Positions 1 through 41,377 of a stretch of DNA of 41,377 bases are shown here, one piece after another. Both the position numbers and the translations under genes were made by a program. The stretch covers positions 1 to 41,377 of the IMG/VR virus record IMGVR_UViG_3300049734_000105, one strand, 5' to 3'. Below the pieces are notes generated by a model that made no database searches, was not told the DNA's origin, and worked only from the letters and a program-made list of their open reading frames with translations. The first letter of the stretch is position 1. The number at the start of each line of letters is the position of its first letter. The DNA is from a virus.

Positions 1-866
1 AACGCCTTCATGAATGCGGCGATCCGGTTGTCAGAGCCGAGTGCCTGGGTCTGGATGCCCGACACGTCGAGGATGCCCGACAGGTTTGGCGCGGTGCCGT
101 CACCAATCAGGATTTGACGGTCGAGCCGCTGGCGGAGGCCGAACGAGAGCCGCTGTTCAAGCAAGCTCTGAACTTGGGCCTCGTCCTCCAACTGTTCATC
201 GGTCACCGGAATGCTGTCGGTGATCTTCTGGACCGGGGACGACTTCTGGGTCCACACGAACTCGGACTCAGCGTATGCCGCACCTTCGGCCTTTTCCGCT
301 GAGCTGTGCGTCCGGGTCGTCTCTTCCATGTACACGAACGACGGTTGCGAAATCGGGAACGACGGGATGAGGTCGGTTACCTGAATCGGACGGGTAGCCG
401 CTTCGACCAGCAGACCCGACCGCACGCTCTCCGGGGCGAAACCGGCCGAGGTCTGGAACAGCACCTTGACGCCGATGTCATTCAGTTCCCACGGGATGTC
501 GGTGCGGGTGTTGCGGGACGCCTTGAACTCCTTGGACGCCGCGTAGAGCGCGCCCCACGACTTGGTGGCCGGGGCCACGGGGTGACCGGCTTCGTCTACC
601 GGCCGGTCCATCTTCGCCTGACGATCTTCGGCCGCGCTCCGAAGGGCCTTCATCTCCGACCGTTCCAAGTCGGAGCCCAGCGCCTCGCACTCCCGGTTCA
701 GCGCCCGGACCTTGTTGGTGGCGTCGGTCGCGTCGGTCGCGCCCAGCTTGTCTAGCACGGCCTTCTTGGAGAAATCCATCTCCTTGCCGGCCGCCTCGAA
801 AACCTCAAGGACGAGTTTCTGTTTTGCGGAGAGGATTTCCCGCTGTTCTACCAGGTGCTCAGACAT
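1..866 (-). CDS. Major capsid protein, HK97 fold (3' end cut by window edge)
   Basis: The gene starts at ATG 866 and runs off the left edge, so the C-terminal part is missing; about 288 codons are visible. Residues 1 to about 115 are charged and helical (SEHLVEQREILSAKQK, then ALNRECEALGSDLERSE), which matches the N-terminal delta scaffold domain that the prohead protease normally removes. The following region has typical capsid-shell phrases such as FPISQPSFVYMEETTR, AAYAESEFVWTQ and ITDSIPVTDEQLED. The SD-like GAGG lies upstream. It follows portal and protease in the usual order and is separated from them by a terminator at 905-965. The family call is strong; the exact cleavage site is not determined. 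Confidence 0.93.
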   Translation of the reverse strand, partial: MSEHLVEQREILSAKQKLVLEVFEAAGKEMDFSKKAVLDKLGATDATDATNKVRALNRECEALGSDLERSEMKALRSAAEDRQAKMDRPVDEAGHPVAPATKSWGALYAASKEFKASRNTRTDIPWELNDIGVKVLFQTSAGFAPESVRSGLLVEAATRPIQVTDLIPSFPISQPSFVYMEETTRTHSSAEKAEGAAYAESEFVWTQKSSPVQKITDSIPVTDEQLEDEAQVQSLLEQRLSFGLRQRLDRQILIGDGTAPNLSGILDVSGIQTQALGSDNRIAAFMKA

Positions 867-904
867 CGAACCGTTGCCTCCGTGTGTGTGGCTGGAGGCA
901 GGTC

Positions 905-965
905 CGACCGAAAGAAAAAGAGAGACGGCCACTCCAGCGCAAAGTGTGCGCGTGAAATGGCCGTC
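905..965 (-). terminator. Rho-independent-type terminator upstream of the capsid gene
   Basis: On the minus strand the arms GACGGCCA (965-958) and TGGCCGTC (931-924) pair perfectly. They enclose a second small stem GCGC/GCGC (951-948 with 940-937). The hairpin is followed by a T-rich tract (924-909, TCTCTCTTTTTCTTTC). It sits in the 156-bp gap between the zinc-ribbon gene and the capsid gene. It therefore lies in the middle of the head operon rather than at its end, and could reduce or modulate transcription entering the capsid gene. Confidence 0.75.
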
Positions 966-1022
966 GGATGGCCGTGTCGGATTATCCTTCGATAGTTAAG
1001 CTAACTAACTACTTGTTGAGCG

Positions 1023-1250
1023 TCAAGCAACCTTCTTGGATTTCACTTCGATCATGGACCGGGACACCTCGTCCCGGGTGTAGGGCCGAAACACGTTGAC
1101 CCACCCGCACCCCTTGCAGCGCCACGAGTCCCGAGGTTCCGGCAATACCTCACGGTCCCGTGGGGTTTCAAACGACCCCCGATGTTTCAATGGCTCCCTG
1201 GACTCCCCCAGCCACGAAGAGCAGTGGTGGCACCGTAGCTCGAAACTCAC
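1023..1250 (-). CDS. Small zinc-ribbon protein between protease and capsid genes
   Basis: This 75-aa protein starts at GTG 1250, overlapping the protease stop as GTGA. It carries two CxxC knuckles, CHHC near the N-terminus and CKGC near residue 46, spaced as in a rubredoxin-like zinc ribbon. No catalytic motif is visible. A zinc-ribbon gene is not a standard member of the portal-protease-capsid block. It might bind DNA or assist head assembly, but this is inference from position only. The terminator at 905-965 lies immediately downstream. Confidence 0.7.
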   Translation of the reverse strand: MSFELRCHHCSSWLGESREPLKHRGSFETPRDREVLPEPRDSWRCKGCGWVNVFRPYTRDEVSRSMIEVKSKKVA

Positions 1251-1924
1251 ACCAGCCCCAGCCGCTTGCGGGTGCGCTGGAACCGTTCAAACTCCTCCCG
1301 GGCCAGCTCCCGCAACGCGGCAGCCTTGGCTTCGGCGTCTCGGACTTCCGCCTCTGTCGCGGCAACCTCTTCGGGTGATGGGCCAACGGGGGCCAGCACG
1401 ATCAGGGCGTTCGTTGCCGGGTCGGTCGTCAGCGTCTCCGTGGCCGACTTCATGACCAGGGTTGCAGTCATTTGGTTGGCTCCCTCAAACACGGGCGACA
1501 CCTCAATCAAGTCTAGGCCGGCGATCAACCGCTTGGCCCCCAGCGCCTTCCACTCGTCCGTCATCTCGGCCGTCTGGACGCCCCGGAACCCGATGGACCA
1601 CTCGCCATGTTCGCCCATTTCCTTGGTCGTCTCAAATGCGTCCCGGCCACGGGTGGTCCCCATAAAGAAGCGGCCGTCCACAATGGCCTGGTTGTTCTCC
1701 ACCCGAATGACGCCCTTACCCGCTGGGGGTTGGCCGGCCAGTACGGAGTCATGCCGGTAGGCCGACAACTTGACCACGGTTCCCGATTTGATGGCCCCGG
1801 GGAGAATCACGTCCCCCTCACGGTCAACGATGTTCATGGTGTTGACCACCGCCGTGACTTCCCCCTTGACCGCGTCCTTCACCTCAAACGGGCCGAAGGA
1901 TTTGGTTTCCAGTGTCTCAGCCAT
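1247..1924 (-). CDS. Prohead (capsid maturation) protease, HK97 type
   Basis: A serine protease of the U35/S78 herpesvirus-assemblin-like family that cleaves the scaffold part of the capsid protein during prohead maturation. Visible signatures are VNTMNIVDREGDVILPGAI, the histidine in YRHDSVLAG, the serine in EWSIGFRG and the IEVSPVFEGAN segment that closes the active site. ATG 1924 (AETLETKSFG) is preferred because GGGAGG lies 7 bases upstream; an in-frame ATG at 1951 would overlap the portal gene further. From ATG 1924 it overlaps the portal stop by 8 bp. The length of about 225 aa is normal for the family. The C-terminus is an alanine/glutamate-rich helix. Confidence 0.92.
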   Translation of the reverse strand: MAETLETKSFGPFEVKDAVKGEVTAVVNTMNIVDREGDVILPGAIKSGTVVKLSAYRHDSVLAGQPPAGKGVIRVENNQAIVDGRFFMGTTRGRDAFETTKEMGEHGEWSIGFRGVQTAEMTDEWKALGAKRLIAGLDLIEVSPVFEGANQMTATLVMKSATETLTTDPATNALIVLAPVGPSPEEVAATEAEVRDAEAKAAALRELAREEFERFQRTRKRLGLV

Positions 1925-3248
1925 TGCCATTCCTCCCGTTGCCGTTGCCATTCGCCATCACCCGGTCCCGGATGGCGGCTAAGTCCTGGTCCACCGCTGG
2001 AGCGGCGGCCGGCTCCTCCGGTTCGTCCGGTGCTGGAGCTGGACCCAAGTACACCTGACGGCTGGGGTCCACCTCGAGGCCGAGCATCGCTTGTGCCCGG
2101 TCCACCCGTAACACGCCTTCCTTGACCAGCAGCGCAATGCGTTCGGCCTTCTCTTTTTCCTCTTCCTGGGAAGCCGAGAAATCCGAGGTATCAAACCGCA
2201 CCCGATACCGCTTAAGCTGGGTGACGAAATCGGGGAGGAGTTGCATTCCTAACTGTTTGGCCATGTCGCTTTGCATCGGCCTGATACAGCTATTCCACGC
2301 CTCTTTTCGCAGTTCCCGCATGGTTGCGCCAACCTTGGTCTGCTGGAGGCCGGAGCCGAACCCAACGACGGCGGCCGGTACGCCCAGTGCCGCACACACC
2401 CGCTCCTCTGCGATGTCCCGCAGATTGCCCAACATCAAGTTGTTGGGGTCATACCCGAACTGCTGAACGTCGGTGGGAACCCCGAACGCCAGCCATTCGC
2501 CCCGGCGTGACCCGGTGAAAGACTTCATGTGTTCCTTGACCCGGTCCACCTCTTGCTTATTCATCCGGCTATCGGCCGACTTGGGCGACACAATCCCACC
2601 AGGGACACCCATGTTGCCGAGGATGGCGGCCGAGAACGATGACGCCTCTTCGTCGGTGAATACCTCCCGCAACAACGGCTTCAGGGCCGACATACCCTTC
2701 CGGGGGTTGCACGGATCGAGGCCGGCCCGGAAGTGGACCACGTTTTCCACCTTGAGGTTGACCGGTGGCTTACCGTTCTCCGGGCGATATTCGTAGTGGG
2801 AGATGAACGCCGAACCGTCGTCGGGCCACTTGGGGTCAACAAGGAAGTGGGGTAGATACCAGTAGCCCAACACCTTACCGAACGAGTTGCGTACCTTCTG
2901 CCAGTAAGCATTCCCGTCAAAGCAGAACGACAGCACAGACGCCTTCCATAACAGGGAATCCCCGTAGTACGGATTAGGCCGCATGAGTGTGGCGGTCAGG
3001 GCGTTTTCTTCGTCCTCTTCCCACACGTCGCCCCGTCTCCGCTGCACAATGGCTTCGGCCTCGGTGAAGTTCCGGAGTATCCAGTTCACCGGGGACATAA
3101 CCACGTTGGCGTCCAGCGCATCGTCGGGCGACTTGGTGTACAGTCGCACGTACCCGTTCTGGTTCTGGGGGATAAACCCGTCATCTGTGATGACGGTAAA
3201 CCCCTTGGTCTGCACCTTTGGCGGTGACAGTCTATCGAGCCAACCCAT
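1917..3248 (-). CDS. Portal protein (HK97 family)
   Basis: A dodecameric head vertex protein through which DNA is packaged. The start at ATG 3248 has GGAGGGG just upstream and overlaps the preceding stop as TAATG. The sequence shows the family pattern: VNWILRNFTEAEAIVQRR near the N-terminus, GNAYWQKVRNSFGKVLGYWYL, HFRAGLDPCNPRKGMSALKPL, then the clip/stem region VCAALGVPAAVVGFGSGLQQT. The C-terminus is proline/alanine-rich and ends in an asparagine-glycine repeat (NGNGNGRNGNG). The length of 443 aa is typical. It lies directly between terminase and protease. Confidence 0.93.
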   Translation of the reverse strand: MGWLDRLSPPKVQTKGFTVITDDGFIPQNQNGYVRLYTKSPDDALDANVVMSPVNWILRNFTEAEAIVQRRRGDVWEEDEENALTATLMRPNPYYGDSLLWKASVLSFCFDGNAYWQKVRNSFGKVLGYWYLPHFLVDPKWPDDGSAFISHYEYRPENGKPPVNLKVENVVHFRAGLDPCNPRKGMSALKPLLREVFTDEEASSFSAAILGNMGVPGGIVSPKSADSRMNKQEVDRVKEHMKSFTGSRRGEWLAFGVPTDVQQFGYDPNNLMLGNLRDIAEERVCAALGVPAAVVGFGSGLQQTKVGATMRELRKEAWNSCIRPMQSDMAKQLGMQLLPDFVTQLKRYRVRFDTSDFSASQEEEKEKAERIALLVKEGVLRVDRAQAMLGLEVDPSRQVYLGPAPAPDEPEEPAAAPAVDQDLAAIRDRVMANGNGNGRNGNG

Positions 3249-3403
3249 TAACCCCTCCGCATCCCGAGATAGAGCAGCACCAGCCCTAACGCGATCTTGC
3301 CGGCCGGTGGATAGACGCCCCATGCGCCCCACGCCACCAGGATTCCCCCCCCGTAGACGTGCGCGTCCCGGAAGTCGGGCCACCAGTGCCTTAGAGAAGC
3401 CAT
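3248..3403 (-). CDS. 51-aa membrane protein between terminase and portal
   Basis: A short reading frame from ATG 3403 to a TAA that overlaps the portal ATG as TAATG. Its start overlaps the end of the large terminase gene by 13 bp. The product begins MASLRHWWPDFRDAHVYGGG, followed by two hydrophobic stretches (ILVAWGAWGVY and IALGLVLLYLGM) and a basic tail. This suggests a hairpin or single membrane span. It is coupled to both neighbours, which favours a real gene. No family is recognised; small membrane proteins at this position occur in other siphoviruses but their role is unknown to me. Confidence 0.6.
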   Translation of the reverse strand: MASLRHWWPDFRDAHVYGGGILVAWGAWGVYPPAGKIALGLVLLYLGMRRG

Positions 3404-5079
3404 GACGCCTCCTCCGGAATCAGTATGGCCCGGCTCATGGCGTTAATGAGCGCCGACGCCGGGTCAATCTTGTTTTCTGGCCGTTCCTTGCGGGGGAAAA
3501 TGTTGTCGTTCGCATCTTCCTTGACTGTTACGTTGGACATCGCCCACGCCAACACCGGGTCACCGTTGTGGTGGAACTGGCCCGACTTGACCAACGCCTC
3601 CAGGGACTTCATGGGGTCGGACAGGTTCTTGACGTTCTGCTGTAGCTCAATCGCGGTGATGCCTTCGCGGGTGAGTTCCTGAATCATCTCTTGAGACGCC
3701 CACGGATCAAACGCGGCCTGTTCGATACCGTGCGCCCGGGCGTCCTCTAACAAGTCGTCCCGGATGCGGCTGTAGTCCGTCATATCGCCATCGGTCACGG
3801 TCAACCACCCATCGTGCGCCCACGGGAGGTAGCGGGTGTTTCTGGGGTCGTTGACGGTGGACTCCGGGAGATAGTGGCGGCCGAAGGCGTAGTAATGCGG
3901 TACGTCGTCAACCATCTGTCGGAATACCCGGACGATGGACGCAATGTCCAACTTGCTGGCCAAGTCGCCGCCCGCGAAGCACGGACAGTCCGCAAACCGT
4001 TCGGGTCTCAGTGAGCGGTCGGCTTGCCGGTGCCACCATTCCATATTCATCCAGGCCGCCCGGGCGGTGACCCAGACGTTAAGGTGCTTGGTCTTGAATA
4101 CGTTCTGGTGGCGGGAGCTGGCAACGGCTTCGGCTTGTTTCTCTTTCAGGAAGGATTCGGAGACGGATACCCCGTAATTCGGGTTGGCCTTCCGCAACGA
4201 TTCCTCGGCCGCCCAATCGTCCCCTTCGTCTATGGACCATATCACCCCGAACAACCGGTCGTCGGGGTTGGTCCCGTCCAGCATCTTTTGTACGTCCTCG
4301 TGCATCGCATAACACGGCCCGGAGATGTCGGACCCGGCCGTGGTGATGACCAGCACCAGCGGTTGACGCCGTGCCCCCATACCGGTCACCATCGTGTCAT
4401 AGAGCCGGGCGTCGGGGTGTTCGTGGTATTCGTCAACGATTGCGAGGGATGGGCTTGCCCCGTCTCCGGGGTTCCCGATCAGCACTTCAAACCGGTCCCC
4501 GGTATCCAGCCGCACCAGGTTGGAAGCGTTGACCGTGATTCCGAAGTGAGACAGGAACTCCGGGGACCGTTGCGCCATCAGCTTGGCCGGCCGGAACACT
4601 TCCCACGCTTGTTTTTCGGTGGTGGCCCCACTGTAGACTTCCGCTCCGGGTTCCCCTTCGGTCAAGGCGTCCAACCCCTCCACCGCACCCAGCACAGACT
4701 TGCCGTTTTTCCGGGGAACTTCCACGTAAGCTTTCCGAAACCGGCGAAAGCCGGTGTCTTTCTCCCGGAACCCGTGGATATTCGCCCGAACAAAGCATTG
4801 CCACGGCTCAAGGTGAATTTTCACCTTTTCCGGGGCCCTGGGGTCAGGGATGGCCCAATGACCTTTGACGTGAGGGAACAGCTCCGCGAACTTGCACGCC
4901 CGTTCCGCCTTCTCGGGTACGAAATGGTAGGGCCAGTCGGTGCGGTCGGTGTCGGAGAGGAAACGTTGGCAGGCTAACCGGGTCCAGCGACATGCGGGGA
5001 TACTTCCGGAGACGACAGAACGGGCGTACTCCAACGCCGTGTCTACGTGAGGCGTCGAACTCTTACCCAAGGGCCTCAA
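3391..5079 (-). CDS. terL: Terminase large subunit
   Basis: The ATPase-nuclease motor that cuts and packages DNA. Walker A is the divergent VPRKNGKS at residues 121-128, Walker B is LAIVDEYHE at 212-220 with D216/E217, and ITTAGS follows as the coupling motif. The nuclease half shows GGDLASKLDIAS (D372, D378), AAFDPWAS (D458) and a C-terminal NKIDPASALINAM. The length of 562 aa is normal for this HK97-like type. The start shown is TTG 5079, overlapping the small subunit gene; a second in-frame TTG at 5070 is also possible, so the N-terminus is uncertain by a few residues. Confidence 0.95.
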   Translation of the reverse strand: MRPLGKSSTPHVDTALEYARSVVSGSIPACRWTRLACQRFLSDTDRTDWPYHFVPEKAERACKFAELFPHVKGHWAIPDPRAPEKVKIHLEPWQCFVRANIHGFREKDTGFRRFRKAYVEVPRKNGKSVLGAVEGLDALTEGEPGAEVYSGATTEKQAWEVFRPAKLMAQRSPEFLSHFGITVNASNLVRLDTGDRFEVLIGNPGDGASPSLAIVDEYHEHPDARLYDTMVTGMGARRQPLVLVITTAGSDISGPCYAMHEDVQKMLDGTNPDDRLFGVIWSIDEGDDWAAEESLRKANPNYGVSVSESFLKEKQAEAVASSRHQNVFKTKHLNVWVTARAAWMNMEWWHRQADRSLRPERFADCPCFAGGDLASKLDIASIVRVFRQMVDDVPHYYAFGRHYLPESTVNDPRNTRYLPWAHDGWLTVTDGDMTDYSRIRDDLLEDARAHGIEQAAFDPWASQEMIQELTREGITAIELQQNVKNLSDPMKSLEALVKSGQFHHNGDPVLAWAMSNVTVKEDANDNIFPRKERPENKIDPASALINAMSRAILIPEEASWLL

Positions 5080-5449
5080 ACGGGTTCGCCTGGACCGAGG
5101 CCGGAACCTTCACCCGGGAGCGGTCGGCCGGCGTCATACCGAAGGACTTATACAGTCGGTCCAATCGTGCCCCCTCCGCACCGGATAGTTCCCCGTGCCG
5201 GTTCTCTTTGGCTATCAGCCGGATCATGCTGGTAAAGGCGTAGCGATCACTTTCCAGGGCCACCCCGTCCACTAGCTTGGCCTGGACTTCAACCCAGAGC
5301 TGCTGTAGGGTCGGCTCCAATCCGGCGTCCGGTCCACCCAGCAACGCATTGTTTAGCGGCTCGCCCTCTCTGGCCCGGCCCCGGGCAGGGTTGTGGTCAA
5401 ACGCTCCCACCATTTGGAGTATGCGAGTCGGCTTGCGAGGTCTGGGCAT
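5063..5449 (-). CDS. terS: Terminase small subunit, P27 type
   Basis: This 128-aa protein precedes and overlaps the large terminase gene by 17 bp. It has the arrangement of the phage terminase P27 family: a basic proline-rich start (MPRPRKPTRILQMVGAF), a phrase close to NPARGRAREGEP, a helical middle (LQQLWVEVQAKLVDG, RYAFTSMIRLI) and a C-terminal segment SFGMTPADRSRVKVPA. The small subunit recognises the packaging site and recruits the large subunit. The gene begins the late morphogenesis operon. Confidence 0.88.
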   Translation of the reverse strand: MPRPRKPTRILQMVGAFDHNPARGRAREGEPLNNALLGGPDAGLEPTLQQLWVEVQAKLVDGVALESDRYAFTSMIRLIAKENRHGELSGAEGARLDRLYKSFGMTPADRSRVKVPASVQANPFEALG

Positions 5450-5572
5450 CGGCTACCGAAAAGTTTAGTCCCGGCTAATGAAAATAACACATGCTACCTA
5501 AAGGCGAAACGGGGAAGCACAAAAACGCCTGGTCACGCGGGATTTGGGGGTGCCACCCTGGAAGAAAACCGG
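5450..5572 (-). promoter_or_regulatory. Gap upstream of the terminase genes; possible weak promoter
   Basis: No gene is seen in these 123 bp. The part near the terminase start is distinctly AT-rich. On the minus strand it reads TTCGCC, 16 bases, TATTTT, a poor match to a sigma70 promoter (3 of 6 and 4 of 6). It also contains an AGGCG/CGCCT inverted repeat spanning a T-rich loop. This could be where late transcription starts or where a phage activator works. The evidence is weak. Confidence 0.25.
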
Positions 5573-6286
5573 TCACGCCACCTTGCTTGCTAGCCCACGA
5601 TATGGGCGCACTGGCACATGCGCCAGAACGTCCCCGTGGACCTTGAGCCTAGCGTAGTGAGTCGGGCAAATCCCGTTCGCGTGCCGAGCCATTCTGTCAC
5701 ACCCATTCACCGTACACGTTCTAGTGGGATTCCGCCTATGTGGAGTGCGCGCAGACATGCGTAGGCCGTGCTCTTGGCGGCAGTCGGTAGAGTCGCATAT
5801 CGTCCTAGGTCTATTCCAAGACAGCACTGCGGTGTCGCATATGACGCAGTTGGACTTATATGGTGTTTTCCCCTTGGCCTTCTCGTGCATAGCCGACCCG
5901 CCTAGGTGGGCGATCCTTTGTAGGTGTTTCTTATTGCACAACTCGGAAGCGCACAAATCACCACCGCGACCCCTTTTCCTCCCGAACCACCTGCCGCATT
6001 CCACGCACTGAGTGATATTCTTGCTCTTGGTGGACACTGGTAGGGCTTGCCTGAGGGTCGGCAGCGCATCCGGTGAGAACCATTCGCCCATCAACCGGTG
6101 TTTGTCTAGCATCCTATGGAGATGGCTTTCCAGGTCAAGGATATCGCATGTAGCTAGCACCTCTAGGCCGCTGCCGCACATACATTCAAGGTCCCTAATT
6201 CTCTTGGGTAGATTGGCGGTGATCCCCACCTTGATAAGCCCGCCTGGCTGTTGCAGTACATAGAGCAGCGTCCTTGCTTTACTCAC
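5573..6286 (-). CDS. GIY-YIG/T5orf172-like protein with zinc-finger tail
   Basis: 237 aa from GTG 6286, overlapping the HNH stop as GTGA. Residues 1-80 match the T5orf172 branch of the GIY-YIG nuclease superfamily: LLYVLQQ and IKVGIT in place of GIY and YIG, then the arginine of PKRIRDLE, the glutamate of DLESHLHRML and the family signature GEWFSP. Three or four cysteine/histidine clusters follow (CVECGRWF, CASELC, CVICDTA, CDSTDC, CTVNGCDRM, CPTHY), which probably bind zinc and DNA. The layout resembles a free-standing homing endonuclease. It lies next to two HNH genes just upstream of the terminase genes. Confidence 0.75.
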   Translation of the reverse strand: MSKARTLLYVLQQPGGLIKVGITANLPKRIRDLECMCGSGLEVLATCDILDLESHLHRMLDKHRLMGEWFSPDALPTLRQALPVSTKSKNITQCVECGRWFGRKRGRGGDLCASELCNKKHLQRIAHLGGSAMHEKAKGKTPYKSNCVICDTAVLSWNRPRTICDSTDCRQEHGLRMSARTPHRRNPTRTCTVNGCDRMARHANGICPTHYARLKVHGDVLAHVPVRPYRGLASKVA

Positions 6287-6666
6287 ACAGACTCCTTTGT
6301 TGGGTTTCCGAATCCACCGTGTTCTCGGGCCGTCCTCCTGCTATGGCATGACTTACACCTACCTATCCCGTTGTTGGGGTCTAAGGCTAAGTGGCGGTGT
6401 GTTCTACGGGGTTTGATGTGATCGGCTTCAGTTGATGGGTTGGTCTTACAGTCACAGCAGATAGGATGCTTTCGAAGTACTGTTTTCCTCCACTCCCGGT
6501 GTTCCGGGGTGGTGTAGTAGTGTCTCCCCTTCTTGTCGTCTATGGCTTTCCGTCTAGCGTAGTCCGATCCTATGGACTTGTGGTGGGTGGGACACCTGGT
6601 AGCGGGCCGGCGTACCAGTTCCCTACAACCAGGGTGGGAACAGGGACGGGGTGGGCTAAGTGGCAT
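6283..6666 (-). CDS. HNH endonuclease
   Basis: 127 aa. The N-terminus carries a zinc knuckle (CSHPGCRELV then CPTHH). The C-terminus has the HNH core: CCDCKTNPSTEADHIKP with the DH pair, NNGIGRCKSCHSRRTAREHG with the second cysteine pair and final histidine. HNH proteins next to terminase genes are known to be required for packaging in some HK97-type phages, while others are homing enzymes. Here it is 0.8 kb upstream of the small terminase and flanked by further nuclease genes, so either role is possible. Confidence 0.85.
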   Translation of the reverse strand: MPLSPPRPCSHPGCRELVRRPATRCPTHHKSIGSDYARRKAIDDKKGRHYYTTPEHREWRKTVLRKHPICCDCKTNPSTEADHIKPRRTHRHLALDPNNGIGRCKSCHSRRTAREHGGFGNPTKESV

Positions 6667-7090
6667 CAGTGGAGGAAGTCGTCACGTCTCCCTCCCCCTC
6701 TGGGGTGTCGGCTGGAGCAGGGTATAACCGAGGCAGGTTCCGTATGAGGTCGGCGTAGGCGTCCGAGGCGTATGACGCACCCTTCTTCACAGTGCCGTTA
6801 ATGGTCTCACGCTCGACTTCGTCATAGGCATGAACTCGCAGCTTGGCGCACCGTTCAATGGTCTCTTGCTCTACTTGGGCCGCTATCTCGGGTCGGATGG
6901 CCTCACGGATAGCGGAAACCAGAAGGACAAGGCATTCGTCGCAGTTGTCCGACCAGAACACGGCCAGGCAGTGGTGTCCGACGCCGAGGTCGCCGGTTAT
7001 TGTGTCGTGTCCAAGAGCGAACTCTTTCCAGCACCCCCTCGTCTCTCTCACCCTCTGGAGTAGGGCCGGGTCTACGGTATGGTTAGCCAC
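6656..7090 (-). CDS. Hypothetical protein
   Basis: 144 aa from GTG 7090, overlapping both neighbours by a few bases. The central part is helical (SAIREAIRPEIAAQVEQETIERCAKLR) and the C-terminus is a disordered run rich in proline, glutamate and threonine. Several histidines and cysteines (LGVGHHCLAVFW, NCDECLVLL) could be metal ligands, but no known family is recognised. It sits between two HNH genes and appears co-transcribed with them. Confidence 0.55.
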   Translation of the reverse strand: MANHTVDPALLQRVRETRGCWKEFALGHDTITGDLGVGHHCLAVFWSDNCDECLVLLVSAIREAIRPEIAAQVEQETIERCAKLRVHAYDEVERETINGTVKKGASYASDAYADLIRNLPRLYPAPADTPEGEGDVTTSSTDAT

Positions 7091-7619
7091 GGGACGCCGC
7101 CCGTTTCTTTCTAGCCCATTCCCGCCCCCAGGTGCGCCGGCGTTCGGGGTTTTCTTCTCTCCACTTCCGGACCGACGCCTTGATTGACTCCGAATACTTG
7201 GCGTAATGCTTCTTGCGGTGGAGCCGCATGCACGCCCTACAGGTGCGGCCCTTCTTGCGGGTAATAAGGTTGTCGGGTGTCAGTTCATGACCGCGCTTAC
7301 AGTGGGTTGCCTTGCGGTGGGGCCGGGTCCGCTGGACGATGGAGGCCATGCCACGGCTTACGTTCTCACCATGCGTTACCGGCTCCAGGTGTGCCGGGTT
7401 AACACATGCTCGATTCCGGCAGAGGTGATCTATCTCTAGACCGGACGGAATGGGACCAACCAGCTTCTCATAGATTAGCCGGTGGGCGTACACGTCTCCG
7501 TGCTTCCCGTATCCGGCCTTTGACCGTGTCGTGGTCCACACCCAACAGCCCGTCCCATCATCCTTGGTGAATCGGGTCATGGGGTCCGGCAGCCTAGCGC
7601 CGTTTCTCTTGGCCCTCAT
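7083..7619 (-). CDS. HNH homing endonuclease (HNH_3 type)
   Basis: 178 aa. It opens with CWVWTTTRSKAGYG and has the family core AHRLIYEKLVGPIPSG, followed by LEIDHLCRNRACVNPAHL and EPVTHGENV, the signature of free-standing HNH homing endonucleases. A second cysteine cluster (CKRGHELTPDN, CRACMRLH) precedes a very basic helical tail (ENPERRRTWGREWARKKR) likely to bind DNA. It overlaps the upstream regulator gene as ATGA. Such genes usually move as selfish elements rather than serving the phage. Confidence 0.9.
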   Translation of the reverse strand: MRAKRNGARLPDPMTRFTKDDGTGCWVWTTTRSKAGYGKHGDVYAHRLIYEKLVGPIPSGLEIDHLCRNRACVNPAHLEPVTHGENVSRGMASIVQRTRPHRKATHCKRGHELTPDNLITRKKGRTCRACMRLHRKKHYAKYSESIKASVRKWREENPERRRTWGREWARKKRAASRG

Positions 7620-7846
7620 TCGCTGTCCAGTCTGTAAAAGACCACTTTCTTTCCGTAGCCTACCGATTGGGCCAGCTTGTTGCTGATCGGGGCCTGTTTC
7701 CGTGCTGCACGGCTCACCAGACTGGCCGGAACCTTCGCCCGTTTGGCGAGCTGGTTCACCCCTTCGGCTTCGATGGCTCCCTGGAGAGCGGCCCGTACTT
7801 CCGGCTCACCCTCCACGGGGGCTAGGTTCTTGGGACGTCGGGTCAC
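7616..7846 (-). CDS. Small helix-turn-helix (Cro-like) regulator
   Basis: 76 aa when started at GTG 7846, which overlaps the upstream stop as GTGA; a longer form beginning at TTG 7903 would bury the upstream gene. The sequence reads EVRAALQGAIEAEG, then NQLAKRAKVPASLVSRAAR as a helix-turn-helix, ending in a short beta strand VVFYRL. It is the second gene after the promoter at 8037-8064 and may autoregulate it or control the downstream nuclease and terminase genes. The target is unknown. Confidence 0.6.
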   Translation of the reverse strand: MTRRPKNLAPVEGEPEVRAALQGAIEAEGVNQLAKRAKVPASLVSRAARKQAPISNKLAQSVGYGKKVVFYRLDSE

Positions 7847-7995
7847 TTGCTTTGCACCTTCGGATACTGCCGCACCTCGCCGGTTCCCTTGCAGCACTCG
7901 CAACCCTTTACGGTCTTGTCGGTGTAGAACACGCGGCCCGTCCCATCGCAGTAACCACAGGTCCGAACCGTTCCCACAATCGCCGCGTTGTTCAT
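7843..7995 (-). CDS. 50-aa DnaJ-type CxxCxGxG zinc-knuckle protein
   Basis: Starts at ATG 7995 with AGAGGGGG upstream and ends with a stop overlapping the next GTG. It carries two repeats, CGYCDGTG and CECCKGTG, spaced as one zinc site of the DnaJ cysteine-rich domain. Phages and bacteria carry many such tiny knuckle proteins, thought to bind zinc and possibly nucleic acid or protein partners. It is the first gene after a clear promoter. Confidence 0.75.
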   Translation of the reverse strand: MNNAAIVGTVRTCGYCDGTGRVFYTDKTVKGCECCKGTGEVRQYPKVQSK

Positions 7996-8012
7996 TCTGT
8001 TTCCCCCTCTAG

Positions 8013-8064
8013 GTCGGCTTCATTGCCGACACAACTAAGATACAAGCGTTTTCTGTTCTGTCAA
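8013..8064 (-). promoter_or_regulatory. Sigma70-like promoter with inverted repeat in the leader
   Basis: On the minus strand TTGACA (8064-8059), 16 bases, TATCTT (8042-8037). The -35 is a perfect consensus. Immediately downstream lies the inverted repeat GTCGGC/GCCGAC (8030-8025 with 8018-8013) around a 6-base loop, in what would be the 5' leader or the initial transcribed region. This is a likely operator or RNA hairpin. The transcript would lead into the zinc-knuckle, regulator and HNH genes and possibly the terminase operon. Confidence 0.7.
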
Positions 8065-8078
8065 CGGTACGGTTTACG

Positions 8079-8447
8079 TCACCCTGTTTTCAACCACCCC
8101 GGCATGCTGCCGCATTTGCGACATACCCCGATAGGTTGGGTCTGGTCGCAGCAGCGCCACAGGGTGGGAGGTGCCTGTCGGGCTTCCCGCTCCCGCTTGA
8201 AGTGGAGAGAGATGCGCTCCGACTCTGACCGCTTGCTGGCCCGCGAACGCCGCAACGCCCGACAGTGCTCACACCCGCACCCGTGGACATCGCTCTTGCG
8301 GTAGACGTGCGCCATGAGTCGGGGGCCACGCATCCGCCGCCGTAACCCCCGCTCCTTGACGATGTCAGAAATCCGCTTGTGGTTGGCCCCGATCATCCGG
8401 TACGTCCAGCCGGCCAAGTACAGCTCTGCAATCTGGTCGTCGCTCAT
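8079..8447 (-). CDS. Putative HTH plus zinc-cluster DNA-binding protein
   Basis: 122 aa from ATG 8447, overlapping the upstream stop as ATGA. The N-terminus DDQIAELYLAGWTYRMIG followed by HKRISDIVKERG looks like a resolvase/sigma-type helix-turn-helix. A basic middle follows, with cysteine pairs CGCEHC and then CC plus CRKCG near the C-terminus. It is a candidate regulator, located just before the next promoter region. Its target is not evident, and a late-gene activator is one possibility. Confidence 0.55.
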   Translation of the reverse strand: MSDDQIAELYLAGWTYRMIGANHKRISDIVKERGLRRRMRGPRLMAHVYRKSDVHGCGCEHCRALRRSRASKRSESERISLHFKREREARQAPPTLWRCCDQTQPIGVCRKCGSMPGWLKTG

Positions 8448-8614
8448 TCCTTGGGTTTCTCCCTCACCGTGAACCCCCTGGTTTTCAAGTCCTCGGTTAC
8501 CATCTCCAGCCACAAGGTGGGGGCATCCTCACCCCGTGCCTTGCGCCGGCGTTCCAGCTCCCGGAGTGCCGTTCGGATGGCCTCAAGGTCGCCGTGGTTT
8601 ATCCCGTCTCTCAT
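8444..8614 (-). CDS. Small hypothetical protein
   Basis: 56 aa from ATG 8614 to TGA 8444; both ends overlap neighbours as ATGA. The product MRDGINHGDLEAIRTALREL continues as an amphipathic helix and then KTRGFTVREKPKE. No family is recognised. The double coupling and the helical composition support expression. Confidence 0.55.
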   Translation of the reverse strand: MRDGINHGDLEAIRTALRELERRRKARGEDAPTLWLEMVTEDLKTRGFTVREKPKE

Positions 8615-9261
8615 GGGCTGGGTCCGTTGGCGATGCGCTGCGCCAAACTCTCATCGTCGGCTAGTCGCGCTAGGTCGTTGGTGGTCCGCATCCGGTGGAT
8701 GATTAACTCGAACTCATGGTCCGCTGCTTTTTCGGGTTGCTTCTTCGATTCCCCGCGAACCGTGGCACGGGATTCGCTTGGTTGTTCTATTTGAGATCTA
8801 CTTCTTTGAATATCCGAAGGCTTGAACATCCGAAGGCTTGAACATCCGACCGGCTGGTAAGGGGGAACATGACTCATGCTTGAGTCATGCATGACGCATG
8901 CATCCGCAAGTGCGTGCGCCTCATCGTTATAGGCCGGTATGGTGGAATCGGCCTCTTTCGGGTGCGGGTGCTGGTGGTCCGCGAATGTGGGAATGTCCCC
9001 GTAGGGTTTCCCGTCCACTACGTAGAACCGGATGAAGCCGTGATTCTTGAGTCCGAGCAGCACCGCGCCGAAGTCCAGGTCGTCGAATGGCAGGATGTCC
9101 AGCTTGAGTTGCCGCGGCTTCCAGTGGAACCGGCCCCGCCGATCCGCCACGCACCACAGGCCGGCAAACGCCAGCCGCAGCGGTAACCCTTCGATCATCT
9201 CGGCTTCGTACAGTTCGGGATGGGTGAAGAATCCGGGGGATATGGTGCGCTTGCGTGGCAT
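8611..9261 (-). CDS. Phage replication initiator (O-like, winged-helix N-terminus)
   Basis: 216 aa from ATG 9261, which has GGAGG 8-9 bases upstream. Residues 1-105 match a widespread phage replication-protein type: ISPGFFTHPELYEA, LRLAFAGLWCVADRRGRFHW, a block ending in DILPFDDLDFGAVL, and the hallmark DHQHPHPKE. The following linker is low in conserved structure and its DNA carries iteron-like repeats (see 8781-8903). The C-terminal 70 residues are charged and helical and may contact a helicase or loader. No helicase, primase or polymerase gene is seen, so host machinery is presumably recruited. Confidence 0.75.
   Translation of the reverse strand: MPRKRTISPGFFTHPELYEAEMIEGLPLRLAFAGLWCVADRRGRFHWKPRQLKLDILPFDDLDFGAVLLGLKNHGFIRFYVVDGKPYGDIPTFADHQHPHPKEADSTIPAYNDEAHALADACVMHDSSMSHVPPYQPVGCSSLRMFKPSDIQRSRSQIEQPSESRATVRGESKKQPEKAADHEFELIIHRMRTTNDLARLADDESLAQRIANGPSP
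8781..8903. other. Candidate replication origin inside the initiator gene
   Basis: Three elements lie together. An AT-rich stretch occupies 8781-8813 (9 G/C in 33 bases) in an otherwise GC-rich genome. A 16-bp direct tandem repeat (ATCCGAAGGCTTGAAC at 8812-8827 and 8828-8843, then ATCCGA at 8844-8849) follows. Two palindromes come next: GACTCA/TGAGTC at 8871-8886 and ATGCATG/CATGCAT at 8887-8903. The unit length is not a multiple of three although it lies in coding sequence. This is the same arrangement as the lambda origin inside gene O: iterons beside an AT-rich unwinding region in the linker part of the initiator gene. Confidence 0.6.
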
Positions 9262-9338
9262 TACGTGTTGCGCCTCCAGTCGCTGACCGCATCCAGCACG
9301 AAATAGCACGCCACAACAACAACCACGGCCAAGGTCAT
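9261..9338 (-). CDS. Possible 25-aa membrane peptide
   Basis: ATG 9338 to a TAA that overlaps the replication initiator ATG as TAATG. The product is MTLAVVVVVACYFVLD followed by a short polar tail, a probable single membrane span. No strong SD is present. The length is so short that chance is possible; the coupled stop is the main support. Confidence 0.35.
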   Translation of the reverse strand: MTLAVVVVVACYFVLDAVSDWRRNT

Positions 9339-9356
9339 AGGGTAATGTCCCACCTC

Positions 9357-9590
9357 TCACAGGCCGCACTTGCGACATTTCCACGGTACGCCATCTATCC
9401 ACTCGTGGTCACACACCGACGGTTCTGGGCTTACCCTTTCTGCTTCCCGGAGTAGGGCGTCAGCCAGATATACCGATTTCATTACGATGTCGGATTCGTC
9501 GTCTCGGCTCGTCACCACCAGCAGGTTGCGCTCCGTGACCCACTGCGCCAGTTGTGCCGCCATCAGCCCTAAGACATCAGCCCGACGCAT
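9357..9590 (-). CDS. Small protein with C-terminal CxH/CxxC zinc knuckle
   Basis: 77 aa from ATG 9590, overlapping the previous stop as TGATG. The N-terminal two thirds form a helical region (DVLGLMAAQLAQWVTERN, YLADALLREAERV). The end reads CDHEWIDGVPWKCRKCGL, a CxHxW plus CxxCG knuckle that also appears at the ends of the proteins at 14272 and 16148. No function is known. Confidence 0.6.
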   Translation of the reverse strand: MRRADVLGLMAAQLAQWVTERNLLVVTSRDDESDIVMKSVYLADALLREAERVSPEPSVCDHEWIDGVPWKCRKCGL

Positions 9591-9883
9591 CAGTCCTCCA
9601 TCGTGTCGCGCTCGTGTTGCACGCGCATCTCATCGTCCATGTTCTCCAGTTCCCGTTGGAGTCGTTCTATCTCATCCAGTAACTCAGGGACAGCCACACG
9701 ACAGGCCGCGATAAACTCAGCGTCGGATTCGGGAACTACTTGGAGTGAGAACTGAGGATGTTCCCGCCACGACTCGCCCCGCCGCAACAGTCGGCCCCCG
9801 TTGGATGTTTCCGTGGTCGTCCACGGTCCCGGTGTAGCCTGTTGGGCTAGTCTCCGTAACTCCGCGATACGCTCAGGGGTCAC
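9590..9883 (-). CDS. Ead/Ea22-like protein
   Basis: About 97 aa from GTG 9883, one base after the stop of the large fusion gene; an ATG at 9919 would overlap that gene. The pattern TPERIAELRRLAQQATPGPW, then DAEFIAACRVAVPELLDEIERL is that of the Ead/Ea22-like family found in early regions of lambdoid and other temperate phages. The C-terminus is a coiled coil of alternating acidic and basic residues. The biochemical role of the family is not established. Confidence 0.7.
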   Translation of the reverse strand: MTPERIAELRRLAQQATPGPWTTTETSNGGRLLRRGESWREHPQFSLQVVPESDAEFIAACRVAVPELLDEIERLQRELENMDDEMRVQHERDTMED

Positions 9884-9884
9884 G

Positions 9885-12134
9885 CTAGAGCCGCCCGATG
9901 CGCGGAAATAGCTTGCCAATCATCTTGATGTCGCCCTTGTAGCCGACGATGATTTTCTGCTCCCGCTTGGGGAACTTCCGCATGTCCAGCGTTTTCTTGG
10001 CCTGGGCCAGTCGGGTAAACTCTGCCTCGAGGTAGACAATCCGGTTGTACACGCTCAGTCCGTGGTCCCGCATCCAGATTTCGGTTTCTGCCTCGTGACA
10101 GTGGTACGCACCCTTGGTGTCGCGGCTGTCCCCGGTCATCACCACGAAGAACCGATTGGTTGATAGGCAGTTTAGTGCCTTCTCATAACCAGCGAAGAGA
10201 GTGTCACGAAACTCCTCGTAACTGGAGAGCATGTTGATTTCACCCTCGGGCGTCTCACCGTCGTAGTCCCGGTACCGCTCAACCCGGTAGTACGGTGGGC
10301 AACTGAACACCAGGTCATACTCACCCTCAGGCTCGTAAACTGAGCTGTCGGCCTGAACCCATCGCACGTCCTTGAACTCGGAGCAGAGTTTGTTGTTGGC
10401 GTCGCACTGGTTCTGCCGAATCTCGGTTGCCAGGTACTCATAACCGCTTGCGCCGGTGACGAATCCCATCTGAACGCCGCCACCGAACGGGTTGTAGACC
10501 CTGCCGTGGTCGGGGGTGAAAAACCGCAGAACGACTTCACAAGCCACGGGATCAAGTACCGAGGCGTTGCCGTTGTGGGAGCGTCCGGTGACGACGTTCG
10601 CAAAACCGGCCTCACCTTGCCAGCATCCCTCGCGGGTGGCGAATGCGGGGTTGGGAATCCCCTCCCTGACGCCGGCGTCCTCGATACGCGTGCGCCACTC
10701 ACCCTTGAGGCGCAACCAATCGCCCTTCGTGCTGTTCCACACGTTGGTCATGGTGATGTGCGCCAACGTCTTCCTGCGGTGTACTGCTGGGTCACCCTGG
10801 AGCATGTAGTGGAAGCCGGACATCTTGAGGTAGGTCTCAAACCCCAAGCTTTCGAAAACGGCGGGCGTTTCAAAGGTGCTTTTCGGGTTGGTGGTCATCA
10901 GGGCCGGGAAGCCGTCGGTGTTCCGGGCCAACACCTCCTGGGCCATCTCCCGGTAGAGCTGGGGCGTGTAGACATCAGGCCGGATGACGGATTGCAACAG
11001 ACAGAACTCCCCCACCTCGGTGTTGTTCTGGAAGGTGAAGAACCCGGCAAACTTCCCGTCTAACAGCAGGATGATTGCGGAGTGTCGCTGCATGTTCTTG
11101 CGGGCCGCACGGTGGGCGATGCCGTCCTCAAGGGCCAGCTTCGCCACATCCGCCTCAAATCCCGAACCAGTCACTGACTTTACGTACTCGAAACAAACGT
11201 CACCCCTGTCGGTAGCCCTGAGGTTGGGGTCATTCTCCTCGGGCGCGAACATCGTTTCCTGTAGGCTGCGCGGCATTGGTTCCTTTCTGGGTTTTGCGGG
11301 TGCGCCGCATTGGTCGGGACACTTGCCACAGTGCCCGAGGTAAACGGTGGAGTCGTGCAGTGATACCAATGTACCGCCACCCACTGAGTCCTCGCGTCGG
11401 GTGGCTAAGATGTCGCCACTAAGCAGCCGGGGATTGTTGGGGCTGACCCGCAACGGGTTGTCGATCAGTGGACGGAGGGTGAGCAAATAGTCCTGTTTTG
11501 CCTTCGCCGCCCGCCCCCAGGCGGTGTCCCCGTACTGGCACGTCACCACGCGGTTGATGCTCAGGATGCCGTGGTCCCCAATGCGGTTGAATTGGCGGAC
11601 TCGGTGCGCCAGCTCTGCGTCGGTATCTAGCCCACTGGTGGAGGTGTTGACCACCACATCTAGGTCCATCATCTGGGAAAGGTGGTCGTCGGTTAGGGTC
11701 ATCCAGTGCTTGGTGATAATCACAGCCGTCATTTCAGCGGGACGCAGCCGGCGGATTACGGAGAGGGTGTGGTTCCAGTCGTGGCACGGGTCGCCCATCA
11801 CCCCAATCCGATACCAGGTTGCCGGGAATGCGCGGAGCTGGCGAACAATGGCGTCCCGGTGCTCCCACTGGTCAATAAACCCTCTCTTTACGCTGTACCC
11901 GAATGCGATTCCGTACCTAGTGGCAATGCGGTAGGCGTAGCAGTCGTCATAACACCCCGCCTCCGGCCTGGCCCGCATCCCCATCGTACAACCCTTAATG
12001 GTGTCAACGTCAATGACGCCCTTGAGGTTGACGGCGGCGGTGAGGGCCTCATGGTAGCGGCGTGGTGTCCGCTCAACTTCCAGCAAGGGCAATTGCAAAC
12101 CACCAGCCCGTCGGGTTGGGGTAGCGAGCGTCAC
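9885..12134 (-). CDS. Three-domain fusion: radical-SAM-like barrel, GNAT-like domain, DNA amino-methyltransferase
   Basis: 749 aa from GTG 12134 (GTGA overlap). Residues 40-290 resemble a radical-SAM-type TIM barrel: C49, C61 and C65 (CX11CX3C, in EAGCYDDCYAYRIA), strands WYRIGVMGDP, AVIITKH, VVVNTSTSG and ILSINRVV, and a second cluster C269/C272/C276 (CX2CX3C). Residues 310-450 look GNAT-like (SAIILLLDGKFAGFFTFQ, VFESLGFETYLKMSGF) but lack a clear RxxGxG acetyl-CoA loop. Residues 525-735 are an N4/N6 amino-methyltransferase: motif I VYNPFGGG (D to N), motif IV SCPPYY at 611-616, then VVMTGDSRDTKGAY. The known analogue is Mu Mom, a GNAT-related DNA adenine modifier. A self-contained DNA base hypermodification role is inferred. 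It could also be an unusual methyltransferase with accessory domains. Confidence 0.75.
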   Translation of the reverse strand: MTLATPTRRAGGLQLPLLEVERTPRRYHEALTAAVNLKGVIDVDTIKGCTMGMRARPEAGCYDDCYAYRIATRYGIAFGYSVKRGFIDQWEHRDAIVRQLRAFPATWYRIGVMGDPCHDWNHTLSVIRRLRPAEMTAVIITKHWMTLTDDHLSQMMDLDVVVNTSTSGLDTDAELAHRVRQFNRIGDHGILSINRVVTCQYGDTAWGRAAKAKQDYLLTLRPLIDNPLRVSPNNPRLLSGDILATRREDSVGGGTLVSLHDSTVYLGHCGKCPDQCGAPAKPRKEPMPRSLQETMFAPEENDPNLRATDRGDVCFEYVKSVTGSGFEADVAKLALEDGIAHRAARKNMQRHSAIILLLDGKFAGFFTFQNNTEVGEFCLLQSVIRPDVYTPQLYREMAQEVLARNTDGFPALMTTNPKSTFETPAVFESLGFETYLKMSGFHYMLQGDPAVHRRKTLAHITMTNVWNSTKGDWLRLKGEWRTRIEDAGVREGIPNPAFATREGCWQGEAGFANVVTGRSHNGNASVLDPVACEVVLRFFTPDHGRVYNPFGGGVQMGFVTGASGYEYLATEIRQNQCDANNKLCSEFKDVRWVQADSSVYEPEGEYDLVFSCPPYYRVERYRDYDGETPEGEINMLSSYEEFRDTLFAGYEKALNCLSTNRFFVVMTGDSRDTKGAYHCHEAETEIWMRDHGLSVYNRIVYLEAEFTRLAQAKKTLDMRKFPKREQKIIVGYKGDIKMIGKLFPRIGRL

Positions 12135-12404
12135 GCCGCACCCCGCAACTCGCGAAGTCGTTTCTTTGCGCGCTCTATGGCCTTCTGCCGCCACCGTGGG
12201 GCAAAGGGCCTCGGGTGTAGCTCGCCGTCGGTCCAGGTGTCACCGCACCCGGTACAGGTGACCGTGAGCCCGTACCACTCCTGAAACCTGGCGAGCATGC
12301 GCCGACGGCGCTTGCAGACCGGGCAAGCGAACACACGACACCGCTCCTCGGAGTATCGGGCGAAGTTGATATGCACCCACTGGGCGAGCGTCACGCCGCA
12401 CCCC
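12124..12404. repeat. 21-bp direct repeat at two stop/start junctions
   Basis: GCGAGCGTCACGCCGCACCCC occurs identically at 12124-12144 and 12384-12404, exactly 260 bp apart. Each copy holds the GTGA overlap between two genes: the end of one ORF coding for -GAA and the beginning of the next coding for MTLA. The 87-aa gene between the copies could have been inserted or duplicated by recombination at this junction sequence. Confidence 0.8.
12131..12394 (-). CDS. Zinc-ribbon protein
   Basis: 87 aa from GTG 12394 (GTGA overlap) and ending in a GTGA overlap with the fusion gene. CPVC and CTGC form a zinc ribbon (FACPVCKRRRRM, TVTCTGCGDTW), followed by a basic helix AIERAKKRLRELRG. It is flanked by the 21-bp direct repeats, so it may have been added to the operon as a unit. 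It is translationally coupled to the fusion gene and could be a DNA-binding partner, but that is inference. Confidence 0.65.
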   Translation of the reverse strand: MTLAQWVHINFARYSEERCRVFACPVCKRRRRMLARFQEWYGLTVTCTGCGDTWTDGELHPRPFAPRWRQKAIERAKKRLRELRGAA

Positions 12405-12600
12405 CACGGGCGTCACGTGGAACGTTTTCTTGGGGGTTGTTCACGGGCCGTTCGGGTACGGCGAATCGCGAAGAAATGGAGGTGGAACGGGGTGCCACGT
12501 GTGTGCGATTACCCCTTGCGGATGTAATCCACCCCGCCCCACCTTCCCGTGTGAGGGAGGAAGTTGCAGGTACAAAAGACCCTGTTTCACGTTTATCCAT
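12391..12600 (-). CDS. Small hypothetical protein
   Basis: 69 aa from ATG 12600, chosen because GGGAGG stands 4-5 bases upstream; a longer frame from 12699 lacks such a site. The product (MDKRETGSFVPATSSLTREG and onward) is rich in serine, arginine and asparagine with no visible fold and may be disordered. The GTGA coupling to the next gene supports it. Confidence 0.5.
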   Translation of the reverse strand: MDKRETGSFVPATSSLTREGGAGWITSARGNRTHVAPRSTSISSRFAVPERPVNNPQENVPRDARGGAA

Positions 12601-12747
12601 GGACCCTCCCGCATCCGTGGGGAGTTCCGTGGTGGATTCGGGACGGCTTCGGTCGTCTCTGGTCGATTTCGGAAAGACAACGGGAAGGCGCAACGCCACT
12701 ACACGCGCCTATATACGACAGGTTGCGACAACCTAGACCGTCTATAT

Positions 12748-12794
12748 ACTGACTCTTAATCACTAGGTTCACCGTTCGACTCGGTGGCGGCGCA
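12748..12794 (+). other. attP: Predicted attP core: 3' half of a tRNA-Lys(CTT) gene
   Basis: The plus strand folds exactly as the 3' part of a tRNA. The anticodon loop is CTCTTAA (12753-12759) with anticodon CTT, on a 5-bp stem with one mismatch. A 5-base variable loop AGGTT follows, then a perfect T arm CACCG-TTCGACT-CGGTG (12770-12786), acceptor strand GCGGCGC (12787-12793) and discriminator A. The 5' half cannot be folded at normal distance, so this is not a whole tRNA gene. It starts 53 bp beyond the integrase stop (12847). Flanking TAGACCGT copies at 12734-12741 and 12803-12810 and the hairpin AGGTT/AACCT (12720-12734) are candidate arm or accessory sites. Integration would restore the host tRNA. 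The remaining gap 12601-12846 holds no other gene. Confidence 0.82.
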
Positions 12795-12846
12795 CTTAGA
12801 CTTAGACCGTTTTCGATCATGCGTCCGTGTGGAGATTCGGACATAT

Positions 12847-13872
12847 TCACCCTACCAGCCTCAAGCCCGTCGGAATCTCCCCGATAAACACCCGCATCAA
12901 GTCGGCATCCGATTTCAAGAACCCCTCCACCTCGTGCCGCTCGTAGATGGCCGACACGTCGCCCGAACTGTGCCCCAGGTACATGCGCCGCCGTATCCGG
13001 CTAATCCCCGCCTGTTCCATCCAGTGCATGTAGGTGTGGCGGAAGTCGTGGGGCGTCATCCCCGGCCGGACCTTGCCCAACGCCACCCGGAAGGCTTGAT
13101 ACTGGACTGAGGGCTTGATGAGCGGCCCCAGGTTCGGCACTTCCCGGACGCTGGCCCGCGTCTTGGTGCCGAAGATCCGGTAGCGATCCGGTGTGACATC
13201 CCACTTACCCCAGTACTCGCCGCGTCTCATACCGGACAGCACCAGCGCCCACGCCATACCCCCCAGGTGCTGGAGTCCCGTGACCACCTGCCGCAACTCG
13301 TTCACGGACAGCTTCACCCCCGTTTCGGGGCGCTCCGTGTGGGTGGGCACGTCGGCGCATTCCTCGTACAGTCGGTGCCGCTTCCCCAACTCTTGCCGGA
13401 GGAAGGACAGGATGGACGCACGGACCCGGTTGAACATCACCTCGCCGCCTGCACGCCTCTTGTATGCCTTCAACAGCGTAGGGAGGTCTGCCAGTGTGGA
13501 GCCTTCGGGTTCGCCTTTCAGGATGGCGGTAAACGCTTTCCGGTGGTTTTTCCGGTGTTCGTCGCTACAGCGGGTGTGCTGTATCCAGTCGGTGGACGTG
13601 GCCACTAAGTCCTTCATGCTTTCGATGGTCGGCAACCGTTTCCGGTCCCCGTACTTCCACGCCGCCCACACTTCCCGGATACTCACCACGTTGGCCTTGA
13701 TGGCTTTCAACACGTCCAGCCGGTCCAGGTCGTACAGGTCCGACAGCATGTCGTCGTAGCGTTTGGCCTGGGATTCCTTGTTCGTCCCCGTGGCTCGTTT
13801 GATCCTGCCCACACCCCGAAAGGAGCGGTCTATGACGATGGTCCCCAGGTCCCGCTCTACGTAGAGGCTCAC
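12847..13872 (-). CDS. int: Tyrosine integrase
   Basis: 341 aa from GTG 13872, overlapping the excisionase stop as GTGA. The catalytic set is complete: R216 in LSGMRRGEYWG, H275/R278 in MTPHDFRHTYMHW, H301 in YLGHSSG and the nucleophile Y310 in DVSAIYERHEVEGF. An N-terminal core-binding (SAM-like) domain spans about 85-175. It catalyses site-specific integration and excision. The predicted attP lies directly downstream. The N-terminus lacks an obvious long arm-binding domain, so arm recognition may be reduced. Confidence 0.95.
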   Translation of the reverse strand: MSLYVERDLGTIVIDRSFRGVGRIKRATGTNKESQAKRYDDMLSDLYDLDRLDVLKAIKANVVSIREVWAAWKYGDRKRLPTIESMKDLVATSTDWIQHTRCSDEHRKNHRKAFTAILKGEPEGSTLADLPTLLKAYKRRAGGEVMFNRVRASILSFLRQELGKRHRLYEECADVPTHTERPETGVKLSVNELRQVVTGLQHLGGMAWALVLSGMRRGEYWGKWDVTPDRYRIFGTKTRASVREVPNLGPLIKPSVQYQAFRVALGKVRPGMTPHDFRHTYMHWMEQAGISRIRRRMYLGHSSGDVSAIYERHEVEGFLKSDADLMRVFIGEIPTGLRLVG

Positions 13873-14081
13873 GCCGCCGTCGCTTTCTTCCGTCGCACCA
13901 GTGCCGCCCGCACATCAGCCGGTTCATAGAACGTGCGCCGGCCGAACTTGATCGGAGCCAAGTCCTCCATCCGCTCCAGCGTGCGCCGGGAGATGCCCCC
14001 GAGCTGCCGGCAGGTTTCCGCCACGTCCCAGAGCAACACGTCGGGACCAGACGGGGTAACCAGTTCGATCTTGCGGGTCAC
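13869..14081 (-). CDS. Excisionase-like small DNA-binding protein
   Basis: 70 aa from GTG 14081, coupled on both sides by GTGA. The sequence WDVAETCRQLGGISRRTLER, then IKFGRRTFYEPADVRAAL has the MerR/HTH_17 excisionase arrangement: winged helix with helix alpha2 ISRRTLERM and the wing RRTFYEPADV. The basic tail (VRRKKATAA) fits DNA binding. Its position immediately upstream of the integrase supports an Xis or directionality role. Confidence 0.8.
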   Translation of the reverse strand: MTRKIELVTPSGPDVLLWDVAETCRQLGGISRRTLERMEDLAPIKFGRRTFYEPADVRAALVRRKKATAA

Positions 14082-14275
14082 CCCTGACCCCCGGCAACCC
14101 CAAACTCAGTGGCAATCCGAGACAGGACAGGGCGTTCGTCTGCCGGAGCGGAGTCGATTAACGCCGAAAGTTCAGCGTCAGCTTTGCGGCACTTCCGGGC
14201 TGCCTTCTGTACCGCCTTGATTCGCTCGACAGTCGGCAACTGCGCGGCTCGGACTTTGTTACGGGTGTCGCTCAC
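14078..14275 (-). CDS. Small helical hypothetical protein
   Basis: 65 aa from GTG 14275 (GTGA overlap with the upstream stop). It begins MSDTRNKVRAAQLPTVERIK and is dominated by a long basic helix, then an acidic helix ADAELSALID. No family is recognised. The longer frame from 14362 would overlap the upstream gene and is not favoured. Confidence 0.5.
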   Translation of the reverse strand: MSDTRNKVRAAQLPTVERIKAVQKAARKCRKADAELSALIDSAPADERPVLSRIATEFGVAGGQG

Positions 14276-14475
14276 GAGAATACCCCCCACTGTGGATGAG
14301 AACGCTTGCCGCATTTGGCGCAGCGGGTTCCCGCTGTGTCGCTGAACCATTCGTGTTCGCACTCAGGTGCGGTAGTGCTGACCCACTGGCTGTGAGCCAC
14401 AGCGACATGATCGCACGCCGCCACCCAGGGTGCGTTGACCTTCGCGCACGTCGGACAGACCCAACCTTCGGCCAT
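14272..14475 (-). CDS. Double zinc-knuckle protein
   Basis: 67 aa from ATG 14475. An N-terminal CPTC and downstream C/H pair (CDHVAVAH) form one possible site. The C-terminal CEHEWFSDTAGTRCAKCG is the same CxHxW/CxxCG knuckle seen in two other small early genes. A role in binding nucleic acid or protein is plausible but not shown. Confidence 0.6.
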   Translation of the reverse strand: MAEGWVCPTCAKVNAPWVAACDHVAVAHSQWVSTTAPECEHEWFSDTAGTRCAKCGKRSHPQWGVFS

Positions 14476-14478
14476 CGG

Positions 14479-14790
14479 TTACTCCTCCTCTGGTGCGGGC
14501 TGCTCTACCCAGGGATGAGCCGCAAGTTCCGCGATTGCCTTGACGTACTCGGCGCTACGTGACGGGCGCCATTGTCCGTCAACCTTGCTCTGATGCTCAA
14601 GGGCACCCACCGAATTGAGGCGACAGGTCCAGCCGTCTACGTTCACTACGTTGGGCACCCGTACCAGGGGCAGCGGAAACGTTTTGCGGATAGAGTTCTC
14701 CCACTTCTCGCCTAACTCGTCGGCCCATCCGTCCCGCAACCACGTCCGCACCGCTTCCCGCTGGAGCAACACCTTTTCCCGTTCGTCCAT
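14479..14790 (-). CDS. Hypothetical protein
   Basis: 103 aa from ATG 14790. It begins with a charged helix MDEREKVLLQREAVRTWLRD, continues through a mixed region VPNVVNVDGWTCRLNSVG and ends in an acidic tail. No family is recognised. It lies immediately downstream of the tRNA-like element at 14814-14897, which separates it from the preceding gene. Confidence 0.5.
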   Translation of the reverse strand: MDEREKVLLQREAVRTWLRDGWADELGEKWENSIRKTFPLPLVRVPNVVNVDGWTCRLNSVGALEHQSKVDGQWRPSRSAEYVKAIAELAAHPWVEQPAPEEE

Positions 14791-14813
14791 CTTGTGGTTC
14801 TCCTAGTTTGAAA

Positions 14814-14897
14814 TCGCGTGGCGGGAGTCGAACCCGCATGCCCGATCCTATCCCAGCACCCTGTCCGTGGCTTAAAACAACGCTCACGTTCACGCGA
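14814..14897 (-). other. tRNA-like element with perfect acceptor and T arms
   Basis: On the minus strand the 84-nt segment begins TCGCGTG and ends CACGCGA, a perfect 7-bp acceptor stem. Directly before the 3' strand is a perfect T arm GCGGG-TTCGACT-CCCGC (14837-14821). The geometry at the 3' end is exactly that of a tRNA and the total length fits a class II tRNA. However, no canonical D arm (no GG in the loop) or anticodon arm can be folded by eye, and no CCA follows. It may be a degenerate tRNA, a tRNA mimic or another structured RNA. Confidence 0.5.
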
Positions 14898-14904
14898 CCC
14901 TACT

Positions 14905-14940
14905 CTATCCCGCCGTTGGGGGGAGCCTCCGACGGGATAG
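14905..14940. repeat. Inverted repeat beside the tRNA-like element
   Basis: CTATCCCG (14905-14912) pairs with CGGGATAG (14933-14940) around a 20-base loop that itself contains a GGAG/CTCC pair. No T tract follows on either strand, so it is not an ordinary terminator. It fills the gap between the tRNA-like element and the next gene and may be part of the same structured RNA or an operator. Confidence 0.5.
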
Positions 14941-14943
14941 TAC

Positions 14944-15231
14944 CTACGCTACTCGCTCCGCTGCGCTCACCTTGTACTCCCACACCCCTGGTTGATGCGT
15001 CCGTCTCAGCCCAACCGCATGCGATCCGAACCGGGGCTTCCGCAAATCGCGTAACCGTGCGCTGACACTGGCCGTCGTCCCGCCGCATCGCTCCACCAGT
15101 TCGGCCAACGTGTGCCACCGTCCGTCCCGCATCACACCCCAGACCCGTTCCAGTTGGCCGGTGAGCCGGGCCTCGTCCAGTGTCGGCTCATACGTCGGGC
15201 CGTCGAACAGCGGACCCCAGACGGATGTCAC
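14944..15231 (-). CDS. Winged-helix DNA-binding protein
   Basis: 95 aa from GTG 15231 (GTGA overlap). Residues about 24-80 read QLERVWGVMRDGRWHTLAEL, then GGTTASVSARLRDLRKPRFG and a wing QPGVWEYKV, the small winged-helix pattern common in phage early operons. It probably binds DNA as an early regulator or accessory replication factor; the target is unknown. Confidence 0.65.
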   Translation of the reverse strand: MTSVWGPLFDGPTYEPTLDEARLTGQLERVWGVMRDGRWHTLAELVERCGGTTASVSARLRDLRKPRFGSHAVGLRRTHQPGVWEYKVSAAERVA

Positions 15232-16151
15232 GCGGCTTCCCAGTTCTTGATGACGCCCCGCAGCGACGAGCCCAGTCGGCGGTATGCTTTGGCGTCCACA
15301 ACCTCCAGCGTCTCGCTCTTGTAGAAGCGGCGGAACCGGGCCAGCTTCGTCTTGGACTTCCGATCCATCCAGCCCTTTACCTCGACGTAGTACTGGGTTC
15401 CGTCCAGCCGGGTCACCCGAAAGTCGGGGGTGTAACTTCTCACCCCGCGCTTGATGTGCTCAAACCAGAACGTCTCCGGTTCATAGTCCCACGCTGCAAT
15501 CCGCTTGTTCTTCAGCATGAGGTCCAGATAGCGAGCGTAGTTGGCTTCCCATGACGAGCGGAAGAACTGCCCGCCCAAGTCCTCGCGCCGACCGTACTTG
15601 CACCGGGAGTACACATTCCCACCGGCCCGGAGCCGCTGCGACATTGCCGCGCTGAGTCGGGTCCGCTCCGCGTCAGTCACCGTCCGCTGGAACTGGTGCA
15701 TTCCCAACGCCGCAAGGTTCTTCATGCGGGCCGATGCCGCGGCCCGGAACTCCGGTCCATGGGTCTTGCCCAGCATCCCACGCGGGTGTCCGTGTTCGGC
15801 TTGGTGCCGCTTGATGGCCTCGCTCTGTTTGGAGTAGTCCAGCCGACGGAGCTGATAACCGCTCCTGGGGGCGGGGGGCCAGTACTCTCCCTTGGCTCGC
15901 CAGATGGCCACGCTACTCCGCACCGCGTGGTCACCCATACCCAGCAGGATTCCTACCCCACGGAACCCTATCACGGGAATCCACTGACGGAGCCATGTCT
16001 TGCCCGCTTCGGTGAAGTAGCGACGACCTTGGGACTTGTGCCGCGCCCGCTTCCGGGGCGACTCGTGCCACCTCACCACCTCAACCGGCATTTCCCAAAG
16101 CGCCGTGTTGATGCTTCCGGGGTTGCGCTGTATCCGCTCTGAGGGGGTCAC
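15228..16151 (-). CDS. PD-(D/E)XK-like endonuclease with NUMOD3-like segment
   Basis: 307 aa from GTG 16151, coupled on both sides by GTGA. The C-terminal 120 residues contain FRSSWEANYARYLDLML, AAWDYEPETFWFE, then YTPDFRV and QYYVEVKGWMDRKSK, the D...ExK arrangement of a PD-(D/E)XK nuclease. The middle carries RGMLGKTHGPEFR, similar to the NUMOD3 DNA-binding module of homing endonucleases. The N-terminus is very basic. It may be a homing-type or recombination nuclease. Its place next to annealing and Gp157 genes also permits a recombination role. Confidence 0.7.
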   Translation of the reverse strand: MTPSERIQRNPGSINTALWEMPVEVVRWHESPRKRARHKSQGRRYFTEAGKTWLRQWIPVIGFRGVGILLGMGDHAVRSSVAIWRAKGEYWPPAPRSGYQLRRLDYSKQSEAIKRHQAEHGHPRGMLGKTHGPEFRAAASARMKNLAALGMHQFQRTVTDAERTRLSAAMSQRLRAGGNVYSRCKYGRREDLGGQFFRSSWEANYARYLDLMLKNKRIAAWDYEPETFWFEHIKRGVRSYTPDFRVTRLDGTQYYVEVKGWMDRKSKTKLARFRRFYKSETLEVVDAKAYRRLGSSLRGVIKNWEAA

Positions 16152-16399
16152 CGGGCGACACCGCACTTGAGGCAGTAGACATACACGCCGCCAGCGGCAT
16201 TCCACTGGTGAGCGCACCCCTCGGTCCTCCGTCTCCGTCCCACGTACACCCGCTTCACTGGTTCCCCATGTTTAATGGTCAACGCCTCAGTACACTCCCA
16301 CTTCCCGGAGGTGACCGTGGGGAACACCATGACCTGACACTGGTAGAGGTCGGACCAGAAGTGGCGCAACCGGGTGTCCATCGGCACGGTGACGCTCAC
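16148..16399 (-). CDS. Small protein with C-terminal CxHxW/CxxCG knuckle
   Basis: 83 aa from GTG 16399 (GTGA overlap with the Gp157 stop). The N-terminal region (DTRLRHFWSDLYQCQVM, VKRVYVGRRRR) is mixed. The end CAHQWNAAGGVYVYCLKCG repeats the knuckle of the proteins at 9357 and 14272. No function is known. Confidence 0.55.
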   Translation of the reverse strand: MSVTVPMDTRLRHFWSDLYQCQVMVFPTVTSGKWECTEALTIKHGEPVKRVYVGRRRRTEGCAHQWNAAGGVYVYCLKCGVAR

Positions 16400-16941
16400 C
16401 GGAACCTCACAGAGCTGGAGCGTGGTTCAAGCCGGGCCACGATGTTGCCGTCTACGGTCAACTCCACCGGGTCCAGGTCTCCCGTGGTGTTCTGTTCCGC
16501 CATCTCCCGCAACTTCCCGGTGTCGGCTTCGATGGTGACGACTTGGAACTCAGCCGGCAGTTGCTCCGGGGCAACGATCAGCGTCAGGGACCGCATGCCG
16601 CCGTTGGCCTGGATTGCCGCTTTCCAGATGTGGCCCCGGATCTCCTTCACGCCCCGGGCCTGCATGTAGTCGAACAGGCGGGAGCGGAGCCGGGCCACCA
16701 GGTTCTCGCTCGTCTTGCGCTTGTCCCGGAGCGCGTTTTCTTCGTCCTTCAACGCCCTTTGGTAGGCGTCCTGAGAGCGGCAAAGACTCGCATAGGCGTC
16801 GATCTTGTCGGCTTGCAGCTCGCCCAGCTCGGCAAACTTGGCCTCCACCTCTTCGGTCCACTCGCCGCCCGTCTCAATGAGGATGGCCTCGAGCGAGGCA
16901 AACTCTTCGCCCAGTTCGTACAGGCTAGAACGGGAGGTCAT
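16396..16941 (-). CDS. Siphovirus Gp157-like protein
   Basis: 181 aa from ATG 16941, chosen because GGAAGGGGG lies upstream; it overlaps the annealing-protein stop by 17 bp. The pattern SLYELGEEFASLEAIL, a long central coiled coil with DAYASLCRSQDAYQRALKDE, and VARLRSRLFDYMQARG followed by an immunoglobulin-like end matches the Gp157 family, associated with phage recombination operons and phage resistance in Streptococcus. Its pairing with an annealing protein fits that setting. Confidence 0.78.
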   Translation of the reverse strand: MTSRSSLYELGEEFASLEAILIETGGEWTEEVEAKFAELGELQADKIDAYASLCRSQDAYQRALKDEENALRDKRKTSENLVARLRSRLFDYMQARGVKEIRGHIWKAAIQANGGMRSLTLIVAPEQLPAEFQVVTIEADTGKLREMAEQNTTGDLDPVELTVDGNIVARLEPRSSSVRFR

Positions 16942-17653
16942 CTTCGCCCCCTTCCAGTGCCGCGGGAACCTCATCGATCGGACTCAGCACTTCCCGGCAC
17001 GCGGCGATCAGATCCGCGAACTTCTTGGCGTCTTTCTGCTCGCACCACACGACCGTGCTCTCCAGGTCTGCCCGCGGCACGTCGGCCAACCGCTCGCCTT
17101 TGTGCTTCCCGAACGGCATCAGCTTGTCGCCTGCCGTCTTGGGCGGGCCGCTCTTGGTCATCTCTTCCGCAGAGACTTCGCCCATGGCGATGAGATTGGA
17201 CACGGCGCGATTGGTGGCCCGGGTCTCTGCCGTGGCGATGGCGTCGGCAATAGTGATCTTGCGCCGCCCCGTCTCTTCGTCCGTGGCGCACGCGCCCACC
17301 GCTTCCGCGCTCTGGCCCCAGGGAGCGACGGCCCGCACCGTCACCGTGGCGCAGAATTGCGCGTCCGTCGTGGTCAGCCATTCCTTAGCGATGTGGCGCA
17401 CTTCGGTGGAGATGTTGAAATGCCGCTGCAGCTTCCTCCACGCGCTCTTCTTCTTGAACTCCCGCGCGCCCTCCTTCTGCACGTCGTTCGGCCCGATCAG
17501 TGCCCGGCACGCCGCGTCGTAGGCGTGCGCGAGCTTCTGCTGGTGGTCTAGTGCCCCGGGCGTGCTGATCGTGGCGAGGTACGACGGGAGGTCGAACGTC
17601 TTGACCTCCATGATTTCCCCGGTCTCCCGGGAGACAATTGCCGTGCTGGTCAT
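16925..17653 (-). CDS. Putative single-strand annealing protein (Rad52/ERF-type) with SSB-like tail
   Basis: 242 aa from ATG 17653, with AGAGGA 5 bases upstream. The N-terminal 150 residues include FKKKSAWRKLQRHFNI and ETRATNRAVSNLIAMGEVS, a pattern common to phage recombination proteins thought to anneal single strands. A DUF3820-like block MPFGKHKGERLADVP follows, as in the C-terminal part of exonuclease X-type proteins. The protein ends EGGEDDLPF, an acidic tip like that of bacterial SSB which recruits DNA-repair partners. The three parts suggest a recombinase that docks host SSB-binding enzymes; the Rad52/ERF assignment is by resemblance only. Confidence 0.68.
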   Translation of the reverse strand: MTSTAIVSRETGEIMEVKTFDLPSYLATISTPGALDHQQKLAHAYDAACRALIGPNDVQKEGAREFKKKSAWRKLQRHFNISTEVRHIAKEWLTTTDAQFCATVTVRAVAPWGQSAEAVGACATDEETGRRKITIADAIATAETRATNRAVSNLIAMGEVSAEEMTKSGPPKTAGDKLMPFGKHKGERLADVPRADLESTVVWCEQKDAKKFADLIAACREVLSPIDEVPAALEGGEDDLPF

Positions 17654-17693
17654 GCTGTCCTCTTTCGTTGGTTCGGCCTTGTGGCCGAAGGTC

Positions 17694-17906
17694 CTAGCTT
17701 GCCCTTCCCCCATCCAGCAGTTTCACCGCTGGCCTCGTCGAAGCCGCCTCGGAAACCGCGTGCAAGAATCGCAAGCGCATAGCCTCCCGCTCGCACCACA
17801 CCAGCCGCGCCCGGAGCTGTTCCGCTTCCTGCTCCAGTTCCGCCGCCGCCTGGAGGGAATTGTCCGCGACGTACTTCGATATGGTGTTGTGGCTGACCGG
17901 GGTCAC
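17694..17906 (-). CDS. Small coiled-coil protein
   Basis: 70 aa from GTG 17906 (GTGA overlap). It begins TPVSHNTISKYVADN, which resembles a short HTH recognition segment. It then forms a coiled coil (LQAAAELEQEAEQLRARL). Possibly a small DNA-binding dimer; not assigned to a family. Confidence 0.5.
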   Translation of the reverse strand: MTPVSHNTISKYVADNSLQAAAELEQEAEQLRARLVWCEREAMRLRFLHAVSEAASTRPAVKLLDGGRAS

Positions 17907-18127
17907 GCTGCCGCCTTCCGGGCCTCAATCACCTTGACCCGATCCGCACACGCCTGGATCGCTGCTCTCAGGCTCAGGTTGTGCGCCGATGCGACCACGC
18001 AATACACCCCACCGTGATAGCCCCACACGAGCACACCGAACATCCCATCCCGGAATCCCACGTCCGCGAAGTTCTTCGACAGGAAGTCCAGCATCTCGCC
18101 GTCGGTCAGTTCAGGCTTCAGTGTCAT
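17903..18127 (-). CDS. Hypothetical protein
   Basis: 74 aa from ATG 18127. The sequence TLKPELTDGEMLDFLSKNF, then a glycine-rich beta stretch (MFGVLVWGYHGGVYCVV) and a C-terminal helix ACADRVKVIEARKAAA suggests a small alpha/beta fold. No family is recognised. It overlaps the upstream acidic protein gene by 17 bp. Confidence 0.5.
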   Translation of the reverse strand: MTLKPELTDGEMLDFLSKNFADVGFRDGMFGVLVWGYHGGVYCVVASAHNLSLRAAIQACADRVKVIEARKAAA

Positions 18128-18317
18128 CGTGTCCCTCCCGGTCCATGTCGTCCATGAACCGCTGGTAATCCTCATACGTCCCACCGAAGTAGCAGTCTTG
18201 GGCGCAATCGCCTTTCCAGTCGTCCGCATCTCCCGGGTCTTCTTGCCAATCATCGTCGTCGTCTTCGTCGTACCAATCGCCGTCCGTCAATTCGTCGGAA
18301 TCCGTGGCGTGGCTCAC
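18111..18317 (-). CDS. Very acidic small protein
   Basis: 68 aa from GTG 18317 (GTGA overlap). The product is dominated by Asp and Glu (GDWYDEDDDDDWQEDPGDAD), with two cysteines and a YEDYQRFMDDM segment. Such highly acidic small phage proteins can mimic DNA or bind basic host proteins, for example anti-restriction proteins of the Ocr or Ard type, but there is no specific motif here. Confidence 0.5.
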   Translation of the reverse strand: MSHATDSDELTDGDWYDEDDDDDWQEDPGDADDWKGDCAQDCYFGGTYEDYQRFMDDMDREGHDDTEA

Positions 18318-18529
18318 CAGTACCCCCGCGCTAGTATGTCGGCTATCTCCTCATCCGTCTCACCCGTGACCCGGTGGGCCGGTACAAGCATTCCGTTGGG
18401 GTCCAGCGTTAGGACGGGATGGCTCCGCTTGCGTGCGGCCTCCCGCTTCTGGTCCTGGTGGGTCAGATAGGCCCCGGTAGCGAGCGCCGCACAGAACCCG
18501 ACAAACACGCCGGCCGCAAAGTCCATCAT
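18314..18529 (-). CDS. Small single-span membrane protein
   Basis: 71 aa from ATG 18529, overlapping the preceding stop as ATGA. Residues 3-22 form a hydrophobic span (FAAGVFVGFCAALATGAYL), followed by a basic cytoplasmic segment (QDQKREAARKRSH) and a soluble tail. No function is known. Confidence 0.55.
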   Translation of the reverse strand: MMDFAAGVFVGFCAALATGAYLTHQDQKREAARKRSHPVLTLDPNGMLVPAHRVTGETDEEIADILARGYW

Positions 18530-18621
18530 TGGATTACCCACAGGGTCCACGTCGCCAGCAGAACCACAAAGGCGAACGCGGCAAAGGCGAGCAGGATGAT
18601 GTTCCGGTCGGTGCGATTCAT
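18526..18621 (-). CDS. 31-aa membrane peptide
   Basis: ATG 18621 to TGA 18526. The start overlaps the upstream stop as TGATG and the end overlaps the next ATG as ATGA. The product is a short basic head followed by one hydrophobic span (NIILLAFAAFAFVVLLATW). The double coupling makes it likely to be translated. Confidence 0.5.
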   Translation of the reverse strand: MNRTDRNIILLAFAAFAFVVLLATWTLWVIQ

Positions 18622-18827
18622 CACGCCACCCGCTTCAGGATGACTTCTAGGGTTGGCGTGTACTGTCCCGCACTGGGCTTGGAGGCGAACGGGGCCATTT
18701 TGTTGTCCCGTACCGCGCCGATGTATTGGATGATCAGAACGCGATCATTCAGCTTGAGGTCGGCGTCAAACGGCGTGACGCACAACTCCTCAAACGTCAT
18801 GCTTCTTACCCAAGCGTCGGCGGTCAT
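18621..18827 (-). CDS. Hypothetical protein
   Basis: 68 aa from ATG 18827 (ATGA overlap upstream). It reads TADAWVRSMTFEELCVTPFD, then beta-rich NDRVLIIQYIGAVRD and YTPTLEVILKRV. It resembles a small beta-sheet protein; no family is recognised. Confidence 0.5.
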   Translation of the reverse strand: MTADAWVRSMTFEELCVTPFDADLKLNDRVLIIQYIGAVRDNKMAPFASKPSAGQYTPTLEVILKRVA

Positions 18828-18904
18828 AGCATCTCCACTCGGATTTGTGCCAGCCGACGCCGGAGCGTGCGACGATACCACCAACGACGGAGCCAGTTAA
18901 ACAC
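18824..18904 (-). CDS. Possible 26-aa arginine-rich peptide
   Basis: GTG 18904 to TGA 18824, overlapping the next ATG as ATGA and the upstream stop by 8 bp. The product MFNWLRRWWYRRTLRRRLAQ is unusually rich in arginine and tryptophan and would form a cationic amphipathic helix. The small size leaves doubt that it is a gene. Confidence 0.35.
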   Translation of the reverse strand: MFNWLRRWWYRRTLRRRLAQIRVEML

Positions 18905-19097
18905 GGTCGGCCTCCTGTCTTTTACTAGCGGCGACGATAGGGCGGAGTGGGCGGATAACCCGTTCCAGAAAACACCCGGTGCAGAGGTCACACCTCCAAT
19001 CACCGCCCTCATCCTCGAAACCGGCGTACCAACTGAGCGAGCACATGGGTGTGGTACTCTCCTTGCCGCACACGTCGCACCGATACGTGGCGCTCAC
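18897..19097 (-). CDS. Zinc-finger protein
   Basis: 66 aa from GTG 19097 (GTGA overlap). CDVC at the N-terminus and CDLCTGC about 30 residues later form a probable zinc site. A basic tail IRPLRPIVAASKRQ follows. The much longer open frame upstream has random composition (GGSAQVGPLGHLP) and is a shadow of the neighbouring gene, which favours the short form. Confidence 0.6.
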   Translation of the reverse strand: MSATYRCDVCGKESTTPMCSLSWYAGFEDEGGDWRCDLCTGCFLERVIRPLRPIVAASKRQEADRV

Positions 19098-19507
19098 CGT
19101 TCGGCCTCCTCTTCTGCCCGTAACTGTGACGCCAGCGCCATGTCGGCCGATGCTTCCTTCTCCAGTGCTAGGATCAGCGTCCTTCTGGTGTCCGACTTGT
19201 CGCCGTCGTTGTCGTTCAGGTAGGCACCCATGGCCACGTTCTGTGCGGCGTCGAGTTCGATCTGTTCTTGCAGGGCCACCTCGGACTCCATCCGGGCCAG
19301 CTCCCCCATGAGCGGAGCCAACCACTGCCGACCCTTGACCGGCCCCAGTTCCCGGATGATGTCCAACGCCTTGGCCCGGACGCCCCGTTCCCCGTGGTAG
19401 ATGGCCCAATGGGCCGACTTGGGCTGAACCCCCCACCTCCGAGCGAGCCGAACATCTACCGTATCCCCCGGGTGGTGGTTTGATGGGTTTTTGTCAGGGC
19501 TTAACAT
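19094..19507 (-). CDS. Putative early regulator, first gene of the leftward early operon proper
   Basis: 137 aa from ATG 19507. Residues 15-55 (TVDVRLARRWGVQPKSAHWA, then RAKALDIIREL) have the look of a divergent helix-turn-helix. The rest is a long acidic/alanine-rich helix ending in AEEEAER. It follows the terminator at 19585-19617, so its expression may depend on read-through from the upstream promoter or on a weak local one. A CII- or N-like role would fit the position but no such homology is visible. Confidence 0.55.
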   Translation of the reverse strand: MLSPDKNPSNHHPGDTVDVRLARRWGVQPKSAHWAIYHGERGVRAKALDIIRELGPVKGRQWLAPLMGELARMESEVALQEQIELDAAQNVAMGAYLNDNDGDKSDTRRTLILALEKEASADMALASQLRAEEEAER

Positions 19508-19584
19508 GGTTCGTTATGTCCCCTCTTAGTGCGGTCCCGGACTCCGTTCGGTGGGGTCACATTTGCTAACACTCACCCACCTAC

Positions 19585-19617
19585 AAAACGACCCGCCCCC
19601 CAAGGGAAGGGCGGGTC
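19585..19617 (-). terminator. Rho-independent terminator after the RHH gene
   Basis: On the minus strand GACCCGCCC (19617-19609) pairs with GGGCGGGTC (19598-19590) across a 10-base loop, and GTTTTG follows (19589-19584). The stem is 9 bp of almost pure GC. It is placed just 6 bp past the stop of the RHH gene at 19623. It would limit leftward early transcription to the RHH gene unless antitermination or read-through occurs. The surrounding gap 19508-19622 contains no gene. Confidence 0.85.
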
Positions 19618-19622
19618 ACGCC

Positions 19623-19820
19623 TTATGCGGCGTTGCCGAGGGTCAAATCCACGTCGCGCCGAACGGCCCGGCGGATGTAGCCCGTGACGGTCAGGTCCAA
19701 GTGCTCACGCTCATTGGTGGCCTGGGTGGCCTCCTGGATGCGCTGGAACAGTTCCCCGTCCCAGCGGATGGTCAGGCCCCTGTCCGGTAACTGATTGCTT
19801 TTATTGCGGTCGTCATCCAT
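19623..19820 (-). CDS. Ribbon-helix-helix (Arc-like) regulator
   Basis: 65 aa from ATG 19820. The segment GLTIRWDGELFQRIQEATQA, then LDLTVTGYIRRAVRRDVDLT follows the RHH pattern of a beta strand plus two helices with a polar-aromatic strand motif. Dimeric RHH proteins bind DNA and often repress their own promoter. It is the first gene leftward from the divergent control region and is followed by a terminator, the position of a Cro- or Arc-like lytic-switch protein. Confidence 0.75.
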   Translation of the reverse strand: MDDDRNKSNQLPDRGLTIRWDGELFQRIQEATQATNEREHLDLTVTGYIRRAVRRDVDLTLGNAA

Positions 19821-19830
19821 TGAGGATACC

Positions 19831-19911
19831 TTGTGCGTTACGGTGTAATGCCGACTAGGGCTAGACGGCCCTCACACGACACACGATACCGGGTAACGCG
19901 TAGCGTGTCAA
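19831..19911. promoter_or_regulatory. Divergent switch region: leftward promoter and candidate operators
   Basis: On the minus strand TTGACA (19911-19906), 17 bases, TATCGT (19888-19883) is a strong sigma70-type promoter reading into the RHH gene. The heptamer GTAACGC (19893-19899), within the promoter spacer, is matched by its inverted copy GCGTTAC at 19835-19841, suggesting paired operator sites. No convincing rightward -35/-10 for the XRE gene was found, although it must start nearby. The distance between operator copies (about 58 bp) would permit cooperative binding or looping. Confidence 0.65.
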
Positions 19912-19919
19912 GAGGACGA

Positions 19920-20144
19920 ATGTCTGACATCCCGTGGGCGGAGGCGATCAGACGCCGACGCCTAGAGCTGGGGTTAACCCAGGAGGCGCTGGCGCAGCGA
20001 TGCGGGACAACGCAATCCACCGTCCAACGGTGGGAACGGGGGTCGCTCCCGAGTTTTGACCAGATCTTGAGCCTTGCCGCCGCCCTGCAGTGGACAGCGG
20101 ACGAGGTGTTGCGGGCGGGGGCTACCTACAGCCCCGCCATGTGA
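19920..20144 (+). CDS. XRE-family repressor (likely lysogeny repressor)
   Basis: 74 aa from ATG 19920, with AGAGGA three bases upstream; an upstream in-frame ATG at 19833 would run through the promoter. WAEAIRRRRLELGLTQEALA, then RCGTTQSTVQRWERGSLPSF is a classic XRE helix-turn-helix. There is no C-terminal dimer or protease domain, so it is not a LexA-cleavable CI type. It is the first of very few plus-strand genes and lies divergent to the early operon, as expected for the prophage repressor. Confidence 0.8.
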   Translation: MSDIPWAEAIRRRRLELGLTQEALAQRCGTTQSTVQRWERGSLPSFDQILSLAAALQWTADEVLRAGATYSPAM

Positions 20145-20237
20145 AAGGCTGACGAACGACGAATCCACTAGATTGGGGGATGGTGGTTTGATGGACCGAC
20201 TGGGCATGCTAGGGTGGTGGGCAACATGGGAGGGGTT

Positions 20238-20381
20238 ATGGCATGGCTGGCGTGGTTGTTGTGCCTGTTCGCGGCGTGTGGTGGCTCCCCGACGGAGCCG
20301 GCCCAAGAGATCGGGGACGCGGAACAGTGCGTCCGGTGGGAATCCCGGAACGGAATGGCGGTCTGTGTGGAGTGGCGATGA
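20238..20381 (+). CDS. Small lipoprotein downstream of the repressor
   Basis: 47 aa from ATG 20238, preceded by GGGAGGGG. The N-terminus MAWLAWLLCLFAACGGSPTE is a short signal with a lipobox-like LFAAC, after which the mature protein would start at cysteine. Two more cysteines (EQCVRW, AVCVEW) could form a disulfide. It is on the same strand as the repressor, so it is probably expressed in the lysogen. Host-surface or superinfection-exclusion roles are possible. The 20145-20237 gap holds no other gene. Confidence 0.6.
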   Translation: MAWLAWLLCLFAACGGSPTEPAQEIGDAEQCVRWESRNGMAVCVEWR

Positions 20382-20605
20382 TTCCGAACCCGATGATGTG
20401 GCAGGACTGGTTGATGCTGGCCCTCTGGACCTACGTGTACCTCCCCATCCTCCCCATCCTTATATATGCGGTGCTCATCGGGTACGTGATTCTTACTCCC
20501 CGCCTCTCCATTGCTGATCGTTCAGAAGGTGAATCGGCCGGGTTTCCGCGAAATGGGTTAGGCCCGCGCCGGTCACTTCCACCCCCCAGTCGCTCGCCAG
20601 GGTAG
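20378..20605 (+). CDS. Small membrane protein coupled to the lipoprotein
   Basis: 75 aa from ATG 20378, overlapping the lipoprotein stop as ATGA. Residues 9-42 are hydrophobic (WLMLALWTYVYLPILPILIY, then AVLIGYVILT), consistent with one or two membrane spans, followed by a basic soluble tail. The last 113 bp run antisense to the end of the SPFH gene. With the lipoprotein it may form a lysogenic-conversion pair; a function is not assigned. Confidence 0.5.
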   Translation: MIPNPMMWQDWLMLALWTYVYLPILPILIYAVLIGYVILTPRLSIADRSEGESAGFPRNGLGPRRSLPPPSRSPG

Positions 20606-21023
20606 CCAACCGCTTCCGGATGGACCGCTCGAGCGCGGGCTGCCTGGGAAGGATGGCCCCCAGCTCATACCGCCTGACCACTCGCGCCACCACGCGCATG
20701 GCCTCTAGGCCCATCTGCTTATCTACGTCCCGCACAAAGCGGTGCAGTTTGCCGGCATCCTGTATTCGGTAGGTGACGTTGGCGGATACACTGACCCGCT
20801 TCCCGTCTTTGGTGGTGAGCACCTGGTTGGGGCAATCATACCCGTCGTCGCTGACGAAATAATTGTCTACTTCAAAGATGAATTTACAGTGCGGATATAG
20901 CCCCGGTCCAACGGTTCTCCAGTACCGCCCCCGAATTTCAATGACTCCCTGTTCGTTGCTCCGAATCAGCCGTAACGGGATGAAGTCCAGTATGAGCCGG
21001 ATAAGGGAGTCGATGAAGGTCAT
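20493..21023 (-). CDS. SPFH/Band-7-like membrane-associated protein
   Basis: 176 aa from ATG 21023 (ATGA overlap). The N-terminal amphipathic/hydrophobic segment FIDSLIRLILDFIPLRL is followed by RSNEQGVIEIRGRYWRTVGPGLYP, KRVSVSANVTYRI and GVEVTGAGLTHF, the pattern of SPFH (stomatin/prohibitin/HflK) domains. Such proteins oligomerise on membranes and control proteases or lipid microdomains. The lambda lysogeny decision is affected by host HflKC, so a phage copy is noteworthy. The C-terminus overlaps a plus-strand ORF. Confidence 0.75.
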   Translation of the reverse strand: MTFIDSLIRLILDFIPLRLIRSNEQGVIEIRGRYWRTVGPGLYPHCKFIFEVDNYFVSDDGYDCPNQVLTTKDGKRVSVSANVTYRIQDAGKLHRFVRDVDKQMGLEAMRVVARVVRRYELGAILPRQPALERSIRKRLATLASDWGVEVTGAGLTHFAETRPIHLLNDQQWRGGE

Positions 21024-21253
21024 GCGAGACGAAACACCCAGCTCTTATACCACTTGAGGTTGATAACGGACTGGCGCATGGCCTGACCCCGAACCATTCG
21101 GCCGGCAACCAGCAGCCGCCGTACCGACTCCCGCGCCCGCTGTTCCGGCCAGCCCATGCGGTCGGCCCATTCGCCAATAGTCCAGCCCTCATCGTCGGGC
21201 TGGGCGTGGCGGCGTATCTCCTCGAGGAGTTCGTCTATGGTTAGGGTTGTCAT
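21020..21253 (-). CDS. Winged-helix protein
   Basis: 77 aa from ATG 21253, coupled to both neighbours by ATGA. LTIDELLEEIRRHAQPDDEG, then WTIGEWADRMGWPEQRARES and VRRLLVAGRM form a helix-turn-helix with a wing QSVINLKWYKSW. Probably a DNA-binding regulator expressed late with the metallophosphoesterase and SPFH genes. Confidence 0.6.
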   Translation of the reverse strand: MTTLTIDELLEEIRRHAQPDDEGWTIGEWADRMGWPEQRARESVRRLLVAGRMVRGQAMRQSVINLKWYKSWVFRLA

Positions 21254-22074
21254 GCGGCGGGTCTCCATACGGGAGCGGGGTCGGGTTCGTACTTGATGCG
21301 CTTGGCCGTGAGCTGTCCACCTTCACACTGAGCGATCACACCTCCGATGTCGGCATACTTCGCGGCCTTGATCCGATGGCCGAAGGCGGTTTTCATCTGC
21401 CACGCGGGGGTTGCGATGTAGCGGACAGGGTGGGCGTCGTTGGAGTCTGCCGACTGGTGAGCGTGAGACCGGATACACAAGTCGGGGTGACGCCATCCGC
21501 GCTTGGCGTGTTCGTAGAAAATGTCGGCAGCGTGCAGGTTGGCCGCGTTGGGGCCGGTCCAGTTCCGCCCGCCCATGCTGCCGTGATGCGCCGCGTCTAC
21601 CTTGACGCCTTCAAACTCTCCAACGAAATGCCACCAGGTCCAGGTATTCCCATCAGGGACTATCGGCTTCCCTCGGTCACGCCAGACCCGCGCCGCCGCC
21701 TCTTCGTGGGTCCCGCTGCCCCCGACGTGCGCCTCTGTCCCCCTGGTGATGATGATACAGTCGGGCTCAAGGTCCCATGCCGGTTCCATGACGTTGTACA
21801 GTATTTCGGCTTGGTCAACCGGGTTGCCGCTTACGAGCTGCCACGTCTCATGGTGGTCACCGTCGGTTAGGTCCCCGGTCACCAAAACCGCTAGCTTGTC
21901 GCCGCGTCGTTGCTCAACCTGTTTCCAGTAATCTTCCCACTTTTCCCAGAGCCACCGTTGCGCCTTGGATGGGTGATAGGTGCCCCCATCGTCCAGCGTG
22001 GTTCCGGCTGGAGGATGGAGGCCCAACGTCGAGCCGGCGTGCAGGTCGCTTACAATCGCAAGCGTCCATCGCAT
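21250..22074 (-). CDS. Calcineurin-like metallophosphoesterase
   Basis: 274 aa from ATG 22074. The metal-binding series is D10/H12 (IVSDLHAG), D68/D71 (VTGDLTDG), a replaced GNHE motif reading ITRGTEAHVG, then DAAHHGS and RSHAHQS for the distal histidines. Phage members of this superfamily act as nucleases, phosphatases or 2',3'-cyclic phosphodiesterases. Replacement of the N-H pair is seen in some phage homologues and may alter substrate. It follows the lysis genes and is coupled to the winged-helix gene. Confidence 0.8.
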   Translation of the reverse strand: MRWTLAIVSDLHAGSTLGLHPPAGTTLDDGGTYHPSKAQRWLWEKWEDYWKQVEQRRGDKLAVLVTGDLTDGDHHETWQLVSGNPVDQAEILYNVMEPAWDLEPDCIIITRGTEAHVGGSGTHEEAAARVWRDRGKPIVPDGNTWTWWHFVGEFEGVKVDAAHHGSMGGRNWTGPNAANLHAADIFYEHAKRGWRHPDLCIRSHAHQSADSNDAHPVRYIATPAWQMKTAFGHRIKAAKYADIGGVIAQCEGGQLTAKRIKYEPDPAPVWRPAA

Positions 22075-22086
22075 AACCCTCCCAGG

Positions 22087-22332
22087 TCAGGGGGTCAGTG
22101 GAGAGGCAACACACGCCAGATTCGGCGTCCCCTTCCACCGCTTGGGATTCGTGATATAGCAGACCACTATCAACTTGGCTTTCGCCGCCATCTCCATGTC
22201 TATCCCGTACCGGACCACCGCCAGTGTATCGTGAATTGCCTTCATGTCGGGCGGCGGAACGCGCATCACCCCTTGCCCGGACGCCCGGTTGCACGCCGCC
22301 AGTAGTACCGCACTAATGGCTAGTCGCCACAT
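22087..22332 (-). CDS. Small lipoprotein, probable outer-membrane spanin (Rz1-like)
   Basis: 81 aa from ATG 22332, with GGGAGGG upstream. The signal is WRLAISAVLLAACNRASG with lipobox LLAAC. It starts inside the end of the coiled-coil gene (22313-22975), the overlapping arrangement typical of Rz/Rz1. The mature part is longer than classic Rz1 and less proline-rich (MRVPPPDMK), so the assignment rests on the lipobox and the context. Confidence 0.65.
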   Translation of the reverse strand: MWRLAISAVLLAACNRASGQGVMRVPPPDMKAIHDTLAVVRYGIDMEMAAKAKLIVVCYITNPKRWKGTPNLACVASPLTP

Positions 22333-22975
22333 ACAACCCTCCCGCGAATCCCGCCACCGCCCCAACGACTAGGGTTGTGGTCCGGCTGGGGCAGTCGAAC
22401 CACAGTATCCTGCAACGGTCGGTCTGCCGGTCCCTCAACAAATCGTCCGCTATGGCGAGTCGCGCCAGCGCCGAATCGGCCGCGTTTGTGGCGGAATCAA
22501 GCGCAAATTGCATCAGCGCGAGCGCCCGTCGTTGAGCTTCAAATGCGTCCCGTAGACTCGCGTTCTCATGTCGGAGTGTGGTGGCTTCCTGAGTGCGGGC
22601 CTCGTATGCGGCCACGACGACCGGGAGGGAGTCCGCTGCACTGGTCTTGTCTGCGAGCTGGCCGAATAGGTGGTCCGCTTGTTTTCGGTGGAGCGTGGCG
22701 TCTTGCCGCAATTGGTCCGCTTGCGCCTTGTACGCAATCGCCCGTTCCCGGGCAACCCGTGCGGAGTCCTCGGCCAGTCGGACGAACCCCCGCAACAATC
22801 GGATGCCTTGCTCAAACCGGATACTGTCCGCTTGGTACGCTTGGACTCGGTTCTCCCAAGCTTTCACGTCACCCGATGGACGCCGGCCAGAACACCAACC
22901 AACGACCAGTCCCGCCAGCAACGCCGCGCCGACGAACTTGACCCAGTTTCCCGCCATCGTTTCCAGGAAGGTCAC
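22313..22975 (-). CDS. Coiled-coil membrane protein, probable inner-membrane spanin (Rz-like)
   Basis: 220 aa from GTG 22975 (GTGA overlap). An N-terminal membrane span (WVKFVGAALLAGLVVGW) leads into about 150 residues of coiled coil rich in Ala, Arg, Gln and Glu (AKAWENRVQAYQADS-like heptads). The region RILWFDCPSRTTTLVVGAVA near the end suggests a second hydrophobic segment, unusual for Rz. Together with the overlapping lipoprotein it probably fuses inner and outer membranes at lysis; another possibility is a cell-envelope anchor. Confidence 0.6.
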   Translation of the reverse strand: MTFLETMAGNWVKFVGAALLAGLVVGWCSGRRPSGDVKAWENRVQAYQADSIRFEQGIRLLRGFVRLAEDSARVARERAIAYKAQADQLRQDATLHRKQADHLFGQLADKTSAADSLPVVVAAYEARTQEATTLRHENASLRDAFEAQRRALALMQFALDSATNAADSALARLAIADDLLRDRQTDRCRILWFDCPSRTTTLVVGAVAGFAGGLYVATSH

Positions 22976-23046
22976 TTACGCCGCCACACCAACCAGAGTG
23001 CGACTGCGACAAACAGGAGAACAAGAACCCATTCGTGCGGGGTCAC
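22972..23046 (-). CDS. 24-aa membrane peptide of the lysis cassette
   Basis: GTG 23046 to TGA 22972, coupled by GTGA to the lysozyme upstream and to the coiled-coil gene downstream. The product is MTPHEWVLVLLFVAVALWLV plus WRRK, an ideal single transmembrane helix with a basic cytoplasmic end, similar in size to small pinholin or antiholin-like peptides. The gene is very short, but both couplings and its location favour reality. Confidence 0.5.
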   Translation of the reverse strand: MTPHEWVLVLLFVAVALWLVWRRK

Positions 23047-23546
23047 GCGGCCCTCTTGTCGGGGTAGGGAAACGGTGGCGTCGGGGTGAGGGTCCCGAAG
23101 TAATAGTCCGCTTCTCGGTGCCGCCGGTTCCATAGCCCCTTGATGGGTGATCCTTCGTCCCAGTGCCACATCATGAACGCCGTTCGGATTTTTTTAGCGG
23201 TGGGGTCTACGTTGACGTACCGCCGCACCGTGGAACCTCGGTAGGCGTCGGCCCCGATGTTATAGACCAGTGACACCAACGCATCGAATTGTCGGGGGGT
23301 GATGTGGTCCACGGTGAGCGCATCCACGGCCCGCTCCGTGGCCTCGAGGTCGTGCGCGTAGAACAAGTCGGCTAACTCTTGGGTGCATACGTCACCCTCC
23401 CGCACCCGTCGCCCGTCCCAGTGCCACGGGGGGTACCGCGTCGTACCCCACCCGATGGTCCACACACCTCCAGTGTCCCGGTATGCCGCCGGCTCGCACG
23501 CCTCGGCCGCGTGGAGTAGGGCGTGGCCGTCTTTCGTGACCCGCAT
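23043..23546 (-). CDS. Phage lysozyme, glycoside hydrolase family 24
   Basis: About 167 aa from ATG 23546 (an adjacent GTG at 23549 is also possible). The T4-lysozyme catalytic series E-x8-D-x5-T is intact in EACEPAAYRDTGGVWTIG, followed by the family phrases QFDALVSLVYNIG and GLWNRRHREADYYF. It cleaves the N-acetylmuramyl bond of peptidoglycan. There is no signal or SAR helix at the N-terminus, so release should depend on the neighbouring holin. Confidence 0.93.
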   Translation of the reverse strand: MRVTKDGHALLHAAEACEPAAYRDTGGVWTIGWGTTRYPPWHWDGRRVREGDVCTQELADLFYAHDLEATERAVDALTVDHITPRQFDALVSLVYNIGADAYRGSTVRRYVNVDPTAKKIRTAFMMWHWDEGSPIKGLWNRRHREADYYFGTLTPTPPFPYPDKRAA

Positions 23547-23572
23547 CACAACCGTAGCCCCATCCAGTCCAT
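23546..23572 (-). CDS. Possible 8-codon leader minigene upstream of lysozyme
   Basis: ATG 23572 stands 2 bases after GGGAGGGG, the best SD in the interval. It encodes MDWMGLRL and ends in a TGA that overlaps the lysozyme ATG as TGATG. The lysozyme start itself has no good SD at normal distance. Reinitiation from this minigene could therefore set lysozyme expression. An equally simple explanation is that the SD acts at a longer distance. Confidence 0.3.
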   Translation of the reverse strand: MDWMGLRL

Positions 23573-23584
23573 AGCCCCTCCCGT

Positions 23585-23824
23585 TTATTCCGCTTTCTCT
23601 GGCATCCCTTTGTCGATGGCCTTGCCATCCGTGAACGCTCGAGCCGCCTGGTAGCCCACCGTCGGCGCGGCGATGGCCAGCAGGAACGTGTTCACGATCT
23701 GCACCCAGTCCCCGGATAGCTTGCCCTTGAGTGCCAGCACGAAACTCGCCAAGACCGAGCCGCTTGATAGCGCGAGAAACACGGCCGTCAAGACATACTT
23801 CGACCCCTTGGGCTTACGCGCCAT
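23585..23824 (-). CDS. Holin-like protein with two membrane spans
   Basis: 79 aa from ATG 23824. A basic start (MARKPKGSKY) is followed by two hydrophobic segments (VLTAVFLALSSGSVLASFVL and VNTFLLAIAAPTVGY) separated by a short turn, and a polar tail. It lies directly before the lysozyme gene. Size, topology and position fit a class II-type holin that permeabilises the inner membrane at lysis. Confidence 0.75.
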   Translation of the reverse strand: MARKPKGSKYVLTAVFLALSSGSVLASFVLALKGKLSGDWVQIVNTFLLAIAAPTVGYQAARAFTDGKAIDKGMPEKAE

Positions 23825-24050
23825 CGTCGTCGCCGTCGTTGGTGTCGGTGTCCTCAATCTTGAGACGCCGGTTGCGTGCCGCTGCTTCTAAGTCCTCTTG
23901 GCCCACTCTGTGACTCACCCGAGATTGCACCCCACCGGGGACTAATCGCGCCCCCTGTACCACGCTGGCCATAATCATTCCGGCCCGCGCTGCCGCCCGA
24001 GCGTCGGGGGCGTGGTCCAGTTCAAACCAGAGATACCAACCGATTGCCAT
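23814..24050 (-). CDS. Hypothetical protein
   Basis: 78 aa from ATG 24050. The N-terminal segment (MAIGWYLWFELDHAPDARAA) contains aromatic residues and then a helical region with VSHRVGQEDLEAAARNRR. The tail is strongly acidic (DTDTNDGDDDGA). The stop overlaps the holin start. Its role is unknown; location suggests a lysis or virion accessory. Confidence 0.5.
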   Translation of the reverse strand: MAIGWYLWFELDHAPDARAAARAGMIMASVVQGARLVPGGVQSRVSHRVGQEDLEAAARNRRLKIEDTDTNDGDDDGA

Positions 24051-24053
24051 AGA

Positions 24054-24293
24054 TCACCGCTCCAGCTTGCCTTCGATGCGTAGAAGTGAACCCTTGATGT
24101 AGGAGATGTCCGCATGAAGTGCCGACATCTCCACCTCTTGTCTGGTGGCCCGTTGTTCCAGCATCATGACCCGTTCTTGTATGGCCTTTTTGTCGTCGGC
24201 CTGGGCGTCGATATACAGGGACAACCCAGCCCCCAGTGCCAGGACGAGGACACCCACTAACCACTTGAGCGAGACCGCCTGACCGTTTGTCAT
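24054..24293 (-). CDS. Membrane-anchored coiled-coil protein of the lysis cassette
   Basis: 79 aa from ATG 24293. Residues 9-28 are hydrophobic (LKWLVGVLVLALGAGLSLYI), followed by a coiled coil (KKAIQERVMMLEQRATRQEV, then GSLLRIEGKLER). The topology resembles holin-associated or XhlA-type proteins with the order reversed. A role in lysis timing is possible from position only. Confidence 0.55.
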   Translation of the reverse strand: MTNGQAVSLKWLVGVLVLALGAGLSLYIDAQADDKKAIQERVMMLEQRATRQEVEMSALHADISYIKGSLLRIEGKLER

Positions 24294-24644
24294 TTAGTTT
24301 TGTGTCCCCGACGCCACCACGAACTCCACGGACTCGTTGTCCATGTCGCCGGACTTGGACCAGACCGCGTAGAACGACGCGCCCGCACCGAGTGGGAGGA
24401 CGTGCGTGGTCAAGAGCGTTTTGTCCACGACATAGTAGAACCGGCCGGCCGTGGCGGTTTCGATGGCCTCGAGGTCGTTTACGTCTACGTGAATCGCCGC
24501 GCCGTAGGGAGAGGCAGAGAGCCGGAGCCGCACGCCCGTTATGACGCCAGTGGTAGCGGGTGCCGCCATCTCTCCCGCCGCGTTCGGCGTCCGGAGTCTC
24601 GCCTGGAAGCGGTAGTCCGAGGCACAATTGACACGCTTGCTCAT
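24294..24644 (-). CDS. Probable virion or tail-associated protein
   Basis: 116 aa from ATG 24644 (ATGA overlap with the repeat-protein gene). The mature-looking beta-rich sequence (VITGVRLRLSASPYGAAIHV, TAGRFYYVVDKTLLTTHVL, SGDMDNESVEFVVAS) resembles a small beta-sandwich. It closes the tail-fibre block before the lysis genes. No family is recognised. Confidence 0.5.
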   Translation of the reverse strand: MSKRVNCASDYRFQARLRTPNAAGEMAAPATTGVITGVRLRLSASPYGAAIHVDVNDLEAIETATAGRFYYVVDKTLLTTHVLPLGAGASFYAVWSKSGDMDNESVEFVVASGTQN

Positions 24645-26149
24645 GAGCCCACCACGTCGAAGTAGGGAAGGGACTCGTCTTTTACGTCGAGGACGGGTCC
24701 GGATTCGTCGGCCAGTTCAAACCGGCGACAGCTCTCGTCTCTGACTTCCAATTGCATCAGACTCAACAGGGTCACGGTCGGCCGAAACCCCGTCCACGAC
24801 GCCACACCCACCCCGGGCTCCACCAGCACTGCCCCGCCGCTGATGGTCGGAACGAACCCGGTCCACGACGCTTGCCCGACGCCTGGGGCGACCGTGACCG
24901 GTAGTCCAATCGTCGGAGACAGTCCCGCCCATGTGGCCTGACCCACGTCTGGCGTGACCGTGATGGGGAGCGACACGGTAGGCGCGAAACCGGCCCACGA
25001 CGCTTGCCCTAACGCCGGCTCAACGGTGGTTGGGGTGCCGGTCGTTGGGGCGAAGCCGGTCCACGTCGCTTGCCCCAGACCCGGAGTAACGGTTGCGGGA
25101 GCGTCAATGGTCGGAGCGAACCCGGTCCATGTGGCTTGGCCTAGTCCCGGGGTGACCGTGGTCGAGGTGTCCACCGTCGGCGCGAAGCCGGTCCACGAGG
25201 CTTGACCCAATGCGGGGGTGACCGTCACCGGAACAACCGGGGCGAACCCGGTCCAGGTGGCCGCACCCAGTCCCGCCGTCACGGTTGTGGGAACCGTCGG
25301 AGCGAACCCGGTCCAGCTCGCCGCGCCTAACCCGGGTTCGGCGTAGTTGACCCCGTAGGATGTCGCGACAATGGTTGCGTCAGAACCGACCCGCACCCGC
25401 ACGTCATTGGTGAGCGCGGGCGTGGTGTCTATCGTCGGCTCGTACCCGGTCCATGTCGCTTGACCCAACGGTACGTTGACCGTGGTGGGAACCGTCGGGA
25501 CTTGCCCGGTCCATGTGGCTTCACCCAACCCCGGCGTCACCGTGACCGGCAGGCTGACCGTCGGGGCAAAACCCTCCCATGTTCCCTGACCCACTCCCGG
25601 AGTCACGACGGTGGCCGTGGTGTACGTGCCGATCACCTCAACGGCGGTGACCCGTATCCGGGTAGTGGTGTCCGCGCATCCTTGCTGTGTGTAATCTTGC
25701 CGTATCCGGAGCCGCGCCCCGTCCCAGTCCGTTTTGGTGTGAGTGCCGGTGACGGTCAGCGATGACGTGCTCTCCGTGTACGACGTGGAGGTCACGTTCC
25801 CAATACTCAACTCTTCCGTTATCGCGGTAGACTCATCCGACCGGAACAACTGGTAAAACAGGGCTACGGTGTCGGCCGTGCCCGAGACGCCGGCCGAGTC
25901 TTTTCTTGGAGTGTGTTTGATGTCAACGGCGGACAGGTTAGCGGGGTCGAAGTCACTCGGTGTGTCCCCCAGGAGCACGAACATGGAGGAATCGCCGTTG
26001 TTCGGTCCCTGCACGAACGACGTGTCAGAGTCGTGCGCCCCACTGGCGTAATCGTCTATGTCGAGGTGAAGGTCGCTGGTGGCACCTCCGGTATCGGTCC
26101 AAGTGCCGAGCGTGCCCTGTCCGTTAGGCCGGAGGTTGAATGTCGCCAT
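24641..26149 (-). CDS. Repeat-rich tail fibre or adhesin-like protein
   Basis: 502 aa from ATG 26149. Residues 1-180 form a beta-rich domain (DIDDYASGAHDSDTSFVQGP, WDGARLRIRQDYTQQG). Residues 184-459 are twelve degenerate repeats of about 20-22 residues with core PGLGQATWTGFAPT. The run is interrupted once by the 31-residue insert around ALTNDVRVRVGSDATI. A C-terminal triplet of DES-containing repeats follows (VRDESCRR, ADESGPV, KDESLPY). The Thr/Pro/Gly-rich repeats suggest an extended beta-structured fibre. It is translated with the genes that precede it by TAATG. Confidence 0.65.
   Translation of the reverse strand: MATFNLRPNGQGTLGTWTDTGGATSDLHLDIDDYASGAHDSDTSFVQGPNNGDSSMFVLLGDTPSDFDPANLSAVDIKHTPRKDSAGVSGTADTVALFYQLFRSDESTAITEELSIGNVTSTSYTESTSSLTVTGTHTKTDWDGARLRIRQDYTQQGCADTTTRIRVTAVEVIGTYTTATVVTPGVGQGTWEGFAPTVSLPVTVTPGLGEATWTGQVPTVPTTVNVPLGQATWTGYEPTIDTTPALTNDVRVRVGSDATIVATSYGVNYAEPGLGAASWTGFAPTVPTTVTAGLGAATWTGFAPVVPVTVTPALGQASWTGFAPTVDTSTTVTPGLGQATWTGFAPTIDAPATVTPGLGQATWTGFAPTTGTPTTVEPALGQASWAGFAPTVSLPITVTPDVGQATWAGLSPTIGLPVTVAPGVGQASWTGFVPTISGGAVLVEPGVGVASWTGFRPTVTLLSLMQLEVRDESCRRFELADESGPVLDVKDESLPYFDVVGS
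24773..25600 (-). repeat. Tandem coding repeats of the fibre protein
   Basis: About twelve units of 57-66 bp encode the core PGxGxATWTGFAPT plus a variable Thr/Val/Pro spacer. Neighbouring copies are similar but not identical at the DNA level, pointing to old duplication followed by drift. The regular spacing means unit gain or loss could change fibre length without a frameshift. Confidence 0.8.
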
Positions 26150-26469
26150 TAGACCTTCGGGGGAATGCGGGCATTATCCGCCCGCTCCCGGATGGCCGCC
26201 CACAGTTCGGGCGGGAGATACTTGCCGAACTTGAGCACACCTAGGGACGCCTCAACCGCTGCCGCTTCTTGAAACTCTATTGTCGGCAGGTTGACCGAGA
26301 CGATAGCGTGGCCCGTGTGGACCAAGCTATCCGCCCCGCACTCAAGGTGCCGCTGGCCGTTGTCGTCCCACCACACCGCGACAATCACCCCGTGGGGTAG
26401 CTCACTCCACGGCATGTCCTCCGATGTGACTTCCGACCCCGACGCGAGGAACGCTCGCCAGACAATCAT
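26149..26469 (-). CDS. Hypothetical protein of the tail-fibre block
   Basis: 106 aa from ATG 26469; start and stop overlap neighbours as TGATG and TAATG. It begins with a beta-rich part (GVIVAVWWDDNGQRHLECG, DSLVHTGHAIVSVNL) and ends in a helical segment KYLPPELWAAIRERADNAR. No family is recognised. It may be a fibre chaperone or accessory. Confidence 0.5.
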   Translation of the reverse strand: MIVWRAFLASGSEVTSEDMPWSELPHGVIVAVWWDDNGQRHLECGADSLVHTGHAIVSVNLPTIEFQEAAAVEASLGVLKFGKYLPPELWAAIRERADNARIPPKV

Positions 26470-26942
26470 CAGTCAGCCGCGGCACCTGACAGCGTCACCA
26501 CGCCACTCGCGTTGATGTTCACGTTGAGCGGGTTGCCGCTGGTCGCGGTCACGTCGCCCGGCGTGGTGTCCAGCAGCGACACACACAGAAGCGGCTTGAC
26601 GATGCTGTTCACCGTGGCGTCTTTGTAGATGACCGCGAACCGCGCCGTGATCGAACCACCAGAGGCGGTCCAGCTCGCATTGTCACAGTCGAAGGTTGCG
26701 GTCCCGGATGCCTGTGACCAGGTAACCCCGGTCAACGCCACCCCGCCCGTGGTGTACCCGTTGGCGTTGCTGTGTTCGTTGGTCAGGTCGCCGTAAACAT
26801 CGTTGGTCCCGCCCAAGGTGTTAGCGTTGGAACTGGACAGAAACAACGCCATCTTCCAGTTTGCCGTGTCGTCGAGGTCGAATGTCCCGTCCCCGATGTA
26901 CTCCTTGGCCATCTCATAAAGTTTCCACTTGCCGGCCGCCAT
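26469..26942 (-). CDS. Small virion protein A (paralogue of 32937-33395)
   Basis: 157 aa. The sequence WKMALFLSSSNANTLGGT, YTTGGVALTGVTWSQASGTA, DNASWTASGGSITARFAVIY aligns by eye with the protein at 32937 (YTTGGITLTNTTPSS, NPQWTSATFSSGGGVIY). Both are beta-rich with the same order of segments. It is probably a tail or head decoration protein; the exact place in the virion is unknown. Confidence 0.65.
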   Translation of the reverse strand: MAAGKWKLYEMAKEYIGDGTFDLDDTANWKMALFLSSSNANTLGGTNDVYGDLTNEHSNANGYTTGGVALTGVTWSQASGTATFDCDNASWTASGGSITARFAVIYKDATVNSIVKPLLCVSLLDTTPGDVTATSGNPLNVNINASGVVTLSGAAAD

Positions 26943-26969
26943 AATCCCACCCCTCCCCAGTTGCCCCCG

Positions 26970-29900
26970 TTATGATGCTGCGACTATTGCACTTAGCTTG
27001 TCGGCCTGTTTGGCCAATGTAATGCGTGTATTCATCCGGTTTAAATGGTCCTTCTCCATCCCCACCACGCGGTTGGATACGGTCGCTAGGTCGTCTGGCA
27101 CGACACTCACCGACCCGCCCAGTGTCAGCCCGTCATAGGGCCACTGGGCTTGATCCTGTCGGGTCAGGTCCATCACTCCCACGTCATAGGTTGCTGGGTC
27201 GTTCGCCAGATAGGTGACCCCTCGCAACCAGGCGCCGGTAGTATTGGATGCCAGCACCGGCCCGGGTGGAAGTGTGGTCCCCGTTTCGTGGACAATGGCT
27301 TCAACGTGGCCGATGTAGGCGCGGGCGTTGGTGTTGCCGGCAATCGCCGTCTGTACCACTTCAAGCCACAGTTCATTTCGTATGGTGGTAAGAGCAGAGG
27401 CCGAGCTTTCCCAGGCGGTCCAGTCGGCCACCTCAACGCCGCCCGTCACGAGCTGGGTGGTTGACGGGTTGGTACTGATCTGGAAAAACACCGCGTTCGT
27501 GTCACCGTTCTTGAGGTTTTTGTACCACACCCGGAACTTGACTTGAAGCGACGATGAACGCGCCGTCCAGATTCGTGCGTTATGGGACCGGAAACGGTAG
27601 AAACTGTTTGCCGCGTTATTCTGGAACCGTATGGAACGAGTCCCGGTAAAGACGACGCTCGTTTCCTCGGCCGGCCAACCACCTGTCCCGGTTGAAGTCC
27701 AATAGTCGATTTGCCCAGCGGTCCACCGCTGCGCCGATGGGTTGGCAAATACGTTGTCGAAGGCGAGGTCCGATGTGGTCAACCTCACCACTCGGATTCC
27801 CGACGCTTGCCGACTGGGCGTCTCCACGTAGGACAGGAAATCCTTACCGCTGTTCCGAGCAATCCGCCCCATGTCACCCACCGCGATTCCCGAAGTGGAC
27901 GCCATGTGGAGACGCTTGGACGCTTTGACCGTATCGGTAATCATTCTCGCGGTGGCCGTGCCCGCCGCCTCGTTGTATGGCACCCAGAACAGATTGTTCA
28001 AGGCGTCATCTTCCGTAATCGGGTTGGTGCCCCGGAAGGCGGGATCGTCTATTTCGATATAGGCGTTGGTGGAAACCGCCGTCACCAGGAACAGGTGTTC
28101 CCCGACGCCGGTTTGATCCGACCAGGCTGTTTGCGGATAGACCCGGTTTGCGTAGTCCTGCCCGACAGTCCGCTTGCTGAACGCTGCCAGATTCTTGGCG
28201 GTGCGGAACGTCGCAACCGTGGCCGTCGCTCCCAGCACGGTCAGGTCCAGCAGATATCCCGACGCCCCGTTACGCCGGAGCGAAATTTGGTAGGTCACGC
28301 CCTCGTCTGACTTAATCGCCGTCGCAACGGCCTGTGCCGCCGCGAGCGGCATGGCCCAATCGAATGTGACCTTAACCCGGGTCGTCGAGGTCACGGTGCC
28401 CAGTGTCACGTAAGACGGGGCGAAACCGAGGACGAACGTCAACAGGTTGCTCGCCGTGTCCGTTTTCTCCACCGCGAAATCGGTGAGGTTCGCGTTGGTT
28501 TCGGAGATGATTTCTCGGGCTTGCGCCAAGTCCATTAGCGGGTCATTGGCCGTGGCTGACTTCATCCCCAGCGGGGATGCTTCGGATACGTCATCAATCC
28601 GGAACTCGCTCACCGTCCCGTCGATCTCAGTCAGCCGGAACACGTTGCCCGTGACGACGTGGCCCGCTGGCTCCCACGCGGCCGGGAACTCCACCGTTAA
28701 CCGCTTGGTGGCCGTGTGCTCCACAATCTCCTGGTGCTCAGTACACGCGGAGCAGGGAACCCCCAGCGCCAGCGCCACTCCACCCGCACATTCCCAGTTA
28801 CTCCACACGTCCACCTGTACCTGAGTCCGCACTTCGGTCCCAGGGGTCGAGCCGCCCGTGGGTGTGCCGCCGCTCTGGTCGCTCGCGGATGGCGTGCCGA
28901 CCACGGCCGACAAGACGGGAAGGGAGGGGGTGATGTTCTGCACCAAAAACGCCACGACCGGAACACCGAGCGCGGGGGTCACGGTCAGCCCAGTAGGGGC
29001 GACCGTTTGCGACAACCCGATCACGGGCGACAAAAGCTGGGCAGTAGCGACTAGGCCCGATGGGGTCAGACTGATGTTGATGGTCGGTGAGCCGATTGCG
29101 GCCGTAGCAACAACCCCGGTCGGGTTGGCGAACACCTCGCCCGGAACCGTGACGACCGGCGTACCATGAGCCGACGTGACCGCCTGACCATCGGGGACCC
29201 GAGCGTGGTCGGCCCGTTGGACGCTGCCGGCCAATAGAGCGGCAAGCGACCCGAGAACCGGGGTAATGTCTTGCGTTGGCTGTTGGACGGTGGCGGTCCC
29301 AATCTGGGCCGTCGCCGTGACTTTCGGCGCGGTGAAACTGACCGTCAACGGACGGGAGACAATAGTGGCGTCGGTTCCAACGCGGAGCCGCACGTCATGG
29401 ATAACCGCCCCTCCGCTGCCGTCGTCGGCCGTGGGTGTGCCGAGCTGGGCGGTTGCCGTCACCTGGGGAGCGGTATGCTCCACACTGATTCCGGGGGAGC
29501 CAACCACGCACGATGCGGCCACTCCCGCCGCCGCAATTGTTACCGTCAACGCCGTAGAGATAATCGAAGCATCGGACCCAATGCGAGCTCGCACGTCATT
29601 GGTCAATGCGGGGGGTTCCCGCTTCAGCGCGATCAATACCCGGGCGTGTGTCCCATTAATCGAAGAGGTTCCGGTGATGCCGCTCGTCGCGCCCGCCGTC
29701 GTCATGGCGGCCGTATTGACGTTTATCCCGCCGTCCGCCCCGGTGTTGGTACCGTTGTCAACCCGCTCGGCCCAACTGGACGGGGTGGTGCCAGTCACGC
29801 CGGACACCGTTCCGTTATCCGCGAGTGCATTGTGCCAAACGAGGTCCGCGTTGTCGTCCGATGTGGTGATGCCGGTCGGCGTCAACGTGGTCCCACTAGC

Positions 29901-30257
29901 CACGCTTAGGCTTGTTACGTCAACCGGGTCTCCGGATGCAACCCGCCCGGTAAAAACGAGGACGACCCCCATTGCGAGGTCGCCCCCAGTGCGACTAAAT
30001 ACTTGACTAGTGCCGGTCCCGTCGTGCCTGCGCCAGAAGTGTTGACAGCTCGCGATGCCGTTTGAGGTCGCGGTATTACCACCAAGTGACTCCGTCGCGT
30101 CTATTTTGGTCCAGCCGCTTGGGGTGGAGAAACCAACCGTTGACCTTATGGTGATGCACGCCACCAGAATGTCACCGTTGGCCATGTTGGCCGGATAACT
30201 TATGGTGAGATTGCCACCATTGGCGGTTGCGGTCGAGCTGATATCAAAAAAAGCCAT
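26970..30257 (-). CDS. Large tail hub/fibre protein with internal repeats
   Basis: 1095 aa from ATG 30257. Residues 1-215 form a beta-rich N-terminal domain (NGDILVACITIRS, GWTKIDATESL). Residues 217-470 contain degenerate repeats of ALTNDVRARIGSDASI and VTATAQLGTP types, shared with the repeat protein at 24641. The middle (about 475-760; QVQVDVWSNWECAGG, VFRLTEIDGTVSEFRID, NRVYPQTAWSDQTG) resembles siphovirus tail-hub (gp37/Tal-like) domains. The C-terminal part ends LTLGGSVSVVPDDLATVSNR and a helical tail. Probably the baseplate hub and first adhesin; boundaries are approximate. Confidence 0.6.
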   Translation of the reverse strand: MAFFDISSTATANGGNLTISYPANMANGDILVACITIRSTVGFSTPSGWTKIDATESLGGNTATSNGIASCQHFWRRHDGTGTSQVFSRTGGDLAMGVVLVFTGRVASGDPVDVTSLSVASGTTLTPTGITTSDDNADLVWHNALADNGTVSGVTGTTPSSWAERVDNGTNTGADGGINVNTAAMTTAGATSGITGTSSINGTHARVLIALKREPPALTNDVRARIGSDASIISTALTVTIAAAGVAASCVVGSPGISVEHTAPQVTATAQLGTPTADDGSGGAVIHDVRLRVGTDATIVSRPLTVSFTAPKVTATAQIGTATVQQPTQDITPVLGSLAALLAGSVQRADHARVPDGQAVTSAHGTPVVTVPGEVFANPTGVVATAAIGSPTINISLTPSGLVATAQLLSPVIGLSQTVAPTGLTVTPALGVPVVAFLVQNITPSLPVLSAVVGTPSASDQSGGTPTGGSTPGTEVRTQVQVDVWSNWECAGGVALALGVPCSACTEHQEIVEHTATKRLTVEFPAAWEPAGHVVTGNVFRLTEIDGTVSEFRIDDVSEASPLGMKSATANDPLMDLAQAREIISETNANLTDFAVEKTDTASNLLTFVLGFAPSYVTLGTVTSTTRVKVTFDWAMPLAAAQAVATAIKSDEGVTYQISLRRNGASGYLLDLTVLGATATVATFRTAKNLAAFSKRTVGQDYANRVYPQTAWSDQTGVGEHLFLVTAVSTNAYIEIDDPAFRGTNPITEDDALNNLFWVPYNEAAGTATARMITDTVKASKRLHMASTSGIAVGDMGRIARNSGKDFLSYVETPSRQASGIRVVRLTTSDLAFDNVFANPSAQRWTAGQIDYWTSTGTGGWPAEETSVVFTGTRSIRFQNNAANSFYRFRSHNARIWTARSSSLQVKFRVWYKNLKNGDTNAVFFQISTNPSTTQLVTGGVEVADWTAWESSASALTTIRNELWLEVVQTAIAGNTNARAYIGHVEAIVHETGTTLPPGPVLASNTTGAWLRGVTYLANDPATYDVGVMDLTRQDQAQWPYDGLTLGGSVSVVPDDLATVSNRVVGMEKDHLNRMNTRITLAKQADKLSAIVAAS

Positions 30258-30260
30258 TTG

Positions 30261-31451
30261 CTACGACGCCTGCCCCGTGATACGCCACGCAAACATGAAA
30301 AAGAGGTAGTAGTCGGTGCCGCTGTGGGTGATGGCCCCCAACGTGACGTTGCCGCTACATATCTGCGCGGCTCCTGTGGTCAGGTTGGTAACCGTGGAGA
30401 GCTGCACCACGTCGCTTGTGAGTTCGGTTGCACTCGAGCCGTCCGCGTTGTTGCTGCGCCAGACCCGCACCCGCAACGCCCCGTCCTGGGTTCCCCCGGC
30501 GTCAACCGCAATCACCGGACAGGAGAATGCCCAGTCGCCAGACGCGAAACTCCCGGACCATGGGCCGGTCCTGAAGCAGTCCTTGAGCGTGTTGTCCGGC
30601 CCCGAGGTGTTGGGGAGCGCGGTCCCGCCGAAGGTGCTAGCCGCCCGCTCCACGCCGAACGCCATCTTGGAATAGTTGTCGGCTGCGGTTGCCGCTACGG
30701 TCCAACCGGTTGACCCGGTGGCGGTGGACGGAGCGGATCCACCGACCTGCATGTCTCCGTAACCTTGGCCGTTTGCAGAGTTCAGAAAGTAGAGTGTCGG
30801 CCCAGGCTGGGCCGCTGCCGGCTTTAACGGAATCGCCGCAATAGCCTGGGTGGTTGCCGACGAACCCCAGGTATAGGACATCGTAACGGTTGTCGCCCCG
30901 TCCTCGTGGGAGGCATGGGCGTAAAAGGCGGTGCCGCCCATGGTGGAATTGATGGTATCAACCGTTTGATTCGCGCCTTCCGTGGCAGTGCCGCCCGCTT
31001 GAGAATGGCCCGCCACGTCTACCACGATTTCGCCCGTGGCGCTGGACACGTCCACCGTGAGAGTGGTTCCCGAGGCGTTGGTGTCGGTGACGGCGGTCCC
31101 GAACGGAGTACCGGTGTCTATCCCGTCTACAATCTGTACGCTAACCCGCGAGTCGTCGTGTGTCCCGTTCCACGTCGCCACAATATCGGCGGTAGTGGCT
31201 GTAGGGTTGAACAGATACCACATCTGAAGCCGCAGGGTGTTACTCGTCACGGCGGTACCGGGCACCGCCGTAAAGGTCTCCGACCCGTTCCAGGTGACCG
31301 AAGTCATGCTGGTCCCCGTGGTGACCCGGATATAGGTGCGGACCAGCAGCATAGCCGTTCCACTCGGAACGGTGAAGCTGCTATGCGTCGTGGTGCTGGA
31401 CCCCGACGCGCCGTTGTTCGTCCCCGCTAATGTGCCGAGTGAAAGAGCCAC
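30261..31451 (-). CDS. Beta-rich tail protein, N-terminally similar to the hub protein
   Basis: 396 aa from GTG 31451. The N-terminal 210 residues (SSFTVPSGTAMLLVRTYIRV, MTSVTWNGSETFTAVPG, MWYLFNPTATTADIV, ATQAIAAIPLKP-like) resemble the N-terminal domain of the 1095-aa protein. The C-terminal part (GPTLYFLNSANGQGYGDMQV, DWAFSCPVIAV, GALRVRVWRSNNADGSSATE) is another beta-sandwich. Probably a receptor-binding or tail accessory protein. Confidence 0.55.
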   Translation of the reverse strand: MALSLGTLAGTNNGASGSSTTTHSSFTVPSGTAMLLVRTYIRVTTGTSMTSVTWNGSETFTAVPGTAVTSNTLRLQMWYLFNPTATTADIVATWNGTHDDSRVSVQIVDGIDTGTPFGTAVTDTNASGTTLTVDVSSATGEIVVDVAGHSQAGGTATEGANQTVDTINSTMGGTAFYAHASHEDGATTVTMSYTWGSSATTQAIAAIPLKPAAAQPGPTLYFLNSANGQGYGDMQVGGSAPSTATGSTGWTVAATAADNYSKMAFGVERAASTFGGTALPNTSGPDNTLKDCFRTGPWSGSFASGDWAFSCPVIAVDAGGTQDGALRVRVWRSNNADGSSATELTSDVVQLSTVTNLTTGAAQICSGNVTLGAITHSGTDYYLFFMFAWRITGQAS

Positions 31452-31452
31452 C

Positions 31453-32934
31453 TTACCACCCCGTGGAAAGAGCCGGGTCTACAATGTCCCACCCATCGCC
31501 CACTCGGAACCGGGTTGTAAAAAAGGGCTGGAGACTGGATGTCTCGGCGTTGAACGCACCGAGGATGTACCAATTCTTGAAGAAATTATTGGCACCCGCA
31601 TAGGTGCTGTACCACTTATAGGTGGTGGCGTTCAGCACAAGCGTTCCATTTTTTCGGGCTTGGACAATACCGTCCGTCACGTCAGCACCGGACCCAAGCT
31701 TGAAATGCAATTGCCACTTGGTCCACGCCGCTCGATCGGCGGACAGGAAAAAATTGGTGTAGTTCTGCTGCCCGGGTTGGTTCTCAATGTTGGTGGTGCC
31801 GCCCCCGGCGAGCTTGTACCCGGCTTCGGTGTAACCGAACGATTCCCCGAGGCCGTTGTTGCGGGGCCGCGTCGAGAAGCCGCCCTTGACGTGGTACGTG
31901 CTGTAGTTCAAATCCCAAATCCGGAAAAACTTGTTATTGTCCGCACCTTCAACGTTGTCGTGGGAATAGTTCTCATCAATCCACATATAAAACCCGACGT
32001 AGACTTCGGTCAGGTTTTGGCCAAATACCCCGCGTTGCTCGAAATTGCCCGGCCCGTTATAGGGGTGATACATCGAATAGGTGTCGCCGGGGAACGGGTT
32101 CAACGTGTTGATGGTGGGATTCTGCGGTGTGTTCCACCGGAAACCGTTGGTGTTCTTGCTGCGGTCTCCGGAATCAAATTTGTCGGCCCAATAGAGCGTT
32201 CCGGCTGTCGAGGTAATCGTGAGCACGCGGGCCGTTGACTGAACCGTCTCCGAGGTCGCCGTAATGTTTGACGTACCAGCCGACACACCGGTGGCGGTGG
32301 CCTGGTGGTTCTCGTTGCCGCTGTCGCTGCCAATCGTGGCGATTCCGGTCTGACTGGAGTTCCACGTCACGGTTTTGCCGAGCAATTGCTGACCGCCCGA
32401 GTTGCGAACCACCGCGCTAAAGACCGACGTCCCACCGACCCCGGTTGTTGCGGTGGTGGGCGACACATCCACCGAGGCAACGGTGGTCGAATTATTGATG
32501 GTGACCGCAATCAGGTCTGTGATTCCACCGGCCTTGACCGTGATGGTGGTTTGGCCTTCGGCCTCGCCTTCGATCAGTCCCGTTGAGTTGACGGTGGCGA
32601 TACTCTCGTTAGCCGAGGTGTAGGTGGTGCCGGCCTCCACGGGGTCCAGGCTAAACGACTCCTGGAAGGCCCCAGAATCCTCGGTGACGTAGCGGGTGGC
32701 CGTGACGGTCACCCCAATTTGCTGGGTGCCACCTACGCCCATAACAAAGGGGTCCGGCGTCGTCACCTCAACGGCGATGATCTGCCAGTTACCCAGGGTC
32801 AGCGTTACGTCGGCGGTCGCCACTATCGCACCCAGCGGCCGGAGAAACGGAACGACCCGCACACATCGCGCGTATGCTGGGGGGACAATTCTCCCGCCTC
32901 GCAACCGGACGTCGTTCCGACGCTTGCGGGCCAC
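31453..32934 (-). CDS. Adhesin-like protein: two Ig-like (BIG2) domains plus jelly-roll C-terminus
   Basis: 493 aa from GTG 32934, three bases after the upstream stop. A short basic N-terminus (MARKRRNDVRLRGGRIVPPA) is followed by two BIG2-like domains at about 50-145 and 147-240 (GVGGTQQIGVTVTATRYV, SANESIATVNSTGLIEGEAE, GKTVTWNSSQTGIATIG). The last 250 residues (TLYWADKFDSGDRSK, YVGFYMWIDENYSHD, WTKWQLHFKLGSGADVTDG) look like a jelly-roll polysaccharide lyase or lectin. It probably binds or degrades a surface glycan. Catalytic residues were not identified, so lectin and lyase are both open. Confidence 0.65.
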   Translation of the reverse strand: MARKRRNDVRLRGGRIVPPAYARCVRVVPFLRPLGAIVATADVTLTLGNWQIIAVEVTTPDPFVMGVGGTQQIGVTVTATRYVTEDSGAFQESFSLDPVEAGTTYTSANESIATVNSTGLIEGEAEGQTTITVKAGGITDLIAVTINNSTTVASVDVSPTTATTGVGGTSVFSAVVRNSGGQQLLGKTVTWNSSQTGIATIGSDSGNENHQATATGVSAGTSNITATSETVQSTARVLTITSTAGTLYWADKFDSGDRSKNTNGFRWNTPQNPTINTLNPFPGDTYSMYHPYNGPGNFEQRGVFGQNLTEVYVGFYMWIDENYSHDNVEGADNNKFFRIWDLNYSTYHVKGGFSTRPRNNGLGESFGYTEAGYKLAGGGTTNIENQPGQQNYTNFFLSADRAAWTKWQLHFKLGSGADVTDGIVQARKNGTLVLNATTYKWYSTYAGANNFFKNWYILGAFNAETSSLQPFFTTRFRVGDGWDIVDPALSTGW

Positions 32935-32936
32935 AC

Positions 32937-33395
32937 TCAGGCAATCCGGAGGATGGCGTTGGTGGCGTCGTTGGTCGGCCAGGTCACGGTAAACGTGCCG
33001 GCCGTGACGCTCTTGGTTCCGCCCCAACTCAGCACGGCCACAATAGCGTTGCCGTCGGAGGTGTTGTAGATCACCCCGCCGCCGGACGAAAACGTGGCGC
33101 TGGTCCATTGGGGGTTGTTGCTGAACGACCAGAATGCCGTTGTGCCCGATGAGCTGGGCGTGGTGTTCGTCAGCGTGATCCCCCCCGTGGTGTAGCCGCT
33201 GCCGTTGGCAACCTCGTCGGTGGACAGGTTGTCATAGTCGGTCGAGGCCGCGCCGTAGTTCGTGGCAATGTCGGCTTCCGGCTTGAGTAGGGCGAGCTTG
33301 AACACGTCACCTGAGCTGTTCGTAAAGTTGTGGATACCCCGCGCCAGTTCCACCTTGGCCGACGTGGCCCACGCTGATGTAATCGTGCCCGCCAT
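32937..33395 (-). CDS. Small virion protein B (paralogue of 26469-26942)
   Basis: 152 aa from ATG 33395. It begins MAGTITSAWATSAKVELARG and carries DVFKLALLKPEADIATNYG, YTTGGITLTNTTPSS, WTSATFSSGGGVIY and VTAGTFTVTWPTNDATNAIL. The last phrase is typical of small phage tail/decoration proteins. Its paralogue lies about 6 kb away in the same operon. Confidence 0.65.
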   Translation of the reverse strand: MAGTITSAWATSAKVELARGIHNFTNSSGDVFKLALLKPEADIATNYGAASTDYDNLSTDEVANGSGYTTGGITLTNTTPSSSGTTAFWSFSNNPQWTSATFSSGGGVIYNTSDGNAIVAVLSWGGTKSVTAGTFTVTWPTNDATNAILRIA

Positions 33396-33398
33396 GTG

Positions 33399-33536
33399 TT
33401 ACTCCCCTTGTTCCCCGTCCCCAGGTTCACCTGCACACGGCTGCTCCGATTCCGGAGGAGCCACATTGTTCTCTATCGTGATCGTCGGGACGCCAACCTC
33501 AAATGACATCACCGCTTCAAGTTCCTTGTCGTCCAT
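33399..33536 (-). CDS. Small hypothetical protein of the tail block
   Basis: 45 aa from ATG 33536, which overlaps the upstream stop as TAATG. It reads MDDKELEAVMSFEVGVPTIT and ends in a Pro/Glu/Gly-rich tail (EPGDGEQGE). The longer frame to 33602 is antisense-like to nothing but has no coupling. No function is assigned. Confidence 0.5.
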   Translation of the reverse strand: MDDKELEAVMSFEVGVPTITIENNVAPPESEQPCAGEPGDGEQGE

Positions 33537-34267
33537 TACCAGACTCTTTGCATCTGGGTCGCCGTCTTGTTTCCCGTCTCTACCCGGATACGGACGTGAC
33601 ACACTGCGCCGGCGTTGGTGTCGCCCGTGCTATTGGCATATAGCCGGCTTGCGCCCCAGGCCGCCGCTAGCGCATTGGTCCCCGATTGGCTGGCGCTGGT
33701 TTCCGCCGCGCCGTTTATCGATTGGTGGATTTGCACCCGGCCGGAGCTGTCCAGGGTGACCCGCAACGCCACTCGCTGGCCGGTACTGGGTGCCGCCGCA
33801 AGGGTGCTAGTCACGTCACTGGTACCGTTGTCATGGCGTGCCCGGTAGAAGCTGCCAGTTGAGTCAACCCAGAGTCGCGCCCCAGTGTTGCCCGCGTTAC
33901 CGATGTAACACACGGAGTCGTCCAGATTTGTCGCCGCGCCCTTTTCGATGAACTCCAGATAGACCGTCAACGCTTGGGGCAATAGATCGAACGGCCACCA
34001 GATTTTATCTGACGTGCCAAGCAACAAAGCCGGGGTTTCCCGTGCCGCGTCCCCGTCAAGATCTATCATCTCGAACGCCGGTTGATGGTTCTGGACCGTG
34101 CGAGCAGTGCCGGTGACATCCAACGGCGCGGCGGTGGCGGCCCTGGTAAACGTGGCCGCCTGCCCTCCGATAGAGGTCAAGTCGAAACGGTCGAATCGGG
34201 CGTGAAATGCGGCCCGTGACGGCCGGAGCACCGACGGTCGGACGTGGAGAATCGGGGGAAGGGTCAC
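33536..34267 (-). CDS. LamG/concanavalin-like tail protein
   Basis: 243 aa from GTG 34267 (GTGA overlap with the distal tail gene). After a basic start, the sequence DRFDLTSIGGQAATFTRAAT, DKIWWPFDLLPQALTVYLEF, DSVCYIGNAGNTGARLWVDS and QRVALRVTLDSSGRVQIHQS follows the beta-sandwich pattern of LamG-like lectin domains that decorate phage tail tips. It may bind host glycans or help attach the fibres. Confidence 0.65.
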   Translation of the reverse strand: MTLPPILHVRPSVLRPSRAAFHARFDRFDLTSIGGQAATFTRAATAAPLDVTGTARTVQNHQPAFEMIDLDGDAARETPALLLGTSDKIWWPFDLLPQALTVYLEFIEKGAATNLDDSVCYIGNAGNTGARLWVDSTGSFYRARHDNGTSDVTSTLAAAPSTGQRVALRVTLDSSGRVQIHQSINGAAETSASQSGTNALAAAWGASRLYANSTGDTNAGAVCHVRIRVETGNKTATQMQRVW

Positions 34268-35055
34268 CAATACCTCTTCGTATACAGCACTTCGGCCGAA
34301 CCACTGGAGACTTCAACGGTGGGCCACGCACTCTCCCGATAATTCCAGCTTCCCAGTGTCATGCGAACGGGGAAGGTACCCGACGTGACCGACGACGCCC
34401 CGTTAGACCGGACCCCTGCCACGACTTTCTCAACCACGCCGCGCCCGGAGTCGAGGTCGTACCATTCACCCCCGCTCAACGTCGCCAAGGTGATAGCGTG
34501 CAACGTCCGGCCGTCACTGGCCCGAACGGTCAGCGTTGGCGTGGTGGCCGCGCCCATAACGCGGATAATCAGGGAGGTGGGAGCCGTGCCTTGGGGGAGC
34601 GCATAACGGGTGTTGGTTGAGGGGACCGCTACCGCCGTACCGGCCGCCGCCGACCATACCCCGTCCCGTGCTTTCAACCCAAACGAGAACCGCGCCACGC
34701 GGTGGCGGTATGCCCGGGGAAAATCTGTGACCGATGGTTGACCGTCTAGCGGTCCCTCGATGATGCGGTGGCCCGCGTCGGTCACTTCTTCAAACGTCAC
34801 CAGTCCGGTTCCTAGCAAGTCCGTTAACGCATCCTGTGCGGCCCGTCCGGTCTGCCAGTTCGACCCGATGACGGAGCCGGAGATGGCTACCCGGCGAGAC
34901 GTGCCGCCGATACTGGACAGCATTTCGCCGGCCGACAACGACACGGGAACCGTGTTCGCCTGGAGCGGGAGTTGCACCCGATTGGAGAACGGGGCGTCCA
35001 GGTGGAACCCCATGTCCGCAAGGTCCACCCCGTTGGCGTAGTGACGCGGCCTCAT
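34264..35055 (-). CDS. Distal tail protein (Dit-like)
   Basis: 263 aa from ATG 35055, overlapping the tape-measure stop by 4 bp. The first half (RPRHYANGVDLADMGFHLDA, RRVAISGSVIGSNWQTGRAA, RHRVARFSFGLKARDGVW) fits the N-terminal beta-domain of Dit proteins. The second half is a beta-sandwich (LRVMGAATTPTLTVRA-like). Dit forms the hexameric hub that joins the tail tube to the adhesion apparatus. Position right after the tape measure supports the call. Confidence 0.75.
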   Translation of the reverse strand: MRPRHYANGVDLADMGFHLDAPFSNRVQLPLQANTVPVSLSAGEMLSSIGGTSRRVAISGSVIGSNWQTGRAAQDALTDLLGTGLVTFEEVTDAGHRIIEGPLDGQPSVTDFPRAYRHRVARFSFGLKARDGVWSAAAGTAVAVPSTNTRYALPQGTAPTSLIIRVMGAATTPTLTVRASDGRTLHAITLATLSGGEWYDLDSGRGVVEKVVAGVRSNGASSVTSGTFPVRMTLGSWNYRESAWPTVEVSSGSAEVLYTKRYW

Positions 35056-38024
35056 GCGGCCCTCACAACCGCACCGTCAATCAGTACCCGCCGCACCCGG
35101 CTGGTTGAGCCTTGTATCTGGTCCACCTGTTGGGCTATGGCGGTGATGGTGGAGCCGGCGATGGCCTCCCCCGCTCGCCGCGCTACATCCTCGGTCACCT
35201 CACCCGGAAGTGCGGACAGCGCCACCGCTCCCGCTTCAAATACCACACTGATTCCACCGGACCCACCGCCCCCGCTGGGAAGAGACGGGGCCGCCACCAA
35301 GACGGGCGATCCCATCTCCACCAACCGGTTCAGGGCGTCTAGCTGTAGCTGGTCGATAGAAAGCGATTCCTCATAGAACGATGCCGCTTCCTCGTTGCCC
35401 AGCCGGATAGGTTCAAACGGGTCTATGTCTCCGATTTCCCCGCCGCGTGGCGTCTCGTCTACGTCGGGGTTGTCGAACGGGTCACGGTTGGACCCTAGCC
35501 GTTCGTCCTCTTGGTCATCTTGGAGGAGTCGGATAAGGTCTAGTATGGCGTCTAGGAACTCGTCCCCGGACAGCCCGCCCAGTTCGCCCTTGGTGAGTTC
35601 ACCCCGGCCGAACCGTTCGATCAGTTCCTGGAGTGCGGCAACCGCGCCATCGGGGTCACCGAAGAGGTCGATGTCTTTCAGCGCGTCCGATATGGCGGAG
35701 CTGGCATTGGGGCCACGGGTCAGAATGTCGGCCAGTGCCGCGAGTTCTTGGGTCGGCTTGATGATGCCGGCCGCCATCAGTGCTTCAAGGCGGTCCATTG
35801 CACCCCGGAATGTTTCCTCAAACCCAACGTCCAGTTTCTCCAGTGCCTCAAGGAGTAGCCGGATAGCGTCCCCTTCTAGCTTGCCCGTTTCCGGGTTGCG
35901 GAGGCTGATTCCCAGGTCTTGGGCTATCTCCTCGAGGTCCGCGATAGACAGACCCACCTTGGCTAGTTCCCGGCCGAGACCGGAGAACGAGGGGAACGAC
36001 TTGGAAAGCTCCGCCCGTATGGCGTCCTCGGCCGATTGCAACCGCGCCCCGGGTTGGTTAATGCGGAGAATGTCCCCTTGCACTTCGGTTAATTCGCGGA
36101 GTGCTTGGGTGTTTTTCTCCAGCAGTTCTTTGCGGGCCGCCGTCTCCGGAGATTCCCCGAACAGGGAGGAGATAACCCCCGCCAAGGCTCCAGCCGCGCT
36201 AATGAGGTTGGTAAAGTTGGCTGGGTTAAAGATGCCTTTGTCGGAGAGCGCGATGTCCTTCACCGCGTCCCCGATGGCGAGCAAGTTGTGAAGTGCGGCC
36301 GCCGTCTCAGCCGAGAACACCCCGGCCGCTTGCGCTACGCCGAGCAACCCCTGTGCAACGTCCTTGATTTTCTCGGCCGTCTCGCGGAGTTTGGCCTTCC
36401 GCTTCTCCTCTTCCTGGTTGATTTTCTCGGCTTCCCGGCGTTGCTTCTCCAGTATCTCGGCAACCTTCCGTTGAAGCCGCTCGATCTCGTTCATGTCGCC
36501 GCCCGCGAACTCCTTGAGCATGTCCCTCAAGCGTTCGGCGTTCTCCTCGGCGCGTTGTGCGGCTTCAGCGAATCCTACGGACTGCCGGTTACTCTCCTCC
36601 GTCAGTTTGGTAACCGGCTTGAGGAGTGCGTTGTACTGGTCTACCAATTCCAGTAAGTGGCGGGCCTGTTCGGCTGCGGCCTTTTTCTGGGCGTCGTTGA
36701 AATCCTTGGTGCGCTTCGCCAGTTCCTTGGTGATGGCGAGCAACGCGGCCTTGGACTCTTTGTCCAGGTTGCCCGCGTCCTTGGCCGCGAGAATGGCGGC
36801 TTGGTACTTTTTCAAATCCTCAACCGACTTGGAGCCAAGTTCACTGGTGGCGTTCTTGGCCTCAATTAACACGTCGGTCATTTGCCCCGCCGCACCGGCC
36901 GCCGTGCCTCCCGCTACCCCTAGTTGCTGGAAACTCTTCCCCGCTGCGGCTGCGCTAACTCCGGCCGCCGCCACTTCCGTTTTCCAGAACTGAAGTCCTT
37001 TTAGGCCGGTCTCATCACGAAACATGCCGCTGATTAGCTCAAGCGTTCTCGCTGCAATCGGAGCGAACTTGTCGCCTAGTTCGATCAGTGCCGCCTTAAT
37101 ACGGGTCTGCGCTCGCGTGGTGTTGGATTCGATGTCGTTGCTATTGCGATTCACGGCCTCGGTGTAGCGGTCCATCGCCGCCGCTGCGCCGTTCGGGCCG
37201 GCTGCCGCGTCGGCTACGCCACGAATAGCGGTCGCGCTATCGTCTGAGTTGGTGGTGAGGTCTTGCAGTTCACCGGTTGCGCCACCCGCCTCATTGGCAA
37301 GGTTCCGAATGGCTTGCACTCCACCGGTTTCTAACTCTTCCTTGAACTCCGCGATGGTTTTCTTGCCCGGCTCGAAACCCTGGTCTATGAGGTTGGTTAG
37401 TGCCTGGGTGGTTGTGATGAAATCTAGCCCCGTCCCCTCGATGACCGGGGCCAGGGCTTCGATGGTGGCCAATAAGTCCTCCACCGAGGTCCGACCCTGC
37501 GCCACATCAAACAGGTGGGCCATCGCGGCCCGAGCGTTGTCTGCCGAAATCCCAAACAGGTCTAACGCGGCGTCCAGCCCACCAACCAATTCCTCCCCGT
37601 TCTTGCCCAGCGCCTTCCCGGCTTCAATCGCGGCCTTTGTGACCGTGACCAACTCTTCCCCGTTCGCTACGCCGGCCCGCGACACCGCGTCCATTGTGGC
37701 AATTGCGTTCTCTTGGGTAACGCCGAACTGTATAGCTAGGTCGGTGGCTGCCCGTCTGAACTCGTCAATCTTCCCGGTCGCCCCGGGTACACGGTCAACG
37801 ATGAACCCCACCGCCTTGTTAACTTCCTCGGCCATCTTGGCCAGTTGGAAGCCAGCCGTGACCGCTGCCGCGCCCAATGCCCCGGTTGCCGCTAACGGGT
37901 TCTTTTTGATGAACCCGGCCAAGCGGTCAAAACTCTTCTCCGCTTTGTCCAATTCCCCCTGGAGGCCCTTGGTTTCGGCCTCGAAAGAGACGAACAGACG
38001 GGCGAACTCAATAGAACGGGCCAT
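35052..38024 (-). CDS. Tape measure protein
   Basis: 990 aa from ATG 38024. The N-terminal half is helical and contains the phage tail tape-measure core (FRRAATDLAIQFGVTQENA, FGISADNARAAMAHLFDVA, FITTTQALTNLIDQGFEPGK). Long coiled coils follow (EKINQEEEKRKAKLRETAEK), plus a hydrophobic region LLGVAQAAGVFSAETAAALH. The C-terminus has SGGISVVFEAGAVALSALPG. At about 1.5 angstrom per residue it would set a tail near 150 nm. It lies between the probable chaperone and Dit. Confidence 0.93.
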   Translation of the reverse strand: MARSIEFARLFVSFEAETKGLQGELDKAEKSFDRLAGFIKKNPLAATGALGAAAVTAGFQLAKMAEEVNKAVGFIVDRVPGATGKIDEFRRAATDLAIQFGVTQENAIATMDAVSRAGVANGEELVTVTKAAIEAGKALGKNGEELVGGLDAALDLFGISADNARAAMAHLFDVAQGRTSVEDLLATIEALAPVIEGTGLDFITTTQALTNLIDQGFEPGKKTIAEFKEELETGGVQAIRNLANEAGGATGELQDLTTNSDDSATAIRGVADAAAGPNGAAAAMDRYTEAVNRNSNDIESNTTRAQTRIKAALIELGDKFAPIAARTLELISGMFRDETGLKGLQFWKTEVAAAGVSAAAAGKSFQQLGVAGGTAAGAAGQMTDVLIEAKNATSELGSKSVEDLKKYQAAILAAKDAGNLDKESKAALLAITKELAKRTKDFNDAQKKAAAEQARHLLELVDQYNALLKPVTKLTEESNRQSVGFAEAAQRAEENAERLRDMLKEFAGGDMNEIERLQRKVAEILEKQRREAEKINQEEEKRKAKLRETAEKIKDVAQGLLGVAQAAGVFSAETAAALHNLLAIGDAVKDIALSDKGIFNPANFTNLISAAGALAGVISSLFGESPETAARKELLEKNTQALRELTEVQGDILRINQPGARLQSAEDAIRAELSKSFPSFSGLGRELAKVGLSIADLEEIAQDLGISLRNPETGKLEGDAIRLLLEALEKLDVGFEETFRGAMDRLEALMAAGIIKPTQELAALADILTRGPNASSAISDALKDIDLFGDPDGAVAALQELIERFGRGELTKGELGGLSGDEFLDAILDLIRLLQDDQEDERLGSNRDPFDNPDVDETPRGGEIGDIDPFEPIRLGNEEAASFYEESLSIDQLQLDALNRLVEMGSPVLVAAPSLPSGGGGSGGISVVFEAGAVALSALPGEVTEDVARRAGEAIAGSTITAIAQQVDQIQGSTSRVRRVLIDGAVVRAA

Positions 38025-38857
38025 TAGGCGGCCTTTTCCGCTTCATGGGCTAGCGCCACTTGAGCAATAAGGCTTTCTAGCGTGGTGTCCCTAGTCAGGC
38101 TTCTCGCGTCCCGTCCCAATGTCTTGGCCGCGCTCGAGACCAGCGTTTCCCATGACCCGGGACGCCGGCCCTTGTCGTTGTTGGGGGTCAGCAGGAACGC
38201 CACGAGCTGTAACCGCGCTCCGTTGACGGTGCGGTGTGCTTGGAGGATTCTGATGATGTCAGCCGGCGATAGATCACCCGTCCACGCTGGAGGGGTTGGC
38301 TTGAACTCCGCGTCACTAAACGGCAACCCGGGTAACTCGTGGCACACAATCCAGCACAACACCCGCTGCTGGTAGTCGCATTCCACCAGCGCCCCACCTA
38401 ATGCCGCCGCCGCCGCTGGAGTGTTGATGGCCTTGAGTCGTTCGATCTGGTCGCCGAGATGCGCCAACACCAAATCCCGTTGCGCCATGTGGACCAGGGC
38501 GTGGTGGGACTTCGGGAATACACCCTTGGCTTGCTGGAGTCCGTCTGTATCGGTGGCGTCAAGGGTGACGTAGATGGGAGCACCCCGGAGTGCGTCCGCT
38601 GCGGCCTCACGGGCCAACAGTGTTTCTTCCTCGGACTTCGTGGTGGTGGATTCGCTCCGCATCATATACGCCACGTAAATGGCGTAACAGTAAATCCACC
38701 CGAACAACGACCCTTGATAGGGGTTTTCTACTCCACCGGGCCAGTAGGCGTCAAGGTCTCGGTGGGTGCAAAGTTCGGGGGAACGCTCAAGCACGTCCCG
38801 TAATTCACGGCAACGCCTTTGCATCTCCCGCACCCCGCACCCCACCTTGACGCCCAT
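38024..38857 (-). CDS. Protein in tail-chaperone position
   Basis: 277 aa from ATG 38857, with GGAG 5 bases upstream. It lies between the major tail protein and tape measure, where siphoviruses encode tail assembly chaperones. The composition is helical (CRELRDVLERSPELCTHRDL, AREAAADALRGAPIYV, DIIRILQAHRTVNGARLQLV). No slippery heptamer for a programmed frameshift was recognised by eye, although chaperones usually have one. The role is inferred from position. Confidence 0.5.
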   Translation of the reverse strand: MGVKVGCGVREMQRRCRELRDVLERSPELCTHRDLDAYWPGGVENPYQGSLFGWIYCYAIYVAYMMRSESTTTKSEEETLLAREAAADALRGAPIYVTLDATDTDGLQQAKGVFPKSHHALVHMAQRDLVLAHLGDQIERLKAINTPAAAAALGGALVECDYQQRVLCWIVCHELPGLPFSDAEFKPTPPAWTGDLSPADIIRILQAHRTVNGARLQLVAFLLTPNNDKGRRPGSWETLVSSAAKTLGRDARSLTRDTTLESLIAQVALAHEAEKAA

Positions 38858-38870
38858 GCCCGCTCCACGA

Positions 38871-39605
38871 TTACGCGAACTGACGGACGATCAGTTGACT
38901 CGCCTTGCACGTCACCTGCATGGACGACGCGGCCGTCTTTTGCAGAGGCGCGTTGATGTTCGTCTCCACGTAAGCGTTCAGGAAGTCAATCTGAAGTTTC
39001 TTGGCGTCGTGCCGGAGACCCTGCCACCGGATCACCTGCTCCGACTGTACCGCCTGACCGATGCCGCCGACGAGCGACTGGTACGCGGTCGCTTCCGCCA
39101 GCCCGTCGCCCGTCTCCGATTCCGCGAAGCCGGTCGCGAACTGGAGGTTGGGGCCGTTGTAGCCCAACAGGCCGAACGAAATGCCAAACTCTAGGGGACC
39201 GGAAATGTAGACCACGGCCGTGTCCCCGATTTCTTCGAACACGGCGGTCAGAGACTTGGTGCCGGTCCAGGATACGGAATCCTGAAGGAACTTCCCGATG
39301 TTGACCCGGACGGCTTCCACCATCCGCGCCCCGGTTGACTGGGCGATCTTGGGCGGTGGCGTGACCGGCATCGTGGCATTAGGCGTGCCGATCTTGAGCA
39401 GTTCCAGCCCACCGTCACCGATCACGAACACGGGGTCCGCGCTGGTGAAGTTGGTCGCGGAACTGACCGCAATCGTGGTTTCCGCACCAGTTGCGGCTAC
39501 CGGAGCCGTGGTTACGGTGTCCCCGATAGTACCGGACGCAATCCGGTACAGGTCGAGAACCGTTGTTTTCTTGAGCAGTTCACCTGCGGCGTTAGTACGC
39601 GGCAT
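38871..39605 (-). CDS. Major tail tube protein
   Basis: 244 aa from ATG 39605, with GGAGGGG upstream. The beta-rich central region (AETTIAVSSATNFTSADPVF, RVNIGKFLQDSVSWTGTKS, FATGFAESETGDGLAEATA) and a C-terminal part (QLIVRQFA) match phage tail tube proteins that stack as hexamers. It lies at the expected place after the tail terminator and before the chaperone/tape-measure genes. Confidence 0.75.
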   Translation of the reverse strand: MPRTNAAGELLKKTTVLDLYRIASGTIGDTVTTAPVAATGAETTIAVSSATNFTSADPVFVIGDGGLELLKIGTPNATMPVTPPPKIAQSTGARMVEAVRVNIGKFLQDSVSWTGTKSLTAVFEEIGDTAVVYISGPLEFGISFGLLGYNGPNLQFATGFAESETGDGLAEATAYQSLVGGIGQAVQSEQVIRWQGLRHDAKKLQIDFLNAYVETNINAPLQKTAASSMQVTCKASQLIVRQFA

Positions 39606-39643
39606 ATTCCCCTATCCCCTCCCCACCCCTGTTTAGGTCGCCG

Positions 39644-40084
39644 TCAGGTCAGCACGAGCAAGGGGAGCGACCAGTCCGCTTGCGTCAGTGTTGGTTCGTC
39701 GAGTTCCAGTAACCCGCTAATGTCTCCCACCTCGTCCACGCTCTGGCGCAACCCCGCGTCCACCTGGGGGGCCAGATAGTTCAGCCCTTGTGCCTCGTAG
39801 GCGTTATACGTCAACGCGGCCTTGGCCAACTCCAGCGCATTGCGACAGACCGCGCCTGAATTGGTGTCCTTGGCTATCGCGGTCAAGAGCATAGTTCCCC
39901 GTTCCGCGCCCTCGTCATACGCCAACAGGTCGAACGCCAGAACCGGAAGAGGGGTATTCAGCCCCACCCGCCACCGCTCCACCGCTATCCGCGTCGTGCG
40001 ACCAAACAGCGTCCGCAATGCGGTGTCCGCGTCCAGAATGGCCTTGGTGGCTTCGCGGATTTGCTGTTCGATGTCGGTCGCCAT
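39644..40084 (-). CDS. Tail terminator-like protein
   Basis: 146 aa from ATG 40084. IEQQIREATKAILDADTALR, TPLPVLAFDLLAYDEGAERG and a C-terminal TQADWSLPLLVL fit the small alpha/beta fold of siphovirus tail terminators (U-like or DUF3168-like). It caps the tail and connects it to the head. The ATG overlaps the stop of the gp10-like gene by one base. Confidence 0.7.
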   Translation of the reverse strand: MATDIEQQIREATKAILDADTALRTLFGRTTRIAVERWRVGLNTPLPVLAFDLLAYDEGAERGTMLLTAIAKDTNSGAVCRNALELAKAALTYNAYEAQGLNYLAPQVDAGLRQSVDEVGDISGLLELDEPTLTQADWSLPLLVLT

Positions 40085-40557
40085 CAGACCCGCTCCAGCT
40101 TCTTACCCGCCACCGTGGCCACAACTGGTCCAAGCTGGTCCTTCACCGCCTCAATCGCCCGCTGTGCCGATGGCCTAGCCGCGATCTGCAACTTCCGCTT
40201 GGCCACGCCACCGCTTCGCCGTCTCCGGCCGCTCTTGATGGGGAGCGAGGTATTCACGCCTTGCTCGAGCAATGCCCCGGTGAACCACTGGACCGCTACG
40301 CGGCCCTCCGCTCCGACAACACCAGACCGCACCGACTTGGCAAGGGTTCCGCTTTGCCTTCTGGGGGGCTCGCCGGGGGCGCTGGGTGTGCCCCGTACTC
40401 CCCGCACTCCACCGCCACCCCGCACACCCAGCACCCGACGCCATGAGCGAGCCAACGTCTTGCGTGCTTCCTTCATCTCCACACTGTTGACCGATCCAAC
40501 GGAGCGGAGTTCTTTTTCCAGTTCCCGATTGACCGTCACCAGCACCTCGGCCGCCAT
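40084..40557 (-). CDS. HK97 gp10-like tail completion/minor tail protein
   Basis: 157 aa from ATG 40557. ELEKELRSVGSVNSVEMKEA, then SGTLAKSVRSGVVGAEGRVA and VQWFTGALLEQGVNTS follow the pattern of HK97 gp10-type tail proteins, whose middle contains the RxGxLxxSI-like motif. A basic stretch GRRRRSGGVAKRK is included. It probably joins the tail to the connector; it sits in the right gene order. Confidence 0.75.
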   Translation of the reverse strand: MAAEVLVTVNRELEKELRSVGSVNSVEMKEARKTLARSWRRVLGVRGGGGVRGVRGTPSAPGEPPRRQSGTLAKSVRSGVVGAEGRVAVQWFTGALLEQGVNTSLPIKSGRRRRSGGVAKRKLQIAARPSAQRAIEAVKDQLGPVVATVAGKKLERV

Positions 40558-40925
40558 TACGGGAACACCTCGGCGGTCAGCACTAGGCCGGCCGCGACAA
40601 ACTTGTTGTCCGAGTTGAAGTCATAGGTCGGCGTTTCTTCGACCCGCCACCGCGTGGCGTTCCTGAATCCCGCCGTGACAACCACGCCGTCACCCTTCCG
40701 GATGTCCGGTTGACCCGCTACGTAACCCTCGTCACGCACGTCCGACGCCGCGCCATAGACGCGGCCCCGCATCTGGTCCGACACCGGGGCGAATAGCATC
40801 TTGGTCCCGGACAGCACCAGCGACCACGACGGTTTAGCGGGTGAGCCGTCCGCGTTCTCCGCAGCGGTCGGCCGGTAGACGCTCACGGTCGAGCCGCGTG
40901 CGCTAATGAGCGTGGACACGCTCAT
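40557..40925 (-). CDS. Head closure/adaptor protein (SPP1 gp16-like)
   Basis: 122 aa from ATG 40925, overlapping the connector stop as ATGA. SVSTLISARGSTVSVYRPTA, SWSLVLSGTKMLFAPVSDQM, DIRKGDGVVVTAGFRNATRW and RVEETPTYDFNSDN form a small beta-barrel typical of head-closure (stopper) proteins that plug the portal after packaging. Confidence 0.7.
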   Translation of the reverse strand: MSVSTLISARGSTVSVYRPTAAENADGSPAKPSWSLVLSGTKMLFAPVSDQMRGRVYGAASDVRDEGYVAGQPDIRKGDGVVVTAGFRNATRWRVEETPTYDFNSDNKFVAAGLVLTAEVFP

Positions 40926-41377
40926 GACATCACCGGCCGTTGATAGGCTTCCACCGCATCGGCCCATGCATCAAGGGAATCCAGCCCGGACCCGGACTCG
41001 CTCCCGGAGGCGTACTCGATAGAGTAGGGTCCGATGCGTTCCCCGGTCACGTCTCCACCGCTCCCCTGGGTGAGCTGGTAGAGCAGTTTCCCACCAGCCT
41101 TTATCGCCGCCTTGACCGCTGCGGGCCGGTCGTCCTTGGTGTTGTACACCACTTGCACATAGTTCGGCTGACCCGGCCGACCGAACCAGCCGGACACCCG
41201 CACCAGTCGGGGTGAACCCACCGCCCAGTTCAAGACGGACTGGTCGTTGACTGCCAGCGTCTCCACCGGGTTCAGCGCGTCGTAACCCAGTTTCACGCTG
41301 GTCAACGCTTGCACGGGGTAATCCAGGAACAGCACGTTGCTCCCGCTCCCGTCATACACCTCGGTGCGGCCGGTAAT
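40922..41377 (-). CDS. Head-tail connector, gp6-like (5' end cut by window edge)
   Basis: The frame is open to the right edge, so the start lies outside. The visible part reads ITGRTEVYDGSGSNVLFLDY, PVQALTSVKLGYDALNPVET, then YVQVVYNTKDDRPAAVKAA and ends in a helix DSLDAWADAVEAYQRP. This resembles the gp6-like connector (phage_gp6) that sits below the portal. The missing N-terminal helix probably continues beyond 41377, adjoining the capsid gene in the intact genome. Confidence 0.75.
   Translation of the reverse strand: MTGRTEVYDGSGSNVLFLDYPVQALTSVKLGYDALNPVETLAVNDQSVLNWAVGSPRLVRVSGWFGRPGQPNYVQVVYNTKDDRPAAVKAAIKAGGKLLYQLTQGSGGDVTGERIGPYSIEYASGSESGSGLDSLDAWADAVEAYQRPVMS

Follow-up and report, generated by a model that had tools for sequence, protein, structure and literature searches.

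A phage protein joining a divergent radical-SAM-like barrel, a GNAT fold and a methyltransferase-like domain, and its possible role in DNA base hypermodification

The window, meaning the whole stretch of 41,377 bases that was analysed, belongs to a virus of the tailed-phage type; its genes include those for portal, large terminase, tape measure, HNH nuclease, Holliday-junction resolvase, lysozyme and a Gp157-like protein. A Band_7/SPFH-domain protein is also encoded by the phage (20493-21023, minus strand). Between positions 9885 and 12134, on the minus strand, lies a gene whose product carries three domains on a single chain: a radical-SAM-like barrel (residues ~45-300), a GNAT fold (~333-485) and a methyltransferase (MTase)-like domain (~486-769). 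Residues are numbered in a 769-residue frame, and the numbers are those of an earlier note on this DNA plus 20. The features of the gene are as follows.

9885..12134, minus strand: fusion gene, putative 749-residue form, with a GTG start and a GTGA overlap with the upstream stop
11295..12062, minus strand: domain 1, divergent radical-SAM barrel, residues ~45-300 (AlphaFold, Foldseek, homology to a PF04055 family)
11940..11990, minus strand: cysteine cluster 1, C69-X11-C81-X3-C85-YA, presumed [4Fe-4S]/SAM loop (invariant in 58/58)
11307..11330, minus strand: cysteine cluster 2, C289-X2-C292-X3-C296-G, presumed to be an auxiliary Fe-S or Zn site where the barrel ends (invariant in 58/58)
10740..11198, minus strand: domain 2, GNAT fold without the RxxGxG pyrophosphate loop, residues ~333-485 (AlphaFold, Foldseek)
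9885..10739, minus strand: domain 3, amino-MTase-like, motif order I then IV, residues ~486-769 (phrog matches, ParB-MTase relatives)
10476..10493, minus strand: MTase motif I, NPFGGG (YNPFGGGV in 105/105)
10287..10304, minus strand: MTase motif IV, SCPPYY ([TSA]CPPYY in 105/105)

The open reading frame extends over 9885-12194 on the minus strand and has 769 codons when counted from its first in-frame GTG, at 12194. A further GTG is found at 12134, and the TGA within its GTGA is the stop codon of the gene upstream. Because of this overlap, and because conservation in the alignment of relatives begins only at residue 47 of the 769-residue frame, the 749-residue start is likely the true one. The open reading frame that the earlier note placed at 9885-12134 thus exists, and its shorter GTG start is favoured.

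The upstream gene (12131-12394, minus strand) encodes a small protein with two CxxC pairs and sub-threshold matches to Lar and DUF7351, and the sequence TGCGGCGTGACGCTCGC is repeated at the starts of both this gene and the fusion gene. As a part of the system, this Com-like zinc-finger gene was rejected, since it was found in only one of the 39 loci examined. Among the recurrent neighbours of close relatives, within 6 kb, none stands out as a conserved third partner; by sequence, they appear to be genes for replication, packaging and C5-MTases. Common metabolites (SAM and acetyl-CoA) should therefore suffice, and the lack of a conserved third gene would fit a self-sufficient enzyme.

Residues 40-312 gave nothing in single-sequence searches of Pfam, NCBIfam and PDB sequences. 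PF04055 was absent from the Pfam families matched by 56 family members, and the barrel itself has no PF04055 match. DUF5131 was not accepted as the barrel family (three members only, best E=0.13), and the domain-by-domain search of PDB sequences yielded nothing beyond artefacts (PPR and TALE repeats, scorpion toxins) and GNAT and MTase matches below threshold. Structure prediction was more informative. The AlphaFold model of the barrel, built from an alignment of 56 sequences, has a pLDDT of 95.4 and a pTM of 0.92, and its nine Foldseek matches in the PDB at E≤0.001 are all radical-SAM enzymes (probability 1.00), led by EpeE, lysine 2,3-aminomutase, BlsE, PFL-AE, QueE, BioB, NifB and MiaB. This agrees with the radical-SAM-like barrel described in the earlier note. 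However, the TM-scores are moderate, at ~0.4, and TIM barrels of a non-radical kind follow further down the Foldseek list, so the evidence from the fold alone is good but not conclusive, and the modelled barrel appears only distantly related to known radical-SAM structures.

The cysteines of the barrel are strongly conserved. While the canonical radical-SAM spacing is CX3CX2C, the three invariant cysteines of the barrel are spaced CX9-12CX3C, and this motif, followed by YA, is present in 125 of 130 barrel open reading frames. C69, C81, C85, C289, C292 and C296, which correspond to the two clusters singled out in the earlier note as C49/C61/C65 and C269/C272/C276, are all invariant in 58 of 58 non-identical relatives, against a mean column identity of 45%.

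A census of viral and prokaryotic contigs yielded 105 distinct GNAT-MTase systems, and one IMG/VR scan gave 169 confirmed stretches from relatives. GNAT and MTase lie within a single open reading frame in 104 of the 105. The barrel is part of the same frame in 51 systems; in 16 it is the gene immediately upstream, and in 21 the one immediately downstream. Split homologues, for which the earlier note proposed to search, thus do lie side by side in other phages. In a further 12 systems the downstream gene is a canonical radical-SAM gene instead of the barrel. Altogether, a radical-SAM-type gene is fused to GNAT-MTase, or lies within 400 nt of it on either side, in 100 of the 105 systems, and four of the five without such a partner are cut short by the end of the contig. 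That barrel, GNAT and MTase form a three-part functional unit is therefore well supported.

The prokaryotic contigs with a name that carry the system come from Smithella, Desulfobacterales, Desulfobacula, Massilibacteroides (which keeps no more than a radical-SAM remnant) and a spirochaete MAG; these few hosts are presumably anaerobes for the most part, the spirochaete MAG being of uncertain physiology. Among named phage isolates, neither the barrel nor the GNAT domain was found at E≤1, and an unannotated human-gut phage record, MT835521, holds a relative of the canonical radical-SAM partner with 63% identity. Several loci depart from the common arrangement. At L056, a second, partial GNAT-like open reading frame (5209-5871; 82 bits to the family profile) directly follows the GNAT-MTase gene. 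At L134, a divergent barrel (4687-7352) lies without GNAT-MTase between ParB-like and PAPS-reductase-like genes, and a search for relatives of this barrel returned only itself. At L145, from Riemerella columbipharyngis, an MTase of the NPFGGGV type (5683-7323) is fused to a different N-terminal domain that looks, by eye, like a GNAT; no radical-SAM gene was found at this locus, and the same phage-like contig encodes an 889-residue Cas9-like protein (1481-4150) that has an HNH_4 domain (PF13395) and whose first RuvC motif seems to be altered.

The gene that replaces the barrel carries GCxHDCxYCYA, the canonical CX3CX2C radical-SAM motif, and five of five copies scanned score above the PF04055 (Radical_SAM) cut-off. 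An NCBIfam scan of one copy places it close to the PA0069/Rv2578c families, with a weak relation to spore photoproduct lyase; another of the 12, at L143 (Massilibacteroides), is apparently only a C-terminal remnant. On the GNAT-MTase tree the canonical type is scattered and stands as sister to the divergent type in L138/L151 and L147/L025/L122; the branches with good support require no fewer than five changes of partner type. Comparison of the barrel with the canonical family by hhalign gave a score of 44.9 (E=1.6e-5) with the CYA motif aligned. None of 100 column-shuffled controls scored above 21.6, and the reversed alignment reached 22.1; by this profile comparison the two families are detectably homologous. 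Their repeated replacement in one slot suggests that barrel and canonical enzyme have the same function, and it is the strongest reason for calling the barrel a radical-SAM enzyme. There is thus strong evidence that the barrel is the radical-SAM partner of GNAT-MTase. The canonical family was also found beside ParB-MTase genes that lack a GNAT domain, at 33 loci (for example L171, 3568-4845), which suggests a second association of radical-SAM and DNA MTase. Radical-SAM action on DNA may, therefore, not need an acyl donor, a point that counts against the Elp3-like proposal made below.

The middle third of the chain, described in the earlier note as a GNAT-like segment, does have that fold in the AlphaFold model (pLDDT 90.2). 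GCN5/PCAF lead its Foldseek matches in the PDB (E ~5e-6, probability 1.00), and there are 187 fold matches at E≤0.001, of which every one listed is a GNAT, GCN5/PCAF included. The acetyl-CoA pyrophosphate loop, [RQ]xxGx[GA], is present in none of 65 family members, so that the missing loop noticed in the single sequence is shared by all 65.

Domain 3 matches phrog_12517 (E=4e-38) and phrog_498, a DNA methyltransferase (E=1.5e-34). Related MTase domains occur in named phages as ParB-MTase fusions, in Listeria, Enterococcus, Mycobacterium, Haloarcula and other phages. The motif order I-IV is kept, although the letters, NPFGGGV and CPPYY, differ from the classical FxGxG and (D/N/S)PPY; the cysteine that replaces D/N/S in motif IV is also seen in the ParB-MTase relatives. 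Both motifs that the earlier note listed for its methyltransferase are retained in all 105 systems. Its D-to-N change in motif I proves specific to the GNAT-linked subfamily: the residue is N in 105 of 105 members (YNPFGGGV), whereas ten of ten ParB-MTase-type relatives keep D. As regards known defence systems, membership was rejected, the only matches being weak ones to the MTase domain (MADS mad2, E=3e-6, 24 bits; a type II MTase model, E=1e-6, 26 bits, for the L065 relative).

Some relatives of this domain have other partners. In phages P2559S (L217, 3536-5177) and ZRG1 (L218, 3494-5339), an adenosylmethionine-decarboxylase gene overlaps the MTase gene, whose motif I reads FAGDTVFG, versus DPFAGGSVRG in other relatives. 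Such pairs could add to DNA an aminopropyl group taken from decarboxylated SAM, although for many phage SpeD homologues the substrate is ornithine or arginine and not SAM (PMC10407285). In Erythrobacter phage ZS04 (L222, 1550-3988), Pam4 (L225, 1012-3501) and AlanGrant (L221, 1-2275), either a PLP-enzyme-like domain interrupts the MTase between its motifs I and IV or a gene of the PLP family immediately adjoins the MTase gene, an arrangement that is possibly another base-hypermodification combination. The linkage to decarboxylase and PLP enzymes and the altered motif I therefore raise the possibility that this MTase fold is a hub for the transfer of non-methyl groups.

In sum, the earlier note's picture of a radical-SAM-like barrel, a GNAT fold and an amino-MTase in one chain is supported, by AlphaFold and Foldseek for the first two domains and by sequence matches for the third. 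Its further idea, three successive activities on a single base that would serve to evade restriction, is conjectural. Two observations go beyond that note: the substitution by a canonical radical-SAM enzyme, and a parallel with Elp3. In Elp3, a radical-SAM domain is followed by a GCN5-type domain, and the cysteine spacing is likewise non-canonical. Acetyl-CoA is hydrolysed in the acetyltransferase domain, and the acetate is tunnelled and attached to tRNA uridine 34 by means of the 5'-deoxyadenosyl radical (PMC13315578). About half of the present family has radical-SAM and GNAT domains in one chain, and by analogy Elp3 appears to be its closest functional precedent. Since neither of the Elp3 models TIGR01211 and PF16199 (Radical_SAM_C) is matched at E≤1, and no Elp3 chain is among the best 50 PDB fold matches of the barrel, working like Elp3 is put forward as a hypothesis and not as membership of its family.

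These considerations lead to a tentative proposal, to which we give somewhat less than an even chance, that the fusion is a phage DNA-base hypermodification enzyme of Elp3-like type (radical SAM plus GNAT), aimed at DNA by its MTase-derived domain. The chemistry hypothesized is as follows. The MTase-like domain, to judge from its family, would bind phage DNA and flip out an adenine or cytosine. The GNAT domain, to judge from its fold, would bind acetyl-CoA or another acyl-CoA and release or present the acyl group. The barrel would hold a [4Fe-4S] cluster through C69, C81 and C85 and cleave SAM to the 5'-deoxyadenosyl radical, as its fold, homology and canonical replacement suggest. This radical, on the Elp3 model, would then activate either the acyl fragment or a C-H bond in the base or in its methyl group, and a carbon substituent would be joined to the base. 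The base so formed would be bulky and may thwart restriction or other defences of the host. The three-part unit is what the comparative data support well; the acyl-CoA donor, the DNA substrate, the attached group and the protection from restriction are what we infer. More doubtful is the full claim of a first DNA counterpart of Elp3, widespread in uncultured phages, in which a SAM-derived radical would put an acyl-CoA-derived carbon unit on DNA adenine or cytosine while a repurposed DNA methyltransferase presents the base.

The same domains might be employed differently. In a stepwise scheme, which is conceivable but on balance unlikely, the MTase-like domain would move a SAM-derived group (methyl, or of aminocarboxypropyl or aminopropyl type) to an exocyclic amine, the GNAT domain would acylate an amine on that group, and the barrel would carry out a separate oxidation, rearrangement or C-C step. 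The strict conservation of both MTase motifs is in line with this scheme, as are the decarboxylase-linked relatives of P2559S and ZRG1 and the PLP-linked ones of ZS04, Pam4 and AlanGrant, and phage enzymes of MTase fold that use altered SAM are known, such as CmoX (PMC12783734). Yet decarboxylase and PLP partners are not among the recurrent neighbours of close relatives, and the substrates of phage SpeD homologues noted above also argue against it. It is improbable that the protein is an ordinary m6A or m4C DNA methyltransferase whose GNAT and barrel are regulatory or structural and take no part in altering the base. By sequence, the C-terminal third does match DNA methyltransferases best, but motif I carries N in place of the relatives' D throughout the family, and the invariant cysteines, the near-obligate linkage and the repeated exchange with a canonical radical-SAM gene together imply catalytic radical chemistry.

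Slightly less probable again is a base modifier that acts on RNA, for example tRNA, instead of DNA. Phages do alter host tRNA, which counts for this reading. Elp3, too, acts on tRNA (PMC13315578). Nevertheless, the closest relatives of the MTase domain are phage proteins annotated as DNA methyltransferases and fused to ParB domains, and the kinship of the canonical radical-SAM partner is with PA0069/Rv2578c and, weakly, with spore photoproduct lyase, an enzyme that acts on DNA. Finally, a Mom-type adenine methylcarbamoylation enzyme with extra domains is very improbable. The two share the GNAT fold, and a Mom protein does occur among the fold matches in viral models, albeit only 33rd, behind generic GNATs. 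Against this, Pfam Mom (PF25680) matches none of 65 members, and hhalign of the GNAT domain with a 68-sequence Mom alignment stayed at noise (probability 0.3%). In addition, at locus L073 (7955-9188) a true Mom gene (PF25680, E=1e-46) lies in the same phage as a GNAT-MTase and radical-SAM pair; they are therefore two different proteins. With Pfam, hhalign and fold search all against it, the kinship with Mom suggested in the earlier note was rejected and, at the level of such comparisons, seems largely refuted.

Hypermodification of phage DNA is mainly known from the hydroxymethylpyrimidine, 7-deazaguanine and Mom pathways and, recently, from carboxymethylcytosine pathways. No description of a radical-SAM/GNAT/MTase phage system was found in the open-licence literature on phage hypermodification, and an earlier mention is possible. 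If the Elp3-like proposal is true, radical-SAM and acyl-CoA chemistry coupled to an amino-MTase fold would be a new route to C-C or C-N modification of DNA bases, perhaps favoured in anaerobic settings, and a large set of 'hypothetical' phage genes would become a testable pathway, for which the two very different forms of radical-SAM partner offer ready one- and two-gene constructs.

Several known systems can be compared with the fusion. Mom of phage Mu (PF25680) has a GNAT-type fold and a role in phage DNA modification in common with it, but Mom stands alone and has no sequence or profile similarity to it; a CxxC gene upstream of the fusion gene recalls Mu com-mom, though it is not conserved. 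The CmoA/CmoX/CmoY system for 5-carboxymethylcytosine is also a phage system, and places a two-carbon acid group on a DNA base, but does so with carboxy-SAM and a C5-methyltransferase, CmoX being an MTase-fold enzyme that uses altered SAM, and without radical-SAM or GNAT (PMC12783734). The ParB-MTase DNA methyltransferases of phages (phrog_498, phrog_12517) have a homologous C-terminal MTase with the same motif order and a CPPY motif IV; where they have an N-terminal ParB and the D of motif I, the fusion family has a GNAT domain, NPFGGGV and a near-obligate radical-SAM partner. The PA0069/Rv2578c/spore-photoproduct-lyase group includes the phage family (PF04055) that replaces the barrel beside GNAT-MTase and is detectably homologous to it, whereas the barrel has CX9-12CX3C in place of CX3CX2C, an extra CX2CX3C cluster and no PF04055 match. 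Elp3, lastly, has a radical-SAM barrel and a GCN5-type domain in the same order on one chain and a nucleobase as its target; the fusion protein matches no Elp3 model, carries an additional DNA amino-MTase domain, is also found split in either gene order, and occurs in phages.
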